NCBI GenBank assembly: GCA_016235345.1
Contig: JACRLG010000036.1
Location: 1 to 64,000, forward strand
From: Deltaproteobacteria bacterium
GTDB lineage: Bacteria; Desulfobacterota; Desulfobacteria; Desulfobacterales; Desulfatibacillaceae
DNA length: 64,000 nt
Direction: 5' to 3'
Position numbers and translations under genes: made by a program. Below, in pieces: positions 1 to 64,000 of this stretch. Below the pieces are notes generated by a model. The model searched no databases. It was not told the origin of the DNA and saw only the letters and a program-made list of their open reading frames with translations. Position 1 is the stretch's first letter. Each line of letters opens with the position of its first letter.

Positions 1-274
1 CCCAAAGAAAAGCCCTATCAATAGAAAGTAATAATATTTCAAGTTGTTAAATATGTGAAAGCGCTAATCTGACAATTTTCCGCGCCCCACTTTGCCCACG
101 CGAAAGGATATCGGAATATAAAAGTCATTCTTTAACCAAATAACCCCGATCAAATTTTTCCATATGCGTTTGCCCTGTCAAAATTTTCCTTTGCTTTTTT
201 TTGCGGATGGGTTATGAAAGCTGTTCCTGAGTTTGATACTCTCGAAAAATAAATAAGAAAAGGGGGTGTGCTAC
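1..274. other. AT-rich upstream region of rpsU
   Basis: This stretch holds no gene I can support. It is much richer in A and T than the rest of the window, as expected for the promoter region of a highly expressed ribosomal protein gene. I could not settle on one promoter; TTGCCC at 92-97 with TATAAA at 117-122 has a 19-base spacer and is only a weak candidate. A good Shine-Dalgarno run, AGGGGG, sits at 261-266. Confidence 0.4.
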
Positions 275-484
275 TTGGCTGAACCCAGCAATCTTGAGGT
301 CAAAGTCTACGACAACGACCTTGAAAAGGCAATGCGGGTCTTGAAGAAGAAGATCCAGAACGACGGGCTCTTTCGCAGGCTGAAGATGAAGAAGGCTTAC
401 GAGAAGCCCAGCGAGGTCAAGCGCCGCAAGCAGCGCGAGATGCTTCGCCGCATTCGCGCCGCTGCCCGCAAGCGCACCCGTTAA
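275..484 (+). CDS. rpsU: Small ribosomal subunit protein bS21
   Basis: Bacterial S21 is a short basic protein of the 30S subunit needed for efficient mRNA engagement. The body has the family pattern: a beta start (LEVKVYDND), a central helix with KAMRVLKKKIQ, the segment GLFRRLKMKKAYEKPSE, and a strongly basic tail ending RKRTR. I prefer the TTG at 275 as start because AGGGGG at 261-266 lies 8 bases before it and the protein then begins MAEPSNLEVKV, as in other S21 proteins. A GTG at 266 would add three residues but overlaps the Shine-Dalgarno sequence. A rho-independent terminator follows, so it is probably monocistronic. Confidence 0.95.
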   Translation: MAEPSNLEVKVYDNDLEKAMRVLKKKIQNDGLFRRLKMKKAYEKPSEVKRRKQREMLRRIRAAARKRTR

Positions 485-509
485 AAGTCTCACGCTCCTG
501 TTGTTCTTA

Positions 510-551
510 CCGGCCCGGCGGATACCCTTCCAGCCGGGCCGGTTTTGTTTT
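510..551 (+). terminator. Rho-independent terminator of rpsU
   Basis: A 10-bp GC-rich stem (CCGGCCCGGC at 510-519 with GCCGGGCCGG at 533-542) is followed at once by TTTTGTTTT. It lies 26 bases after the rpsU stop codon. Confidence 0.88.
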
Positions 552-620
552 GAGGGGCCGGAATAGACCCAATGACCCGGCGACCCAGGTTCGGAAGGCC
601 GCAACCCGCTTTCATTATCA

Positions 621-629
621 TGGTATAAT
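621..629 (+). promoter_or_regulatory. Extended -10 element abutting folC
   Basis: TGGTATAAT matches the extended -10 consensus TGnTATAAT exactly. It ends only three bases before the annotated folC ATG at 633, so transcription from it would begin within or just after that codon. Either the true folC start is downstream (ATG at 666) or this is a chance match. Confidence 0.4.
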
Positions 630-632
630 CTC

Positions 633-1946
633 ATGACTGACGAAAAAGACCTGTTCAAAACCAGCATGGAAGAGCTTTTTTCCCTCTCCCGCTTCGGAAT
701 AAAGCTCGGCCTTGAAACCATATCGGCCATGCTCTCCGCCGTGGGAGCCCCCCAGAAAAGTTTCCGGGCCGTTCACGTTGCGGGCACCAACGGCAAGGGC
801 TCGGTGTCGGCGACGCTTTCCTGCATCCTTCACCGGGCGGGCTTTTCGGTGGGAACCTACACCAGCCCGCATCTGGTGAGCGTGAACGAGAGATTCTGCG
901 TTGATGGACGCCCTGTTTCAGACCGGGAGATAATCGAAGCCTACCAGGCCCTGAAAAAAACGCCGGGGCTCGATCGCTCGCCCACCTTTTTCGAGTACAC
1001 CACCGCAATGGCCTTTTTCATCTTCGCCAAAAGAAGGGTTGACTGGGCGGTTGTGGAAACCGGCATGGGCGGAAGGCTGGACGCCACCAACATCCTGAAA
1101 CCCGAAGCCTCTGTAATCACCAACATAAGCCTCGAGCACCAGTTTTACCTTGGTAACACCATAGCCGCCATCGCTTCCGAAAAGGGCGGAATCATAAAAA
1201 AGGATACGCCCGTCGTAAGCGCGGCCAGCCAGAAAAGCGCGGTCTCCACCCTGGAAAAAATCGCGGCGAAAAAAAACGCCCCGCTTTTTCTTTACGGCAG
1301 GGATTTCTCCACCCGGAAAAAGCGCGACGGCTCCTTTGATTACGAGGGTATCTCCCAGCGGATGCCCGGCGTGAAAAAGGTGCTGGCCGGAGCGCACCAG
1401 GTGGCCAACGCGGCCTGCGTTCTGGCGGCCTGCGAGGTTTTGAGGGAAAAAGGCGTGAGCCTGCCCGAAAAGGCCGTCAGAGAGGGCTTCCTTTCCGTGC
1501 GCTGGCCGGGGCGGCTGGATGAAATACCCGGCCCCCCAAGGGTTCTTCTGGACGGCGCGCACAACAAGGACGCCCTGGATAAGCTATGCGCCCACCTGGA
1601 CCGGCAGATTCCTCCCGAAAGGCTCATCGTGGTGGCGGGATTTCTGGAGGACAAGCCTTACTCCTACATGCTGGAAGCCCTGATGAGGCGCTCGCGGGCT
1701 CTCTTTCTCACGCGCCCTTCCATAGACCGGGCCGTTGACCCGAAAGAAATCGCAAAAAACCTGCCGCCGGGCAGTTGCCTCAAGCTGGCGGAATCCACTG
1801 ACGCGGCCCTTGGTTCCGCCATGGGGGAGGCAAAAGACGGCGACGTGATCCTTGTGACCGGAAGCCTCTACATGGTGGGCGAGGCGCTTTCCGCCCTTGA
1901 AAGACGCGGGATGTGGAACGGACTTTTCAGGCTGTGGGATGACTGA
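633..1946 (+). CDS. folC: Bifunctional folylpolyglutamate synthase/dihydrofolate synthase
   Basis: FolC adds glutamate to dihydropteroate and to reduced folates using ATP, in the cytoplasm. The 437-residue length fits the family. Visible motifs are the P-loop GTNGKGSV (51-58), YTSPH (76-80), the TGMGGRLDATN segment (143-153) and DGAHN (307-311) of the C-terminal Mur-ligase-like domain. The ATG at 633 has no clear Shine-Dalgarno sequence. Residues 12 onward (MEELFSLSRFGIKLGL) match the usual FolC N-terminus, so the ATG at 666 is a serious alternative start, also suggested by the extended -10 element just before 633. The next gene follows after 24 bases and may be co-transcribed. Confidence 0.93.
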   Translation: MTDEKDLFKTSMEELFSLSRFGIKLGLETISAMLSAVGAPQKSFRAVHVAGTNGKGSVSATLSCILHRAGFSVGTYTSPHLVSVNERFCVDGRPVSDREIIEAYQALKKTPGLDRSPTFFEYTTAMAFFIFAKRRVDWAVVETGMGGRLDATNILKPEASVITNISLEHQFYLGNTIAAIASEKGGIIKKDTPVVSAASQKSAVSTLEKIAAKKNAPLFLYGRDFSTRKKRDGSFDYEGISQRMPGVKKVLAGAHQVANAACVLAACEVLREKGVSLPEKAVREGFLSVRWPGRLDEIPGPPRVLLDGAHNKDALDKLCAHLDRQIPPERLIVVAGFLEDKPYSYMLEALMRRSRALFLTRPSIDRAVDPKEIAKNLPPGSCLKLAESTDAALGSAMGEAKDGDVILVTGSLYMVGEALSALERRGMWNGLFRLWDD

Positions 1947-1970
1947 CAATCAAATCAGGGGGAAAGCGCC

Positions 1971-2360
1971 ATGACGGATGAGATGAAGGACCTTGAACGC
2001 CTTGTCGCCGAAAAGGCGGAGGAAGGCCGCCTGGCCTGCGCCGCCGCGTTTTCAATCGCCGATGGAATGCTGGTGGCACCGGCCCTGGTGGGAAAGGTTG
2101 CGGACGAGGCCAAGATCAGGCTCAACCGCTGCCAATTGGGCCTTTTCGGATATTACCCGGAAAAACGGATCGTGACCCCCGCCTCCGCAGTCGCCCCCGC
2201 CCTTGAATCGGCCATCCGGGGAGCCTTGATCGACGGCAGGCTTGAATGCGCCGCAGCCTGGGAAATCGCCAAAAGTCTGGAAGTCGCAAAGATGGACGTT
2301 TCCTGCGCCTGCGAGGCTTTGGGCATAAGGATCAAGGCCTGCCAGCTTGGGGCGTTCTGA
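1971..2360 (+). CDS. Conserved-looking 129-residue protein with an internal duplication
   Basis: I do not recognise a named family. The protein is two copies of one 41-residue unit, residues 19-59 and 89-129, aligned without a gap and identical at 19 of 41 positions. Each unit starts GRLxCAAA and ends IRxxxCQLGxF, so each carries one Cys near each end. The middle, about 30 residues, joins the units. The unit looks alpha-helical and could be a small helix-turn-helix-like or subunit-contact domain, but this is inference. A Shine-Dalgarno run GGGGGAAA precedes the ATG. It sits between folC and a PspA-family gene on the same strand, which does not reveal its job. Confidence 0.7.
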   Translation: MTDEMKDLERLVAEKAEEGRLACAAAFSIADGMLVAPALVGKVADEAKIRLNRCQLGLFGYYPEKRIVTPASAVAPALESAIRGALIDGRLECAAAWEIAKSLEVAKMDVSCACEALGIRIKACQLGAF

Positions 2361-2459
2361 CCGAAACCCCAAGCCTTCGCCTTGCGTTTGTCGCCAAAAG
2401 GTTTTATTAGATATCCCCGTCAGATCTTTTCCCATCCCCCCAAAACGGAGGAAATCGCC

Positions 2460-3212
2460 ATGAAATTCTGGAAGGCCCTTCTCGCCCAGTTCAACAAGCT
2501 GGCCAATTTTTTCTGGTCAATGGACCCCATAGCCCAGATGCAGCTTGAATATGACCGCTCGGTGGCCCAGTTGAAGGAGGGCCGCACCGGCCTTGAGCAG
2601 TACCGCGCTCTGGTGGAGCGGGTAAGCCGTCAGGTATCCGCCCTGGAAGGCCGTGAACAGACCCTTACGGCCAAGATCAAGGCCTATCTCAAGGGGGGTG
2701 ACCGCAACACGGCGGGCCAGCTTGCCATGGAGCTTGAGGACATCAAAAAGGACCTCACCGAAAACCGGCAGCAGCTTGCCATGCACGAGGAGGCCTACGG
2801 CAACAACGTCGAAAAGATAAAACACGCCTCCAAAAACCTGAACAAGGTGCGTGAAAAAATAAAAAAGTACGAGGCCGAGCTTAAAATGAGCCAGGCCGAG
2901 GCGGAGCTTGCGAAACTTTCCCAGACCTTCAAATTCGATCTCACCACCGATTTCGGCGAGATCGAGCAGGTGATACATGACAAGATTGACTTGAATCGCG
3001 GAGCCGTGCGGGTTGCCGCAGACCTTTCCGGCGAGGGACTTGTTGAAATCAAGGCCGAAAAGGCTATGGAAAAGGCTATGGCCGACGATCTTCTTTTGAA
3101 GTTCGAAAAGGAGATGGGCCTTGTCTCCTCCGAACCGGTGAAGGTGGTCGAGGACGCCCCTCAGGCTTCAAAGCCTCTTGAACCGGTGCCGGTGATCGAA
3201 GAAGATAAATAG
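2460..3212 (+). CDS. PspA/IM30-family membrane-associated coiled-coil protein
   Basis: A 250-residue, nearly all-helical and charged protein with long heptad stretches at about residues 30-165. The N-terminus (MKFWKALLAQFNKLANFFW) is an amphipathic helix, followed by SMDPIAQMQLEYDRSV, which resembles the opening of PspA/Vipp1 proteins where the family has DPxxxL. PspA family members coat and stabilise the inner membrane under stress. The C-terminal 80 residues differ from classical PspA and end in an acidic, proline-rich tail, so a distant relative is also possible. I start at the ATG at 2460, because GGAGG at 2447-2451 is well placed; an upstream in-frame start at 2382 lacks one. Confidence 0.7.
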   Translation: MKFWKALLAQFNKLANFFWSMDPIAQMQLEYDRSVAQLKEGRTGLEQYRALVERVSRQVSALEGREQTLTAKIKAYLKGGDRNTAGQLAMELEDIKKDLTENRQQLAMHEEAYGNNVEKIKHASKNLNKVREKIKKYEAELKMSQAEAELAKLSQTFKFDLTTDFGEIEQVIHDKIDLNRGAVRVAADLSGEGLVEIKAEKAMEKAMADDLLLKFEKEMGLVSSEPVKVVEDAPQASKPLEPVPVIEEDK

Positions 3213-3240
3213 GGCAGGCTGTCGAAAAACCTCGAATTTG

Positions 3241-3366
3241 ACAGGCTGATGAAAAACGATGAGCCGCAAGGCACGCGAGCGAGCGGCGAGGGAGCGTACG
3301 CCTTTGTACGTGACCGAGCCGGGAGGCGAAGCGTAACACAGCGGATCGCGGTTTTCGGCAGCCTGT
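3241..3366. repeat. Dispersed palindromic repeat, short-core copy A
   Basis: This imperfect palindrome of about 126 bp starts ACAGGCTG and ends CAGCCTGT. Its centre is GCGTAC, five bases, GTACGTGAC. The right arm contains CACAGCGGATCGCG, also found in the copy at 41448-41565. A further partial arm (AGGCTGTCGAAAAAC) lies at about 3216-3230. It fills the gap between the PspA-family gene and hemB and may shape the transcript end. Confidence 0.75.
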
Positions 3367-3376
3367 AAGGTGAAAC

Positions 3377-4351
3377 ATGATCTTTCCCGATTACCGCCCC
3401 CGCAGAATGCGGGCGCATGAAAATTTGCGGCGCATGGTGCGCGAAACCCGGCTTTCCGTGGATAACCTCATCTATCCGGTTTTCGCCGTTGGAGGCAAAA
3501 ACGTAACGGAACCCATTGCCGCCATGCCCGGCCAGTTCCGCTTCTCAGTGGAAAACCTGGTGAAGGAGGCAGAAAAGGCCCACAGGCTCGGAATCCCGGC
3601 CATAATGGTCTTCGGCGTTCCCGACAAGAAAGACCCCCTTGGAACCGGCGCTTACGCCAAGGGTGGCATAGTCCAGAGGGCCGTGACGGCCATCAAGTCC
3701 AAGGTCCCGGACCTCATGGTGATAACCGACGTCTGCCTTTGCCAGTACACCGATCACGGTCACTGCGGCATGGTGGAAAAGGGGCGGATCGACAACGACT
3801 CCACCCTGGACCTTCTGGCCCGCACTGCGGTTTCCCACGCGGCGGCAGGGGCCGACATGGTTGCCCCCTCCGACATGATGGACGGCAGGGTTGCCGAAAT
3901 CCGGGAGGCCCTGGACGAAAGCGGCCACTCGGACATCCCCATCATGAGCTACGCGGCCAAGTACTGCTCGGCCTTTTACGGGCCTTTCCGCCAGGCGGCG
4001 GATTCGGCCCCCAAGTTCGGGGACAGGCGCACCTACCAGATGGACCCGGCCAACGCGCGCGAGGCTTTGCGGGAGGTCTCCATGGACGTGGAGGAGGGCG
4101 CGGACATCATCATGGTGAAGCCTGCCATGCCTTATCTCGACGTAATCGCCTGGGTGCGCCAGGAGTGCGACCTGCCGGTTGCGGCCTACAACGTTTCCGG
4201 CGAATACTCCATGGTGAAGGCTGCGGCCCAGCTTGGCTGGCTGGACGGCGAAAAGGCCATGATGGAGATGCTTTTATCCATCCGCCGGGCCGGCGCTGAC
4301 ATGATCCTCACCTACTTCGCCCCGGACGCGGCGAAAATTCTGGCCGGATAG
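3377..4351 (+). CDS. hemB: Delta-aminolevulinic acid dehydratase (porphobilinogen synthase)
   Basis: HemB condenses two 5-aminolevulinate molecules to porphobilinogen, an early step of haem, sirohaem and corrinoid synthesis. At 324 residues it has family length. The two active-site lysines are visible in [14 protein letters not shown] (Lys195) and [11 protein letters not shown] (Lys248, Schiff base). The segment [14 protein letters not shown] holds Cys120, Cys122 and Cys130, the three-cysteine zinc site of zinc-dependent HemB. AAGGTGA precedes the ATG. Sulfate reducers need sirohaem for dissimilatory sulfite reductase, so the gene fits the inferred host. Confidence 0.97.
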
Positions 4352-4392
4352 AACCGGCCTTTCATATAAATAAGTCGGCAGGAACAGAAGTA

Positions 4393-5649
4393 ATGGTCAA
4401 CGAAACCGATTTCCGCCCCTTGCGGGTGGCCCTTTTAAGTTATCGCTCCAACCCCCACTGCGGCGGCCAGGGCGTTTACATAAAAAATCTCTCCACCGCA
4501 CTCGTTCGACTGGGGCATCTTGTGGACGTGATTTCGGGGCCGCCCTGGCCGGAACTTGACGACGGGGTGGGGCTCGTGAAACTGCCGAGCCTCGATCTCT
4601 ACAACCCCGCCGACCTTTTCCGCATTCCGGGCCTTGGCGAGCTTTCGGACCCCGTCAACCTCTTCGAATGGCTGAACGTCTGCGCAATGGGCTTTCCCGA
4701 ACCCCTAACCTTCAGCCTCCGGGCGCTCAAGTACCTTTCGGAAAACAGCGGCAGATACGACGTCGTCCACGACAACCAGTGCCTGGGCTACGGGCTGTGG
4801 GCCATTTCGCGCTTCCTGCCCACGGTGGCCACCATCCACCATCCCATAACGGTGGACCGCGACGTTGCGGTGGAGTCCGTGCGCTCCTGGGTGAAAAAGG
4901 CCAAAATCTGGCGCTGGTACTCGTTCATCGGGATGCAAAAACGGGTGAGCCGCAAGATGCTCCGGCTCATCACGGTTTCCGAGTGCTCCAAGACCGACAT
5001 TTTAAAGGAATTCCCGGTGCACAGGGGCCGCATGAGGGTGGTCCCCAACGGCATCAACACCGGCCTTTTCCGCCCCCTTCCCAAGATCGAACGCAATCCC
5101 AACCGGGTTTTGGTGACCAACAGCGCCGACACGCCCCTAAAGGGCCTCTACTACCTTTTGCAGGCGATAGACGGGGTGCGCAAAAAGCGCCCGGTGGAGC
5201 TTGAGGTTGTGGGCACCCCCAAGAAGGGCGGGGGCGTGGTGAAGCTCATCCGCGAGCTTGGCTTGAGGGACACCGTGCATTTCACGGGCAGGCTCTCGGA
5301 CGAAAACTTCGTTGCCCGCTACGCAGAAGCAGCCGTGGCGGTGGTTCCCTCCGTTTACGAGGGCTTCGGCCTGCCCGCCGGAGAGGCCATGAGCTGCGGG
5401 GTTCCGGTGATCTCCACAACCGGGGGGGCCTTGCCGGAGGTTGTGGGCGACGCCGGGGTCCTGGTTCCGCCCGCCGATCCTGCGGCCCTGGAGGCAGCCA
5501 TCATAGACATCCTCGATCACCCCGAAAAGGCCGCAGCTTTAGGGCAGGCCGGCTTTGACCGGGTTCACTCCATGTTCACCTGGAAACGCGCTGCGGAGAA
5601 GGTGACGGACGTTTACAGGGAGGCCATGCGTGCTCACCGTCCGGTTTGA
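4393..5649 (+). CDS. Family 4 glycosyltransferase
   Basis: A GT-B fold retaining glycosyltransferase of 418 residues. The N-terminal acceptor domain begins with LRVALLSYRSNPHCGGQG, the glycine-rich loop of GT4 enzymes; the C-terminal donor domain has EGFGLPAGEAMSCGVPVI, the E-x7-E motif that binds the sugar nucleotide, followed by GGALPEVVGDAGVLV. The segment VHDNQCLGYGLW precedes a likely acceptor-domain loop. The donor and acceptor cannot be read from sequence. Its last 20 bases overlap the methyltransferase gene downstream, so the two are almost certainly co-translated and may act on the same lipid or glycan. Confidence 0.88.
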   Translation: MVNETDFRPLRVALLSYRSNPHCGGQGVYIKNLSTALVRLGHLVDVISGPPWPELDDGVGLVKLPSLDLYNPADLFRIPGLGELSDPVNLFEWLNVCAMGFPEPLTFSLRALKYLSENSGRYDVVHDNQCLGYGLWAISRFLPTVATIHHPITVDRDVAVESVRSWVKKAKIWRWYSFIGMQKRVSRKMLRLITVSECSKTDILKEFPVHRGRMRVVPNGINTGLFRPLPKIERNPNRVLVTNSADTPLKGLYYLLQAIDGVRKKRPVELEVVGTPKKGGGVVKLIRELGLRDTVHFTGRLSDENFVARYAEAAVAVVPSVYEGFGLPAGEAMSCGVPVISTTGGALPEVVGDAGVLVPPADPAALEAAIIDILDHPEKAAALGQAGFDRVHSMFTWKRAAEKVTDVYREAMRAHRPV

Positions 5650-6346
5650 AAGGCTGGGCCTTTGCCCCGATTCGAAATTCCTTGACCTTGGCTGCGGCGA
5701 GGGCCGCCACGTATCCAACGCCTACCTTATGGACGGGGTTTACGCCGTTGCGGTGGACCTTGATCCTAAAAACGTGGAAAAGACCGCCGATTTTCTGAAG
5801 GGCATGGACGCCGCCGATATGGGGAAGGGCGCGGGCTGGCAGGCCATCGTGGCCGACGCGGAAAATCTGCCCTTCCCGGACGGACATTTTAAAGCCGTGG
5901 TCTGCTCCGAGGTTATGGAACACGTGCTGGATAACAAAAAGGCGGCGGAGGAAATCTTCCGGGTGACGGCCCCCGGAGGAGTCGCGGCGGTGAGCGTTCC
6001 CCGCTGGTTCCCGGAGCGCGTGTGCTGGGCGCTTTCCGACGAGTACCACTCAAACGAGGGCGGCCACATAAGAATCTACCGCAAAAATGATCTGAAACGC
6101 CTGATGGAGTCCACCGGCCTCGTCTATAAGGGACACCACTACGCCCACGCCCTGCACGCGCCCTACTGGTGGCTCAAATGCCTGGTGGGGGTGCGGGACG
6201 ACAAGGCACTGCCGGTGGCGCTCTATCACAAAATGCTGGTCTGGGACATCGTTCAAAAGCCAAGGCTCACCAGGGTTCTTGACCGGCTTTTGAATCCGGT
6301 GATCGGAAAAAGCCTCGTGATGTACTTCGAGAAGCCAGCCTGCTGA
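5630..6346 (+). CDS. Class I SAM-dependent methyltransferase
   Basis: The 238-residue protein has the Rossmann-type methyltransferase motifs: FLDLGCGEGRH (motif I, about 18-28), an acidic residue after strand 2 (VDLDP), DAENLPFPDGHFKAVVCSEVMEHV (motifs II-III split here as a typical Methyltransf_11 pattern) and TAPGGVAAVSVP. The start is GTG at 5630, with GGGAGG at 5618-5623. It overlaps the upstream glycosyltransferase by 20 bases, which suggests that it modifies a glycosyltransferase product, or at least works in the same pathway. The C-terminal 80 residues, rich in Trp and Tyr, may contact a membrane or an isoprenoid-like substrate; that is inference. Confidence 0.85.
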   Translation: MLTVRFERLGLCPDSKFLDLGCGEGRHVSNAYLMDGVYAVAVDLDPKNVEKTADFLKGMDAADMGKGAGWQAIVADAENLPFPDGHFKAVVCSEVMEHVLDNKKAAEEIFRVTAPGGVAAVSVPRWFPERVCWALSDEYHSNEGGHIRIYRKNDLKRLMESTGLVYKGHHYAHALHAPYWWLKCLVGVRDDKALPVALYHKMLVWDIVQKPRLTRVLDRLLNPVIGKSLVMYFEKPAC

Positions 6347-6371
6347 TTCCAGTAGTGGAACGTCCAATACA

Positions 6372-6413
6372 AAAGGCGGAAAAGCCGGATATCCGGGCCT
6401 TTCCGCCTTTTTA
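6372..6413 (+). terminator. Terminator after the methyltransferase gene
   Basis: A long hairpin pairs AAAGGCGGAAA with TTTCCGCCTTT around an inner GCCGG/CCGGG stem, and ends in a T run. It lies about 25 bases after the stop codon. Confidence 0.85.
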
Positions 6414-6429
6414 TGTTTCATGTCTGCGG

Positions 6430-6492
6430 ACTGTTTTCAGCAAAGCGCTTTTCTGGGAGCGCGGGCGTCCCGCCCGCCTTTGCAACACAATG
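6430..6492. repeat. Half copy of the GCGGGCG intergenic repeat
   Basis: The sequence from CTGTTTTCAGCAAAGCGC through GGGAGCGCGGGCGTCCCGCC is nearly the same as that at 12620-12684, including the flank. This copy has only the left arm of the large inverted repeat seen there. Confidence 0.7.
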
Positions 6493-6521
6493 TCCAAAAA
6501 AATATGGTAATAAATCAGTCC

Positions 6522-6550
6522 GTTGGGCTTCGTTCCTCAGCCCGACCTAC
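6522..6550. repeat. Short intergenic inverted repeat, GTTGGGCT type
   Basis: GTTGGGCT at 6522-6529 pairs with AGCCCGAC at 6539-6546, followed by CTAC. The pattern resembles the AGGTTGGGT-type intergenic hairpins at 7965-8010 and 41289-41326. The rest of the 6347-6617 gap has no gene; bases 6575-6610 look like a decayed end of the dispersed palindrome family. Confidence 0.5.
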
Positions 6551-6617
6551 TAGGTTGCCCGGCAACGAGGCTACCCGGTGAAGTCTGACACTTTAGGTCG
6601 CGGTTTCAGTTCTCCTG

Positions 6618-6956
6618 TCACGCCTCGCTTGAAATGAGGGAATCCAGGTAGTCCGCGAAAAGCAGGAGCTGGTCGCGCTCCATTCCGGCAAAGGCCCGCT
6701 TGGCGAGCTTCGATATGATGCCCATTCCGGTTCTTATGCCCATGGAGACCGCGCCCTTGGTCATGGAGCCCACCCGGGCGGTTTCCAGGGGCCGCATGAA
6801 GAAAAAATTCAGAAGCTCGTCCGCCATGACCAGGGTCGCATCCAGCATCCTGTCCACGTGGACGCCCTTTTGAGGGTTGGCCCTTATGGCCAGGGCGAGA
6901 TCGATCTGTTTTCGCGCAACATCATCGGGTACGGGACAGCGTACTATGTAATGCAT
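6618..6956 (-). CDS. Uncharacterised 112-residue protein
   Basis: I do not recognise this protein. It opens MHYIVRCPVPDDVARKQIDL, has a helical middle (DATLVMADELLNFFF) and a glycine-rich, moderately hydrophobic part (KGAVSMGIRTGMGIISKLAK) that might touch a membrane. The ATG at 6956 is preceded by GGAGG five bases upstream; an in-frame extension to 7100 would run into the metallo-hydrolase gene and read as a shadow, so it is excluded. It is the last gene of a three-gene minus-strand cassette, 28 bases after the hydrolase gene. Confidence 0.65.
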   Translation of the reverse strand: MHYIVRCPVPDDVARKQIDLALAIRANPQKGVHVDRMLDATLVMADELLNFFFMRPLETARVGSMTKGAVSMGIRTGMGIISKLAKRAFAGMERDQLLLFADYLDSLISSEA

Positions 6957-6984
6957 TAAAGCCTCCGGCAGGGGTATTGATGGA

Positions 6985-7605
6985 TCAATGAAAAAAAGGG
7001 TTGTATTTCTTTTCCTGGCCAATGGTGGTTTCCGGGCCGTGGCCGGGATAGGCCGTCGTGTTGTCGGGAAGGGTGAAGAGCTTTTTGCGCACACTTGCAA
7101 TAAGCTCGTTGTAGTCCCCGCCCGGCAGGTCCGTGCGGCCTATGGAGCCCGCGAACAGGGTGTCTCCCACGAAAACCACTTTTTCGGCCAGAAGCGACAC
7201 GCCCCCCTTGCTGTGGCCGGGGGTGCCCAGAACCGTAAGAGTCAGCTTGCCGACCGTGAGCACGTCGCCGTCTTTTAAAAAGCGGTCGGGAGCCGGGGAG
7301 TTGTCCACCCTCATGCCCCACATGCGGCCGATCTCCGACAGATGCGCCAGCATGGGAAGGTCGGCCTCGTGGATGGAAAGCTCGGCCCCGGTCACTTCCT
7401 TCATGCGCTTGTTGGCCCCCACGTGGTCAACGTGGCCGTGGGTGTTGAGTATTTTCACCACCTTAAGGCTCCGCTTCGCGCAGGCCGTTAGGATGCGGTC
7501 CGCCTCGTCGCCGGGATCGATAACTGCGGCCTCGCCGGTCTCCTCGCATCCGAAAATGTAGCAGTTGGTGCCGATGGGACCCACCATCAGAACATCGAGT
7601 ATCAA
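6985..7605 (-). CDS. Metallo-beta-lactamase fold hydrolase, glyoxalase II-like
   Basis: The 206-residue protein has the di-metal motif THGHVDH at 55-61, a later GTPGHSKGGVSL histidine region, FVGDTLFAGSIGRTDL with the bridging aspartate, and YPGHGPETTIGQEKKYNPFF near the C-terminus. This is the order seen in short glyoxalase II-like or YcbL-type hydrolases, which split hydroxyacyl thioesters. It lacks the longer substrate-binding C-terminal domain of classical glyoxalase II. It starts 11 bases after the small Cys-rich gene upstream. Confidence 0.9.
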   Translation of the reverse strand: MILDVLMVGPIGTNCYIFGCEETGEAAVIDPGDEADRILTACAKRSLKVVKILNTHGHVDHVGANKRMKEVTGAELSIHEADLPMLAHLSEIGRMWGMRVDNSPAPDRFLKDGDVLTVGKLTLTVLGTPGHSKGGVSLLAEKVVFVGDTLFAGSIGRTDLPGGDYNELIASVRKKLFTLPDNTTAYPGHGPETTIGQEKKYNPFFH

Positions 7606-7616
7606 GTCATTTCTCC

Positions 7617-7889
7617 TTATTGCGCGGGCGGCTCCGAGGCGTTTTTCTTCGCCTTTTCGATTATCTCAAGAAGCGAAAGCACCTTTTCCTTGGGCTTCGT
7701 CCCTTTGAGTCTCTCGAAGTCAACCGGCGACAACTCGTCCCGAAGATAGGCCACCACGTCGAAGATTTCCCACCAGCAGTCGAATACCTTGAAGCAGGGA
7801 AGCCCGTTTTCGCCACATTTCCGGCAATAGTAGAATGGTACGTCGCTTCCCAGCCTTGGGCAGCGTATGCTTGGGTCAACGGATTCCAT
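7617..7889 (-). CDS. Small Cys-rich protein, probable metal-binding
   Basis: A 90-residue protein with the N-terminal pattern CPRLG, six to seven residues, YYCRKCGENGLPCFKVFDCW. Five or six Cys in 35 residues suggest a bound zinc ion or a small Fe-S site. The rest is helical and charged. I do not know the function. It is the first gene of the cassette with the metallo-hydrolase and the 112-residue protein, and the tight spacing suggests co-transcription. Confidence 0.65.
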   Translation of the reverse strand: MESVDPSIRCPRLGSDVPFYYCRKCGENGLPCFKVFDCWWEIFDVVAYLRDELSPVDFERLKGTKPKEKVLSLLEIIEKAKKNASEPPAQ

Positions 7890-7964
7890 CGGAAAGATTT
7901 TCCAATCAGGTAAAAAGGGGCGAGCCCTTCAGCCCGCCCCATAACGGATAATTCGGATTCAGCC

Positions 7965-8010
7965 GTAGGTTGGGTGAACCCTCGCTTGCGCTCGGAACCA
8001 CCCAACCTAC
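7965..8010. repeat. AGGTTGGGTG-type intergenic hairpin
   Basis: GTAGGTTGGGTG at 7965-7976 pairs perfectly with CACCCAACCTAC at 7999-8010. The loop has an inner CGCTTGCGC-like palindrome. A related copy is at 41289-41326. Confidence 0.75.
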
Positions 8011-8024
8011 ATTTTTTTCAACGG

Positions 8025-8158
8025 AGCGGCTCAAGGCCGATCACAAGCGATGAAGTGCTAAGGTTGACGAGCCGGGCGCGGGCGTAAGCGTATCGAGATA
8101 CGTGCGCACCGCGTCCGGCGAAGTCTGACACAGCAATTCGCGCTTGTGGACGGCCGCT
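8025..8158. repeat. Dispersed palindromic repeat, short-core copy B
   Basis: A palindrome of about 134 bp. The arms are AGCGGC...GGCCGATCACAAGCG and CGCTTGTGGACGGCCGCT. The centre is GCGTAT, four bases, ATACGTGCG, a variant of the family core with compensating changes on both sides. It ends eight bases from the trpB2 stop codon. Confidence 0.75.
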
Positions 8159-8165
8159 GCTCAGC

Positions 8166-9542
8166 TTACCTCGATTTAAGATTCGCGGGCCTGGGGTAAT
8201 TCTTGAACGCCTCCGCCGCCTTGACCTTCTCCTCTTCCGTGAAGATCGGGTTGGTGAGCTCCCCTGCCAGGAATTTTTCGTAAGCGCCGAGGTCGAGGCA
8301 GCCGTGGCCGCTCCAGTTGAAGAGGATGACCTTTTCCTTGCCCTCTTCCTTGGCGCGCCTGGCTTCCTTCACCACCTGGGCGATGGCGTGGGTGGTTTCG
8401 GGGGCCGGGATGTGTCCCTCTGAACGGGCGAAGATGAGGCCCGCCTCGTAGGCTTCCAGCTGGCTCACTGCCTTGGCTTCCAGGAGTCCCTCGTTCACGA
8501 GCTGGCTTACGGTGGGGGCCATGCCGTGGTAGCGCAGGCCGCCCGCGTGGAAGGGAGCGGGCACGAAGTTGTGTCCAAGGCTGTGCATGGGCAGAAGGGG
8601 GGTGTATCCGGCGTTGTCGCCGTGATCGTACACGAACGGGCCCTGGGTGAGGGTGGGGCAGGCTGCGGGCTCCACCGGGAAGATTTCGATGTTCTTGCCG
8701 TTGATCTTGTCCAGCACAAAGGGGAAGGCAGTTCCGGCGAAGTTGGAGCCGCCGCCCGCGCAGCCGATGATGATGTCCGGGTATTCGCCCACCTTGGCAA
8801 GCTGGTTCTTGGCCTCGAGGCCTATGACGGTCTGGTGCAGCATCACGTGGTTCAGAACGCTTCCAAGGCTGTAGCGGGTCTGGCCGGTGGTGTCGGAAAC
8901 GGCGGCCTCGACGGCTTCGGAAATGGCGATGCCGAGGCTTCCGGGGGTGTCGGGATATTGGGCCAAAACGTCACGGCCCGCCTTGGTTTCCATGCTTGGG
9001 CTTGGAATGCACTTTCCGCCCCAAACTCCCATCATGGTTTTTCTGTAGGGTTTCTGGTCAAAGGAGATGCGTACCATGAAAACCTTGCACTCAAGGCCGA
9101 ACTGGCTGCACGCAAACGATAGGGCCGAGCCCCACTGGCCGGCTCCGGTTTCGGTGGTGATGCGCTTTATGCCGAAGACCTTGTTGTAATAGGCCTGGGG
9201 AACGGCGGTGTTGGGCTTGTGGCTTCCGGGGGGGCTTACGCCCTCGTTCTTGAAATAGATGCGGGCCGGTGTGTCCAGGGCCTTTTCAAGATTGATGGCG
9301 CGAACCAGCGGGCTTGGCCGCCATATCCGGTAAACTTCCATGACCGGCTCGGGAATGGTGATCCACCGCTCGCTTGAGACTTCCTGCTCGATGAGATTCA
9401 TGGGAAAGACGGGGGCCAGGGCGTCGGGGGAGACGGGGTTTCCATCCGGCCCCAAAGGCGGGTTCATCTTGATGTCCGCCAGAATATTGTACCACTGCCG
9501 GGGCATCTCGTCTTCGGAGAGGACAATCTTTCTCAAGGCCAT
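8166..9542 (-). CDS. trpB2: TrpB2-type tryptophan synthase beta-like enzyme
   Basis: A 458-residue PLP enzyme of the TrpB2 branch, longer than ordinary TrpB. The PLP lysine is Lys109 in [21 protein letters not shown] follows and GCAGGGSNF is the phosphate-binding glycine loop. The C-terminal region contains [10 protein letters not shown]. TrpB2 enzymes catalyse formation of tryptophan from indole and serine or phosphoserine, and often occur without a neighbouring trpA, as here. AAGGA precedes the ATG. Its physiological role (indole salvage or another serine-type replacement) is not shown by the context. Confidence 0.92.
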
Positions 9543-9729
9543 TTCACGTTCCTTTCATGGGTTTGCGGGTGGATGCGGCGAAAAATGGTTTGAAAAGCCT
9601 GTAACCTATTTTTTATCGGTAGGCAAGAAGGGACAAGAGGGGATGAAAAGAAAATTTGCAGGCGCAGGCATTTCGGATATCACAAATTTGTAGCAATCAA
9701 GCGAAAATATGCTGCTGCTACCATTATCC

Positions 9730-9758
9730 TTGTGTTTGGCATCCCCTTGGCCTATAGA
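9730..9758 (+). promoter_or_regulatory. Candidate sigma-70 promoter of the fumarase gene
   Basis: TTGTGT at 9730-9735 and TATAGA at 9753-9758 are separated by 17 bases, 45 bases before the fumarase start codon. The gap between the divergent trpB2 and fumarase genes (9543-9802) shows no other feature. Confidence 0.45.
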
Positions 9759-9802
9759 AATTTCTTGACTGAACATGACCACGCGGTCAAGGAGGCAGAA
9801 AA

Positions 9803-11461
9803 ATGAGCGGCGAATATTCATATAACCCCTTGTATCCCTTGGGGCCTGACACCACCGTCTATCGCAAACTGACAAGCGACTATGTTTCCGTAAGGGATTG
9901 CGGAAGCGACCGCTTTTTATCGGTTGACCACGAAGGGCTGGCGTATCTCGCCAAAACCGCCTTCACCGAAGTAAGCCACAGGATGCGCACAAGCCACCTG
10001 GCCCTTTTCGCCAAAATCCTGAAGGACCCCAAGGCAAGCGACAACGACCGCTACGTGGCCCTCGAAATGCTCAGAAACGCCCAGATTGCCGCCCAGATGG
10101 TCTTTCCCCTTTGCCAGGACACCGGAACAGCCGTCATCATGGGCAAAAAGGGCGGCAACGTCCTTACCCCCGGCCACGACGAGGCGGCCCTTTCCGAGGG
10201 CGTAAGGCTTGCGTACACCACAAACAACCTGCGATATAGCCAGAACGCGCCCGTCACCATGTTCGAGGAAAAAAACACGGGCAACAACCTCCCGGCCCAG
10301 ATAGACCTTTATTCAACCAGCGGGGATTCCTACAATTTCCTCTTCATCGCAAAGGGCGGCGGCTCGGCCAACAAGACCTACCTGTACCAGGAAACCAAGG
10401 CCATCCTGAACCCCCAGGCCCTTTTGAATTTCATGGTGGAAAAGATGGTGTCCCTTGGAACGGCGGCCTGCCCTCCCTATCACCTTGCCTTCGTGGTGGG
10501 GGGAAGCTCCGCCGAAACCAACCTCAAAACCGTTAAAATGGCGACCGCCGGATACCTGGACAACCTGCCCACAAGCGGGGACGCTGGCGGCCACGCTTTC
10601 CGCGACCTTGAACTTGAACACAAGCTCCTTGCCGCCTCCTACGAGCTTGGCATAGGGGCCCAGTTCGGCGGAAAATATTTCTGCCTGGACACCCGCGTCA
10701 TAAGGCTTCCCCGGCACGGCGCGTCCTGCCCCATAAGCCTTGCCGTAAGCTGTTCCGCCGACCGCAACGTCAAAGCCCGCATAAACGCGGAAGGAATTTT
10801 CATAGAGCAGCTTGAGGAGGACCCCGGTCGCTTCCTTCCCGCCGACATCAACATCTTCAGCCAGGCCCCGGTGGAGATCGACCTAAACCGCCCCATGGAC
10901 GAAATAAGGGCCATCCTCACAAAATACCCTGTTGCCACCCGCGTTATCTTAAACGGCCCCATCATCGTGGCACGGGACATAGCCCACGCAAAACTGAAGG
11001 AACGCCTGGACTCCGGCAAGGGCCTGCCCGACTATTTCAAGGACCACATCGTCTATTACGCGGGCCCGGCCAAAACCCCGAAAGGCTTCGCCTGCGGCTC
11101 CTGCGGACCCACCACGTCGGGCCGCATGGACCCCTACGTGCCACACTTCCAGAAACAGGGCGCGTCTCTGGTCATGCTGGGCAAGGGAAACCGCACGGCC
11201 CAGGTGACGGAATCCTGCCAGCGCCACGGCGGCTTCTATCTTGGAAGCATCGGCGGCCCCGCCGCACGCCTCGGCAAGGAATGCATAACCAGCTTCGAGA
11301 CCCTGGAATTCCCGGAACTGGGCATGGAGGCCGTGGTCAAGATCACCGTCAAGGACTTCCCGGCCTTCATAATAGTGGACGACAAGGGCAACGACTTCTT
11401 CACCCAGCTTGCGGGACGCTGGCAGGTGCTGAAATCAACTCGCTTTTTGGAGACATTGTGA
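9803..11461 (+). CDS. fumA: Class I fumarate hydratase, fused alpha and beta parts
   Basis: The enzyme interconverts fumarate and malate with an oxygen-sensitive [4Fe-4S] cluster. The 552 residues match the fused FumA/FumB form. The three cluster cysteines are visible as Cys104 (PLCQDTGTA), Cys223 (ACPPYHLAF) and Cys317 (AVSCSADR). The C-terminal beta part has [19 protein letters not shown] and [20 protein letters not shown] at 9789-9795 fixes the ATG. An oxygen-labile fumarase fits an anaerobe. A glycosyltransferase gene follows after 34 bases but is unrelated in function. Confidence 0.95.
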
Positions 11462-11495
11462 AAGCCGCCCCTGATAAGGTTCTACTGGCTCCGCG

Positions 11496-12599
11496 ATGAA
11501 ATTCTTCTTCACATCCCCCACGTTCAGCCTTTCGGGCGTGAACACCGCCACGGCCAACATCGCCCTTGCCTTGTGCGAAATGGGCCATGACGCGCGGATT
11601 CTGATAACCCACCCCGGCGCAATCGACCGGTCCCCGCTTCCCGTCTCCCCAGGGCTTAAAGTGGAAAGCCTGCCGTCATCGCGCTTCACCCCGGCCTTTA
11701 AACGGCGGCGGATGCTGGCGGAATTCCTGGAACAAAACGCCCCCTGCGTCTACGTTCCGGGCTACGACTTCGCCCTTTCGGGGGTTTCAAAGGGCTTGTC
11801 GGACAGAATCGTGGTGATGGGTGTGGTGCACTCGGACGAGCCTGTTCATTACGATCACGTGAAACGGCTGGGATGCTCCTGGAACCGGGTGATCGCGGTG
11901 AGCGGCTTTCTGGCGGATGAGGTGAAAAGGCGCTTTCCGGTTCTTGCGGAAAGGGTCGTAGCCATTCCGTCGGGCGTGACTGTCCCCGAATGCCCGCCCT
12001 GCCGCGATTCTGACTGCGGCCCCCTGAAAATCGCATACGCCGGGCGGCTTTCACGTTATCAGAAGCGGATTTACGATCTGTCCAAGATCGCCCATAACCT
12101 TGATGGCCGTGGGATGAGGTTTTCCCTCTCCATCGCGGGCGACGGCCCGGACCGGCGCGGGCTTGAAAAAAAGTTCAAGGGGCTGACGGATCGGGCGGAA
12201 GTGCGGTTTTTGGGAACCCTCGAAAACGAGGCCGTGCGGGGGCTTTTCCGCCAGAGCCACGTATTCCTGCTTGTTTCGGAATTCGAGGGAACCCCGGTAT
12301 CATTACTGGAGGCAATGGCGGAAGGCTGCACGCCTGTTGTGACCGACCTAAGAAGCGGAATACCGGAGCTTGTGGAAAACGGCGTCACCGGATACCGCGC
12401 GCCGGTGGGCAAAATCTCCGATTTCGCGGACCGGCTGTCCATCCTTCACTGCGACCGGGCGCTTCTTGCCCGGCTTTCGGCAAACGCCCGCGAAAAAATC
12501 TCCTGCGGCCCGTATAAAATCGAGACCGTGGCCCGCCGCTACATCGAGGAGGCGGAAAAATCCTTCAACGAGGCCGCTTCGGGCTCGTTTCGCCGCTGA
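11496..12599 (+). CDS. Family 4 glycosyltransferase
   Basis: A 367-residue GT-B glycosyltransferase. The N-terminus MKFFFTSPTFSLSGVNTATA is the first strand and nucleotide loop of the acceptor domain. The donor half has KIAYAGRLSRYQKRIYDL, the strand-loop following the linker, and SEFEGTPVSLLEAMAEG, the E-x7-E motif. It is distinct from the GT4 protein at 4393-5649. Substrate unknown. It is convergent with the GT2 gene at 12778-13554, separated by a large intergenic inverted repeat. Confidence 0.85.
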   Translation: MKFFFTSPTFSLSGVNTATANIALALCEMGHDARILITHPGAIDRSPLPVSPGLKVESLPSSRFTPAFKRRRMLAEFLEQNAPCVYVPGYDFALSGVSKGLSDRIVVMGVVHSDEPVHYDHVKRLGCSWNRVIAVSGFLADEVKRRFPVLAERVVAIPSGVTVPECPPCRDSDCGPLKIAYAGRLSRYQKRIYDLSKIAHNLDGRGMRFSLSIAGDGPDRRGLEKKFKGLTDRAEVRFLGTLENEAVRGLFRQSHVFLLVSEFEGTPVSLLEAMAEGCTPVVTDLRSGIPELVENGVTGYRAPVGKISDFADRLSILHCDRALLARLSANAREKISCGPYKIETVARRYIEEAEKSFNEAASGSFRR

Positions 12600-12643
12600 T
12601 AACCAAGATTATTACTGTGAACTATTTTCAGCAAAGTGCTTTT

Positions 12644-12709
12644 CCTGGGAGCGCGGGCGTCCCGCCCGCTTATGCAGTACAATGCGGGCGAGACGCCCGC
12701 GCTCCCAGG
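12644..12709. repeat. Large GC-rich inverted repeat, GCGGGCG type
   Basis: Two 26-base arms, 12644-12669 and 12684-12709, are near-perfect reverse complements (CCTGGGAGCGCGGGCG... and ...CGCCCGCGCTCCCAGG) around a 14-base loop. It lies between two convergent glycosyltransferase genes, where it could act as a bidirectional transcription barrier. Its left flank and left arm recur at 6430-6492. Confidence 0.85.
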
Positions 12710-12777
12710 GTAAAAGCTCCCTGCTCTTTTTATTAAAAAACTGAAAACCGTTCAAAGCCATAATCCAGACTGACCGG

Positions 12778-13554
12778 CTATTCCGCAATCCCGCGCTTTT
12801 GCCTTCCGGCCTCGAATATCGCCGCCTTTTCGTCCCGCACCCTTCCTGCCGCCTCCGCCTGCTCATCCGTCAGAAGCCCGCCCGCAAGCAGTTTATTCAG
12901 GCTGCAAACGCGAAAAAGGTCCAGGCCGGGCTGGCGCGAGAGCTGGTCAACGTGGCCTCCGCGCTTTATGGTAAGGGCCTTCGGAATCAGCGGCACGGGA
13001 AGGGCCCGCCCGATTCTGAGCCACAGGTCGTAATCCTCGCAGGCGGTAAGGCCCTCGTCAAAGCCGCCGATTTCGTCGAAAAGGCTTTTTTCCATCATCA
13101 CGGCGGAGGGGCTTACAAGGCAGAGGTCCAGGGACCGGAAAAAAATTTCGCCGTCCGGCTTTTTGTGGCGCTTTTTGGGGTTGACCCGGACTCCGTTTCT
13201 TATCCAGGTCTCCTCGGTCTGGCAGATGCGGCATCCGGGCGAATTTTCCATGAAATCAAACTGGATGCGGAGCTTTTCCGGAAGCCACAGATCGTCGGAA
13301 TCCAGAAATGCGATCAACCGGCCCCGCGCACGGGCGACGCCGGTGTTGCGGGCGGCTGAAACGCCCCTGTTTTCCGTGCGGATCATCTTGATCTGCGGAA
13401 AGGCGGCCAGGATTTCAGGGGTGGAGTCGGTGGAGCCGTCGTCCACAACTATCAGCTCAAAATCGGAAAAATCCTGATCCAACACCGAGCCGATGGCCTC
13501 GGCCACGCACCATGCGCGGTTGTAAACGGGTATTATTACGGACACCTTGGGCAT
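12778..13554 (-). CDS. Family 2 glycosyltransferase
   Basis: A GT-A fold enzyme of 258 residues. It starts PKVSVIIPVYNRAWCVAEAI, then LIVVDDGSTDSTP with the nucleotide-binding aspartates (DDGS at 38-41), NRGVSAARNTGVARARG, and FLDSDDLW (85-90), the DXD-like metal site. EDYDLWLRIGRA further on is the ED motif seen in many GT2 enzymes. No membrane helix is evident. It begins three bases after the phosphoesterase gene, so the two form an operon. The sugar donor and acceptor are not known. Confidence 0.9.
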   Translation of the reverse strand: MPKVSVIIPVYNRAWCVAEAIGSVLDQDFSDFELIVVDDGSTDSTPEILAAFPQIKMIRTENRGVSAARNTGVARARGRLIAFLDSDDLWLPEKLRIQFDFMENSPGCRICQTEETWIRNGVRVNPKKRHKKPDGEIFFRSLDLCLVSPSAVMMEKSLFDEIGGFDEGLTACEDYDLWLRIGRALPVPLIPKALTIKRGGHVDQLSRQPGLDLFRVCSLNKLLAGGLLTDEQAEAAGRVRDEKAAIFEAGRQKRGIAE

Positions 13555-13557
13555 GGG

Positions 13558-14178
13558 TCAGAGGCTTAGAGATGTGACGGCGTGCCGGTCCTGATCCCAG
13601 ACCATGCACAAGCCGTTGATGAGCGCCCCGCAGGTGACTATGAAGGCCAGGCCGGGGCGCAGTTCGATCTTCTGGCCGGGGGCGGGGACCCGGTCCGAGA
13701 GCCGCCCGTCCTCCATGCAGACCACGCAGGGGTCATGGTTGTGGCCCCGGAAAAGAAGCCGCTCGCGGTGCGGAAAGCCCAGATAAAAGGCCATCTCCTT
13801 TTTTCCCATGCCCCGCACCATGGCGGAAAGCCCAAGCTCCCGCACGAATGGCAGGGAATGCACGAAGGCCGCGCCGTCAATCCTGATTTTGAGGGGAAGG
13901 GCTTTGAGCCAGGCCACGGTTTCGGGCGAAACGTCCCCAAGGTCGAGACCGTCCCGGTTGGCAACCACCATGTGGTCGTTGTTGCCCTTCACCGTGGAAA
14001 CCCCGTTTTCCCGCAGAATAGAAACGCACCGGTCGGCGCTTTCCGGGCGGGAGGAGTCGCACACGTCGCCCAGATGCACCAGGCTTTGGCAGCCAAGGCT
14101 CGAAAGAGCCCCAATGGCCCCTTCGATGGCCGAAGCATCGCCGTGGCTGTCCGCCATTATGCCCACGAGCCTGTTCAT
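13558..14178 (-). CDS. Calcineurin-like metallophosphoesterase, YfcE/MJ0936-like
   Basis: A 206-residue phosphodiesterase-type protein with the motifs of the superfamily in order: GIMADSHGD (D-x-H), HLGDVCDS (GD), KGNNDH (GNxD/H), and FRGHNHDP near the C-terminus (GHxH). These residues bind two metal ions. The closest groups hydrolyse phosphodiesters or nucleotides; the real substrate is unknown. No clear Shine-Dalgarno sequence precedes the ATG. It heads a two-gene operon with the GT2 gene. Confidence 0.87.
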   Translation of the reverse strand: MNRLVGIMADSHGDASAIEGAIGALSSLGCQSLVHLGDVCDSSRPESADRCVSILRENGVSTVKGNNDHMVVANRDGLDLGDVSPETVAWLKALPLKIRIDGAAFVHSLPFVRELGLSAMVRGMGKKEMAFYLGFPHRERLLFRGHNHDPCVVCMEDGRLSDRVPAPGQKIELRPGLAFIVTCGALINGLCMVWDQDRHAVTSLSL

Positions 14179-14236
14179 TCTAAAAACTTACGCCAGAAAT
14201 GATGTGTTGTCAAAAACCTGCAAGACCCCAAGAAAT

Positions 14237-14266
14237 TTGACACGGGTCGGCCAAAGCGGGTAAACT
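14237..14266 (+). promoter_or_regulatory. Sigma-70-type promoter of the Fe-S protein gene
   Basis: A perfect -35, TTGACA at 14237-14242, is 18 bases from TAAACT at 14261-14266. The start codon is about 95 bases further on. The opposite-strand phosphoesterase gene starts at 14178, so this lies in a divergent promoter region. Confidence 0.55.
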
Positions 14267-14360
14267 GTAAGGCAATCAAAAGCATACGGCCCGTCAATAT
14301 CCCGCTCTCATCCGTCAGGCTTGAAACAAACCGCTTAACCAAACCGGGGGAAAACTTGCC

Positions 14361-15581
14361 ATGCCCGTCACCCAGGCCCACAGACGCCTTGCCGAAAAGT
14401 TCATGTTCAAGAAAACCTTTCCCGACGCCATGGTGGGAGACGCCCTTTTAGCGCTGGTGGCCCACATGTACACCGAAGAAGAGGCGGACGTGGCCTGTGC
14501 GCTCTCCTTCACGCCAAAGCCTGCGGAAATGATCGCCAAGAAGCTCAAAAGGCCCCTTGCCGAGGTGAAACCCATACTGGATTCCATGGCCGAGCGTCTG
14601 CTGATGATCAGCGTAAAGGCCGCCGGCGTAACCCTTTACATGTTCGCCATGCTGGTGCCCGGGGTTTACGAGTTCCAGATGATACGAAGCAAAAACGCGG
14701 GAGAGGACCTCACGCACTTTAAGCGCTTTGCGGAAATTTTCGAGGACCTTTACGAAGAATACATGACCTGGATCAAACCCAAGACCCTTGGAAAGGACCT
14801 CCGGTTCGGGCGCGTGGTGGCGGTGGAGCAGTCCATCACCCGGTCTTCCGGGGTGATGCCACTTGCCACGGACAGGTACTCCGAGATAGTTGACAGGAAC
14901 AAGAGCTTCTGCCTGGTGAACGTCTGCGCCTGCCGCCGTGAAAAGGAACTCATTGGCAAGGGCTGCGGACGTGGCATGGACGTGTGCTCCGGCATGGGCT
15001 ATCTTGCGGACCTGGCCATAGACAAAGGCCTTGCCCGGAGGGTCTCGAAAGAGGAGTTCATGGAAGCCAAGGCCCGCGCGACCTCCCTTGGCCTCGTTCA
15101 CATGGTGGACAACCTCACCGACCCCATGCAGGTGTGCTCCTGCTGCACCTGCTGCTGCGGGGCCTTGCGGATGCTCAAGGATTACAACATCCCGACGGTG
15201 ATCGTCGGGAGCCACTTCGAGGCCGTTACAGACCCGGACCTTTGCAACGGCTGCTCCCTTTGCGCGAAAATCTGCCCCATGGAAGCCATATCCATGATCG
15301 GCAAGGGCAAGGCCAAAAAGGCGCAGATCAATTACGCCAAGTGCATCGGCTGCGGCCTGTGCGTAACAAAGTGCGACAAGACCTGTGCAATGACCCTAAG
15401 GGAAAGGGCCGGGCACAAGCCGCCCTCAAGGAACCCGGTGGACTACTATTCCGAAAGAACCCGCGAGCTTATGGGCAGGGACCATCCCTTTCTGAAAGGC
15501 ATCGGGCTCGCAACCGGAAGCGCTCTCTACAACATCGCGCCAATCAGCGTAACCGGGCCGAAATACAAAACAAAGGCATGA
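14361..15581 (+). CDS. Cys-rich protein with two ferredoxin-type clusters, paralogue 1
   Basis: A 406-residue protein. From N to C: a helical, possibly winged-helix region (about 25-110), a Cys motif CACRREKELIGKGCGRGMDVCS (189-210), a dense cluster CSCCTCCCGALR at 259-270 with six Cys in nine residues, and two ferredoxin sites, CNGCSLCAKICP (295-306) and CIGCGLCVTKCD (328-339). The ferredoxin sites should hold two [4Fe-4S] clusters. The CxCCxCCCG block may hold another metal centre. The protein at 48179-49261 has the same layout. A role in electron transfer or redox sensing is inferred; no signal peptide or membrane segment is convincing, so it is probably cytoplasmic. GGGGGAAA precedes the ATG. 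Confidence 0.75.
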   Translation: MPVTQAHRRLAEKFMFKKTFPDAMVGDALLALVAHMYTEEEADVACALSFTPKPAEMIAKKLKRPLAEVKPILDSMAERLLMISVKAAGVTLYMFAMLVPGVYEFQMIRSKNAGEDLTHFKRFAEIFEDLYEEYMTWIKPKTLGKDLRFGRVVAVEQSITRSSGVMPLATDRYSEIVDRNKSFCLVNVCACRREKELIGKGCGRGMDVCSGMGYLADLAIDKGLARRVSKEEFMEAKARATSLGLVHMVDNLTDPMQVCSCCTCCCGALRMLKDYNIPTVIVGSHFEAVTDPDLCNGCSLCAKICPMEAISMIGKGKAKKAQINYAKCIGCGLCVTKCDKTCAMTLRERAGHKPPSRNPVDYYSERTRELMGRDHPFLKGIGLATGSALYNIAPISVTGPKYKTKA

Positions 15582-15716
15582 CCGAAGGCGGGAGACGCCC
15601 GGAAGATGCAGGCTTTCCGGCCATCCGGGCGGCGACGCCCGTTTCGCAGCCAATGCCCGGATTGTGATGACAATCGGCCCGATAAGAGTATTAATTCACA
15701 ATTACGGCGAACACCA

Positions 15717-15745
15717 TTGACAGGAACTCTTTTTTTTTATATGTC
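15717..15745 (+). promoter_or_regulatory. Candidate promoter with TTGACA/TGTCAA palindrome before hpt
   Basis: TTGACA at 15717-15722 is 17 bases from TATGTC at 15740-15745; a T run fills much of the spacer. TGTCAA at 15742-15747 makes an inverted repeat with the -35 box, which could be an operator. Confidence 0.4.
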
Positions 15746-15823
15746 AAATAGATAAGGGGATTGAATTCAAAAAATACACTTACGGCCTGCCATCGGGTGC
15801 TTTTTCCGGGCGGCGGCGTTTGC

Positions 15824-16351
15824 ATGGGCTCCATGCCGGACCTTTATCCCGTATTCAGCGAAAGCGAAATAGCGCGCGGCGTCCGGGACCTTGCCCGGCG
15901 CATTTCGGAAGACTACGCTGGTGCCGACCTGGTTCTTGTGGGAGTCTTAAACGGCGCGTTCATCTTCCTGGCCGATCTTGCCAGACAGATAACCACGCCG
16001 CACAAGATCGATTTCGTAAGGGCCAGAAGCTACGGCGGCTCCACCCAATCGGCGGGAAGCATCAGCCTTACCAAGGACCTGGAGCTCAATATAAAGGGAA
16101 AGGATGTCCTTTTGGTGGAGGACATCATTGATACCGGCCTTTCCATTGATTTTCTCAAAAAGCGCCTCGCCCTGCTTTCGCCCCGCTCGCTTAAGGTGTG
16201 CGCGGCCATTGACAAGGATGAGCGCCGGGAAAAGGCCGTGGACGTGGATTACCGGTGTTTCCGCGTGAACCGGGGGTTTCTGGTGGGTTACGGCCTGGAC
16301 ATGGCCGAACAATACCGCAGCCTGCCTGCGATATACGAAATAAAACCCTAA
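15824..16351 (+). CDS. hpt: Hypoxanthine phosphoribosyltransferase
   Basis: The enzyme salvages hypoxanthine or guanine with PRPP. The PRPP-binding motif is VLLVEDIIDTGLSI, and upstream LVGVLNGAFIFLADL and the flexible-loop segment SYGGSTQSAG match the family; RCFRVNRGFLVGYGLDM closes the base pocket. The start is uncertain. ATG at 15824 (GGGCGGCGG upstream) or 15833 gives the usual length of about 172-175 residues. A longer in-frame reading from TTG at 15761 has its Shine-Dalgarno-like sequence too close to use. The next gene starts 15 bases after the stop, suggesting an operon. Confidence 0.92.
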   Translation: MGSMPDLYPVFSESEIARGVRDLARRISEDYAGADLVLVGVLNGAFIFLADLARQITTPHKIDFVRARSYGGSTQSAGSISLTKDLELNIKGKDVLLVEDIIDTGLSIDFLKKRLALLSPRSLKVCAAIDKDERREKAVDVDYRCFRVNRGFLVGYGLDMAEQYRSLPAIYEIKP

Positions 16352-16366
16352 GATCGGGATACTGTC

Positions 16367-18574
16367 ATGATCGTCACCTGCCCGAACTGCTCCACCGGAT
16401 TAAGCCTTGACGACAGCCTCATCAAGGGCAAGCAGGTCAAGGTTCGCTGTGCCAATTGCCGGCACGTCTTTCCGGTGGGCCCTGTCGCTTCCCGCTCTGC
16501 ATCCAGAAAAGTTGCGGACGATCTGGACCTCAATCTGGAGCTTCCGGATCTGCCCGACCTGGAAGAAGGCCTGGATGAAGCCCTGGCGTCCAGCGGCGGC
16601 AAGGCTCCCGCAGCCGAGCCCGACCTGCGCCTGGACCTTCCCGACCTTTCAGACCTGGAATCGGGCCTGGACGACGATCTTGCCGCCATGACGCCCAAGG
16701 CTCCCGAACCGCCGCCCCCCCCAAGGCCAAAGGCTCCAGCGCCGCCCAAAAAAGCCGCGCCTCCGCCCCTGGAGGACGACAGCCTGGGTGAGCTTGGCGA
16801 TCTCGAAGACGACGACCTTGCAACCGCGCCTCCCGAAAAGCCCTCAAAGCCCTCCGCAATGGCGGCGGATGATGACCTGGGCGAGCTTCCCGACCTGGCG
16901 GGCGAAATAGAGGACGCCCTTGGCGGCCCGCCGACCACGTCCAAGGAAGATGATCTCGGGGAGCTTGGCGCGCTTTTTGGTGAGGATGAGGGCCCGTCGG
17001 GCAAGGCCGACGACCTCGACCTCGACCTTCCCGGCCTGGAAGCCGAAGCGCCGGAGGACAGGGGCGGAACCGAAGAGCTTTCCCTGGACCTCGATCTCGA
17101 TCTTGATATGCCCGGCCTTGGAATGGAGGAAGAGGCCCCGTCGCGCAAAAGGGACGACGTTGAAGACGAGGACGACGTCAGAAAGGCCCTGGCCGCCATT
17201 GAAGGCTCAGACATGGGCGACGAGCTTTCCCTCGATCTGCCCGGCGCGCCTCCCCTTGACGCAACCATGGAACTGTCCCTGCCCGACCTGGAACCGGAGG
17301 AGGAAGCGTCGGCCCCGCCGCCAAAAGGCGACGACATGGACCTTGGCCTGGACGACCTGGGAGACCTGGGCGATCTGGGCGACTTCGAAGAAGAGGCCCC
17401 GGCGAAGGGAGCGGCCCCGGCTGGCGATCTGGAACTCAGCCTGGATGACCTTGGGGACTTGGGCGACCTTGAATCCGGGCCGTCCGATGTTTCCGGCGAT
17501 GAACTGTCCTTAAGCCTTGACGATGAGCCCCCGCTTTCGCCCGGCAAACCTTCGGGCAAGCCGGACGCTCTGGAGGGGGGGATTGACGATCTCGACCTTG
17601 GCGACTTTGGGGACTTGGGCGACCTGGAGGCCGAAGAGCCTGCCGCAGCAGCCGCGACAACCGCAAGCAGCAGCGACGATCTGGCCATTGACCTGGACGG
17701 CTTCGAACTTTCCATGGACGCCGCAGAAGAGGCCGCGCCCAAGCCCGCTGCCAAGCCCTCATCCATGGACCTCGAATTCGATTCCGAGGAAACCATGGAC
17801 ATGGAGCCCGGAAAGCCGGGTGCCAAGCCCGCGCCTCCCCCGCCTCCAACAATGGAAGTTCCGCACCCCTCCTTCGACGCCCAGGCCACCATGGCCTTCG
17901 AGGAGTCTTTCGTTTCCGAGGACAGGCCTTATCAGCCCGCCATGGAGGAAATCGAGGAGACCTTCACCGACGAAGCAGCAGAGGAAGCCCCGGAAGAACG
18001 CGCGGCCAAGCCCGCCCGTCGCCCACGGAAGCCCTTTCCCTGGAAAATCGTGCTGGCCCTCATCCTGGCTGTAGCAGTGCTGGCAGGCATCGCCATACTT
18101 GCCGCCAAAATCCTGTACCGGCCCGCGCCGCCGCCCCCTGTGGCGGTTGAGGACACCTACGGAACCCTTCATCTTTCCATCGCGGCAAACGAGGTGGAGG
18201 CCAGGAAGGAAACCAACCTCAAGGCCGGCGGCGACATCATCGTGGTTGTGGGGCAGCTCACCAACAACTACAAGGAGGCCCGCAGCAACCTCCAGGTGAC
18301 CGCCGAGCTTTTCGACGACACCGGCAAGGTGGTTGAAGGGGCGACTGAAAGCGTTTATTGCGGCAACACCCCCACGGTGAAGGACATGCGCACCCTTACC
18401 GAGGAGGAGATTTCGGTCCGCCTTCAAAAGGCCGCAGGCGACGACAACACAAACGCCGTCATACCTCCGGGCGGCAAGATCGGCTTCACCATAGTGTTCT
18501 TCGAGCCGCCAAAAAACGTGGCGGAAGTATCCGTGGAGCCCTTGAAGAGCTTGCCTGCGCCCATCAAAAGTTAA
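16367..18574 (+). CDS. MJ0042-type zinc-ribbon, acidic-linker, single-pass membrane protein with DUF3426-like tail
   Basis: The 735 residues fall into four parts. Residues 1-40 are an MJ0042-type zinc ribbon with Cys5, Cys8, Cys28 and Cys31. Residues about 45-550 are a low-complexity acidic region rich in Asp, Glu, Leu, Pro and Ala with repeated DDLGDLGDL-like units. Residues about 557-580 are one membrane helix (IVLALILAVAVLAGIAILAA). The last 150 residues form a beta-rich domain (TYGTLHLSIAANEVEARKE) of the DUF3426 type. Such proteins are inner-membrane proteins with a cytosolic zinc ribbon; their function is poorly known. The acidic linker is very long for the group. A strong terminator follows. 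Confidence 0.8.
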   Translation: MIVTCPNCSTGLSLDDSLIKGKQVKVRCANCRHVFPVGPVASRSASRKVADDLDLNLELPDLPDLEEGLDEALASSGGKAPAAEPDLRLDLPDLSDLESGLDDDLAAMTPKAPEPPPPPRPKAPAPPKKAAPPPLEDDSLGELGDLEDDDLATAPPEKPSKPSAMAADDDLGELPDLAGEIEDALGGPPTTSKEDDLGELGALFGEDEGPSGKADDLDLDLPGLEAEAPEDRGGTEELSLDLDLDLDMPGLGMEEEAPSRKRDDVEDEDDVRKALAAIEGSDMGDELSLDLPGAPPLDATMELSLPDLEPEEEASAPPPKGDDMDLGLDDLGDLGDLGDFEEEAPAKGAAPAGDLELSLDDLGDLGDLESGPSDVSGDELSLSLDDEPPLSPGKPSGKPDALEGGIDDLDLGDFGDLGDLEAEEPAAAAATTASSSDDLAIDLDGFELSMDAAEEAAPKPAAKPSSMDLEFDSEETMDMEPGKPGAKPAPPPPPTMEVPHPSFDAQATMAFEESFVSEDRPYQPAMEEIEETFTDEAAEEAPEERAAKPARRPRKPFPWKIVLALILAVAVLAGIAILAAKILYRPAPPPPVAVEDTYGTLHLSIAANEVEARKETNLKAGGDIIVVVGQLTNNYKEARSNLQVTAELFDDTGKVVEGATESVYCGNTPTVKDMRTLTEEEISVRLQKAAGDDNTNAVIPPGGKIGFTIVFFEPPKNVAEVSVEPLKSLPAPIKS

Positions 18575-18591
18575 AATCTTTCCGTCAACAG

Positions 18592-18641
18592 AAACGCCCC
18601 GAAAGACCGGACAGCGTCCGTGCCTTTCGGGGCGTTTTTTT
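18592..18641 (+). terminator. Terminator after the DUF3426-like gene
   Basis: AACGCCCCGAAAG pairs with CTTTCGGGGCGTT around a short inner GGAC/GTCC stem, followed by seven T. Confidence 0.9.
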
Positions 18642-18694
18642 GCCCGCATCATCCCCTTTGACGGAGCTTCCGTCAAGGCGGTTGCCGGGTCCTC

Positions 18695-18740
18695 AAAAAA
18701 ACTACGGCACACCCGGATATGCCGGTGTGTGCCGTAAAAA
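18695..18740 (-). terminator. Terminator of rpmB
   Basis: ACGGCACACCCGG pairs with CCGGTGTGTGCCGT over a four-base loop. Read on the minus strand it ends in a T run (seven A on the plus strand at 18695-18701). It also has an A/T tail in the other direction and may be bidirectional. Confidence 0.75.
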
Positions 18741-18819
18741 TTTCAGCCAAAAGCTGCCACGCCGGAACAAAAGACCAAAAAATCCATCGGGCTGGCCTTT
18801 TGCGACAGCCTATGAAAAA

Positions 18820-19038
18820 TCAGGGCTTTGCAGGAGCCTTTTTCTTCTCAAGGGGCTTTACAACGAACCCGGCCTTGATGCACTTGGTGCAGACCACGAT
18901 CCGCACCGACTGGCCGTTTTTCACGGTGCGCACCTTCTGGAGATTCGGGTTGAAGCGGCGCTTGCTCACGTTGTGGGCATGGCTGACATTGTTGCCCACT
19001 TCGGGCTTTTTTCCGCAAAGTTCGCACATTCTGGACAT
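18820..19038 (-). CDS. rpmB: Large ribosomal subunit protein bL28
   Basis: The 72-residue protein has the L28 signature [20 protein letters not shown] followed by [12 protein letters not shown]. The four cysteines, CELC near the N-terminus and VVCTKC later, correspond to the zinc-binding form of L28. The ATG at 19038 is preceded by AAGGAGAG; an in-frame extension to 19152 has no support. A short basic tail (KKKAPAKP) ends the protein. Confidence 0.95.
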
Positions 19039-19155
19039 GACTCTCTCCTTAGAAGATAATTGCGCGGAATCCCTGATAGTTAACGGACTCGGCGAGATGT
19101 AAAACCTTTTCGTGCGCGATTTTTTCAGCCGCCCCGCGCATGTTGCAAACACCGC

Positions 19156-19184
19156 TCTTTATCCGATGGTGAAAAATTTGTAAA
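19156..19184 (-). promoter_or_regulatory. Candidate promoter of rpmB
   Basis: On the minus strand TTTACA (19184-19179) is 17 bases from TAAAGA (19161-19156). The -35 matches five of six positions, the -10 is weak. It lies about 120 bases upstream of the rpmB start. Confidence 0.35.
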
Positions 19185-19270
19185 GCGCTTTTTTCGCATT
19201 TTTTTCACCCGACAGGGCAGGAATGCCTTGAAATGGGCAACATTACTGCGTATGATGAACATTCTCTAAA

Positions 19271-19432
19271 GGCCCGTCGAAAAACGCGATTTGGCAGTGT
19301 TCGCACTTCAAAGCCAATTCCGTCACGTACGAACAACCAGATTTAGCCCAATAACTCTGCGACTTCTTGGGCGGGTACGCTTACTCATTGGCTTGCAGTT
19401 TAGCCTTGCAACTCATCGTTTTTTGGCGGGCC
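19271..19432. repeat. Dispersed palindromic repeat, long-core copy C
   Basis: An imperfect palindrome of about 160 bp with arms GGCCCGTCGAAAAACGC and AACGATGAG-type sequence ending GGCGGGCC. Its core is GTCACGTACGAAC... to ...GGGCGGGTACGC, interrupted by about 40 bases that contain a nested hairpin, GCCCAA(G)AA with TT(A)TTGGGC. Copy D at 27864-28061 has the same core in the opposite orientation. Confidence 0.75.
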
Positions 19433-19559
19433 TTACTTCCAGTCATTTTCAACAGGCTGCTAACAGAAAAGCCCGGTTCGTACCCTTGAAATGAATCCGG
19501 GCCTAAACCGGCGGACCTTTCCCGATTGACGACCAGTAACGCTTGAAAGGATGGCCTTA

Positions 19560-21650
19560 ATGGCCCGAAAAAAGCCCCAGGGCGAGCCGGGCGGCAAGCC
19601 CCGCGCCGCAATCGATCCCAAGCCCGCTTCAAAGGAAGTTGCGACGGAAAAATACCCCTGGCTCGCCGACCCTCTCACATGGGCGCTGGTCCTGTTTCCG
19701 GTCATAGGTTTTCTGCTTTATTCCAAGACCCTGGACGCCCCGTTCATTTTCGACGACGCCAGCAACATTGTGGCCAACGTCAAGGTGCGCATCTACGAGT
19801 TAAGCCTTGGGGCTCTCAAGGAAGCCGCCACCTCCGAGCCCTCCTCCACCCGTTTTCTGCCCAACATCTCCTTTGCCCTAAATCATTACGCAAGCGGCCT
19901 TGACGTAAGGGGCTTTCACCTGGTCAACGTCATGATCCACGTGATAACGTCCCTGGTGCTTTTCGTTTTCGCAAGGCTTACCCTTCGCACTCCGGCTCTT
20001 TCGGACACCGGCAAGGCCGCCCGGTGGGTTCCCCTGGCCACCGCCCTGATTTTTCTCGTCCACCCGCTCGCCACCAACGTGGCATCCTACATAGTTCAGC
20101 GCATGGCCTCCATGGCGGCCATGTTTTACATCATGTCGTTCACCTGTTACATTGCGGCCCGCCTGGACGAAAACCGCCGGAAGAGCCTTGCCTTTTTCGC
20201 CTTGAGCCTCCTTTTTTTCGGCTGCTCCATAGCCTCAAAGCAAAACGCAGCGACCCTTCCCGTCTTGGTGGCCCTTTACGAGTGGTTCTTTTTCAGGGAT
20301 TTGAGCAGAAGCTGGTTAATGAAAAAACTGCCGCTCATCGGCCTGGCCCTGGCGCTTCTGGTGGTGGCCGGACTCTATTACACCAATTTCGACCCGGGGC
20401 GGATTCTCACCCTGCCTTACGAGTTCCGGGATTTCACCCTGTCCCAGAGGCTTCTCACCCAGTTCCGGGTGGTGGTACTCTACGCCAGCCTGCTGGTTCT
20501 GCCCCTGCCTTCCCGCATGAATCTGGACTGGGACTTCGGGAAGTCCCTGGGCTTTTTTTCGCCGCCGTCCACCTTCATCGCAATCATTCTGCTGTTCGGG
20601 GTGCTTGTATGGGCCTTTGCCGCCGCAAAAAAACACAGGCTTTACTCGTTCTGCATTTTCTGGTTTTTCGGCAACCTTTTGATAGAATCCAGTTTCCTGC
20701 CCCTTGAAATGGTTTTCGAGCACAGGACCTACCTGCCTTCCATGCTGTTTTTCCTTGGTGCGGCGCACTTCATCCTTGGCCGGGTGAAGCCCATAAGCCT
20801 TGCCGCAACCCTGGTGGCCTTGATCTGCGTACTGCTTTCCATCGGGACCATCGCCCGAAACAAGGTCTGGGCGGACGATCTTGCCCTGTGGCAGGACGTG
20901 GTGAAAAAATCCCCCAACAAGGCCCGTCCCCATTTCAACCTTTGCGCCACCCTCACCTCCCACGGAAGGCCCGATGAGGCCATCGGCTACTGCCAGCGGG
21001 GAATAAGCCTCGATCCCAACTCGCCCCTGGGCTACTTCAACCTTGGCCTGGCCCTGGAAAATCCGCGCATAAAGCGCTACGACGAGGCCCTGGCCAGCTA
21101 TCGGAAAACCCTCGAAATCAATCCCAACCATTCCCTGGCCCTTGCCAACATGGCATATATAATGGTGAGAAAGGGCCGGGCGGCCTTCAAGGACAACGAC
21201 AGGAAAACGGCCCTGGCCAATTTCGACCAGGCCCTCACCCTGGTGCAAAGCGCGGTGGAAATCGAGCCGGGCAATCCTTCCATATGGCTCAACGCCGGGC
21301 GGAGCCTCTATATGATGGGAAACCCCAAGGCATCCCTGCCCTACTTTGAAAAGGCCCTGGCCCTGGACCCCGGCTTCGCCAAGGCCCACAACAACATCGG
21401 CATCGCCTATTCGGACATGGGCGACCTTAAACGGGCGGCCAGACATCTTGAGGCCTCCCTCGCCCTGTTCCCGGAAGACTCGGTGACCATGTTCAACCTC
21501 GGCCTGATACTGGAAAAAATGGGCAATAAGGACCTGGCGCGAAAATATTACCGACAGACGGTCCAGACCCCGCCCAAGGCCCCGGAGCAGATGGAAGCGG
21601 CCCAGGCCGCCCAGCAGGCCCTTCTCCGGCTTTCCGCACCCACTTCCTGA
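19560..21650 (+). CDS. TMTC-like polytopic membrane protein with TPR tail, paralogue 1
   Basis: The first of three tandem paralogues (696 residues from this start). An N-terminal half with roughly ten membrane helices begins after a basic cytosolic tail. The first loop holds FIFDDASNI, the acidic pair found in GT-C enzymes after helix 1. A later conserved block is HPLATNVASYIVQRMASMAA. Another is FEHRTYLPSM. The C-terminal 250 residues contain five or more tetratricopeptide repeats. The layout is that of TMTC proteins, which in animals are O-mannosyltransferases. Glycosyl transfer from a lipid donor is inferred, not shown. The ATG at 19560 has AAAGG nine bases before it, whereas the one at 19551 touches it. 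The next paralogue starts 14 bases after the stop. Confidence 0.75.
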   Translation: MARKKPQGEPGGKPRAAIDPKPASKEVATEKYPWLADPLTWALVLFPVIGFLLYSKTLDAPFIFDDASNIVANVKVRIYELSLGALKEAATSEPSSTRFLPNISFALNHYASGLDVRGFHLVNVMIHVITSLVLFVFARLTLRTPALSDTGKAARWVPLATALIFLVHPLATNVASYIVQRMASMAAMFYIMSFTCYIAARLDENRRKSLAFFALSLLFFGCSIASKQNAATLPVLVALYEWFFFRDLSRSWLMKKLPLIGLALALLVVAGLYYTNFDPGRILTLPYEFRDFTLSQRLLTQFRVVVLYASLLVLPLPSRMNLDWDFGKSLGFFSPPSTFIAIILLFGVLVWAFAAAKKHRLYSFCIFWFFGNLLIESSFLPLEMVFEHRTYLPSMLFFLGAAHFILGRVKPISLAATLVALICVLLSIGTIARNKVWADDLALWQDVVKKSPNKARPHFNLCATLTSHGRPDEAIGYCQRGISLDPNSPLGYFNLGLALENPRIKRYDEALASYRKTLEINPNHSLALANMAYIMVRKGRAAFKDNDRKTALANFDQALTLVQSAVEIEPGNPSIWLNAGRSLYMMGNPKASLPYFEKALALDPGFAKAHNNIGIAYSDMGDLKRAARHLEASLALFPEDSVTMFNLGLILEKMGNKDLARKYYRQTVQTPPKAPEQMEAAQAAQQALLRLSAPTS

Positions 21651-21664
21651 AACGCTCAAAGCCC

Positions 21665-24007
21665 ATGAAGACAACGGAAATATTCGGCAATGAAAACCCA
21701 AGGCCGGTATGGCGCGGCCTTTCGGTTTTAGCACTTTTCATCATTCTGTCCCTTTGCCTCTACGCCCCGGCCATAAAGGGGCCGTTTTACCTGGACGACG
21801 CCGATCATCTGCAGAAAAACCCGGGGGTTCTGATCACCAAGCCTTCGCCCTCCGCGCTCTGGAAGGCGGCGTGGTCCGGGCCTTCCCATAACCGACCCTT
21901 GGCCATGCTGAGCTTTGCCATGGACCACCTGGCCTATGGCGTCAACCCGTCCGGTTTCCGCGTCACCAACATAATCCTCCACGCGCTTACGGCCTTTTTG
22001 CTCTTCCTCTTTCTGGAAACCACCTTTTCGCTGCGGCCCGGTTCAGCCGCCCTGGCCTTTCCGGCGGCCTTTTTCTCGGCCATCCTGTGGATGTGCCATC
22101 CCCTTCAGACCCAGGCGGTTTCATATATCGTCCAGCGAATGGCCATCCTGGCCGCGCTCTTTTCCCTTTCGAGCCTCTTTTTCTACGCCAAGGCAAGAAC
22201 CTGCGAAGACACCTCGCATGCGGCGCGGCTCTTCGCAGGTTCGGCAATTTCAATGGTCCTGGCTTTCGGATCCAAGGAAAACGCGGCGGTTCTTCCCTTT
22301 TTGCTCATCCTCTATGAATGGTTCTTCTTTCGGGACCTTTCGCCCCGGTTCCTCCTATACAGGCTCCACTGGATCATACTCGCCGCAATGGTGTTTCTCC
22401 TTCTTGCATGGGCCTATTCCGGGTTCGATTTTTCGGGAACAATGGCAGGGGCTTACGCGATCCGGGACTTCACACTGGAGGAGAGGCTTTTCACCCAGGC
22501 CAGGGTGATCGTGTTCTACCTTTCGCTTTTCCTCCTGCCCCTTCCGGGCCGCCAGAATCTGTTTCATGATTTTCCGGTGTCTTCGGGGCTTTTTTCCCCC
22601 ATATCCACGGCATGTTCCATTTTTTTCATCCTGATACTGGCTGTGGCCGCAGTGGTTTTGGCAAGGCGCCTGAGGCTTTTCTCATTCTTCGTGCTGTTCT
22701 TTTTCGCTACGCTTGCCATAGAGTCAACGGCTGTGGGCCTGGAAATGGTGTTCGAGCACAGGATGTACCTGCCTTCGGTTGCGCTGACCCCCCTGATGGC
22801 GCTCGGCCTTTTCGCGGTTTTTGAAAAGAGGAGGACCGCCACTGCCGCGATATGCGTGGCCGGCCTTCTTTTTTCATCCGCCTCCTTTGCCCGGAACCGG
22901 CTTTGGGGCGACGGCCCGGTTTTTTTTGCGGACGCCGCGAAAAAAAACCCCGATTCGGCCAGGGCCTGGTCCGGGCTGGCCTTTGCCCTGATGGAAAAAC
23001 GGCGGTTCTCCGAGGCCATCAACCCTTACACATCGGCCATTGCAATGGATGAGGAATTCATCCGCGAACGGCTGGAAAAAGGGAAGGCCCTGGCGGCCCT
23101 GGGGCGCAAGGAAGAGGGGATGGCCTTTTTTCACAAGGCCCTTTCCATCAGGAGCAGGCATTTCAGCAACTTGAACGGCCTTGCCGGGGCCTTGGCCGCG
23201 ACGGGCCGTTCCGAAGAGGCCCTGGCCCTGTGGGCGAGGCTCCTCAAAATGGCCCCCGGCCATTATCTCGCCAACCTTAACGCGGGGAGCATTCTTCTGG
23301 CCCGAAAGGAACCCGACAGGGCGGCCACGCATTTCGAGACAATACTGCGCGACAAGCCGGATGATACCACCGCCCTGATTTTACTGGGTGACGCAAGGCT
23401 CAATTCGGGTAATATCGCAGAGGCTGCGGACCTGTATCGGAAAACGGCCCGGCTGGACCCGCACGCCCAGGGGATATGGGAAAGGCTGGCGGCCGTCGGG
23501 GAAAAGGCGGAAAAGCCTTCACTGGCGCTGCCCCTTTCGGCCACCGACCCTGAAATCGCCGGGTTGACCAAAAAGCTGGAACAGTCCCCGGAAAACCCCG
23601 CCATCTACAACCGGCTTGGGGTGCTCTACCGGGAAAAAGGCCGGGCCGACGAGGCGGTGGCCTTTCTGGAAAAGGCCCTGGCCCTTGCGCCGGGCTCCCC
23701 GGTGCTCTTGAACAACTTAGGCCTCGCCCAACTGGAGCGCAGGCACTACCCGGCGGCCCAGAAGGCCTTTGAAGAGGCCCTGGCCCAAGACCCCAAAAAC
23801 ATGGCGGCGCTTTACAACATGGTCTGCCTTTATTCGGTGAAAAGCGACTTCAGGAAGGCCGCCCTGTGGCTCGACAGGCTTTTGGGCCTGGGTTTTTCCG
23901 ACTTCCGGGCCCTTGCCGCAGACCGCGATCTGGCAAACTTCGTAAAAACCCCCCAATACCGGCAGACACTGGAAAAACACGGCAAGGCGAAATCACCCGA
24001 CGCATGA
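21665..24007 (+). CDS. TMTC-like polytopic membrane protein with TPR tail, paralogue 2
   Basis: The second tandem paralogue, 780 residues. Shared blocks are FYLDDADHL in the first loop, HPLQTQAVSYIVQRMAILAA, KENAAVLPFLLILYEWFFF, RDFTLEERLFTQARVIVFYL and FEHRMYLPS. The membrane half has about ten helices. The TPR half is longer than in paralogue 1, with a run from about residue 440 to 770; several units have the pattern AxxxFExALxxDP. It overlaps the next paralogue by the ATGA junction at 24004-24007, so the two are translationally coupled. Function is inferred as for paralogue 1. Confidence 0.75.
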   Translation: MKTTEIFGNENPRPVWRGLSVLALFIILSLCLYAPAIKGPFYLDDADHLQKNPGVLITKPSPSALWKAAWSGPSHNRPLAMLSFAMDHLAYGVNPSGFRVTNIILHALTAFLLFLFLETTFSLRPGSAALAFPAAFFSAILWMCHPLQTQAVSYIVQRMAILAALFSLSSLFFYAKARTCEDTSHAARLFAGSAISMVLAFGSKENAAVLPFLLILYEWFFFRDLSPRFLLYRLHWIILAAMVFLLLAWAYSGFDFSGTMAGAYAIRDFTLEERLFTQARVIVFYLSLFLLPLPGRQNLFHDFPVSSGLFSPISTACSIFFILILAVAAVVLARRLRLFSFFVLFFFATLAIESTAVGLEMVFEHRMYLPSVALTPLMALGLFAVFEKRRTATAAICVAGLLFSSASFARNRLWGDGPVFFADAAKKNPDSARAWSGLAFALMEKRRFSEAINPYTSAIAMDEEFIRERLEKGKALAALGRKEEGMAFFHKALSIRSRHFSNLNGLAGALAATGRSEEALALWARLLKMAPGHYLANLNAGSILLARKEPDRAATHFETILRDKPDDTTALILLGDARLNSGNIAEAADLYRKTARLDPHAQGIWERLAAVGEKAEKPSLALPLSATDPEIAGLTKKLEQSPENPAIYNRLGVLYREKGRADEAVAFLEKALALAPGSPVLLNNLGLAQLERRHYPAAQKAFEEALAQDPKNMAALYNMVCLYSVKSDFRKAALWLDRLLGLGFSDFRALAADRDLANFVKTPQYRQTLEKHGKAKSPDA

Positions 24008-26556
24008 AAGAAGAACACGTGGCCCTGCGACACGACAGATTATTCGGCCCGGCGGCGCTTCTGATCCTTATTCTTGCCGCCTTCGCATGTTATCAAAACG
24101 CCCTTGACGGCCCGTTTTTCCTGGACGACGGCGACCATTTGGGCGACAACCGGTATATCCGGGTGACGAGCCTTTCTCCGAACGCCCTCTGCGATGCGGC
24201 CTTTCTGGGGCCCTCCCCCAACCGCCCGGTCCCCAAGCTGACCTTTGCCCTGGATTATTACCGGGCCGGGCTTTCCACAAGAAACTTCCGCGCGGTCAAC
24301 GTCGCCCTGCACGCGGCCACTGCCTTCATGGCCTGTCTTCTGCTGTTCCTGGTTCTGGGAGCCCCCGGAACCGCCGAGCGCCTGCATAAAAACCGGCGGA
24401 CAATAGCCTTTTGCGCGGCCCTTTTGTGGATGCTCTCCCCGGTCCAGACCCAGAGCGTGAGCTACATCGTCCAGCGCATGAACATCCTGGCCGCCTTTTT
24501 CTATCTTTCGGCCTTCGTGGCCTATATAAAGGCCCGATCAAGCGCCCGCGCCGGTTTTCGCGCCGCCTGGTTCACCCTTTGCGGCCTTTGCGCCCTCCTT
24601 GCTGCGGGCTCCAAGGAAAACGCGGCCATGCTGCCGTTTTTCCTTCTTCTGTACGAGTGGTTTTTCTTTCAGGACCTGGACACGGGATGGCTCAAGCGCC
24701 GGGGCGCGGCGTATTTTCTGCTCTCGATGGTCTTTCTGTTGGCCGTGGGACTTGTCGCCATGGGCCTTCATCCGGTGCAAAGCCTTGCCGGGCCTTATCA
24801 GGTGCGCAACTTCACCATGGCCGAGCGGCTTCTTACCCAGGCCAGGGTGGTGGTCCACTATCTTTCCATACTTGTCGCGCCCCTGCCGGAAAGGCTCAAT
24901 TTCGACCACGATTTTCCCCTCTCCACCGGTCTTTTTTCGCCGGTCACAACGTTTTTTTCCGCCCTCTTCATTTTTTCCGCAGCCCTTTCACCGCTATTTC
25001 TGGCCAGGCGGCACAGGCTTCTCTCCTTTTCCATCCTGTGGTTTTTCGGAAACCTCGTGATGGAATCCTCGGTGATCGGCCTTGAGATGGTTTTCGAGCA
25101 CAGGCTCTACCTGCCGTCCCTGTTCTTTTTCCTCGCCGTGGTGATGGCGATTTTCAGCGTCTTCAAAAACAGCCGCCGGGCGGTCGTCCTGTGCATCATC
25201 CTGGTCCTGGCTTCGGGACTCGGAACCCGCGTAAGAAACGAGGCGTGGGCGGGGTCCATTTCCATGTGGCAGGACGCCGTGAAAAAGTCGCCCCAAAAGG
25301 CCCGGCCACGTTACAGCCTGGCCGTCGCCCTCTACAGGGAAGGCAGGCTCGCCGAGGCTGAGGGCGAGGCCCGGAAGGCGGTGAAGCTGGACCCCTTGGA
25401 CCCCGATGCCTGGTTCAACCTTGGGCGGATACTCGAACACCCGGACATCGACAAGCTAACAGAGGCAGTTGCAGCCTACCGCGAGGCCGTAAGGCTCGGC
25501 CCCCGCGACTACATGCCCCTCATCAACTGCTCCTTTGCGCTGGCCAAGCTGGGGAACTTTGACAAGGCCCGCGCAACCCTCGCCCCGGCCCTCAAGGCCT
25601 CGCCCGGCGATCCCCTGGTCCAGCTTACTGCGGGCAGAATCCTCCTCCACGAAAAAAAGCCCGAAAAGGCCTTGAACCACCTTCGTTTGGCCCAGGCCCA
25701 GGCCCCCGACATGGCCCTGGTTTACGAGAGCATGGGAACCGCCCTGGCCCAGCTGTATCTTTACCGGAAGGCAGGCGAAAATTTTGAAAAGGCGGCGCAG
25801 CTTGACCCGGAAAACGCCTCGGCCCTCAGCAACTGGGGCCACAGCCTGTATCGCCTTGGCCGATACCGCGAAGCCAAGGCCCTCTACGCAAAGGCCGTTT
25901 CATTGGACCCGGAGAACGTGGACGCGCTCTTGACACTCGCGGTGATGGAAAACCTGACCGGCAGGCCTCTTAGCGCCATTTCCGTCTACAAGCGGGCTTC
26001 TGCGGTCGATCCCTTGAACCCCTTGTGCAAGACCGCCGAAAAACGAGGCTTGAGGCTTGAGGCAAGGTACGGGGCCGCACGGGCTTCAGCGGAAAAACTT
26101 GCGGCCTCGCTGAAAACAAATCCAGCCAACCCTGCCGCCCTCTTGGAACTGGGAGTCAACCTGGAAAGGATGGGCGATTACAAGGGGGCCATAAACGCAT
26201 ATCTGGCGGCGGAAAGGCTCGCCCCCAAGGTGGGTGAAATAAAGAACAACCTGGGGCTCATCGCCATGAAAGAGGAAAATTATCCCAGGGCCAGGGAATA
26301 CTTTTCCGCAGCCCTTGCCCTGAACGAAAAAAACATGGCGGCCATTTACAACCTCATGTGCCTTTACTCCCGCACCAACGACAGGGACAGCGCCGTAAAG
26401 TGGCTTAAAAGGCTTCTGGCCGAAGGCTTTTCTGACTACGCCCTTGTCTCTCACGACACGGACCTGGAAAATCTGCGGGAAACCGATTATTATCGCGGAC
26501 TTGTGCACGGAGGGCAGGAAACGGGCCAGGCTTTGGAAATGGATCAGGGCGCTTGA
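24004..26556 (+). CDS. TMTC-like polytopic membrane protein with TPR tail, paralogue 3
   Basis: The third paralogue, 850 residues from the ATG at 24004. An in-frame opening at 23866 lies inside paralogue 2 and is not used. Shared blocks are FFLDDGDHL, SPVQTQSVSYIVQRMNILAA, KENAAMLPFFLLLYEWFFF, RNFTMAERLLTQARVVVHYL and FEHRLYLPSL. The C-terminal half is the longest TPR array of the three. The final TPR-linked segment MAAIYNLMCLYSRTNDRDSA is close to that of paralogue 2 (MAALYNMVCLYSVKSDFRKA), so 2 and 3 are closer to each other than to 1. A palindromic element follows the stop codon. Confidence 0.75.
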   Translation: MKEEHVALRHDRLFGPAALLILILAAFACYQNALDGPFFLDDGDHLGDNRYIRVTSLSPNALCDAAFLGPSPNRPVPKLTFALDYYRAGLSTRNFRAVNVALHAATAFMACLLLFLVLGAPGTAERLHKNRRTIAFCAALLWMLSPVQTQSVSYIVQRMNILAAFFYLSAFVAYIKARSSARAGFRAAWFTLCGLCALLAAGSKENAAMLPFFLLLYEWFFFQDLDTGWLKRRGAAYFLLSMVFLLAVGLVAMGLHPVQSLAGPYQVRNFTMAERLLTQARVVVHYLSILVAPLPERLNFDHDFPLSTGLFSPVTTFFSALFIFSAALSPLFLARRHRLLSFSILWFFGNLVMESSVIGLEMVFEHRLYLPSLFFFLAVVMAIFSVFKNSRRAVVLCIILVLASGLGTRVRNEAWAGSISMWQDAVKKSPQKARPRYSLAVALYREGRLAEAEGEARKAVKLDPLDPDAWFNLGRILEHPDIDKLTEAVAAYREAVRLGPRDYMPLINCSFALAKLGNFDKARATLAPALKASPGDPLVQLTAGRILLHEKKPEKALNHLRLAQAQAPDMALVYESMGTALAQLYLYRKAGENFEKAAQLDPENASALSNWGHSLYRLGRYREAKALYAKAVSLDPENVDALLTLAVMENLTGRPLSAISVYKRASAVDPLNPLCKTAEKRGLRLEARYGAARASAEKLAASLKTNPANPAALLELGVNLERMGDYKGAINAYLAAERLAPKVGEIKNNLGLIAMKEENYPRAREYFSAALALNEKNMAAIYNLMCLYSRTNDRDSAVKWLKRLLAEGFSDYALVSHDTDLENLRETDYYRGLVHGGQETGQALEMDQGA

Positions 26557-26561
26557 TGACT

Positions 26562-26728
26562 TAGGGGCTGTTTCCGGAAAAAGTTTGTGGCACCGAGGTT
26601 GCGAATTCGCCCCGCCGACAAGGCGCGTGACTGAGGAATAGCTCGCTATTCCGCAAGGAGCACAACGCAGTCGGCGGGGATGAAGGCGCGACCGAATGCA
26701 AAAATTTTTTTGGAAACAGCCCCTAAGC
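26562..26728. repeat. Long palindromic element, GGGGCTGTTTCC type
   Basis: The outer arms TAGGGGCTGTTTCC and GGAAACAGCCCCTA are exact reverse complements. Inner arms include CCCCGCCGAC and GTCGGCGGGG, and the centre is GGAATAGCTCGCTATTCC. It is about 165 bp and fills most of the gap between two convergent genes. Its sequence differs from the GTACGTG family, but the architecture is alike. Confidence 0.8.
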
Positions 26729-26763
26729 GCGTGTCCGGGGGAATCTTCACGTTCCATGTCCGT

Positions 26764-27759
26764 TCAAACGTATCCGTTTTTTCGAAACCAGGCCACCGAG
26801 CGCTCCAAAGATGGCCCAACCGGCGCGAAGCTGAGGCCGAGTTCCCTTACCGCCTTTCCGTTATCGAAAAAAAGATAATTGGAGGCATAGCGAATATCCG
26901 CAGGGGTTGAAAGCGGCGGCCTTTGGCTGACCCTGTCGGACCATTCGGTAAGCAGGCCGGACAACCCGCGCATCAGAAAGGTGGGGACCTTGGGGGTCCA
27001 TTTGGGCTCGATTCCTGCGGCCTGACAGACCAAAAGATAGAACTCCTTTATGGTCACGTTCAGGTTTGAAAGGATGTAAAGCTCCCCGGACCGGCCTTTC
27101 TCTGCGGCCAGGACATGGCCGCGAGCCACGTCTTTCACGTCCACCAGATTGATCCCCCCCGGAAAGTCGAACCTGCTGAGTCCCTTCACCATATTGATCA
27201 TGGCCTGGCCAGTGGGCGTGGGGGCTTTATCATCTTCGCCGAAAGGAAACGCGGGGTTGACCACGGTGAGGTCGAGCCCGGCTGCGGCGAAGCCCAAGGC
27301 CTCCTGCTGTGAAAGGTATTTGGAAAGCACGTAGTGGTGTAGAAGACCGTATTGGTTGAACGGAGTGGTTTCGTCGCTCGGCGTTTTGCCCGGCAGCACG
27401 CCTATGGCCGAAACGCTCGAAGTATAGACCACCTTTTGCACCTGTTGTTTTATAGCCGACCACAGGACGTTCCGCGTGCCCTGAAGGTTTATCTCCCATA
27501 AAGGTTTCCAGTCCGGCATCCAGACCGAATAGACCGCCGCCAGATGGAAGAGCGTGTCGACCCCTTTCATGGCCCGGTCCACAAAGCCCCGGTCCAGGAT
27601 GTCCCCCTCCATCCTCTCGACATCAAGCCCTTCCAGGCTGGAGGCCTTTTCGCCGGGCCTGATCACCGCCCGCACCCGCGCACCGGTGCTTTCAAGAAGG
27701 TCGCGCACCACGTGTGAGCCGATAAACCCGGCAGCGCCTGTAACCAGAACGTTTTTCAT
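26764..27759 (-). CDS. NAD(P)-dependent epimerase/dehydratase family protein
   Basis: An extended short-chain dehydrogenase of 331 residues. VLVTGAAGFIGSHVVRDLL at the N-terminus is the GxxGxxG nucleotide motif. GDILDRGFVDRAMKGVDTLFHLAAV and the YVLSK motif (catalytic Tyr and Lys) follow. The sequence order resembles the dihydroflavonol-4-reductase and hopanoid-associated sugar epimerase branch (HpnA-like), acting on a small keto- or sugar-type substrate. No hopanoid gene lies nearby, so I do not assign a symbol. The gene stands alone, between two palindromic elements. Confidence 0.85.
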   Translation of the reverse strand: MKNVLVTGAAGFIGSHVVRDLLESTGARVRAVIRPGEKASSLEGLDVERMEGDILDRGFVDRAMKGVDTLFHLAAVYSVWMPDWKPLWEINLQGTRNVLWSAIKQQVQKVVYTSSVSAIGVLPGKTPSDETTPFNQYGLLHHYVLSKYLSQQEALGFAAAGLDLTVVNPAFPFGEDDKAPTPTGQAMINMVKGLSRFDFPGGINLVDVKDVARGHVLAAEKGRSGELYILSNLNVTIKEFYLLVCQAAGIEPKWTPKVPTFLMRGLSGLLTEWSDRVSQRPPLSTPADIRYASNYLFFDNGKAVRELGLSFAPVGPSLERSVAWFRKNGYV

Positions 27760-27863
27760 TTTTGGACTCCTCGTTCCATCAGGTAACGGATTTGCCTTAA
27801 CATGTCGAATTTCAACGAAAAATGTTTTCGGTCTGAACGCATTGCCCTAAAATCGTCATCCGC

Positions 27864-28061
27864 CCGTTGAAAAAGGCTGAATGCGCAGCCTGGATACCAG
27901 TCTGAATATTGGCGATGAAGTGCAAGGAAGGCGAAAAGCCAATGAGGGAGCGTACCCGCCCAAGAAATCGCAGAGTTCTTGGGCTAAATCAGGATGTTCG
28001 TACGTGACCGAAATTGGCTTTGATGCCTGACACAGCAGTTCGCGTTTTAGACAGGCTGTTA
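27864..28061. repeat. Dispersed palindromic repeat, long-core copy D
   Basis: The element runs from CCGTTGAAAAAGGCTG to TTTTAGACAGGCTGTT. The core is GCGTACCCGCCCAAGAA, nine bases, TTCTTGGGCTAA, then TGTTCGTACGTGAC, with a perfect nested nine-pair hairpin. It is the reverse orientation of copy C and its right edge touches the stop codon of the RelA gene. Confidence 0.78.
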
Positions 28062-30212
28062 TCCGCCCAGCCGCTTTACATCCTGAACTCCCTGTATCTT
28101 CCTGATTTCCTTCACAACCAGGTCAAGCTGCTTCCTGCCCGGCACCGCCACGATAAAAATGCCGTCGGCCATGCCCCTGGCCACGTCGCTGGTGGAATTC
28201 ACCGAAAGGATGTTGGCCTTCATCTTGGTTATGGCGGCGGTGATGTCGGCCAGAAGCCCCACCCTGTCGCGTGAAATGATTCTCAGGCGCACCGGGTAGG
28301 CCGCTTCGGGCTCGCCCTCCCAGGCAACCTCTATCACCCGCTCCAGGTCGCAGGCAGCGCGGGCGTTGGGGCAGCTCGCCCTATGCACCGTAACGCCGAA
28401 ACCACGGGTTATGTAGCCCGTGATGGCGTCGCCCGGAACCGGGTTGCAGCATTTGGCGAACCTCAAAAGGATGCCGTCCGCCCCCCTCACGGTGATTCCG
28501 CCCCCCACCTTCTTTCTTGGCGCTTCCCTGGCCTCGGAGGCGGGGAGTTCGCATTTCTTCTCCTCGTCGCCCTCCTTGGGAAGAAGGCGGTTGAGTATCT
28601 GGAGAGGCGTCACCTTGCCGTAACCCACCTCCACCAGAAGGTCCTCGGTTGCCTTCACCCCGAAAGCGCACAGAACGTCCGGCCACTTGTCGGACTTTAT
28701 CAGGCTGTTTAAGGACAGCTTGTTCCTTCTGAAGAGCTTTTCGCAAAGCTCCCGGCCCATGGAAAGGCTGCGTTCCCGCTCCTCGGTCTTTATCCACTGC
28801 CGGATACGGGCGCGGGCCTTCACGGTTTTTACGAAGGTGAGCCAGTCCTTCCTGGGGTGCTGGTTTTTGGCCGTGATGATTTCAACCGAATCTCCCGTTT
28901 CCAGGCGGGTTTTCAAAGGGACCATGCGACCGTTGATTTTTGCGCCGACGCAGGTGTGCCCCACCTGGGTATGCACCGCAAAGGCGAAATCCACCGGGGT
29001 CGCGCCCTTGGGAAGGGCCAGCACGTCCCCCTTTGGCGTGAAAAGGTAGATTTCGTCCGGAAAAAGCTCGATGCGCACGTTGTCCAGAAACTCGGACGGA
29101 TCGGTTATGGACTGCTGCTGGTCCACTATGTTCTGAACCCAGGCGATGGCGGCCAGGGTCTTGGGATCGGGCCGCCTGCCCTCCTTGTAGCTCCAGTGGG
29201 CGGCCACGCCGGATTCGGCGATGGCGTCCATCTCGCCGGTCCTGATCTGGACCTCCATACGCCGCCCGCCCGGCCCGATCACCGTGGTGTGCAAAGACTG
29301 ATACATGTTGCTCTTGGGGCGGCTGATGTAATCCTTGAACTTGTTTTCCACCGGCTTCCACAGGCTGTGGATGCTTCCCAAGCCCTGGTAACACTGGGGC
29401 ACGCTTTCCACTATCACCCGGAAGGCTATAATGTCGTAAATCTCCTCAAAGGGCAGGTTCTGTCGGCGCATCTTGGTGAAGATGGAGTAGATGTGCTTGT
29501 AGCGGCCCTTCACCTCGGCGGTTATGCCGTCCCTGGCCAGCCTTTGGGTTATTTCGGCCTTGACCTTGGCTATGAAGATGTCCCGCTCGCCGCGCTCGGT
29601 TATGAGGCGGCTTTCTATGGCGGAATACTCCGTGGGATGGAGAACCTTCAGGGCCCGGTCCTCCAGCTCCTTTTTTATCCAGTAGATGCCCAGGCGGCTG
29701 GCGATGGGGGCGTAGATCTCCAGGGTCTCACCCGCAAGGTCAGATTGTCTTTCACCCGCAAGGCCTTCTATGTTCCGCATCCGGTAAAGGAGGTCGGCAA
29801 GATGGATGAGGATCACCCGAAGGTCCGTGGACATGGCCAGGATCATCTTGCGGATGATCTCCGCCTGGCGTTCGCGGCCAGAATTGAATGAAAGGCCCGA
29901 TATCCGGGAAACCGAATGCACCAGCCCCGCCAGGTCGGCCCCGAAAAGGGTCTCGATTTCCTCGCGCGCCGCCCCGTTTTCGCCAGCGGCGTCCCGAAGA
30001 AGCCCGGCGGCGACGCTCACGGTGTCGAGCTTCATGTCGGCCAGGATTGACGCCACTTCCAGGGAGCGGTCGGGATGGCCTTCGGCTTCACCCGACCCCA
30101 AAGCAGCCTTTTTTTTGGAAACGGCCCAGTCGTGAACCCTTTTCAAAAACTCCGTGTCCAGCTCCGGATGCTGTTCGCCCATCCTTGAAAAAAAATCGGC
30201 TTTTTTTGTCAT
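28059..30212 (-). CDS. relA: RelA/SpoT-family (p)ppGpp synthetase with degenerate hydrolase domain
   Basis: A long RSH enzyme, 717 residues from the ATG at 30212, five bases past the proS stop. An in-frame extension to 30287 lies inside proS. Domains in order: HD-type hydrolase (about 30-170), synthetase with GRYKHIYSIFTKM, NKFKDYISRPKSNMYQSLHT and MEVQIRT, TGS (IYLFTPKGDVLALPKGAT), a Cys-containing conserved region (RFAKCCNPVPGD), and a C-terminal ACT domain. The hydrolase site looks dead: the usual HDxxEDT is LRDAAGEN, the earlier metal histidine is replaced, and LADxxHNMR is LADLLYRMR. So the protein should synthesise but not degrade (p)ppGpp. The FKD charge motif is of the SpoT/Rel type. 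It ends the ispG-proS-relA operon. Confidence 0.9.
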   Translation of the reverse strand: MTKKADFFSRMGEQHPELDTEFLKRVHDWAVSKKKAALGSGEAEGHPDRSLEVASILADMKLDTVSVAAGLLRDAAGENGAAREEIETLFGADLAGLVHSVSRISGLSFNSGRERQAEIIRKMILAMSTDLRVILIHLADLLYRMRNIEGLAGERQSDLAGETLEIYAPIASRLGIYWIKKELEDRALKVLHPTEYSAIESRLITERGERDIFIAKVKAEITQRLARDGITAEVKGRYKHIYSIFTKMRRQNLPFEEIYDIIAFRVIVESVPQCYQGLGSIHSLWKPVENKFKDYISRPKSNMYQSLHTTVIGPGGRRMEVQIRTGEMDAIAESGVAAHWSYKEGRRPDPKTLAAIAWVQNIVDQQQSITDPSEFLDNVRIELFPDEIYLFTPKGDVLALPKGATPVDFAFAVHTQVGHTCVGAKINGRMVPLKTRLETGDSVEIITAKNQHPRKDWLTFVKTVKARARIRQWIKTEERERSLSMGRELCEKLFRRNKLSLNSLIKSDKWPDVLCAFGVKATEDLLVEVGYGKVTPLQILNRLLPKEGDEEKKCELPASEAREAPRKKVGGGITVRGADGILLRFAKCCNPVPGDAITGYITRGFGVTVHRASCPNARAACDLERVIEVAWEGEPEAAYPVRLRIISRDRVGLLADITAAITKMKANILSVNSTSDVARGMADGIFIVAVPGRKQLDLVVKEIRKIQGVQDVKRLGG

Positions 30213-30216
30213 GTCA

Positions 30217-31737
30217 TCAATAAGCCTTCGCAAATATGACCCGGCGGTGGCTTTTTTCCCCGCAAAAAACGCAACGGCCCGCTTCATCCCGCCCGTCTTC
30301 CGGTATCACCCGTATGGTGACGGTTAGGTCTTCCTTGATTTTCGCCTCGCAATCCGGGTTTCCGCACCAGTGGGAGCGGGCGAAGCCGCCGTGGATTTCC
30401 GGTTTTTCGGCGTCACGGGGGGTGAAAAACTCGTAGAAGTCCACGCGATCGTCGATTTCCGTTGTGTGCTCCGCGCGGAAATCAAGGGCTTTTTTATAGA
30501 TGTTGGCCTGTATGGAATCGAGGATTTCGGTAAGTTGCCCGACGAAGGCGTCCCTGGCCACGGATTCCTTCTTATGGCCCGGCGTGTCGCGCCTCCCAAC
30601 GAAAACCGCGTTTTCGGCCATGTCGCGGGGGCCGATCTCCACCCTGACCGGTATTCCCTTCTTTATCCAGTCCCAGCCCCTTGCGCCGGTTTCCCGGTCA
30701 TCCATCTCCACCACTATCTTTCGCCCGTGGTAGTCCATTGCGGAAATCTCCCGCGAGAGCTTTTCGGCGTATTCGCGCACCGCTGCTGCCTTTTCCGGGT
30801 CTTTGACAATGGGCATTATGACCACGTGGGCAGAGGCCACCTTGGGGGGCAGAATCAGGCCGTCGTCGTCGGAATGGGTCATTATGAGCCCGCCGATGAG
30901 CCTTGTTGAGACGCCCCATGACGTGGTGCGGGCGAATTCTTCCTGGCCTTCCCGGTTCTGGAAGCGGATGCCTGAGGCCCTGGCGAAATTCTCGCCAAGA
31001 TAGTGGGACGTCCCGGCTTGAAGGGCCTTCCGGTCCTGCATCATGGCCTCTATGCAGCAAGTGGCCACCGCCCCCGGAAAGCGCTCGGCGGGCGTCTTTT
31101 CGCCCCGGATCACCGGCACGGCGAGCCAGTTTTCGACAAAATCGGAATAAACGCCAAGCATCATCAGGGTGCGCTCCCGCGCCTCATCTTCGGATGCGTG
31201 GGCGGTGTGGCCCTCCTGCCATAAAAATTCGCTGGTGCGCAGAAAAATCCGCGTACGCATTTCCCAGCGCACCACGTTGGCCCACTGGTTGATAAGGACC
31301 GGCAGGTCTCGGTAGGAGCCCACCCAGCGTGAGAAAGCCTCGCCGATTATGGTCTCGGAGGTGGGGCGCACCACCAGGGGCTCGGTAAGGGGGCCGGCCG
31401 GCACAAGGCCGCCGTCCGGGCCTTTTTCCAGGCGGTGATGGGTGACAACCGCGCATTCCTTTGCAAAGCCCTCAACGTGCTCGGCCTCCTGCTCCAGAAA
31501 ACGCAGGGGGATGAAGAGCGGAAAATAGGCGTTTTTCACGCCGGTGGCCTTGAACCTGGCGTCCAGAACCGCCACCATGTTTTCCCAAAGGGTGTAGCCC
31601 CAGGGCTTTATTATCATGCACCCTCGAACAGGGCTCGTTTCCGCGAGGTCAGCGGCCTTCACCACCTCCTGATACCAGAGGGCGTAATCTTCGCTGCGCG
31701 TTGGGGTTATGGCTGTTTTCGCCGCCTTGGCCATCAT
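30217..31737 (-). CDS. proS: Prolyl-tRNA synthetase, archaeal/eukaryotic type
   Basis: A class II aminoacyl-tRNA synthetase of 506 residues that charges tRNA-Pro. Motif 2 is FLRTSEFLWQEGHTAHA. PTSETIIGEAFSRWV is the proline-site loop. The long bacterial editing insertion is absent, and the protein ends with a zinc-binding Cys set (CGNPDCEAK and CVFCGEKSH) and the terminal Tyr of FAKAY, both typical of the archaeal/eukaryotic class of ProRS. It overlaps the ispG stop codon by ATGA, so it is translationally coupled; ATG at 31734 is an equally good start one codon later. Confidence 0.95.
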   Translation of the reverse strand: MMAKAAKTAITPTRSEDYALWYQEVVKAADLAETSPVRGCMIIKPWGYTLWENMVAVLDARFKATGVKNAYFPLFIPLRFLEQEAEHVEGFAKECAVVTHHRLEKGPDGGLVPAGPLTEPLVVRPTSETIIGEAFSRWVGSYRDLPVLINQWANVVRWEMRTRIFLRTSEFLWQEGHTAHASEDEARERTLMMLGVYSDFVENWLAVPVIRGEKTPAERFPGAVATCCIEAMMQDRKALQAGTSHYLGENFARASGIRFQNREGQEEFARTTSWGVSTRLIGGLIMTHSDDDGLILPPKVASAHVVIMPIVKDPEKAAAVREYAEKLSREISAMDYHGRKIVVEMDDRETGARGWDWIKKGIPVRVEIGPRDMAENAVFVGRRDTPGHKKESVARDAFVGQLTEILDSIQANIYKKALDFRAEHTTEIDDRVDFYEFFTPRDAEKPEIHGGFARSHWCGNPDCEAKIKEDLTVTIRVIPEDGRDEAGRCVFCGEKSHRRVIFAKAY

Positions 31738-32819
31738 GCATTCCTTTCCAGGTAATCTTCTTCCATGGCCCTTATCTCGGCCATGAGTCGATCGAACAAT
31801 TCGGATTCCGCGAACTTTTTCAGCACCTTGCCTTTTCTGAACAAAATCCCGGTTCCCCTGCCGCCAGCGACGCCCACGTCGGCCTCCCTGGCCTCTCCGG
31901 GGCCGTTAACCACGCAGCCCATCACTGCGATGGACAAGGGGGCGCGGAAACCCGAAACCGCCTGCTCCACTCGCTCGGCAAGGCCCGATGCGTCCATTTC
32001 CGTGCGCCCGCAGGTGGGGCAGGCGATGATGTCCGGGCCGCGCCTCCGCAGGCCCAGAGCCTTTAAGATGGTGTAGGCGGTGCGGACTTCCGGCAGAGGG
32101 TCGCCAGCCAGGGACACCCGCACGGTGTCGCCAAGCCCCTCGAAAAAGAGGATTCCCAGGCCCACCGCGCTTTTCACCGCGCCCGAAAACATGGTTCCTG
32201 CCTCGGTTATGCCCACGTGAAGGGGGGCGTCGGATTTTCGGGCGAAAATCCGGTGGGCCTCGATGGTCTTTAGAATATCCGATGCCTTCAAGGATACCTT
32301 GAAATTGTCGAAACCCATGGCCCCCACGAAGTCCGCGTGTATCAAGGCGCTTTCGGCCATGGCCAGAGGCGTGGGGCCGCCGTGGCGGTCCACCAGTTTT
32401 TTTTCAAGGCTCCCAGCGTTGACCCCGATGCGGACGCACAGTCCGTTGGCTTTGGCTGCGGCGATGACCTCGGCCACCTTGGCCTGGCCCCCGATGTTTC
32501 CCGGATTGATGCGAAGCCCGGCCACGCCTGTTTCAGCAGCCGCGATTGCCAGGCGGTGATCGAAGTGGATATCGGCCACTATGGGTACCGGCGAATGAGC
32601 AGAAATTTCCCTCAGGGCCGCGACCGCATCTTCATCCGGCACGGCCACCCGCACTATCTCGCAACCGGCGGATGCAAGCTGGCGCACCTGATCCAGGGTG
32701 GCGAAAGCGTCGCGGGTGTCCGTGTTGGTCATGGACTGCACCGCTATGGGCGAATCCCCGCCGATGGGCGTCTTTCCCATGAACACGGTGCGGGTTTTTC
32801 TGCGATCGATGCCTGGCAT
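31734..32819 (-). CDS. ispG: 4-hydroxy-3-methylbut-2-enyl diphosphate synthase (IspG/GcpE)
   Basis: IspG converts methylerythritol cyclodiphosphate to HMBPP, the penultimate step of the MEP isoprenoid pathway, using a [4Fe-4S] cluster. The 361 residues start with the TIM barrel (IAVQSMTNTDTRD). Cluster cysteines are Cys267 and Cys270 in ACPTCGRTE and Cys302 in GCVVNGPGE, with the conserved Glu309 next to it. It is the first gene of a three-gene operon with proS and relA. Confidence 0.96.
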   Translation of the reverse strand: MPGIDRRKTRTVFMGKTPIGGDSPIAVQSMTNTDTRDAFATLDQVRQLASAGCEIVRVAVPDEDAVAALREISAHSPVPIVADIHFDHRLAIAAAETGVAGLRINPGNIGGQAKVAEVIAAAKANGLCVRIGVNAGSLEKKLVDRHGGPTPLAMAESALIHADFVGAMGFDNFKVSLKASDILKTIEAHRIFARKSDAPLHVGITEAGTMFSGAVKSAVGLGILFFEGLGDTVRVSLAGDPLPEVRTAYTILKALGLRRRGPDIIACPTCGRTEMDASGLAERVEQAVSGFRAPLSIAVMGCVVNGPGEAREADVGVAGGRGTGILFRKGKVLKKFAESELFDRLMAEIRAMEEDYLERNA

Positions 32820-32997
32820 TGCCTCAAGCCCCCATGTTTAGAGCGCCCGCCGTCCTTCCCGGAAGTTCGCGCCAGCCGGATAGCTATACAAACTTTTAAA
32901 ATGTACCAAAGTCCCTGAAAGTCCGCAAGCTCCGTACAGGCATAAACGCGCTTTTATGATTATTCTTGCGCTATTTGAATAATCGGGAGCCTCTGAA

Positions 32998-33034
32998 TAA
33001 AAAAAGGCCTCCGGGGTTTCCCCCGGAGGCCTTA
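32998..33034 (-). terminator. Terminator of porin gene 1
   Basis: On the minus strand AAGGCCTCCGGGGG pairs with CCCCGGAGGCCTT around a short loop and ends in a T run. It lies about 48 bases past the porin stop. Confidence 0.88.
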
Positions 33035-33081
33035 ACAACGCTCAATTACAGCCTGTTACGAGACCTACCGAACTCCTTGAT

Positions 33082-34419
33082 TTAGAAGGACATCTTGATT
33101 TCGTTGAACAGGGAGTAGTTGTTCTCGAGCTTCATCTTGGAATCGCCGAACTGCCAGAAATCGCCGGAAGCGAGATAAGCTGCGATGAACATATAGTTCA
33201 GGTTGGGGTTTATTGCGTAGTTTACCGTGAAATCATACTCGGAGCCGTAATCCTTGCTCCAGGTGCTGTCAACAGGAGCTTCGGCCTTGGCGTTGCCGTA
33301 CACGAAGTTCAAGGCAAGATTGTCAAAAGGCTTGTAGCCGACGCCCGCGTAGAAAATCTTCGCTCCATTGTGGCCAACTACACAGGGCGCGCCATTTGCT
33401 CCCTTGATTTTGCGTTCAGTGCAGTTGAGGTTACCGACGCCGGCCAGGCCACCAGCAATACCGTCGTTTTCGGTGGAGGTCAGAATCCACAGCTTGTCCC
33501 AATCTCCGCCAAGGGTGGCCAGGGATTTCACCTTGGTGTCATTGGCGTTGGAGCCCTGGCCCTGCATCCATGCGTAGCCGAGCTGGAAGCTCAAGGGGCC
33601 GTAAACATAGCCGCCTTCCAGGTTGTAGGCCCAGGCATCCCAATCAACATCATTCAGACCGGCGTTCTGTGCCGCATACTGCTTGCGGTCATATTCCATG
33701 GCGTTTCCGGTGCGGAATACAGCTTCACCCGTAAAGGTGAAGGCGTTCCATTTGCCGGTCACATAGGGGTTGATATCCCAGAAAGAGGAATCATAAGGGT
33801 TGGGGTCCAGGGTGGCGTCGGACGCCGTCTTGGAGTTGGTGTAGCTCAAGAGCAGTCCGCCGTTTAACGCTTCGGTGTTGTAAATGCCGCCAAGGTAGTA
33901 AATGGCGGCATCGGAATCGCTGTAGTCGGGAACGGGGAAGGTAGTGCTGTCAACCTCGCCGACCTTTTCGAAAATCGCCAAGAAGGTGAAATCCTTATAG
34001 CTTTTGCTGTATTTAATGCAGTCGGCGTCAATTTCACCGTCCTGAAAAAGGGTGCCGAACATGCGGCCCCCCATGCGCCCAGCCTCGAAGGTGCCGTAGC
34101 CGGTCTTCACCACCATGTAGGCGCGCTCGAAATCGATGTCGCCGGAGTTGTCCTCGCCTGCGGACCAGCGCTTGTTGTCGAGGGCGTCGAAACGGGTGAC
34201 AAGCTGCATGTTCTCGTTGACCACGAAGGTGGTCTGGAGCCTCAAGCGCATGTCCATCCAAGCGTGGGAGTTTGCCTGCGCGTCGTCCAGAAGGCGCGAG
34301 GAATCATAGAAACCCCGTATACGGTAAGCGCCCTGGAACTCCGCCGTAACGGCGAAGGCCGGAGCTGCCATTGCGACCACCAGGGCCGCCGCCACTGCCA
34401 AAAAAATCAACTTCTTCAT
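33082..34419 (-). CDS. Outer-membrane porin, paralogue 1
   Basis: A 445-residue secreted beta-barrel protein. The signal peptide MKKLIFLAVAAALVVAMAAP ends at AFA. The mature part has many short alternating strands, few Cys, and ends NEIKMSF with the C-terminal Phe needed for outer-membrane assembly. It is closely similar to the gene at 34967-36277, with nearly identical signal peptide, N-terminal 100 residues and last 90. A middle segment holds an extra loop with two Cys (around residues 350-365) missing in the partner. The ATG at 34419 has GAGGAG upstream; an in-frame extension to 34575 overlaps the leader. The solute is unknown. Confidence 0.88.
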   Translation of the reverse strand: MKKLIFLAVAAALVVAMAAPAFAVTAEFQGAYRIRGFYDSSRLLDDAQANSHAWMDMRLRLQTTFVVNENMQLVTRFDALDNKRWSAGEDNSGDIDFERAYMVVKTGYGTFEAGRMGGRMFGTLFQDGEIDADCIKYSKSYKDFTFLAIFEKVGEVDSTTFPVPDYSDSDAAIYYLGGIYNTEALNGGLLLSYTNSKTASDATLDPNPYDSSFWDINPYVTGKWNAFTFTGEAVFRTGNAMEYDRKQYAAQNAGLNDVDWDAWAYNLEGGYVYGPLSFQLGYAWMQGQGSNANDTKVKSLATLGGDWDKLWILTSTENDGIAGGLAGVGNLNCTERKIKGANGAPCVVGHNGAKIFYAGVGYKPFDNLALNFVYGNAKAEAPVDSTWSKDYGSEYDFTVNYAINPNLNYMFIAAYLASGDFWQFGDSKMKLENNYSLFNEIKMSF

Positions 34420-34460
34420 CTGCTGGTTCTCCTCGTTCCTGTTGACTTCATGTCTCCCCA

Positions 34461-34508
34461 AGCTGCCAGCCTCAAGGAAACCTCCATGGCGCTCCTCCTC
34501 AAGAGCGC
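34461..34508 (-). promoter_or_regulatory. Structured leader of porin 1, with TTGAGGAG loop hairpin
   Basis: On the minus strand GCGCTC pairs with GAGCGC (34489-34508) around the eight-base loop TTGAGGAG. A second, weaker hairpin with loop TTGAGGCT follows at 34461-34483. The design matches the porin 2 leader, where both stems are perfect. Confidence 0.6.
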
Positions 34509-34658
34509 TTCCAATCCGGGGCTTCACCCCCAGGCACCCCATGCCGCAGACAAGGCCAATGAGAAGCAAGCTCACACCTTAACCCTGACCACTGCGGCCC
34601 CAACGCGCCAGTCGGCGCTTTCCCCGATAATTTCGAACCACAATCTGCGATATTATTT

Positions 34659-34674
34659 AGCAAGATGCATACCA
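34659..34674 (-). promoter_or_regulatory. Sigma-54-like -24/-12 site upstream of porin 1
   Basis: The minus strand reads TGGTATGCATCTTGCT. It fits TGGCACG-N4-TTGCW at most key positions and has the required GG-N10-GC spacing. It would give a leader of about 230 nucleotides. Confidence 0.4.
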
Positions 34675-34890
34675 AAATAAGGATAGCTTTTTAACACAGC
34701 ATGTTACTGCCACTCTTGATACAAAATCTTTCCTGCTTATGCATGTTTTTGTAGATTTTAACCCTATAAATGACATTTTTGTATATTTTTTAACACGCCG
34801 CGCCCGCTTTTCCATACAAGGCCAAAATTAAAAATATGCGGCTACCTGGTTTCTTTCTGCAGGGCCGACGCTCCCTATTAATATCGTATA

Positions 34891-34926
34891 TAAAAAAGGC
34901 CCCCGGATTTTTCTCCGGGGGCCTTG
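34891..34926 (-). terminator. Terminator of porin gene 2
   Basis: On the minus strand AAGGCCCCCGGAG pairs with CCGGGGGCCTT around a loop of A and T, then a T run. Its design mirrors the terminator of porin 1. Confidence 0.88.
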
Positions 34927-34966
34927 ATCAGCCAATTACTACAACCTGTGCAAACAAACCGGTTGT

Positions 34967-36277
34967 CTAGAAGGACATCTCGATTTCGTTGAACAGGGAG
35001 TAGTTGTTCTCAAGCTTCATCTTGGAATCGCCGAACTGCCAGAAATCGCCGGAATCCAGGTAAGCAGCGATGAAGGTGTACTGGAGGTTGGGGTTGATGG
35101 AGTAGACCAGGTTGAAGTCATACTCGGAACCGTAATCCTTGCTCCAGGTGCTGTCAACGGGAGCTTCGGCCTTGGCGTTGCCGTACACGAAGTTGAGTGC
35201 AAGATTGTCAAAGGGCTTGTAGCCGACGCCCACGTAGAAAATCTTTGCGCCGTTTGCGCCTACGCCCGCGTTGATGTTGCCCGCGCCGCCCAGGCCGGTG
35301 GCCAGGTCGCCGTTATTTTTGGTGGCGCCAGCGGTGAGAATCCACAGCTTGTCCCAATCAGTGCCCAGGGTGCCAAGAGTCTTCACCTTGGTGTCGTTGG
35401 CGTTAGAGCCCTGGCCCTGCATCCATGCGTAACCAAGCTGGAAGCTCATGGGGCCGTATGCATAGGTGCCTTCCAGGTTGTAGGACCACGCATCCCAATC
35501 AATGTCTTTGAGGCCGGCATTGAGGGCTGCATACTGCTTGCGGTCATATTCCATGGCGTTTCCGGTGCGGAACATGGCTTCGCCCTGCACGGAGAAGGCG
35601 TCGAACTTGTAGGTGAAATAAGGATCGATGGTCCAGAAGTTGGAATCATAGGGCGTGCTGCCAACGCCTACATAGTCGGAAGCAGCCTTGGAGTTGGTGT
35701 AGCCGACCAGAAGACCTGCAGTGAGGGGCTCGGTCTTGTAAACGCCGAACAGGTAGTAGGTGGCTGCGTCGGTATCGCTGTAATCGGGGAACGGGAAGGT
35801 GAGGCTGTCAGCTTCCGCGATCTTCTCGAAAACCGCGCCAAGGATGAAATCGCTGTACTTCATGGTGTACTTGATGCGGTCAGCATCGATTTCGGAATCC
35901 TGGAAGGAGGTTCCGAACATGCGGGCCTGCATGCGTCCGGCTTCGAAAAGGCCGTACTGGGTCTTGATCTTCATGTAGGCGCGCTCGAAATCGATGTCGC
36001 CGGAGTTGTCTTCGCCTGCGGACCAACGCTTGTTGTCAAGGGCGTCGAAGCGGGTGACAATCTGCATGTTCTCGTTGATCACGAAGGTGGTCATGAGCCT
36101 AAGCCGCATGTTCATCCAAGCGTGGGAATTTGCCTGTGCATCATCCAGCAGGCGTGAGGAATCATAGAAACCGCGAATCCGATAGGCGCCCTTGAACTCC
36201 GTCGTAACGGCGAAGGCAGGGGCAGCTATCGCGACCACCAGGGCCGCAACCACTGCCAACAACATAAGTTTCTTCAT
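34967..36277 (-). CDS. Outer-membrane porin, paralogue 2
   Basis: A 436-residue porin, closely similar to the gene at 33082-34419. The signal peptide MKKLMLLAVVAALVVAIAAP ends AFA; the barrel has repeated aromatic-rich strands and ends NEIEMSF with terminal Phe. TAGGAGG precedes the ATG with nine-base spacing. It has its own promoter and terminator, so it is transcribed separately. The two genes differ mostly in the middle, which probably forms surface loops. Substrate not known. Confidence 0.88.
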   Translation of the reverse strand: MKKLMLLAVVAALVVAIAAPAFAVTTEFKGAYRIRGFYDSSRLLDDAQANSHAWMNMRLRLMTTFVINENMQIVTRFDALDNKRWSAGEDNSGDIDFERAYMKIKTQYGLFEAGRMQARMFGTSFQDSEIDADRIKYTMKYSDFILGAVFEKIAEADSLTFPFPDYSDTDAATYYLFGVYKTEPLTAGLLVGYTNSKAASDYVGVGSTPYDSNFWTIDPYFTYKFDAFSVQGEAMFRTGNAMEYDRKQYAALNAGLKDIDWDAWSYNLEGTYAYGPMSFQLGYAWMQGQGSNANDTKVKTLGTLGTDWDKLWILTAGATKNNGDLATGLGGAGNINAGVGANGAKIFYVGVGYKPFDNLALNFVYGNAKAEAPVDSTWSKDYGSEYDFNLVYSINPNLQYTFIAAYLDSGDFWQFGDSKMKLENNYSLFNEIEMSF

Positions 36278-36316
36278 CTGTAAATCCTCCTAGTTCTTGT
36301 TGTCCTCTTGTCTCCC

Positions 36317-36372
36317 GGAAGTTTCCCTCCTCAAGGAAACTTCCAAAAGCGCCCCTCCTCAAGGGCGCTTTT
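36317..36372 (-). promoter_or_regulatory. Tandem hairpin leader of porin 2 with identical TTGAGGAG loops
   Basis: Two perfect ten-pair stems stand side by side. On the minus strand the first (36372-36345) pairs AAAAGCGCCC with GGGCGCTTTT and the second (36344-36317) pairs GGAAGTTTCC with GGAAACTTCC. Both loops are TTGAGGAG. The AGGA in each loop looks like the GGA-in-loop sites bound by CsrA/RsmA proteins; that binding is inference. The block lies about 40 bases upstream of the start codon. Confidence 0.75.
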
Positions 36373-36465
36373 GCTCGGGGCGCATGCCCCAAACACCTTT
36401 TCGGCGTTATTTTCAGGGGCAGACCTCACCCCAAAAAAATAGACCGCCATAATCCTATTAGTACT

Positions 36466-36495
36466 TCTATATTACTGCCCGACGGTTAAAGTCAA
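36466..36495 (-). promoter_or_regulatory. Sigma-70-type promoter of porin 2
   Basis: On the minus strand TTGACT (36495-36490) is 18 bases from TATAGA (36471-36466). It leaves a leader of about 180 nucleotides with the two hairpins inside it. Confidence 0.6.
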
Positions 36496-36543
36496 GCAAT
36501 TTTTTATTTCATGCCAGCCATCTTATACATTTAATTGGCGATG

Positions 36544-37551
36544 TCAACTTTCACCCCCGCCCTCAAAGGCCCTCATGGCCTCATTTTTGAGTTTTCCCGG
36601 ATCATCCGAGTACCTCGGCGAAAAATGGAACACGTCAAGACGCTTGACACCGGCCTTTCTCGCAATGCGCCCTGCCTGGCCAGCAGTCAGGTGAAATTTT
36701 TCAGCAGCGCTTTCTGAATCTTCATCAAGAAAGGCCGCCTCGACAAAAAGGTGGTCAACTCCTTTGACCAGGGAAAGAATTTTTTTTTCGTTTTCCTCGT
36801 GCCCGACGACATCGGTTATGTAGCCCAGGGACTGGCCCGGACTTTTTCGGACAATATTTTCGGTGAGAAAACCCAGGGGCAGTACCTTCTCCCCGCCCCC
36901 TGCTGACGTGGCCGCAACAGGAGTTTCCGGGTCGGCTTCGGAAAAAAGGGCCTCCTTGAACCCGGAAAGCCAGGGGCCCGGCGCGAGGCCGAGCCTGTCA
37001 AGCCCCGTGCTCAGAATGTTTACGTGAAAGCGCTCCCGAAGCGCGAAACCGAGGCAGGGGGTGCCGTGATCCAGCACGGCTGCTCTGACCGTAAGGGACG
37101 GCTCCGAGACAAGCACGCCGTCAAAGGGCCGGATGACCGCCGGACCCGGCGCGAAGGCGTCCGCAAGGCGAAATGTGCGGGTTTTGATAGAATCTTCAGT
37201 GACTTCGGAGGCCGTGATGGAAAAGGAGTTGGTGAAGCGGTGCGCGAGGTTCCAGAGATAGCCTGAGAGCTTGCCCTCCACGTTTTTCAGGAAACCGGCG
37301 GGGCCGAACACGCAAAGGTCCTTTTCCCGGCCAAGGCCCAGCAAAAGCAGCCGGTCGAAGCCCATGAAATGGTCCATGTGGGCGTGGGACACGAAAACGT
37401 GGCTGATTTTGAGGACATCCCGTGGGGAAAGCGGGCCGGTGTCGCCTGCGTCGAACAACAGGGCCCGGTGTTCCAGGGCAAAGGGCGCGAAAAGGGCGGG
37501 ATCGCCGAAGGGGCTTTCGGAAACCAGCCTCGGTGCAAAGGAAGGTCGCAT
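36544..37551 (-). CDS. Ribonuclease Z-like metallo-beta-lactamase fold hydrolase
   Basis: The 335-residue protein has the di-zinc motif FVSHAHMDHFMGFDRLL (SHAHMDH at 55-61), the pattern of ELAC/RNase Z proteins. FGPAGFLKNVEGKLSGYLWN follows, similar to the region that contacts tRNA in RNase Z. Later conserved points are GYITDVVGHEENE and FVEAAFLDED, and the C-terminal HLTAGQAGRIARKAG, which matches the HxTxxxA motif. This is consistent with a tRNA 3' processing enzyme or a close relative with another substrate. It stands 63 bases from the upstream small gene. Confidence 0.82.
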   Translation of the reverse strand: MRPSFAPRLVSESPFGDPALFAPFALEHRALLFDAGDTGPLSPRDVLKISHVFVSHAHMDHFMGFDRLLLLGLGREKDLCVFGPAGFLKNVEGKLSGYLWNLAHRFTNSFSITASEVTEDSIKTRTFRLADAFAPGPAVIRPFDGVLVSEPSLTVRAAVLDHGTPCLGFALRERFHVNILSTGLDRLGLAPGPWLSGFKEALFSEADPETPVAATSAGGGEKVLPLGFLTENIVRKSPGQSLGYITDVVGHEENEKKILSLVKGVDHLFVEAAFLDEDSESAAEKFHLTAGQAGRIARKAGVKRLDVFHFSPRYSDDPGKLKNEAMRAFEGGGES

Positions 37552-37614
37552 GAAAGGCCGGGACCAGTTGAATTTTTCGATTGTCTTTGGATGCGGGTCG
37601 GCGAGGACGGGCTC

Positions 37615-38034
37615 TTACGGCAGAAAACGGGCCACCTGCTGCTGAATGCAGGTGTAGATGTCCAGATCGTCACCGTAGATGTCCACCACGTCCTTGTGCT
37701 TCAAAAGCTTTTCCACCACCCAGGCCGTGAGATAGAGGCTTATTACGTTGGGGTTGGAAACAAGCCGCCGCATGGGGGCTATCTGGTAATCTATGTCGAA
37801 ATCATCGGCCCTGGCAAGGGTGTCCAGAATGGATCTGAATTCCTCCTCAAGGCTGTTCTTGCTCACTGTCTCAACAAGGTGGCTTTCCACAAGCTTCTGC
37901 GCAAGGGCGTTGGCCAGCGGGTCAAGGCACTGCGGTATCTGCTGCTGGGCCTGACGGCGCTGGTACTCCCTGTTTGACTCGATTCGGGATAAAATCTTGC
38001 TCTCCCGGCTGGACTGTCGAAATACCTTCCCCAT
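37615..38034 (-). CDS. Uncharacterised 139-residue protein
   Basis: I do not recognise a family. The N-terminus (MGKVFRQSSRESKILSRIES) is basic and helical, then comes a glutamine-rich stretch (RRQAQQQIPQ) and a helical middle; a segment near the C-terminus, PNVISLYLTAWVVEKLLKH, is moderately hydrophobic. The ATG at 38034 follows AAGGAGG by seven bases, so translation is likely strong. The gene sits between the RNase Z-like gene and the HU gene on the same strand. Confidence 0.65.
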   Translation of the reverse strand: MGKVFRQSSRESKILSRIESNREYQRRQAQQQIPQCLDPLANALAQKLVESHLVETVSKNSLEEEFRSILDTLARADDFDIDYQIAPMRRLVSNPNVISLYLTAWVVEKLLKHKDVVDIYGDDLDIYTCIQQQVARFLP

Positions 38035-38154
38035 GACACCGCCTCCTTTGAAAAATTCTTTTATATTGCGGCCTGGGGCCAATTGCAATCAAAATTGCGC
38101 AACAGCGCGAAAAAAATCTGCGGTCCGCCCGTTTGCATCCCCGAAGCGGCCTTA

Positions 38155-38194
38155 AAAGACAGCCACGGCCCTTCCCAGTTGCGGAAGGGCCGTG
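38155..38194 (-). terminator. Terminator of the HU gene
   Basis: CACGGCCCTTCC at 38164-38175 pairs perfectly with GGAAGGGCCGTG at 38183-38194. On the minus strand the stem is followed by GCTGTCTTTT. Confidence 0.75.
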
Positions 38195-38222
38195 TATCGT
38201 ATCGGATTATCTTGCGCGAAGA

Positions 38223-38492
38223 TCAGTTCACGGCATCCTTGAGGGCCTTGCCCGGAGTGAACTTGGGAATGTTCTTCGCGGCGATTTCGAGGGGGGCGCC
38301 GGTCTGGGGATTGCGGCCTTTGCGGGCGGCGCGCTTGTCAACCTTGAAGGTTCCGAATCCGACCAGGGTCACCGTGTCGTTCTTCTTGAGCGCCTCGGTG
38401 ATGGCGGCAACCATGCAATCCACAGCCGCCTGGGCGTCCTTTTTCTTCTCAACGACCTTGGCCACTTCATTTACGAGATCAGCCTTGTTCAT
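38223..38492 (-). CDS. hup: HU/IHF-family nucleoid protein
   Basis: A DNA-bending protein of 89 residues. MNKADLVNEVAKVVEKKKDA is the helical dimer region; VTLVGFGTFKVDKRAARKGRNP and the loop NPQTGAPLEIAAKNIPKFTPG form the DNA-binding arms. The alignment is closest to HU (no IHF-specific residues seen). The ATG at 38492 follows GGGGAGG. An in-frame extension to 38528 is not needed. It is flanked by a terminator. Confidence 0.95.
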   Translation of the reverse strand: MNKADLVNEVAKVVEKKKDAQAAVDCMVAAITEALKKNDTVTLVGFGTFKVDKRAARKGRNPQTGAPLEIAAKNIPKFTPGKALKDAVN

Positions 38493-38799
38493 GTCCTCCC
38501 CTTTCCTTATGATGAAAGTTTGCGCCATAAAAGCCTGGAACTTCGAACGCCCGCCCTTTGCAACCTTGCTTGAGTTTTTATTTCAATACCACTCCGGTTG
38601 AATCAATGCAACTGAAAAACCATAAATTTTAAAGATTGGTGATAAACTTCACATGGTCTTCAATCGGCCCTCAAAACCCTTTGAAAAAACCCCGGACGCC
38701 TCCCCAAGGGAAACAAAAAAAGCCCGCAAGGCCCAAAAACGGGCGCAATACAACAGGTTGGGCACGGTTTCACGTGGAGCAAACGGAAAACACAGTCTG
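38493..38799. other. Gap between the HU gene and the ABC permease gene
   Basis: No gene is supported. The HU end is AT-rich and should hold its promoter, but no clear -35/-10 pair stands out. The ABC end contains a terminator candidate at 38714-38744. Confidence 0.5.
38714..38744 (-). terminator. Terminator candidate of the ABC exporter operon
   Basis: On the minus strand GCCCG and CGGGC pair across a 13-base loop and are followed by TTTTTTT. The short stem makes it a moderate call; it lies about 55 bases past the permease stop. Confidence 0.5.
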
Positions 38800-40503
38800 T
38801 CACGGCAGGGGCGAAAGGCGGCGCGCCCCGAAACGCATGGGCCACACAGTGACGATAACGCATAAAACAGCGGCGGCAATGAACGAACCCCAGAGCCAGA
38901 GCCATTCAGCCGACGTCACGGCCATCCCCTTGAAACCGGCCCTGGCCACCAGATAGACCGGCCCGGCCTCGATCACGATGACGGCCCCAATGAAGGCCGC
39001 CGAAAGAATCATGAACAATAGCCCGCCGAAACCGGTCACCGACTGGACCGGGTTTTCCGCAGTGAAGTCGGGGTAGGCGGCCCCAAGCCCTATCCCCAAG
39101 GCTATTATTCCCGGCACCATGAAAAAGACGGTGGCCGTTGAAACAATCATCATGAAAGGGGTGACCTTTAAGAGCATATTTGTGGACACCACCAGGACCT
39201 CGGAAAGGATGAGCATGGGCGGATAGTAGATGAAAAACTTGATCCAGAGCACCCTGCCCATTTTCACGGGCGCGGCCTTCACTATCCAGAAGGCCTCCCG
39301 CTCCATGCTCACCGCCGGATACACGAACCGGGCGGCAAGGGCGGTGAGGACGAAGGTGGCGAGCCCCATGTTGAGAAAGGCCAGGATGTTCTGAAGGTAG
39401 ACGGTCTTGATGGGGGCCTTTTCCAGGGGCAGGACCTTGAAATTGTAAAGATAAATGCCTATCAGGGCCGCCATGAGAAAAAGCTGCGGCCACTGGGTGG
39501 TGTCCCGGAAAAAGGTCTTCCATTCCTTGACGAAAAAGGCCCTGGATATTCCCGAAAAAAACGCCAGACGCCTTTTCCGCCAGCGCTCCGGGTTTAAGGG
39601 GCCGGGATTGCGCACCCGGCTGTGCTGGGCCCGGCTCATGCCCGGAAAATAGACGGCGGAGGCCACCGCCACCACTATGAAGGTGCATAGGGCTGCGAAC
39701 GAAAAGGCCAGGGCGTTGTGAAACACCACCGAGGAAAGCCTTCCTTCGAGCGCAGCCCTCATGGATTCATAAGCCCATGAAGGGGGAAGCCAGGCGCTGG
39801 AAGGGGTCTTCATGGCGGCCATGTATGTGACCAGGGATGCCGAAATTTCGGGGTCCACGAGCCTTTCGGGCCGTACCAGCCGAAGGCCCAGATAAATGAG
39901 GAGAAATATCCCTATCCCGAAAAAGACCAGTATCCCCCGGAACCTGTTGGCCGGAAGCACCACTGCGGCCAGGAGCACCACCAGGGCCGAAACCGCGCAG
40001 GCCGTGACGCAAAAGGGCGTCATCACAAAGGCGATGTTGAGGTAATAGAGAGGCCCCATGTGGTAAACCACGCCGTAGGCCGCGAAAACCGGCAGGGCGT
40101 AGACCAGGATCATCCAGGACGAATCGGCCACCGACTCTATCCAGCGGGCCAGGAAAATCTTGTCGTGGGACGCAGGAAAGGAGTGAACCAGATAAAGGTC
40201 GCGGGAAAGGTAGAGCTTGGAAAGGGTGGTCACCACGCCGGAAAACATCACCAACGCGAAAAAGGTGGGAAAAACCATGGCCAGGAGCTTGGTGGCCAGA
40301 AGCCGCCCGAAATCCTCCTCGCCCACGGAGTTGAAATAGGTGAGCACCTTGAACACCAGGGCGAAGATGCCCAGCCAGAAACCGAGCCCCAGAAGGCCGA
40401 AGAGGATCACCTTGTTCCTCTGGGCAGGGTCGGCCTTGGAAAAGGCGGCCCGCTTCAAGGAAATCCACCTTGGCCGCAAAAGGTAGGCCACCTTGTTTCT
40501 CAC
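38800..40503 (-). CDS. ABC-2-type transporter permease
   Basis: A polytopic membrane protein of 567 residues with roughly ten to twelve predicted helices, for example VILFGLLGLGFWLGIFALVF, the run at 130-220, and four near the C-terminus. The N-terminal RNKVAYLLRPRWISLKRAAF is cytosolic and basic. The partner ATPase gene overlaps it by ATGA (40500-40503), so this is a two-gene exporter. I could not place it in a named ABC-2 subfamily from the sequence. The transported molecule is unknown. Confidence 0.82.
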   Translation of the reverse strand: MRNKVAYLLRPRWISLKRAAFSKADPAQRNKVILFGLLGLGFWLGIFALVFKVLTYFNSVGEEDFGRLLATKLLAMVFPTFFALVMFSGVVTTLSKLYLSRDLYLVHSFPASHDKIFLARWIESVADSSWMILVYALPVFAAYGVVYHMGPLYYLNIAFVMTPFCVTACAVSALVVLLAAVVLPANRFRGILVFFGIGIFLLIYLGLRLVRPERLVDPEISASLVTYMAAMKTPSSAWLPPSWAYESMRAALEGRLSSVVFHNALAFSFAALCTFIVVAVASAVYFPGMSRAQHSRVRNPGPLNPERWRKRRLAFFSGISRAFFVKEWKTFFRDTTQWPQLFLMAALIGIYLYNFKVLPLEKAPIKTVYLQNILAFLNMGLATFVLTALAARFVYPAVSMEREAFWIVKAAPVKMGRVLWIKFFIYYPPMLILSEVLVVSTNMLLKVTPFMMIVSTATVFFMVPGIIALGIGLGAAYPDFTAENPVQSVTGFGGLLFMILSAAFIGAVIVIEAGPVYLVARAGFKGMAVTSAEWLWLWGSFIAAAVLCVIVTVWPMRFGARRLSPLP

Positions 40504-41243
40504 GTGGCCGCTCCTTCCGCGTGTTCCTCGGTAAGGCGAAGGAAGACCGCTTCAAGGTCCTGTTCCCCGACCCCGGCTTCCCGCTTGAGATCGGTGGTGG
40601 TTCCCATGGCTATCATCCGGCCCCTGTGGATCACCCCTATCCTGTGGCACAGGTTCTGGGCAACCTCCAGGGTGTGTGTGGAAAGGAAGATGGTGACGCC
40701 CCTTTCCGAGAGCCCCTTCAAAAGGTCCTTCACGAGCCTTATCCCGCGCGGGTCCAGCCCCACCATAGGCTCGTCCACAACCAATACCCTGGGTTCGTGG
40801 ACCAGGGCCGCGCACATGATGAGCCTTTGCTTCATTCCGTGGGAGTAGGATTCGATGAGTTCGTTTCCCCATTCGGTGAGGGAAAAGACCGAAAGGAGCC
40901 TCACGGCCCGGTCCACGAAGCCGTTGTCGCCCGCGCCGTAAAGGTCTGCGGTGAAACGGAGAAACTCCATGCCGGTGAGCTTCTCATATAGAAAGGGCCG
41001 GTCCGGTATGAAGCCTATGATGCGCTTGGCTTTTTCCGGGTCGCGGGCCATGTCGGCCCCGGCCACCTTCACTGTCCCCGAAGTGGGGGCGATGAGCCCG
41101 CCCATCATCTTGATGGTGGTTGTCTTGCCCGCGCCGTTGGGGCCTATGAAACCGAAGATTTCGCCCTGGTTGACCTTTAAGGAAAGATCGTTGACGGCGA
41201 CTATGTTCCCGTACCTCTTGGTTAGTCGTGATAGCTCGATCAT
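40500..41243 (-). CDS. ABC transporter ATP-binding protein
   Basis: A 247-residue nucleotide-binding domain: Walker A GPNGAGKTTTIKM, the ABC signature SYSHGMKQRL (LSGGQ variant), Walker B VLVVDEPMVGLD and the H-loop LSTHTLE. The sequence is of the DRR/ABCA-like exporter type that pairs with ABC-2 permeases. Translation is coupled to the downstream permease gene. The unusual signature (SHGM in place of SGGQ) is common in this group. Confidence 0.93.
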   Translation of the reverse strand: MIELSRLTKRYGNIVAVNDLSLKVNQGEIFGFIGPNGAGKTTTIKMMGGLIAPTSGTVKVAGADMARDPEKAKRIIGFIPDRPFLYEKLTGMEFLRFTADLYGAGDNGFVDRAVRLLSVFSLTEWGNELIESYSHGMKQRLIMCAALVHEPRVLVVDEPMVGLDPRGIRLVKDLLKGLSERGVTIFLSTHTLEVAQNLCHRIGVIHRGRMIAMGTTTDLKREAGVGEQDLEAVFLRLTEEHAEGAAT

Positions 41244-41288
41244 GACAAAATCCGGCTTTCGTTAATGGCGGCTCATTTCAGAAGTGCC

Positions 41289-41326
41289 GGGTGAACCTGC
41301 CCTGCGGGCAGAACCACCCAACCTAC
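41289..41326. repeat. AGGTTGGGTG-type intergenic hairpin, second copy
   Basis: GGGTG at 41289-41293 pairs with CACCC at 41315-41319, followed by AACCTAC as at 7965-8010. The loop holds CTGCCCTGCGGGCAG, itself a hairpin. Confidence 0.55.
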
Positions 41327-41447
41327 GCCAAAATTGCCTTTTCTGGAGGTTATGCAATTTCCTGATAAACTTATGCTTTTCTCTTTTCTCCCCGCCGCCT
41401 AAGATATCCGCCCAATCGGCTTTTCTCTTTTCTCCCCGCCGCGCAAA

Positions 41448-41565
41448 GGCCGGTCACAGGCGATGAGCCGCAAGGCGCGCGAGGGGCGCGGGAGCAAGCG
41501 TACTGAAGGTACGTGGCGGACCGCGCCTCGAAGCGCAACACAGCGGATCGCGCCTGTGGACGGCC
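41448..41565. repeat. Dispersed palindromic repeat, short-core copy E
   Basis: The arms are GGCCGGTCACAGGCG and CGCCTGTGGACGGCC. The centre is GCGTAC, six bases, GTACGTGGC. It shares CACAGCGGATCGCG with copy A. It ends two bases before the stop codon of the transglutaminase-like gene. Confidence 0.78.
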
Positions 41566-41566
41566 G

Positions 41567-43075
41567 CTAGTATCGTTGTTCCACCAGCTTAAGGCCGAGC
41601 TGGCCCAGAAGCCCTATCATGTCCCCCTGCCGGGCCGCCTGGCCCCGCGAGAATGAGACATGGGTCACGTCCACCGGAAACTGCCCGAAAACCGCATCGG
41701 CGGAAATCCAGCGGCCCCGGATGTAAAAGCTGTTCCATGCGTGGTAATAGAAGCGCCCTCTCTGGTAGACCACCCCCACCTCCACCCGGGTGGGAACTTT
41801 GAGGGCGCGGGCCAGGGCGGCGGTCAGAACCGAGTGCTCGTTGCAGTCCCCGGCCCTGGTTTCCAGAATCTCCACAGCGCTGGGGATGGAGAACACCGGG
41901 CGTTTTTCCAGGTTTTCGTGAACCCAGGCGATCACCTTCTGCGCCCTTACAAGGGCGGGTTCGTCCCTGGAGGCGATTTTTTCGGCCTGCCCGCGTATTC
42001 TGCGGTCGCCTGCGCTAATGAACGAATCCGATTCCAGGTAGGTGGCCCCGTTTTCAAAGGTCGCACGGGGCGAGTCGGCCCTGGTATAGTCTGCGGGCAG
42101 GGACTGCCGGGTGATGGTGAGGACAACTCCTGAAAGCTCCTGGTTTTCGGTTTCGATGTTGGAAAGTGCCTGGGCCGGGGCGGTCACTTCGAGTTTCAGG
42201 GACACCGCCTTTTCCGGGTCTTTGATGATTCCGCCGGGGTTGATGGAAGATATCTCCACAAGGTCGGAGCTTGAGCCCTCGTCGAAGCCTCCGGCGAAAA
42301 CCTGCTCCACTGTGGCCTTTTCCATGCGGATGCCCAAAAGCCCCTCTTCCACAAGGACCTCGCCGTCCTTGCCCACCCAGGCGGTCTGAGCGTTTCCGCC
42401 GAATTCCACCTTTACCTTGCGAGCCCTCACCTTTTCGCCAAGTATGGTGATGTTTTCGATCTTTCTGACCGTAACCCTTGCCGACTGCTCGCTCATGGTG
42501 GCCGGGTCGAAGACCGGGAAGGTCCTTGTCTGGCCGGGGGCGAGATAGGCCAGAGAGGCGGCCTGCATGAGGCCCGCGCCCAGGTAGGGCCGCTCTTTAA
42601 GGGGTATGGTCATGGTGCGTAAGTCGGGTTCCTTGCCGGTGGTGAGAAAAAGGGTGTTGCCCTTCATTTCGCCCCTGGCCGAAAAGGCGAGCCCTGGAGA
42701 CTGAAGGTTGAAGGTGAATTTTTTAAGGGTAAGGTCAGGGTTCAAAACGCCGGTGGTGGAGACGGTAATTTCCTGGACAAGGCCCATGGACGAAAGTTTC
42801 ATGAAAACCAGCTCGCCCGCCGTGTAGCCGCCTTCGGGCCTCTTGGCGAACTGTCGCCTTGCGTAGCCGATCTTTTTGCCCTTCTGGAAGATGTTCATCC
42901 AGGTCATGGTTCCGGCCATTTTTTCCGCCTGAGCCACGGCCTCGTCCCTGGGGACTTCGGGCGGCTTCATTATCCAGCCCATCTTGACCGAAAAAAGCAG
43001 GGCGGTCGCCAGAAGCGACAGCAAAAAAAGTACACGAAAAACCGGTTGTCCGGAAAGTGAGCCGCCTGCCCGCAT
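41567..43075 (-). CDS. Transglutaminase-like cysteine-peptidase-fold protein, membrane-anchored
   Basis: The 502-residue protein has one N-terminal membrane segment (VLFLLSLLATALLFSVKMGW), a large beta-rich domain of unknown type, and a C-terminal transglutaminase-like core. The catalytic triad is visible as Cys in RAGDCNEHSVL, His in YYHAWNSFY and Asp in WISADAVFGQ. Such proteins may process peptides or cross-link; the bacterial role is not known. The orientation suggests a periplasmic domain. Its stop codon lies at the edge of palindrome E. A palindromic repeat also precedes it, so its transcript is bounded by repeats on both sides. Confidence 0.82.
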   Translation of the reverse strand: MRAGGSLSGQPVFRVLFLLSLLATALLFSVKMGWIMKPPEVPRDEAVAQAEKMAGTMTWMNIFQKGKKIGYARRQFAKRPEGGYTAGELVFMKLSSMGLVQEITVSTTGVLNPDLTLKKFTFNLQSPGLAFSARGEMKGNTLFLTTGKEPDLRTMTIPLKERPYLGAGLMQAASLAYLAPGQTRTFPVFDPATMSEQSARVTVRKIENITILGEKVRARKVKVEFGGNAQTAWVGKDGEVLVEEGLLGIRMEKATVEQVFAGGFDEGSSSDLVEISSINPGGIIKDPEKAVSLKLEVTAPAQALSNIETENQELSGVVLTITRQSLPADYTRADSPRATFENGATYLESDSFISAGDRRIRGQAEKIASRDEPALVRAQKVIAWVHENLEKRPVFSIPSAVEILETRAGDCNEHSVLTAALARALKVPTRVEVGVVYQRGRFYYHAWNSFYIRGRWISADAVFGQFPVDVTHVSFSRGQAARQGDMIGLLGQLGLKLVEQRY

Positions 43076-43088
43076 GAAACACCCCTTT

Positions 43089-43230
43089 AACAGTCCGTTG
43101 AAAAATGCTCGACACGAAGCCTGGATAAAAACGAGAAGTGCAAGGAGTTCGAAAAGCCAATGAGTAAGCGTACTTAATGTACGTGACGGAATTGGCTTTG
43201 ATGCACGACACAGTAATTCTCGTTTTTAGA
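43089..43230. repeat. Dispersed palindromic repeat, short-core copy F
   Basis: The outer arms are AACAGTCCGTTGAAAAA and TTTTTAGACAGGCTGTT. The inner arms are AAGCCAATGAGTAAGC-like and GAATTGGCTTTGATGC. The centre is GCGTACTTAATGTACGTGAC. It lies between coaE and the transglutaminase-like gene. Confidence 0.8.
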
Positions 43231-43237
43231 CAGGCTG

Positions 43238-43837
43238 TTAAGACGCGATGAGACTTCTGAAAACCTCCTCCACCTGCTTTCTGGTCTCTTCCAAGGCCCC
43301 GTTGTTGCGGATAATGAAATCTCCGCATTTCTCGGTTTCGGAAACAGGAACCTGGGCCGCCACCCTGGCCCTTGCCTGATCCTCGGAAAAGCCCCTTCCC
43401 ATCACCCGCAAGACCTGGACTTCGGGGCTTGCGCTCACCACCACCACCTTGTCCACCAGGGCCTTGGGGTCTATCCCTATCTGGGTGAGAAGGGGAATTT
43501 CCTTGATTATAATTGCGCCGGGGTCGGTTTGTAAAATCTCTTTCGTAAGGCGGAGGTCCTCTTCAAAGACCGCAGGATGAACTATGGCGTTCAGCTTTTG
43601 CCGGAGCGCCTCGCTCGCAAAGACCATGTCGCCGATTTTCGTGCGGTCGAGGCTCCTGTCGGGCGTCACCACCGTTGGGCCGAAGGCCTCCGCTATGGCC
43701 TGGTACGCCGGCCTTCCGGGCTCCACCACGTCCCTTGCAAGCCGGTCGTAATCTATAAGATGCGCGCCCAGTTCCGCGAACATGGCCGACACCGTGCTTT
43801 TTCCCGTGCCTATGGAGCCTGTGACGCCCACTATCAT
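43238..43837 (-). CDS. coaE: Dephospho-CoA kinase
   Basis: CoaE phosphorylates dephospho-CoA, the last step of coenzyme A synthesis. The 199-residue protein begins MIVGVTGSIGTGKSTV with the P-loop at residues 7-14, then DYDRLARDVVEPG and the lid region (VIIKEIPLLTQIG). VVVVSASPEVQVLRVMGR closes the family pattern. It overlaps the MFS gene by ATGA (43834-43837), so it is translationally coupled to it. Confidence 0.95.
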   Translation of the reverse strand: MIVGVTGSIGTGKSTVSAMFAELGAHLIDYDRLARDVVEPGRPAYQAIAEAFGPTVVTPDRSLDRTKIGDMVFASEALRQKLNAIVHPAVFEEDLRLTKEILQTDPGAIIIKEIPLLTQIGIDPKALVDKVVVVSASPEVQVLRVMGRGFSEDQARARVAAQVPVSETEKCGDFIIRNNGALEETRKQVEEVFRSLIAS

Positions 43838-44988
43838 GAGAATTTTCTCCCGGTTTCAAATGCGTTGTACACAAAAAAAACAAGGGAACCGATCACAGCC
43901 GCCGCCGATGACGCCCAGAAAGCCCCCGCGCCGCCCACGCGGTTGAAAAGGAAGCCGGACATCAAAAAACCTGCGGTCATGCCAAGTCCGTAGCTCACGG
44001 AGTTGTTCACCGACTGGGCCAGGGTGCGGGCCCGGGCCGGAATGAGCTCCTCTGTGTAAAGTATGCACCCCACGTGAAAGGCCGCGTAGGTTATTGCGTG
44101 AAGAAGCTGGGAGCCCAGAATTTCCCAGGCCGAGACGGCATGGGCCAGGATTCCCCACCTCAAGGCCGCAGCGGCAAGGGCCAGGGGGAGCAGGCGTCTT
44201 GGGCTGATGCGTCCGAAAATCCGGGCGGAAAAAACCATCACCACTATTTCCGCAAGGGATGCCAAGGCCCAGGCAAGCCCAATAAAGTCCCTGGAAAAGC
44301 CGAGTTTTTCCAGGTGGATGGAAAAAAAGGCATAGTAGGCCCCGTGGCTCATCAGCATCAGAAAGGCGCAGAACTGGAACACCATGACCCTTGTGCGGAG
44401 AAAATATCCAAGCCCGTCCCTGAGGGACAAGGGCCTTTCCGATGACCCGCCCTTTGGAACAAGGGGCGAAAAAAGCGCGGTCAGAACCCCAATCGCCAGA
44501 AGCACGGGCAGGACCAGGGCCATGTCCCTTCCTTCCAGAACCCGGCCCATCAAAAGGGCCACCGCGATGAAACTGGCCGATCCCCAGGCCCGAAGCCTCC
44601 CGTACTCCCTGTTCCGGCTTCCGAGGACCTCCATTGAAAAGGCTTCCAGAAAGGCGATTATGGGGGTGTAGAAAATGCAGTTCACGAAGGTTACTGCAAG
44701 GAGGGGTATAAAGGAGGTGAGCCCAAGATAGAAAACGAAAAAAAACGCGTTGCCGCAGGCGGCGGCCACGAAAAGCGTGCGGCGGTTGCGCAGCCTGTCC
44801 GCAAGCGCCCCCCAGATGAGGGGGATCAGCCCTGCGGTCAGCGAGCGCACCGCCGAAATGACGCCTATCTGGTCCCCGGAAAGCCCGATTTCGTCGAAAT
44901 AGAGGTTCAAATAAGGCAGGATGATGGCCATCCCCGCAAAATACAGCAGGTAATGGATGCTTAATACCCGCCTTGGGGAAAGGATCAT
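43834..44988 (-). CDS. Major facilitator superfamily transporter
   Basis: A 384-residue protein with 12 predicted membrane helices. LIPLIWGALADRLRNRRTLF is the typical cytoplasmic loop 2-3 motif (GxLADRxxRR). It resembles the group of small MFS proteins related to 3-phenylpropionate transporters (MFS_1_like), but the substrate cannot be read. It is the first gene of a pair with coaE. Confidence 0.85.
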   Translation of the reverse strand: MILSPRRVLSIHYLLYFAGMAIILPYLNLYFDEIGLSGDQIGVISAVRSLTAGLIPLIWGALADRLRNRRTLFVAAACGNAFFFVFYLGLTSFIPLLAVTFVNCIFYTPIIAFLEAFSMEVLGSRNREYGRLRAWGSASFIAVALLMGRVLEGRDMALVLPVLLAIGVLTALFSPLVPKGGSSERPLSLRDGLGYFLRTRVMVFQFCAFLMLMSHGAYYAFFSIHLEKLGFSRDFIGLAWALASLAEIVVMVFSARIFGRISPRRLLPLALAAAALRWGILAHAVSAWEILGSQLLHAITYAAFHVGCILYTEELIPARARTLAQSVNNSVSYGLGMTAGFLMSGFLFNRVGGAGAFWASSAAAVIGSLVFFVYNAFETGRKFS

Positions 44989-45221
44989 GGGACGCTCTTA
45001 TGAAAGGGGACGGGGAGCAGGTCGCGCCGGGATGAAATTTTTCAGGCGATGCCCGGTTTACCGGCGGCCTTTTTCAAGTTAACCCTTAACGCCCCAAAAT
45101 GCAACGTTGCCGACAGGAACCCACAGGTCTTGACGGGAAACCGGGGGCGGGATATGATTCAAACTCGCGGTCATGCCCTGCCTTCCATAAAAGCAGCCAT
45201 TACCTAAAAGGGGGACACGCC

Positions 45222-45854
45222 ATGCTGGAAACCGTGCTCAAAAACCTTCGCTGGCTGGGCCACGACGGTTTTCTCCTCAAAGCAGCCGGAAAGACCATAG
45301 TCTTCGACCCTTACGGAGCGGCCAACCCGGAAAAGGCCGATATCATCCTCATCAGCCACGAGCATTTCGATCACTGCTCGCCGGAGGATGTCGCAAAGTT
45401 CGCGGGCCCGGATACGGTTATCATCACCGAGCCGATGGCGGCGGCAAAACTTACGGGCGGCGTCAGGACCATGAAGCCCGGCGACACCATACAGGTCCAC
45501 GGGATAACGGTCACGGCCACAGCGGCCTACAACATCGGAAAACCCTTCCACCCCAAGAGCAACCAGTGGCTGGGCTTTCTGGTCACGGTTGACGGCGTCA
45601 CGGTCTATCACGCGGGCGACACGGACCTCATCCCCGAAATGGCAGACGTGCGATGCGACATCGCCCTTCTGCCGGTGTCTGGCACCTATGTCATGACCTT
45701 TGAGGAAGCTGCAGAGGCCGCACGGCGAATAAAGCCCGCAGTGGCCGTTCCCATGCACTACGGGGCCATAGTGGGCACGAAGGACGACGCCGAAAAGTTC
45801 GCGGCGGCCCTGAAGGGCGAAATCCGGGTGGAATTTCTCGCGGGCTCTTTTTGA
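45222..45854 (+). CDS. UPF0173-type metallo-beta-lactamase fold hydrolase
   Basis: A 210-residue protein with SHEHFDHCSPEDV (metal motif) and IALLPVSGTYVMTFEEA, plus VPMHYGAIVGTKDDA near the end. The N-terminus, LRWLGHDGFLLKAAGKTIV, is typical of the UPF0173 metal-dependent hydrolases. The enzyme is cytosolic; the substrate is unknown. The ATG at 45222 follows AGGGGGA; an in-frame reading from 45099 is not needed. The next gene starts at its last base. Confidence 0.88.
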   Translation: MLETVLKNLRWLGHDGFLLKAAGKTIVFDPYGAANPEKADIILISHEHFDHCSPEDVAKFAGPDTVIITEPMAAAKLTGGVRTMKPGDTIQVHGITVTATAAYNIGKPFHPKSNQWLGFLVTVDGVTVYHAGDTDLIPEMADVRCDIALLPVSGTYVMTFEEAAEAARRIKPAVAVPMHYGAIVGTKDDAEKFAAALKGEIRVEFLAGSF

Positions 45855-46309
45855 TGAAACTCCGAAAAAGAATCTTCGCCGCAGCCCTTTTGGCGACGGC
45901 CCTTTTCATCCTTCCGGGGGCTCTTGCAGCCGACCTTTCGGAGCGCATGTCCGTGGGGGTGAGGGCGGCCAACGTGCGCACCGGCCCCGGGGATTCGTTC
46001 GATATCGCCTGGCAGGTGGAGCTTTATCACCCCTTCGTGGTTCTGGAGCGCCAGGGCGCATGGTGCCGGGTGAAGGATTTCGAGGGCGACCAGGGCTGGA
46101 TATCCCGGACGCTTCTCACGGTCAACAAGACCGTGGCGGTGGCCAAAGACAACGTGCTGGCAAGGCTTTTGCCCGAAGCCGGAAGCCGGGTCCTCTTCAA
46201 AAGCGAAAAGGGGACGGCCTTCAAGGAGCTTCTGCGAAAGGGCGAGTGGGTCAAGGTGCGCCACGGCGAGGGCGAAACCGGCTGGATACACCAATCCCTC
46301 TTGTGGTAA
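45854..46309 (+). CDS. Secreted bacterial SH3-domain protein
   Basis: A 151-residue exported protein. The signal peptide is MKLRKRIFAAALLATALFIL ending near ALAAD. The mature part holds two SH3b-type repeats, each with the (V/N)VRxGPGxxF or NVLARLLPEAGS start and a WVKVRHGEGETGWIHQSLL-like end; the first has WCRVKDFEGDQGWIS. Such domains bind peptidoglycan or partners in the periplasm. The start ATG at 45854 overlaps the previous stop by one base (TGATG), so expression is coupled. Confidence 0.82.
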   Translation: MKLRKRIFAAALLATALFILPGALAADLSERMSVGVRAANVRTGPGDSFDIAWQVELYHPFVVLERQGAWCRVKDFEGDQGWISRTLLTVNKTVAVAKDNVLARLLPEAGSRVLFKSEKGTAFKELLRKGEWVKVRHGEGETGWIHQSLLW

Positions 46310-46364
46310 GGGAAAATCCGGTTCTTTTATTTTCAATAACCCATCAACCAACGATTCCGGCTAA

Positions 46365-47375
46365 ATGAAAAACAAAAAAAATCTCATAGTGGGCATAGGC
46401 TCGGCCCTTGTGGACATCCTGGCCCAGGAGGACGACCATTTCATAACGCGGTCAGGGGCGGTCCGGGGCGGGATGCAGCTTGTGGAGCATGAAAGGATCG
46501 AGTCGCTCTTTTCCCAGCTTTCGGGCGGCCACAAGGTGGTTCCGGGCGGCAGCGCCTGCAACACCGTGCTGGGGGTTGGCAGGTTGGGCGGCAGCGCGCG
46601 TTTCGTGGGAAAATGCGGCGACGACGATTTCGGCGAGCTTTTCCGGCGCTCCCTTTCCAGCCACGCCGTGGAGCCCGCGCTTTTTTCATCCGAAAAGCCC
46701 ACCGGGAGGGTCCTGTCCATAATAACCCCGGACGCCCAGCGGTCCATGCTCACCTACCTTGGGGCATCGGCGGAAACGGCTCCAGAGGAGGTTGAAAGCG
46801 GCGTTTTCAACGGGGCGTCCATCGTCCACGTTGAGGGCTACCTCGTATTCAACAGAAAGCTTTTGGAGCGCACCCTGGTTGCGGCCAAGGACGCCGGGGC
46901 GAAGATTTCCTTAGACCTTGCCAGCCACAACGTGGTTATGGAAAACCGCGATTACGTGACGGGCCTGGTGTCCGATTTCGTTGACATTCTTATCGCCAAC
47001 GAGGACGAGGCGGAAGCCTACACGGGCCTTAGGGACGAGGCGGAAGCACTGGAAAAACTGGCGGAGAAGGCCGCAGTGGCGGCTCTGAAGATGGGGCCGC
47101 GCGGATCCATGATAAAGGCCGAAGGCCGGGTGGTGGTTGTGAAGGCCCGTGGGGACGGCACGGCCCTGGACACCACCGGAGCCGGCGACCTTTGGGCCGC
47201 AGGCTTCCTTTACGGCATGGCCTTGGGGCTCGATCTGGCCAAGTGCGGCGAGCTTGGCTCAGCCTGCGGGCACGAGGTCTGCCAGGTTGTGGGCGCACAC
47301 ATCCCCGACGAGGGCTGGAAGCGCATAAGAAGCCTTTTGCCCGAACTTTACGACACCGAAACCCATGTCATATAA
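46365..47375 (+). CDS. PfkB-family sugar or nucleoside kinase
   Basis: A 336-residue ribokinase-fold enzyme. The sugar-side motif is GGSACNTVLGVGRLGG, and the catalytic base and anion hole are DTTGAGDLWAAGF near residue 270. The first part SALVDILAQ resembles the adenosine kinase branch, which is the likely group (adenosine or 2-keto-3-deoxy sugar kinases are alternatives). No regulator is near. It is 55 bases after the SH3 gene. Confidence 0.9.
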   Translation: MKNKKNLIVGIGSALVDILAQEDDHFITRSGAVRGGMQLVEHERIESLFSQLSGGHKVVPGGSACNTVLGVGRLGGSARFVGKCGDDDFGELFRRSLSSHAVEPALFSSEKPTGRVLSIITPDAQRSMLTYLGASAETAPEEVESGVFNGASIVHVEGYLVFNRKLLERTLVAAKDAGAKISLDLASHNVVMENRDYVTGLVSDFVDILIANEDEAEAYTGLRDEAEALEKLAEKAAVAALKMGPRGSMIKAEGRVVVVKARGDGTALDTTGAGDLWAAGFLYGMALGLDLAKCGELGSACGHEVCQVVGAHIPDEGWKRIRSLLPELYDTETHVI

Positions 47376-47456
47376 GCGCCTGTCTGATTGAGGCACGATT
47401 TATTGTACGCACATCCCTTGGATGACTATTCCACGTTGATCTGAAAGGACCGGACA

Positions 47457-48137
47457 GTGGCAGTAAAACAAAAGGTAAGCAGAAAAGACCTCCTGAAAAA
47501 GCCTGACGAGTTCATCACCTTCACCGCCCGCACAGTGGAATTCGTGCGCACCCACGAAAAACAGCTCTGGGCCGCGCTCATTACGGTTATCACCCTGGTG
47601 GTGGTGCTGGCCGGTGTCAGGTTCTACATGAAGCGCCAGGAAAACCAGGCTTTCATCATGCTGGCCAACGCCAGGGAAAGCTACACCTCGGCGCTGGAAA
47701 CGGGCAAGGGCGTAACGGCGGCCCAGACCGCAGTTAGCGAGGTGATGACCAAGTACCCGCGCAGTTCAGCAGCCGACCTTGCCGCCGGGCTTCTGGGCAG
47801 GCTCTACCTACGCGAGGGCAAGTACGACAAGGCCATAGAGGCTTTTCAGAAGGCGTCGGGCCGGGTGGGGCAGGACCCCATGACCAGTAGCATCATACAA
47901 AGCGGCCTTGCCTACGCCCACGAGGGTCACAAGGAATACCAGAAAGCTCTCGACATCTTTTCGACGCTTGCCAAGGACGACCAAAGCCCGGTCCAGGAGG
48001 ACGCGGCCCTTTCCCTTGGCCGGATATACGCAGCAATGAAGGACGCCAAAAACAGCCGCAAGGCCTACGAGGACTTCCTGAAAAAGTTCCCAACCTCACC
48101 CTATGCCCAGGAAGCGCGTGAAGCGAAGCTGAGATGA
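47457..48137 (+). CDS. YfgM-like single-pass membrane protein with TPR region
   Basis: A 226-residue protein. Residues 1-37 are cytosolic and basic, residues 38-58 (LWAALITVITLVVVLAGVRFY) form one helix, and the rest is a helical region of about five tetratricopeptide-like units, e.g. AADLAAGLLGRLYLREGKYDKAI and FSTLAKDDQSPVQEDAAL. The layout matches YfgM, an inner-membrane chaperone that works with PpiD, though the match is by architecture. The GTG at 47457 is the start; GGACCGGAC-like context gives no strong ribosome site. Confidence 0.75.
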   Translation: MAVKQKVSRKDLLKKPDEFITFTARTVEFVRTHEKQLWAALITVITLVVVLAGVRFYMKRQENQAFIMLANARESYTSALETGKGVTAAQTAVSEVMTKYPRSSAADLAAGLLGRLYLREGKYDKAIEAFQKASGRVGQDPMTSSIIQSGLAYAHEGHKEYQKALDIFSTLAKDDQSPVQEDAALSLGRIYAAMKDAKNSRKAYEDFLKKFPTSPYAQEAREAKLR

Positions 48138-48178
48138 CCCTGATTTAAAGGCGGAATCCCCCCGCCCCGGAGGCAGAC

Positions 48179-49261
48179 ATGTCCGACGTTTTCCGCGAAC
48201 TTCAAAAGCAGCTCGACCAGTATTCGGTGGGCTTTCCCGCCACCAAAAGCGGAGTCGAGATCGAAATATTGAAGCACCTTTTTTCCCCCTCCCAGGCGGA
48301 AATGTTCCTGGACCTCTCGCTTCTTCCGGAGGAGGCGTCCTCGGTGGCCTCCCGCACGGGCAGGGACCCAGCCCAAACGGCGGAGATGCTGGCCGACATG
48401 GCCGCAAAGGGCCTCATTTTCAGGCTCCGCAAGAACGACAAGGTCTTCTACGCGGCCTCCGCCTTCGTTGTTGGCATTTACGAGTTCCAGTTGAAGACCA
48501 TGGACGAAAAATTCGCGGCCCTGGTGGAGCGCTATTTCGACGAGGGCTTTTCCCTCACCGACACCGTCACCATCCCCATGCGCACCATACCGGTGAACCA
48601 GTCGCTGGATGTCAGCTTTCCGGTGGCCTCCCACGACGACGCACGGGAAATCCTCAAAAGCCAGAAAAAGCTCGCGGTGGCCCAGTGCATCTGCCGCAAG
48701 CAGCAGGACCTTGTGGGCCACACCTGCGACAAGCCCCGCGAGGTGTGCATGGTCTTCGGCAGCCACGCCGACTACTTCGTGGAAAACGGCCTGGCCCGCT
48801 TCATCGACCTTGAAGAGGGCCTAAAAATCCTCGACACCGCCGAAAAGGGGGGCCTTGTCAACCAGCCCTTCAACGTCATCAATCCGGGCGGCATGTGCAA
48901 CTGCTGCGGCTGCTGCTGCGGCGTGCTGCGCACCTTGAACAGGCTTCCCAAGCCCGCCGAGATGGTGCTCACCAACCACTATGCGGAAGTTGACCCGGAA
49001 ACCTGCACCGGCTGCGAAACCTGCCTTTCCCGCTGCCAGATCGCGGCCATCACCATGAAAGACGACGTGGCGCTTGTGAACCGCGACCGCTGCATAGGCT
49101 GCGGCCTGTGCGTCACCACCTGCCCCACCGGGGCAATCACCCTCAAACCGGTCGATCAGGAAGCCCTCCGCACGCCCCCTGCGGGTGTGCGCGACCTTAT
49201 GATGCAGATCGCCGCCGAGCGCGGCACCTCGGTCATGCCCCTTAAAATGCAGGGGAAGTGA
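48179..49261 (+). CDS. Cys-rich protein with two ferredoxin-type clusters, paralogue 2
   Basis: Shares the layout of the protein at 14361-15581. Residues about 25-105 look like a winged-helix domain (EIEILKHLFSPSQAEMF, then TAEMLADMAAKGLIFRL). Next is CICRKQQDLVGHTCDKPREV with a fourth Cys at 190, then CNCCGCCCGVLR (240-251), with six Cys in nine residues, and two ferredoxin sites, CTGCETCLSRCQ (276-287) and CIGCGLCVTTCP (305-316). The two ferredoxin sites should each hold a [4Fe-4S] cluster. Electron transfer or redox-dependent DNA binding are both possible. Start ATG at 48179. hicA follows after 14 bases. Confidence 0.75.
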   Translation: MSDVFRELQKQLDQYSVGFPATKSGVEIEILKHLFSPSQAEMFLDLSLLPEEASSVASRTGRDPAQTAEMLADMAAKGLIFRLRKNDKVFYAASAFVVGIYEFQLKTMDEKFAALVERYFDEGFSLTDTVTIPMRTIPVNQSLDVSFPVASHDDAREILKSQKKLAVAQCICRKQQDLVGHTCDKPREVCMVFGSHADYFVENGLARFIDLEEGLKILDTAEKGGLVNQPFNVINPGGMCNCCGCCCGVLRTLNRLPKPAEMVLTNHYAEVDPETCTGCETCLSRCQIAAITMKDDVALVNRDRCIGCGLCVTTCPTGAITLKPVDQEALRTPPAGVRDLMMQIAAERGTSVMPLKMQGK

Positions 49262-49275
49262 GCAAGGGATAAACA

Positions 49276-49527
49276 ATGAACCGGCGCAAAATTCTAAAAA
49301 AAATTCTGGGCGGTTCAAAGAATATCCGTTTCGATGACATGGTCAACCTGGTTACTGGATTTGGATTCACTATTGCACGCACTGATGGAAGTCACCATAT
49401 TTTCAGCCGCAACGATCTTCCGGAACTGGTCAACATTCAAAACGTCAATGGTGAAGCCAAGCCTTACCAAGTACGCCAATTCCTCAAGCTTGTGGAACGG
49501 CACAGTCTCAGACTGGAGGATGAATGA
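49276..49527 (+). CDS. hicA: HicA-family toxin (mRNA interferase)
   Basis: An 83-residue protein of the HicA fold: a short basic N-terminus, the helix FDDMVNLVTGFGFTIARTDG, the conserved GSHHIF with the catalytic histidine, and the final segment YQVRQFLKLVERH. HicA cleaves mRNA when free of HicB. It overlaps the hicB start by four bases (ATGA at 49524). Its local GC is lower than that of the flanking genes, which is typical of an acquired toxin-antitoxin unit. Confidence 0.85.
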   Translation: MNRRKILKKILGGSKNIRFDDMVNLVTGFGFTIARTDGSHHIFSRNDLPELVNIQNVNGEAKPYQVRQFLKLVERHSLRLEDE

Positions 49528-49751
49528 TGCGGGACTATCACATCAACATTTTTTATTCCGAAGAGGACGGGGGCTATATAGCGGACATTCCTGATCTCGA
49601 AGCCTGTTCCGCTTTCGGGAAAACCGCCATGGATGCCTTGCAGGAACTCGAAAAAGCGAGGGCGCTGTGGCTCGACACCGCCAAGGCTGAAGGCAGAGTC
49701 ATTCCTGCCGCCCGGTTCCGCCCGGTGATTTACGAGACGGTAAACGCTTGA
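49524..49751 (+). CDS. hicB: HicB-family antitoxin
   Basis: A 75-residue protein with the HicB fold start [21 protein letters not shown], then [20 protein letters not shown]. It lacks a long DNA-binding C-terminus, as in short HicB forms. It binds and inactivates HicA. The gene order (toxin then antitoxin) and ATGA overlap with hicA are the usual ones. Start ATG at 49524 or 49527; the two differ by one residue. Confidence 0.87.
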
Positions 49752-49767
49752 AACACACGGAACCCCA

Positions 49768-50778
49768 ATGACCCCGGACTGGACAGTTACAGACGAGCCC
49801 GTCACCTGCCCCGAAGCCCGTCCCGAAGACGAGGAGACCGCGTTTCTGTCTCTGCGGCCTTCCAGCCTTTCGGAATACGTGGGCCAGCAGGAGGCGGTGG
49901 ATACGCTCAAAATAGCCATCCAGGCCGCCCTTGCCCGGAACGAGCCCCTGGACCACATCCTTCTTCACGGCCCCCCAGGCTTAGGCAAGACGACGCTCGC
50001 CCACATAATCGCAAACGAAATGGGCGCGCGGCTCACGGTCACCTCCGGCCCGGCCCTTGAAAAGGGAGGCGACCTTCTGGGCATCCTCACCCACCTGGAA
50101 GACCGCGACGTATTCTTCGTGGACGAAATCCACCGCACCCCCAAGGCCGTGGAGGAGCTTCTTTATCCGGCCATGGAGGACTATTCCGTGGATTTCATCT
50201 TCGACAAGGGCATCCACGCCCGAAGCCACAGGTTCAGGCTCAAGAAATTCGTTCTGGTGGGGGCCACCACCCGCGTCGGCCTTCTATCATCGCCCATGCG
50301 CGACCGGTTCGGCATTTTCCGAAGCCTCGATTTCTACACCGAGGAACAGCTCGTCTCCATAATCACCCGGAGCGCCGGCATTCTCTCCTGCCCGATAGGC
50401 CCGGACGCGGCCCTGGTGCTTGCAAGGCGCTCGCGGGGAACCCCAAGGATAGCCAACCGCCTTTTAAAGCGCGTGCGGGACTACGCCCAGGTGCGCTGCG
50501 ACGGGCAGCTCACCAAAACCGCCGTGGAGGAGTCCCTGGCCCTGGAAGGCGTGGACGAGGCGGGCCTGACAAGCCTCGACCGCAAGTATCTTCGCACCAT
50601 AATGGACTACTACAGCGGCGGCCCGGTGGGCATCGAGGCCATAGCCGCAACCCTCCAGGAGGAAAGCGACACCCTGGTGGACGTGGTGGAGCCCTTTCTT
50701 CTGAAGATCGGTTTTCTAATGCGCACCTCGGCTGGCCGCCGGGCCTCCCTTTCCGCCTTCCGCCACTTCGGGCTTTGA
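49768..50778 (+). CDS. ruvB: Holliday junction branch migration ATPase RuvB
   Basis: The AAA+ motor that drives branch migration with RuvA. The 336 residues contain Walker [10 protein letters not shown] (68-76), Walker B FFVDEIHR (116-123), sensor 1 [17 protein letters not shown] and the arginine finger region that follows, and a C-terminal winged helix ([14 protein letters not shown]). The start ATG at 49768 is 17 bases after hicB. ruvA and ruvC are not in the window, so the ruv genes are split here. Confidence 0.95.
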
Positions 50779-50846
50779 CGGGCAAGCCTTCACCCGTCCG
50801 GCAAAATCCCGGCCCTCATCACCCGCGACACAAAATGTGATATATA

Positions 50847-50875
50847 TTGCAATAAGACGTCTCTTCAGATAATAT
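50847..50875 (+). promoter_or_regulatory. Candidate promoter of the hybrid sensor kinase gene
   Basis: TTGCAA at 50847-50852 is 17 bases from TAATAT at 50870-50875, in an AT-rich patch. It would give a leader of about 185 nucleotides before the ATG at 51067. No other feature is clear in the 50779-51066 gap. Confidence 0.5.
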
Positions 50876-51066
50876 TGATTATCGATGACGCCACAAGTTT
50901 ACATGCGTCATCCGCTTCGCCCCCCCGTGAACCGGGCATCTTTTTCACTCAATCGGGAATCAGCCTACCGTATCTTGATTGTCCGTTAGCCTTGTTCAGT
51001 TTTCAAGCCCCTGAAATTTTTTCCGTATACCCATCCATTACCAGCAAAAAACGCCTGAGGCGCACC

Positions 51067-54057
51067 ATGCTTGACATGAAAACCGTCATCGCCTGCATCG
51101 TTGCAACCAATTTTCTGACAATGGTATTCATGGTCTATCTTTGGCGCGAGAACAGAAAGCGATACGACGGACTTTCTTTCCTGGCGATAGACTACGTATT
51201 CCAGGTTATATCGTCCATGCTGCTCGTTTCACGCGGAATAATACCAGATTTCATATCGATTGTTATCAGCAACGATTTTGCAATAACTGGCTTTTTTCTT
51301 ATAATTGTAGGTTTGGAGAAATATATTGGCTTACAAAGAAAACATGTTCATAATTTTATTATTATTATTATTTTTACAATCGGCATGTCATATTTCGCAA
51401 TATCATATCCAAATTTAAAATACAGAAATATTTTAATTACGATAACTATATTAATCTTCTCTTTAGAGGCCATATATATATTGTCCAGCAAATTCAATAA
51501 AATATCATATTCCACCAAGCCTGTGTCGATCATGTATATTATTTTATTGATTCATTCCTGCTTCAGAATTTTTACGACTGTCAATTTGCCGGGACCAGCA
51601 AATAATGACTTCTTCAGATCTTCCAACCTTGATGTTTCACATATGCTGCTCTATCAGATGATCGTAATAGCCTTCACAATAGCGTTTTTCATGATGGTTT
51701 CCCGCAGGCTTTATTCCGACATCGAGTCCCACGAAAGCCGCCAGCACGCCTTTCTTTCCAATTTTCAGGGCATCGCCTACCAGTTCATGCCTCACTCCTA
51801 TCATGCCCTGATGTTCGAAGGCCGGGCCGAGGGCCTCACGGGCCTGCCCGCCCAGGAGTTTTCAAACGGCCAGGCATCCTGGATCGGCTTCATTCATGCC
51901 GATGACCTGTCAATGGTAACAGGCCGGTACGAAACAGCCCTGGCCAACCCTGACCGGCCATACGGAATGGAATACAGGATATATCATCCCTCCGGGGAAA
52001 TCCGCTGGGTCTCGGACATCGGACAGTGCCATTTTCAGGGCGGCTTTCTACAGGTTTTGCAGGGAACCATCCAGGACATCACCGATCAGAAAAATTCCCA
52101 GGCCGTGCTTGCCGAAAGCGAGCAAAAATTCGCATCGGCCTTTCACACATCGCCCTACGCAATAACCATAACCCGCGCGTCCGACGGCAAGATCATCGAC
52201 GTGAACGAGGCGTTTTGCGACGTTACCGGCTACACCATGCCCGAATGTATAGGCCGCAGCACAAACGAACTGAACCTTTGGGTTAAGATTGATGACCGGC
52301 TCAAGGTGGTGGCAGACCTTGCAGCCGGTAAAAAGGTCACCAGCGTCGAATTCCCGTTCAAGAGAAAGAACGGGGAACTCATGACCGGCCTTTTTTCGGC
52401 CCAAATGCTTCGCATCAACAATGAAATCTGCGTGCTTTCCAGCATCGCCGACATCACCGAACGAAAAAAAACGGAACAGGCTCTTGCCGAGAGCGAGGAG
52501 CGCTACCGCATCATCACCAACAATATGAATGACATCGTATGGCTGATGGACATGGATTTCAGGGTTATCTACATAAACCCGGCAGCGGTAAAAACCCGGG
52601 GGTTCACCCTGGAGGAATTCCAGACCATGCCCATTGAGAGCCATTTCCCTCAATCGTCCGCCGAGGCTTTTTTTCAGGTTTTGGCCGAAGAACTGACGCC
52701 GGAAAGGCTTGCGCAAAAAGACCTTGTAATTTCGCGCACAATGACCCTCGACTTTTTTCGGAAAGACGGCTCCATAATACCCGCTGAAGTCACCATGACA
52801 ATGGTAAGGGACTTAAACGGAAGCCCCATGGGATTCGTGGGGGTGGGCCGGGACATCACCGAAAGGATTGCGGCCCAGGAGGCCCAGGAGAAGCTCACCG
52901 CCCAACTGAGGCAGGCGGCGAAGATGGAAGCCGTGGGCAGGCTTGCCGGTGGGGTTGCTCACGATTTCAACAACATGCTTTCCGTTATAATGGGCCATGC
53001 CGAGATGGCCCTGGAAGGCATCTTGCCTTCAAACCCCCTTTATGACGACCTGGAAGAAATCCGTCAGGCAGCCACGCGTTCCGCCGATCTCACCCGGCAG
53101 TTGCTGGCCTTTGCCAGAAAGCAGGTTATCGCTCCCAGCGTTCTTGACCTGAACGAAACCATCGAAGGCCTTCTTAAGATGCTCTCAAGGATAATCGGTG
53201 AGGACATGCGCCTGATATGGAATCCTGCTCCTGATCTCTGGGCTGTCAAAATGGACCCGGCCCAGATCGACCAGATTCTTGTGAATCTTGCAGTGAACGC
53301 CAAGGACGCCGTTGACGGCGAGGGCCGCCTTTCCATCGAAACCGCCAACGTAAGCCTCGATGAAAATTTCTGCAAAGACCACGCAGGGGCCATACCCGGC
53401 GATTTCGTGTGCCTGACCGTTGGCGACGATGGCTGCGGCATGGACAGGGAAACAGTGGAGCGCCTGTTCGAGCCCTTTTTCACCACAAAGGAAATGGGAG
53501 CCGGCACCGGACTGGGGCTTTCCACGGTTTACGGAATAGTGAAGCAGAACAACGGCTTCATATATGTTTATTCCGAGAAGGGCTGGGGCTCGACCTTCCA
53601 GATTTTTTTCCCGAAATTTTCCCGTGTCGGCGCTTCCATGCCCGAATCTTTCTCGACTCAGGCCGCCAGGACCGGGGCTGAAACCATTCTTCTGGTTGAA
53701 GACGAGCCCCCCCTGCTCAAAATTGCCAAAATGACAATCCAGAAACTTGGCTACACGGTGCTTGCCGCAGACGGGCCTACGCGCGCCCTTAAATTGTCCG
53801 ATGAACACGAGGGCGTCATAGGGCTTCTTGTCACCGACGTCATAATGCCTGAAATGAACGGCAAGGACCTTTACCATGCGCTTTTGAAAAGACGGCCAGG
53901 GCTCAAATGCCTTTTCATGTCCGGCTATACCGCAAATGTAATTGCCCAGCACGGTGTTTTGGATGAGAATATGCACTTTCTGCAAAAGCCCTTTTCAAGA
54001 GACTCCCTTTCCCAAATGATTCGTCGGGCCATAGAGGCGGACCATGAAAAAACCTGA
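51067..54057 (+). CDS. Membrane-bound PAS-domain hybrid sensor histidine kinase with receiver domain
   Basis: A 996-residue sensor kinase. Residues 1-215 form about seven membrane helices. PAS domains follow at about 225-345, 350-465 and 472-601. The HisKA phosphoacceptor helix has GGVAHDFNNMLSVIMGH (His near 633), the HATPase domain runs at about 718-850, and a receiver domain (about 872-990) has its phosphoacceptor Asp in LLVTDVIMPEMNG. The N-terminal part is AT-rich compared with the rest. The ATG at 51067 has GAGG before it; reading from 50875 adds an unlikely leader. It overlaps msrBA by 14 bases, suggesting joint expression. The signal is unknown. Confidence 0.88.
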   Translation: MLDMKTVIACIVATNFLTMVFMVYLWRENRKRYDGLSFLAIDYVFQVISSMLLVSRGIIPDFISIVISNDFAITGFFLIIVGLEKYIGLQRKHVHNFIIIIIFTIGMSYFAISYPNLKYRNILITITILIFSLEAIYILSSKFNKISYSTKPVSIMYIILLIHSCFRIFTTVNLPGPANNDFFRSSNLDVSHMLLYQMIVIAFTIAFFMMVSRRLYSDIESHESRQHAFLSNFQGIAYQFMPHSYHALMFEGRAEGLTGLPAQEFSNGQASWIGFIHADDLSMVTGRYETALANPDRPYGMEYRIYHPSGEIRWVSDIGQCHFQGGFLQVLQGTIQDITDQKNSQAVLAESEQKFASAFHTSPYAITITRASDGKIIDVNEAFCDVTGYTMPECIGRSTNELNLWVKIDDRLKVVADLAAGKKVTSVEFPFKRKNGELMTGLFSAQMLRINNEICVLSSIADITERKKTEQALAESEERYRIITNNMNDIVWLMDMDFRVIYINPAAVKTRGFTLEEFQTMPIESHFPQSSAEAFFQVLAEELTPERLAQKDLVISRTMTLDFFRKDGSIIPAEVTMTMVRDLNGSPMGFVGVGRDITERIAAQEAQEKLTAQLRQAAKMEAVGRLAGGVAHDFNNMLSVIMGHAEMALEGILPSNPLYDDLEEIRQAATRSADLTRQLLAFARKQVIAPSVLDLNETIEGLLKMLSRIIGEDMRLIWNPAPDLWAVKMDPAQIDQILVNLAVNAKDAVDGEGRLSIETANVSLDENFCKDHAGAIPGDFVCLTVGDDGCGMDRETVERLFEPFFTTKEMGAGTGLGLSTVYGIVKQNNGFIYVYSEKGWGSTFQIFFPKFSRVGASMPESFSTQAARTGAETILLVEDEPPLLKIAKMTIQKLGYTVLAADGPTRALKLSDEHEGVIGLLVTDVIMPEMNGKDLYHALLKRRPGLKCLFMSGYTANVIAQHGVLDENMHFLQKPFSRDSLSQMIRRAIEADHEKT

Positions 54058-54964
54058 ACGAATTCAGATATATTCCGATGAATACCTTCTAAAAATCCTC
54101 AGCGCCGAACAATTCGGGATTTTGAGGAAAGACGGCACCGAGCCGCCTTTTGACAACGCCTTTTGGAACAATCACGAAGAAGGCATCTACGTTGATGTGG
54201 TGTCGGGCCAGGTTTTGTTTTCGTCTTCCGACAAGTTCGATTCCGGCACAGGCTGGCCGAGTTTCACGAAGCCGGTTTTCAAGGAGGCCCTTGTGCTCAA
54301 AACCGACTTCACCCACGGAATGATGAGGACCGAGGTGAGGGCCGCACTGAGCGATATCCATCTGGGCCATGTATTCAACGACGGCCCCAAGCCTTTGGGA
54401 CAACGCTATTGCATGAACTCAGCCGCGTTCCGTTTTATTTCCAAAGACGCTCTCGAAGCCGGGAATTACGGCCATTACGCCTGGCTTTTCGGGGGAAGTC
54501 CGAGCATCGTATTTGCAGCTGGCTGTTTCTGGGCGGTTGAGGAGGCCTTCGCAAAAATGGCCGGGGTGGTGGGGGTTGCCAGTGGCTACATCGGCGGACA
54601 CGTTGTGAATCCAACCTACGAGGATGTCTGTACCGGAAAAACCGGCCACGCCGAGGCAGTAAGGGTTGATTTCGATACTGAAGCTGTCGGCGAGGAGGCT
54701 CTGTTAAAAAAATTCTGGGCCATTCACGACCCCACCAGCTTGAACCGCCAGGGACCTGACGCAGGAACCCAGTACAGGAGCGCGATTTTCGCTACCGGGC
54801 AGGCGCAGTTGGACCGGGCCAGGAAAAGCCGCGAGGAGATCGGACATTCCGGCCTGAATTCCCGACCGGTGGTGACGGAGATTTTACCTGCGGGCCCGTT
54901 TTTCAGGGCGGAGGAATACCACCAGAGATATCTTCTAAAGCGAAAAAACCGCCACGGATTTTAG
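54044..54964 (+). CDS. msrBA: Peptide methionine sulfoxide reductase, MsrB-MsrA fusion
   Basis: The 306 residues join MsrB (about 5-150) and MsrA (about 155-300). MsrA has its catalytic Cys161 in AAGCFWAVEEAF, and MsrB has Cys123 in RYCMNSAAF. The usual MsrB zinc cysteines (CxxC pair) are missing at YVDVVSGQVLF. Both reduce methionine sulfoxide, of opposite stereochemistry. No signal peptide is seen, so it acts in the cytoplasm. Its start lies 14 bases before the kinase stop codon. A shared terminator follows. Confidence 0.93.
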   Translation: MKKPERIQIYSDEYLLKILSAEQFGILRKDGTEPPFDNAFWNNHEEGIYVDVVSGQVLFSSSDKFDSGTGWPSFTKPVFKEALVLKTDFTHGMMRTEVRAALSDIHLGHVFNDGPKPLGQRYCMNSAAFRFISKDALEAGNYGHYAWLFGGSPSIVFAAGCFWAVEEAFAKMAGVVGVASGYIGGHVVNPTYEDVCTGKTGHAEAVRVDFDTEAVGEEALLKKFWAIHDPTSLNRQGPDAGTQYRSAIFATGQAQLDRARKSREEIGHSGLNSRPVVTEILPAGPFFRAEEYHQRYLLKRKNRHGF

Positions 54965-54990
54965 CGGTGTATAAAAATAGACGTAAAGGT

Positions 54991-55026
54991 AAAAAAAAGG
55001 CCGCCCCGTTCGGGGCGGCCTTTTTG
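54991..55026. terminator. Bidirectional terminator between msrBA and nuoN
   Basis: AAGGCCGCCCCG and CGGGGCGGCCTT form a 12-pair stem with a tight loop, an A run on the left and a T run on the right. It therefore serves both the plus-strand msrBA and the minus-strand nuo operon. Confidence 0.92.
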
Positions 55027-55042
55027 TCGCTTAAAGCGAAGT

Positions 55043-56527
55043 TTACATGACCTTGGCAATGGCTCTCGAAATCATCTCAAAATACGACCCGCCTCCAACG
55101 AGATAGGCCAAAAGGCCCATGCCCAGCTCAAGGGTGAGGATCGCGGTCAGGCCCAGGGCGACGGCAAGCGCGGGACGGCGCGCCGTGGCTTCCTCGATCT
55201 GTTCAGCCGGGTCGCTCATGTACATTATGATCAGGGGCCGCAGGTAATAGTAAGCCGAAAGCGCCGAGTTTAGAACGCCGATCACGACCAGGGCGATGAA
55301 GCCCCCGCGCATGGCGGATGTGAAGATGTAGAATTTTCCGGCAAAACCAGCGGTGGGCGGAATTCCGGCAAGGGAGAGCAGGAACAAAGCCAGAAGAAAT
55401 GCGGCCCAGGGCCTTCTTTGGGCAAGCCCCTTGTAATCTTCAATGCTCTCGTACTCCTCGTTGCCCTTTCCAAGAAGAATCATCACGCCGAAGGCGCCGA
55501 TATTCATCACGGTATAGGCCAGAAGATAGAAGAAAACCGAGGTCACGGCCTTGCCTTCAAAGCCTATGCCGTAGGTGGCCACGATGCCCACCAGAATGTA
55601 ACCAGCGTGGGCGATGGACGAATACGCCAGCATCCGCTTCATGTTGGTCTGGACCAGGGCCGCGAAGTTTCCAACGGTCATGGTGGCCATTGCGATGATC
55701 TGGATGAGGGGTACCCAGTTTTCGGCGCTGTCCGGAAAGGCGAACATGAGAACCCGCAGGAAAACCGCAACGCCTGCGGCCTTAACGCCGGTGGCCATGA
55801 AGGCCGTGATGGAGGTGGGCGCGCCGTGGTAGACGTCGGGAACCCACATGTGAAAAGGCGCTGCACCAATTTTGAATCCGAAACCGATTATGAGAAGCCC
55901 AAGTCCGATCATGAAAAAGGGGCCGGACTGGCTGGGGCCGTGCGACTTGTAGAACTCCGCGATCTGGCTGATGCCGGTGGTTCCGGTTGCCCCGTATATC
56001 ATGGAAATTCCGTAGAGCAGAAAGCCTGATGCAAAAGCGCCGAGAATCAGATACTTTATGGCGGCCTCGGTGGATTCCATGCGATGGCGGTTGAAACCCA
56101 CGAGAACGTAAACGGAAATGGACATTATCTCGACACCCAGAAACACGGTGACGAGATCGGTGGCTGAGCCCAGAAACATCATGCCCGATACTGCGAAAAG
56201 GAACAGCGCGTAAAATTCACCCTGGGCTATCCCGATTCTTTGCGTGTAATCAAAGGACAGCATCACGCAAAGTATTGCGGATAAGAGCACCAGAAGGATT
56301 ACCAGCAGGGAAAACGAGTCCTGCACCACCATGCCCGAAAATGCGGGGGTTGCTGATTCGGGCCTGAGCACCACGGCGGCCACAAGGGCGGCCACAAGGC
56401 CCACGAGGGTCAAGGCCCCGGAAAGCATTATCGGGGCTTTTTTACCGTAAGCCCTGATCAGAAGCACGAGGCACCCGGCAAGGATCACTATCATGTGCGG
56501 CGCAATGGGTTTGAGGAGGATATCCAT
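55043..56527 (-). CDS. nuoN: NADH-quinone oxidoreductase subunit N
   Basis: An antiporter-like proton-pumping subunit of complex I in the membrane arm. The 494 residues have about 14 membrane helices. LVQTNMKRMLAYSSIAHAGYI is the proton-channel motif of the Mrp-like family, and FKIGAAPFHMWVPDVYHGAPTSI is a family signature. The last gene of the nuo operon; nuoM ends one base before its start. Confidence 0.95.
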   Translation of the reverse strand: MDILLKPIAPHMIVILAGCLVLLIRAYGKKAPIMLSGALTLVGLVAALVAAVVLRPESATPAFSGMVVQDSFSLLVILLVLLSAILCVMLSFDYTQRIGIAQGEFYALFLFAVSGMMFLGSATDLVTVFLGVEIMSISVYVLVGFNRHRMESTEAAIKYLILGAFASGFLLYGISMIYGATGTTGISQIAEFYKSHGPSQSGPFFMIGLGLLIIGFGFKIGAAPFHMWVPDVYHGAPTSITAFMATGVKAAGVAVFLRVLMFAFPDSAENWVPLIQIIAMATMTVGNFAALVQTNMKRMLAYSSIAHAGYILVGIVATYGIGFEGKAVTSVFFYLLAYTVMNIGAFGVMILLGKGNEEYESIEDYKGLAQRRPWAAFLLALFLLSLAGIPPTAGFAGKFYIFTSAMRGGFIALVVIGVLNSALSAYYYLRPLIIMYMSDPAEQIEEATARRPALAVALGLTAILTLELGMGLLAYLVGGGSYFEMISRAIAKVM

Positions 56528-56528
56528 G

Positions 56529-58118
56529 TTACCGCACCTCCTTTACCGCCAGATCGGTTTTTGCGACAAGGGAGACATTGTCGTACCTTGCCTGCTGGAC
56601 CGATTCAAACCGCTTGAGAAAATGTTGCACACTTGTTTCCATGCGTGAAAGGAAGGGTTTGGGATAGATTCCCATAATCATGATGAAGACGACCAGGGGC
56701 ATCAGATAGGCCAGTTCCCTGCGGTTGAGATCAGGCATGGACCGGTTTTTCTCGTTGGTGACAGGGCCGAACATCACGCGCTGGAACATCCACAGCATGT
56801 AAACTGCCCCAAGAACCACGCCAAGGGAGCCCAAAAGCGCGAAGAGCTTGGCGTAGGGGTTCTGGCCCAGGAAGGTTCCGATCAGGATCAAAAACTCGCC
56901 CACAAAACCGTTGGTAAGGGGCAGGCCCACTGACGAAAGCGTCACGATCATGAAAACGACCGCGTAAACCGGCATTATCTTGGTGAGCCCGCCGAATTCG
57001 GATATCAGCCTCGTGTGACGGCGCTCGTAGATGATGCCTACCAAAAGGAAGAGTGCGCCCGTGGAAAGGCCGTGGTTGAGCATCTGGTAGATGCCGCCCG
57101 AAACACCCTGGGCTGTGAGGGCGAAAAGCCCAAGCATCACGTAGCCAAGGTGGCTGACCGAAGAGTAGGCCACGAGTTTCTTTATGTCCGGCTGAACCAT
57201 TGCGACAAGCGCGCCGTAGATGATTCCGATGACGGCCAGGGTGCTCATGAATGGGGTCGCGGCCACCGCAGCCTCAGGAAAGAGCGGCATGGCGAACCGG
57301 ACGAAGCCGTATGTCCCCATCTTCAGCAGAACGCCGGCAAGTATGACGGAACCGGCTGTGGGCGCTTCCACGTGGGCGTCGGGCAGCCATGTATGGAGCG
57401 GGAACATGGGCACCTTGATGGCGAACGAAAAGGCGAAGGCCGCAAAGAGCCACATCTGAACCGTAAGGGCCAGACCGGGAGACGAATTGTACAGGGTCAG
57501 AAGGTCGAAGGTGAGAACCTCTCCGCCCGTGGCGCGGTAGCAGAACCATACCAGGTACAGGATGGCCGCAAGCATCAGGACCGAGCCCACCATCGTGTAT
57601 ATGAAGAACTTTATGGTGGCGTAAATCCTTCTTTCGCCGCCCCAGACTCCTATTATAAGGAACATGGGGATCAGCATCAGCTCCCAGAAAACGTAGAAGA
57701 GAAAAAGGTCCATGGCCAGGAAGGTCCCGATCATGGCGGTTTCCAGAGCCAGAAGGGCGAACATGAATTCCTTCACCCGCTTTTCCACTGCGGTCCAGGT
57801 GGACAGGAGCACGATGGGGGTGAGGAAGGTGGTGAGAAGAACCAAGAGAAGGCTTATGCCGTCTATGCCCAGGTTGTAATGGACAATGGGTGAAGCCTGC
57901 CCAAAAGCCCATATCCATCCGATTTTTTCCACAAACTGCATATCGGGCGTGGTGGAATCGAACATGAAAAACAGGGGCAGGCTTATGGCGAACTCGATCA
58001 TGGAGACCCAGAAGGCCAACTGCCGGAGTTTTTGCTTGTTCTCCCCGGAAATCAGAAGGAGCGACAAAGCCCCCACAAGCGGGAAGAAAATCAGAATGCT
58101 CAGGATGGGAAAACTCAT
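56529..58118 (-). CDS. nuoM: NADH-quinone oxidoreductase subunit M
   Basis: The second antiporter-like subunit, 529 residues with about 14 helices. [21 protein letters not shown] is the conserved channel helix and [21 protein letters not shown] is the lateral-helix contact. Coupling of quinone reduction to proton export. Ten bases separate it from the upstream nuoL, and one base from nuoN, so it is translated in the same run. Confidence 0.96.
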
Positions 58119-58128
58119 GGGTTACTTC

Positions 58129-60360
58129 CTAACCGAAAATCAGATATCCCAAAACACAGGCCACGCCGAGAACCATGTAAAAAGCGTAGCTCGTCACGAT
58201 GCCGTTTTGGAGCTTCAATCCCTCTGCGGAAATCTCCTTGGCCACAGCAGCCACTCCGTTGACGGACCCGTCCACAATCTTCACGTCGAATATTTTCCAC
58301 AAAAACGATTCCGACGTTTTCCTGATGGGTTCTATGATGATAGCCCGGTAAATCTCGTCAACCCAGTACTTGTTCAAAAGCGCCCTGTGGGCAAGGCCAA
58401 GGGAGCCTTCCTTTGAAGGCATTGGCGGACGGACCTTTTTGATTCCGTAAACCAGTATCGCAAAAAGGACTCCCAGGGCGGCCACGACAACGGACATGCC
58501 CATTAGCGAAAGTTCCAGTTTGTGCAAGGCATGGGCTTCGGCTTCGGCTTCACCGTGCGGGGCAAGAGCCGCGACCTCGTGGCCTACGGCAGCGGCAGGC
58601 GCTTCGTGACCGGCCTCAACAGGCTTGGCCTCGGCGTGTTCGGAAGCCTTTTCCTCGATGGCCGCCACCTCGTGGCCTTCTTTGGCAGGCGCTGGAAGGG
58701 CTGCCTTTTCGCCGTGGGCCGACGCGTCAACAACAGGAGCCAGCCAGTGGTGGAAGGTGTTGGTTCCCACGAAAATCTTGGATTTCCCCATAAAACCAAG
58801 GCTCACGAACCCGATCATAAGGATGACCAGGGGAACCCACATCACCTTGGGCACCTCGTGGACCTTCTCGTAAGGAAGGGCGTGGTGGAAATCATGGTCA
58901 TGGTCGGCGCCGCGATACTCGCCGAAGAAAGTGAGCACCGTGAGTCGGGTCATGTAAAAGGCAGTGCAGAACGCGCCCAGGACTCCCATGATCCAGACCG
59001 CCTTGTGAATATTGGCGTAGATGGGGTTGGGAGTCGAAAAGGCCATCCAAAGAATCTCGTCCTTGGAGACAAAGCCTGAGAAGGGAGGAAGGCCCGCGAT
59101 GCAGACGGTGGCCAGGATGAAGGTAAGCCCCGTCCACTTCATTTTCTTGTCAGCCCACTTGCCAGTCCAGAGTCCGCCCATGCGACGGATGTCCTGCTCG
59201 TGGTGGCAGGCCATGATGACCGCGCCGGAGCCGAGAAAGAGGCAGGCCTTGAAAAACGCGTGGGTCACGAGATGGAAAACGCCCGCAGAATATGCGCCCA
59301 CGCCCACACCTATAAACATGTATCCGAGCTGGCTCACCGTGGAGTAGGCCAGGACCTTCTTTATATCGTTCTGGGCAATGCCTATGGTGGCCGCGAAAAG
59401 GGCCGTCATGCCGCCCACCAGACAGACCACCGTTGATGCGAAGGGGGCAAGGCTGTACATGAAGCCCATGCGGGCGATCATGTAAACGCCTGCAGTGACC
59501 ATGGTGGCCGCGTGGATGAGGGCGGAAACCGGCGTGGGGCCGGCCATTGCGTCGGGAAGCCAGATATAAAGAGGTATCTGGGCCGATTTGCCGGTAGCGC
59601 CTACGAACATGCACACGCCCGCCACTTCAAGCAGGGGGACCGCCCCCAGGCCGGGAATGACTACGAAGATTTCCTTCAGCTTCAAAATGGCTTCGGACAG
59701 CTTGTCGAATTCCAGGGACATGGCTCCGACCTGGCCCATTCCCCAAGTGAGGAAGAACATGCCCAGAAGGAAGCCGAAATCGCCGATGCGGTTGACTATG
59801 AAGGCTTTCTTTCCGGCGGAGGCCTTGGCGTCGTCCTCGAACCAGAACCCGATGAGAAGATAGGAGCACAGGCCCACGCCCTCCCATCCTATGAAAAGGA
59901 CGATGAGGTTGTCTCCCAGAACCAGAAGGAGCATGGCGAACATGAATAGGTTGAGATACGTGAAGTATCTGCCGAAACACTCGTCGTCATGCATGTAGCC
60001 GATGGAATAGACGTGGATCAGAAAACCCACCCAGCAGACCGTGAGAGCCATTACGGCGGACAGGCGGTCAAAGGTGAAGCCGAAGGGGATGTTCAGAAGA
60101 TCGCTTCCTGTTCCTGCCGCGATCCAGCTGAACAGTTCCTGGTGGAACTTTCCTCCGTCCTCAAGGCCGATAAGGCGTACAAAAAGAAAAGTGGCCGTAA
60201 GGGCTGACAGAAGCACCGAGCCAGCGGCGATCCGGCCAACCGCCTTTTTGGGCAGTTCCTTGCGACGCCATACTGCAATGCCGTTTGCCAGCACCCCCAG
60301 AAGGGGAAACAGGGGGATTAGGGCGATCAGAGCGGTATTTTGCACCATGTTCGGTTCCAT
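58129..60360 (-). CDS. nuoL: NADH-quinone oxidoreductase subunit L with an Ala/Glu/His-rich insert
   Basis: The largest antiporter-like subunit, 743 residues. IAQNDIKKVLAYSTVSQLGYM and IPLYIWLPDAMAGPTPVSALI are the family signatures. The C-terminal part should include the long lateral helix that lies along the membrane arm. It carries an odd low-complexity insert at about residues 540-617, rich in Ala, Glu and His (for example AEAEAHALHK), just before a membrane helix. The gap of 128 bases to nuoK is the largest between genes here. Confidence 0.94.
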   Translation of the reverse strand: MEPNMVQNTALIALIPLFPLLGVLANGIAVWRRKELPKKAVGRIAAGSVLLSALTATFLFVRLIGLEDGGKFHQELFSWIAAGTGSDLLNIPFGFTFDRLSAVMALTVCWVGFLIHVYSIGYMHDDECFGRYFTYLNLFMFAMLLLVLGDNLIVLFIGWEGVGLCSYLLIGFWFEDDAKASAGKKAFIVNRIGDFGFLLGMFFLTWGMGQVGAMSLEFDKLSEAILKLKEIFVVIPGLGAVPLLEVAGVCMFVGATGKSAQIPLYIWLPDAMAGPTPVSALIHAATMVTAGVYMIARMGFMYSLAPFASTVVCLVGGMTALFAATIGIAQNDIKKVLAYSTVSQLGYMFIGVGVGAYSAGVFHLVTHAFFKACLFLGSGAVIMACHHEQDIRRMGGLWTGKWADKKMKWTGLTFILATVCIAGLPPFSGFVSKDEILWMAFSTPNPIYANIHKAVWIMGVLGAFCTAFYMTRLTVLTFFGEYRGADHDHDFHHALPYEKVHEVPKVMWVPLVILMIGFVSLGFMGKSKIFVGTNTFHHWLAPVVDASAHGEKAALPAPAKEGHEVAAIEEKASEHAEAKPVEAGHEAPAAAVGHEVAALAPHGEAEAEAHALHKLELSLMGMSVVVAALGVLFAILVYGIKKVRPPMPSKEGSLGLAHRALLNKYWVDEIYRAIIIEPIRKTSESFLWKIFDVKIVDGSVNGVAAVAKEISAEGLKLQNGIVTSYAFYMVLGVACVLGYLIFG

Positions 60361-60488
60361 TATAAAATCACCATTCGATGGACTTTGAAAAAAGTCACAG
60401 GAAAACGCTTTTCCCGCCAGTGGCGCGATGCGAAAGGCTTATCTGCCGACTTCCGGCTTTCCCGGCTGCCGGTTTCAGCTTCGCCCCG

Positions 60489-60806
60489 TCACCACTTGAG
60501 TATGTTGATCTGCTCAACGTCCACCGTTTCACGGCGGCGATAGATGGAAATCACTATGGCGAGCCCCACCGCCGCTTCGGCTGCGGCAACGGTCATCACC
60601 ATTATGATGAGTGCATGCCCGTTCATGGCGGCATCAAGGTTCCCGGCGGACGCCAGCTGTTTGGAAAAGGCCAGGATCGAAAGATTCACGGCATTCAGCA
60701 TGAGCTCAATGCACATGAAAATCACGATGATGTTGCGCCGGATGAGCACACCCACCACGCCGATGGTGAACAGGATGCCGGAAAGCGCCAGGTATTCGTA
60801 AAGCAT
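60489..60806 (-). CDS. nuoK: NADH-quinone oxidoreductase subunit K
   Basis: A three-helix subunit of 105 residues with the family pattern: helix 1 [34 protein letters not shown] (with the conserved Glu in the membrane) and helix 3 [19 protein letters not shown]. It lines the proton path between NuoN and the quinone site. Two bases separate it from nuoJ. Confidence 0.95.
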
Positions 60807-60809
60807 GAT

Positions 60810-61307
60810 CTAAAGCTCCCTCTTGGCGACCACCACCGCACCGACCACGGCCACGAGGAGCAGCACGCCGGCAAGTTCAAAGGGCAGGATATATGTGGTA
60901 AACAGGGTCCTGGCAACCAGTTCGGTGGTGCCGTAGTTTTTCGGCAGGTCCCCCACCTTTGGTGCGGCGTAAAGGGCGACCTGAAGGCCTATGAGCACCA
61001 GGCAGTCCAGGGCCAGAAACACTCCAACCGCCTTCTGGGCCAGGGCGATGCTGGGCGCGGGGTTCTCGCTTTTCCTAAGGTCCAGAAGCATGATAACGAA
61101 AAGGAAGAGAACCATTATTGCGCCGGCGTAAACCAGAACCTGGGCCGCTGCGATGAAATGCGCGTTAAGCATCACGTACAGGGCCGAGAGGCAGAACATG
61201 CAGGCCACCAGGAACAGGGCGCTGGTGACCGGATTTTTGCGCAGTATGGTGAGGATCGCGCAAATAACCGCCAAGCCTCCGAAATTATAAAACAAGAGCT
61301 GTTCCAT
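60810..61307 (-). CDS. nuoJ: NADH-quinone oxidoreductase subunit J
   Basis: A 165-residue, five-helix subunit. The pattern LSALYVMLNAHFIAAAQVLV and YAGAIMVLFLFVIMLLDL holds the conserved Tyr-Ala-Gly-Ala of this subunit. It ends two bases before nuoK and begins one base after nuoI. Confidence 0.94.
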   Translation of the reverse strand: MEQLLFYNFGGLAVICAILTILRKNPVTSALFLVACMFCLSALYVMLNAHFIAAAQVLVYAGAIMVLFLFVIMLLDLRKSENPAPSIALAQKAVGVFLALDCLVLIGLQVALYAAPKVGDLPKNYGTTELVARTLFTTYILPFELAGVLLLVAVVGAVVVAKREL

Positions 61308-61308
61308 T

Positions 61309-61863
61309 TTACCAGAGCCCGCCCTTCACCGATGGCTTTTGGGGGATATCCATCAAAAGCCGGTCAATGCCCAAAACGAAGCTGGCCCGGTCATACTCGG
61401 CCAACTCCACTATTTCGCTGTCCATGCGGATGGCGTCGCAAGGGCAGGCCTCGACGCAGTATCCGCAGAAAACGCACCTTAATTCGTCGATCTCGAAAAT
61501 TACCGGCCTTTTCTCGATGGCCGGATCCTCGTGCTCACCCTCCACGATGCGGATGCATTTGGCCGGGCATGTCGACTCGCAGCACTTGCAGGCAACGCAG
61601 CGCGGGGTTCCGTCCTCGCGGGGGACAAGGCGGTGCCTTGCCCTGTAACGCGGGGGCAGGGTCGCCCTCTCAAGGGGATAATCTATGGTGCGGACATCGT
61701 AGTTGGCCGCCAGGGACTTCACGGGTCCCCTGACACCAAGCCAGTAGCCGGAAAAATTGCGCACCAGGTGGCGCATGACCGTGTACATTCCCCGGGCAAT
61801 TTCGAGAAAATACACGGAATACGCTGCTCCGCCGATTTCATCTCTTTTTACGACGTATCCCAT
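61309..61863 (-). CDS. nuoI: NADH-quinone oxidoreductase subunit I, 2x[4Fe-4S]
   Basis: The 184-residue ferredoxin-like subunit that carries clusters N6a and N6b toward quinone. The two motifs are CVACKCCESTCPAKC and CVFCGYCVEACP. The N-terminal helices (YFLEIARGMYTVMRHLV) touch the membrane. It starts four bases after nuoH. Confidence 0.95.
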   Translation of the reverse strand: MGYVVKRDEIGGAAYSVYFLEIARGMYTVMRHLVRNFSGYWLGVRGPVKSLAANYDVRTIDYPLERATLPPRYRARHRLVPREDGTPRCVACKCCESTCPAKCIRIVEGEHEDPAIEKRPVIFEIDELRCVFCGYCVEACPCDAIRMDSEIVELAEYDRASFVLGIDRLLMDIPQKPSVKGGLW

Positions 61864-61867
61864 CGTG

Positions 61868-62995
61868 TCACCGCACCATGAAGAAGACGACCACCCCGGT
61901 AACCACCACGTTGGCCAGTGTAAGGGGAATCATGTATTTCCAGCCCACTATCATGAGCTGATCGAACCTGAACCGGGGAAGGGTCCAGCGCACCCAGATG
62001 AACATGAAACCGAAGAAAAGGAGCTTGATTATAAAGGTGTTGAACTGGATTCCCACCACCACGAGCGAGGTCATCCACAATGGGAGCCCTATTGAACCCA
62101 CAAGATTATATAGCACCGGTGTGGTAAGGAAGGGCACCTGGTATCCGCCGAAGAACAGGCAGACCATGAAGGCCGAGGCCACCAGGATGTTGGTGTATTC
62201 ACCCATGAAGAAGAGGGCGAATTTCATTGACGAATATTCGAGATGGAAACCGGCCACAAGTTCCGAGTCGCCTTCGGGAAGGTCGAAGGGAATGCGGTTG
62301 GTTTCGGCGAATGAGGCCGTGATGAACATTAGGCAGGCAAGGGGCTGAAGAAGGAATCCCCATCCCGCTCCCCACAGAATCGCGCCCTGGCCTTCCACTA
62401 TTTCGGGAAGCCGCATGGACCCGTATACCAGGATGGGACCCATCACCGCGAGCCCCATGGCCACCTCGTAGGAGATGAGCTGTGCGCCGCTCCTTATTGT
62501 GCCCAACATGGAATACTTGTTGTTGGAGGCCCAGCCCGCCACCATGAGCCCGTATATTCCCATGCCGCCCACTGCCAGAATGTAGAGAAGGCCCACGTTC
62601 AAGTCGGCTATCTGGATCAGGAACTTCGAGGGGCTCGCAGGGTCGCCGTAAAGAAAGGGGCTGGCCAGCGGAATGACCGCGAAGGTCATGCAGGCCACGG
62701 TCATGGTTATGAACGGACCCACGTGGTAAAAGACCTTGTTCACGTTGGCCGGGGTGATGTCTTCCTTGGAGAAGAGCTTCACAACGTCGGCGACAGCGTG
62801 AATGAGACCCCACAGGGTGATGTTCACTTTAACCCCAGGCAGGTACACGTTGGCCCGGTTCGGCCCCATGCGGTCCTGCATCCAGGCGCTCGCCTTGCGC
62901 TCGAACCATATGAGGATTGGCGTGAGCGACAAGATGAGCCCCATGACGGCGACCACCTTGATGATGGCAATGACGATGACCCAGCCGAGACTCAT
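61868..62995 (-). CDS. nuoH: NADH-quinone oxidoreductase subunit H
   Basis: A 375-residue membrane subunit that forms part of the quinone chamber. FERKASAWMQDRMGPNRANV is the N-terminal family signature; RIPFDLPEGDSELVAGFHLEYS contains the conserved charged loop. About eight helices. It precedes nuoI in the operon; the gap to nuoG is 97 bases. Confidence 0.95.
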   Translation of the reverse strand: MSLGWVIVIAIIKVVAVMGLILSLTPILIWFERKASAWMQDRMGPNRANVYLPGVKVNITLWGLIHAVADVVKLFSKEDITPANVNKVFYHVGPFITMTVACMTFAVIPLASPFLYGDPASPSKFLIQIADLNVGLLYILAVGGMGIYGLMVAGWASNNKYSMLGTIRSGAQLISYEVAMGLAVMGPILVYGSMRLPEIVEGQGAILWGAGWGFLLQPLACLMFITASFAETNRIPFDLPEGDSELVAGFHLEYSSMKFALFFMGEYTNILVASAFMVCLFFGGYQVPFLTTPVLYNLVGSIGLPLWMTSLVVVGIQFNTFIIKLLFFGFMFIWVRWTLPRFRFDQLMIVGWKYMIPLTLANVVVTGVVVFFMVR

Positions 62996-63092
62996 AGCTA
63001 AAAAATCCTTACCTTATTCCGAATCAACCCGTAACGGGCTGCGGACGGGGGGCGAGCAACGCACTTCCCCAACCGGAGCCCTTGCGAGAATG

Positions 63093-64000
63093 TCATTCCT
63101 TGCAGGGGCCGCCGCAGGGATCCAGCATGGCCCAGGTGAGGTCCGAAAATGCCTCCGCTTCGGCGGTAATGGCCTTGAAAAGCGCCGCCGGGCAGACGGG
63201 TATCTTGGCACCCAAGCCCTCGCCGATTTTCGATATGGCCTGGTAGGCCGGTAAAGCGCCTCCCGGCGCTGCTACGCCGCGCTCGGTTTTCTGGACGATT
63301 TTTTGAAAATTCGTGTAAGACCCGAACTGTTCCGCCGCGTGGGCCGTGGGAAGAACCACGTTGGCCTTTTCCGCCAGGGGCGTGAGAAAGGGCGTTGCCA
63401 CAACCAGAAAGTCCAGCTTTGCAGCGGCTTCTGGCGCAAGGTCGCTGCCCATCACAAAAAGGGCCTTGGCCGCCGACACGTCGCCGGAAAGGCCCAGCAT
63501 GGAAAGCCCGGTGCGGTTGGGGGTCTTGTCTGCGAGCTTTAAAAGATCGTCGCCCTTGCCCATGGCCACGTCCGCCGGGGTGGTTCCAAGGCTTGCGCCC
63601 ATGGCTTCCGCGAGTTTTTTAAGCGCGAAATTGGCCTCGTTGGTCTCAAAGGCCGAAGCCACCAGCCCCACAGAGCCTTGCGCTGCCTTGAATTTTTTCA
63701 CCACCAGCGCCACGGCCTCATCCCAGGACACCGGAACGAGCTTGCCGGAGGCGTCACGCACCAAAGGCTCGGTGACGCGGTTTTCGGCTATTTCCTTATA
63801 AGTGAGTCGGCCTTCGTCGCACATCCAGAAGGCGTTGACATCCGGGTTTTTGCGGGGGCGATAGCGTTGAACCGCGCCGTCCTTGGAATCCACCAGGATG
63901 GAGCAGCCCCTGGCGCACTTGGTGCAGACCGAGGGGGTGGCCGTAAGATACCAGGCCCTGCACTTGAACCGGAAATCGCGGCTGGTGAGCGCGCCAACCG
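63093..64000 (-). CDS. nuoG: NADH-quinone oxidoreductase subunit G, C-terminal part, cut by the window edge
   Basis: The reading frame is open from 63093 to the edge at 64000, so the gene continues outside. The visible 302 residues contain LTSRDFRFKCRAWYL, then CTKCARGCSILVD with a Cys set of the [4Fe-4S] type (CxxCxxxC), and then a molybdopterin-type fold region with low similarity (DPCGGPCKE end). A GTG at 63893 is not the real start because the Cys motif precedes it. This is the fused, non-catalytic molybdopterin-oxidoreductase part of NuoG. Confidence 0.88.
   Translation of the reverse strand, partial: VGALTSRDFRFKCRAWYLTATPSVCTKCARGCSILVDSKDGAVQRYRPRKNPDVNAFWMCDEGRLTYKEIAENRVTEPLVRDASGKLVPVSWDEAVALVVKKFKAAQGSVGLVASAFETNEANFALKKLAEAMGASLGTTPADVAMGKGDDLLKLADKTPNRTGLSMLGLSGDVSAAKALFVMGSDLAPEAAAKLDFLVVATPFLTPLAEKANVVLPTAHAAEQFGSYTNFQKIVQKTERGVAAPGGALPAYQAISKIGEGLGAKIPVCPAALFKAITAEAEAFSDLTWAMLDPCGGPCKE

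Follow-up and report, generated by a model that had tools for sequence, protein, structure and literature searches.

A conserved hairpin with a nearly invariant UU-GAGG-AG tip in porin and OmpW-family leaders of the Desulfatibacillaceae, a putative operator read in trans

Background

Post-transcriptional control of outer-membrane proteins is known, as far as we are aware, mainly from enterobacteria and their kin. Stem-loops at the 5' end can protect outer-membrane-protein mRNAs, that of ompA for example; one CsrA site typically overlaps the Shine-Dalgarno sequence (SD) of its target; and the guanidine-II (mini-ykkC) riboswitch consists of two hairpins with like loops, ACGR. In an account of guanidine-II, a loop-loop contact joins the P1 and P2 hairpins. 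The locus described here shares with guanidine-II the two hairpins with like loops, but its tip, UUGAGGAG, pairs poorly with itself, the loops of guanidine-II are ACGR, and no Rfam match was obtained here.

Three other systems invite comparison. In Staphylococcus aureus, RNAIII is described as making two loop-loop contacts with the 5' UTR and ribosome-binding site of rot mRNA via C-rich loops (PMC2837412). The G-rich mRNA hairpin loops, the two contacts and the C-rich partner of that system have a likeness here in two purine-rich tips, which are candidate contacts; however, no partner RNA was found among the octamer sites inspected, the phylum is another, the genes concerned encode porins and OmpW-family proteins, and in porin 2 neither hairpin covers the start region. 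The best CsrA/RsmA site is presented as an ANGGAX hexaloop set directly on a stem (PMC4005645). CsrA/RsmA sites, including the CsrA-type loops proposed for TwoAYGGAY (RF01731), come as paired hairpins with GGA in the tip (PMC4333381; PMC4005645), as is the case here, but the present loop is neither AYGGAY nor ANGGAX, csrA was not found in the lineage of the locus, and the window (the whole 64-kb stretch of DNA that was analysed) has no Rfam match. Lastly, the STAB-SD of cry3A is reported to bind the 30S subunit and to block RNase J1 (PMC4113751), while standby on tisB is reported to depend on a pseudoknot at the 5' end together with a single-stranded stretch 100 nt upstream (PMC7708055). An SD-like sequence or 30S docking site far upstream of the start is common to these and to the present leaders; here, in contrast, the SD-like sequence lies in hairpin tips with extra fixed bases, and 30S docking is putative.

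Among the literature matches listed, no title concerned leader RNAs of Desulfatibacillum or of Desulfobacterales porins. The leader hairpins described below offer a test case for what uses GGA- or SD-like hairpin tips: the ribosome itself, a small RNA or some new protein.

Results and discussion

Hairpins in the two porin leaders

The porin 2 gene (Porin_4, PF13609) occupies 34967..36277 on the minus strand of the window, with its start codon at 36277; the gene upstream on the same strand encodes a metallo-beta-lactamase-fold protein and ends at 36544. The original prediction, of twin adjacent ten-pair stems displaying the same eight-base loop in this leader, was confirmed at 36317-36372 (minus strand), where two abutting hairpins each comprise a perfect 10-pair stem with a TTGAGGAG cap. 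Hairpin 1 (36345..36372, minus; tip 36355-36362) has the form AAAAGCGCCC-TTGAGGAG-GGGCGCTTTT and hairpin 2 (36317..36344, minus; tip 36327-36334) the form GGAAGTTTCC-TTGAGGAG-GGAAACTTCC; these scored 34.5 and 33.2 bits respectively with model R2, each being itself a model row. The 3' end of the nearer hairpin is separated from the porin 2 ATG by 39 nt. Immediately 5' of hairpin 1 is a GGGGCATGCGCCCC hairpin (36377..36390, minus), in the same place as GGGYTGACNNCCC in some other porin leaders of the order.

The minimum free energy of 36290-36400 was -42.8 kcal/mol, against -25.5 +/- 2.9 for 200 dinucleotide shuffles (z = -6.0; 0/200 as low), this test being done on the plus-strand fold. When the transcribed (minus) strand was folded with RNAfold, UU paired with AG within each supposed octaloop (p ~0.93), giving a longer stem and a GAGG tetraloop closed by U-A and U.G. 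This corrects one point of the original description: the eight bases of the cap are predicted not to form an open loop, a GAGG tetraloop being the likely form of the tip. SD-like sequence is present in this leader besides that at the start site, AGGAGG being found at -82, -54 and -14, and in both hairpins the tip plus the following G contains it. The start region has no strong local hairpin, though the whole-leader fold pairs part of the SD with the 5' end.

The porin 1 gene (33082..34419, minus; start codon 34419) is a paralog encoding a protein 79% identical to porin 2. Hairpin 1 of its leader (34487..34510, minus; tip 34495-34502) has a GCGCTC-TTGAGGAG-GAGCGC core, scored 29.6 bits with R2 and corresponds to 34489-34508 in the 20-nt form used for the genome-wide stem count below. 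A degenerate hairpin 2 (34460..34483, minus), AGGTTTCC-TTGAGGCT-GGCAGCTT, contains two G.U pairs and one mismatch on the sense strand and scored 23.3 bits; both are again model rows.

Searches with Rfam 15 produced no match at the curated score within the 64-kb window (TwoAYGGAY, RF01731, and guanidine-II included), nor at 12 of 18 named porin loci. With relaxed thresholds, every match in 2.3 kb of the window and in 20 leader stretches fell short of its curated score; one of these, suhB/mmgR (RF00519) on the plus strand, was rejected at 18.1 bits against a curated 41.

Distribution within the family

Porin homologs were identified in 18 of 30 genomes (that of the window included); a six-sequence alignment, applied to 242 genomes of the order, identified them in 55. 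Eighteen named porin loci came from the genome collection and 64 porin leaders were compared in all; matches reaching the N-terminus were kept, C-terminal fragments were dropped, and start codons were assigned by a simple rule, and at least one (L055) is doubtful. The family set comprised nine genomes (G000-G008), among them the window genome (G000, 97% complete), a congener (G001), Desulfatibacillum alkenivorans DSM 16219 (G005), which NCBI places in Desulfatibacillaceae, order Desulfobacterales, and a Desulfatibacillum MAG (G008).

Conservation of the loop in related species had been named as a check, and the octamer hairpin was indeed found in 8 of 12 family porin leaders, representing five genomes and three genera: both leaders of G000, those of G001 and G007, two of three in G005 and both in G008. 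The other four leaders (those of G003, G006 and G004, and L061) were without it. In one leader (L036) the copy is UU-GAGG-AA, which keeps UUGAGG and loses AGGAG, as does porin 1 hairpin 2 (TTGAGGCT). In two Desulfatibacillum leaders (L051 and L035), GTTTTC-TTGAGGAG-GAAARC stands just before the ATG and encloses the porin's own SD; whether the best fold contains these hairpins varies with the stretch chosen for folding (three of four stretches for each). The 52 loci that hold the leaders from outside the family gave no R2 match below E = 0.35.

A scan of viral contigs for two TTGAGGAG copies 12-42 bases apart returned at least 120 stretches, which were judged to be chance because the pattern is short. 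The pattern TTGAGGAG followed by TTGAGG matched in 44 of 59 genomes, but a backward control also matched in many (matches being judged by eye only). Arrays like TTGAGGAGCGCTTCGC, with the same octamer between short hairpins, were seen in other genomes of the order (G018:C1:4254894-4256319; G049:C122 and C123; G057:C1); they have the appearance of tandem repeats carrying different hairpins and were left out of consideration.

An OmpW-family leader with the same hairpin

TTGAGGAG occurs at 10 sites in the window against 2.24 expected. Three of these have a stem of at least six pairs (two in porin 2, one in porin 1), while the other seven have 0 or 1 pair. The scan of the whole genome was confined to those TTGAGGAG sites at which the sixth flanking positions combine a purine with a pyrimidine, of which there were 63 (37 + 26). 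A full 6-pair stem, G.U allowed, was present at four, five pairs at one, and four or fewer at 58. All four full-stem sites lie in leaders of outer-membrane proteins, namely the two of porin 2, that of porin 1, and one before an OmpW-family gene; the same loop thus recurs in other leaders of the genome, another of the checks proposed at the outset. In the OmpW-family case (L305, contig C2) the gene starts ~60 nt beyond the tip and encodes 205 aa, with matches to OMP_b-brl and OmpW. The congener's ortholog (L291), an assignment made from a similar N-terminus and the same Pfam families rather than from a tree, also has a hairpin ~60 nt before the start, with the same tip and a different stem.

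R2 was built without OmpW-family rows. Its best non-porin match in the window genome was nonetheless the OmpW-family leader (25.3 bits, the next being 21.1), and in the congener the orthologous leader scored 20.9 bits, tied with one other match (L299). Across the nine family genomes there were 15 matches at E <= 0.01, consisting of 10 model rows, one OmpW-family leader and four matches covered by open frames (G002 has three of these, scoring up to 29.3 bits, and G005 one). Because of these last four, the E-values of R2 must be regarded as over-optimistic; the evidence for the OmpW-family leader is accordingly the stem count (4/63) and the ortholog. Among 20 weaker matches, 18 were under an open frame of at least 290 codons on one of the strands; the others were an ordinary ribosome-binding site (L316, E = 6.2) and a site covered by 103-119-codon frames only (L318, E = 9.6). 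As a separate observation, the 20-mer CGGCCCTTGAGGAGGCCGGG occurs twice in G000 (C7:37380-37399 and C23:3033-3052).

Covariation, strand and shuffle statistics

Covariation was assessed in an alignment of 12 hairpins (10 porin, 2 OmpW-family), in which 88% of cells pair. Both sides had changed in 34 cells, compared with a shuffle mean of 11.6 (0/500 shuffles as high); since the rows are related to each other and were partly picked for folding, the counts are inflated and this figure is not a probability. Two-sided change affected 8 of 10 pairs, these being the eight outer ones, a count reached by 62 of 500 shuffles. The two innermost pairs (U.G and U-A) were fixed in 11 of the 12 hairpins. When the partner was slid by 1-3 columns the covariation score fell from 0.75 to 0.30 or less, and restricting the analysis to the 10 porin rows did not change the picture. 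Compensated changes distinguish the hairpins of porin 1, porin 2 (the first) and the congener.

The transcribed strand was favoured throughout. The sense hairpin was more stable than the antisense in 12 of 12 cases, and an antisense (plus-strand) small RNA at the hairpin site was rejected on this ground; the outer stems contained 7 G.U, as compared with 2 A.C and 10 mismatches of other kinds. Distal AGGAG/GGAGG sites in the 12 family leaders were compared with flank shuffles for their position in hairpin tips: 12 of 25 sites reached p < 0.05 and 6 of 25 p < 0.01. Outside the family, with a wider motif, the same test gave 3/48 at p < 0.05, and at ribosome-binding sites 0/11 and 0/53. For single hairpins, significant values were obtained for porin 2 of the window genome (p = 0.013 and 0.007), the congener (p = 0.017) and G007 (p = 0.007), while porin 1 hairpin 1 taken alone (p = 0.19), L036 (p = 0.07) and L052 (p = 0.28) did not reach 0.05.

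The UU-GAGG-AG hairpin is, on this comparative evidence, almost certainly a real, selected RNA element. Judged from the alignment, its stem is free to change as long as it pairs, and it holds a nearly invariant tip.

Candidate readers of the tip

Both hairpins probably act in cis, as operators within the 5' leader of a message for an outer-membrane protein, and are read in trans; a trans factor would read the tip and so set the translation or decay of porin and OmpW-family mRNAs together. Whatever the reader, it would have to recognise a purine-rich tip. The distance from the AGGAG of this tip to the start codon ranges from 13 to 195 nt, which makes a single simple mode of action unlikely. We tentatively suggest that the reader could be a small RNA, C-rich and with a seed of CUCCUCAA type, to which the tip would base-pair. 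Such a partner would explain why all eight tip bases are kept and not just the SD core, why the stems are free, why copies may come in twos and why these genes share them; on the other hand, a closed GAGG tetraloop (p ~0.93) may hide part of the seed. A search for the partner covered 51 further TTGAGGAG/CTCCTCAA sites of the window genome (purine/pyrimidine-flank patterns), none of which was a clear small RNA gene; 48 were under an open frame of at least 150 codons on one of the strands and three were not (L340, L345, L375). In L375 (G000:C28:317726-318945), CTCCTCAA is found outside long frames near the centre, on the strand opposite the octamer, where a short ATCGCT/AGCGAT stem surrounds the C-rich stretch and a terminator-like repeat is nearby; this is a weak small RNA lead.

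The identity of a trans-acting reader was first proposed as CsrA/RsmA binding the GGA of the loops, or more generally as a dimeric RNA-binding protein or a loop-binding small RNA. The fixed tip and covarying stems suit a reader of the general kind, but CsrA itself is highly improbable. A CsrA-type protein was sought in the 97% complete window genome and none was found; PF02599 had no match in G000, nor in G001-G004, G006 and G007 (seven of nine family genomes), and matched in the two Desulfatibacillum genomes (G005 and G008), in 3 of 14 control genomes (E. coli, B. subtilis and T. maritima) and in 16 of 59 genomes overall. CsrA is unlikely to be the reader because csrA was not found in the window genome or in six of its eight family relatives; stems there differ by compensated changes, and the hairpin must therefore be kept for something else in those genomes. 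For G000 the proposal is contradicted, unless csrA is in the missing 3% or is too diverged for PF02599. Loops of AGGAX form, lacking the N, are described as weaker natural Rsm sites, and CsrA sites as generally paired (PMC4005645; PMC4333381), and the tip does contain AGGAG, this weaker form, together with UUG. However, it is not the high-affinity ANGGAX hexaloop on a stem, and part of its GGA is base-paired in the predicted structure, which engages the final A and G of AGGAG. Nor does the nearer porin 2 hairpin overlap the SD, being 39 nt before the ATG, although such overlap does occur in L051 and L035. A GGA loop alone, then, is not evidence for CsrA. A sequence-specific protein other than CsrA, perhaps bound as a dimer to the twin hairpins and repressing or stabilising the mRNAs, is rather doubtful but a close rival to the small RNA, with several points in its favour: the near-invariant tip, fixed U.G and U-A closing pairs and covarying stems have the look of a protein operator, the hairpin is retained where csrA was not found, and the porin SD itself lies within the same sequence in L051 and L035. 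Such a protein explains, as well as a small RNA does, why the octamer is kept whole, the stems vary freely, the hairpins are doubled and the genes share them. Against it, the hairpins at those two ribosome-binding sites do not surpass flank shuffles (p = 0.34 and 0.46) and enter the best fold only in some stretches; we know of no bacterial protein besides CsrA with specificity for a GAGG tip.

The tips could be accessory SD sequences that dock the 30S subunit far upstream, either as standby for the start codon or as mRNA protection of the STAB-SD kind. This second close rival is unlikely, yet AGGAGG does occur in both porin 2 hairpins; it is found distally in 7 of 12 family porin leaders, against none of 12 on the other strand and a shuffle mean of 1.1, and distal AAGGRGG is present in 35 of the 64 porin leaders of the order (0/64 on the other strand; shuffle mean 3.7). 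An SD, however, requires neither UUG nor a hairpin, the folded tip hides part of AGGAG, two copies (L036 and porin 1 hairpin 2) keep UUGAGG without AGGAG, just 3 of 12 family leaders have AAGGRGG, and no strong hairpin forms locally at the porin 2 start, although the fold of the whole leader does pair part of its SD. For the anti-SD of the species, the assembly offers only a truncated 16S. A purely protective role, in which plain stem-loops at the 5' end delay decay of the mRNA and nothing reads them, would suit the strong stems of porin 2 but leaves unexplained the near-invariant tip across genes and genera, and is quite improbable. Upstream reading frames at the tips are hardly credible as a general explanation and were set aside. 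In the porin 1 leader (34416-34487, minus) a 23-codon frame opens with an ATG 6 nt beyond the AGGAGG of the tip, and the stop of this frame overlaps the porin 1 start as ATGA, and porin 2 has a TTG frame of 18 codons that shares EVSLR with it; yet no start codon occurs 3-11 nt past the octamer tip in the porin leader of the congener, that of G007 or either OmpW-family leader.

To return to an operator read in trans, a fixed operator in porin and OmpW-family leaders of sulfate reducers without detected csrA provides a handle for fishing out the reader. The fuller proposal, to which we give an even chance, is of an undescribed outer-membrane-protein regulon in the Desulfatibacillum family, where a UU-GAGG-AG operator would place porins and an OmpW-family protein under a global regulator (small RNA or protein) with csrA seemingly absent, and, besides it, of a second new element, AAAGGRGGKGAUGC-GUC-GGGYUGACNNCCC, elsewhere in Desulfobacterales.

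A different element in porin leaders elsewhere in the order

Many porin leaders from the rest of Desulfobacterales have another element, of AAAGGRGG type. It takes the form AAAGGRGGKGAUGC...GUC(A)...GGGYUGACNNCCC upstream of the porin start (for example in L212, L215, L237, L255, L207, L209, L218, L205 and L220), and it contains a stretch complementary to the usual 16S tail. Outside the family, distal AAGGRGG was found in 32 of 52 porin leaders (shuffle mean 2.2) and AAGGRGG(T)GAT in 16 of 52 (shuffle mean 0.03), while GG[GC][CT]TGAC was found in 15 of all 64 (shuffle mean 0.6); none of the three occurred on the other strand of the leaders. The GUC or GUCA between the two parts can pair, as judged by eye, with GAC of the GGGYUGACNNCCC loop in a number of leaders, making an H-type pseudoknot possible. 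No Rfam match to the element was obtained in the loci tried.

A model of this element (R1) was applied to 146 genomes. There were 10 matches at E < 0.01, all of them porin leaders and all model rows, and R1 therefore reveals nothing beyond the known leaders. It had no match at the porin leaders of the window, where the GGGGCATGCGCCCC hairpin is in a like place. At E <= 0.1 there were 19 matches, of which 11 were model rows; the other eight (E 0.01-0.1) had no porin-like frame downstream by eye. Four of these eight were under frames of at least 290 codons, one was under a frame of 159 and one was at the start of a 137-codon frame, while L269 and L274 were in no frame above 92 codons. Two weak matches, L269 (G098) and L270 (G114), lie upstream of homologous-looking 315-aa genes that are not porins. 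In the porin leader L205 (G051), a long GTTTAG hexamer repeat is situated between the conserved element and the start codon.
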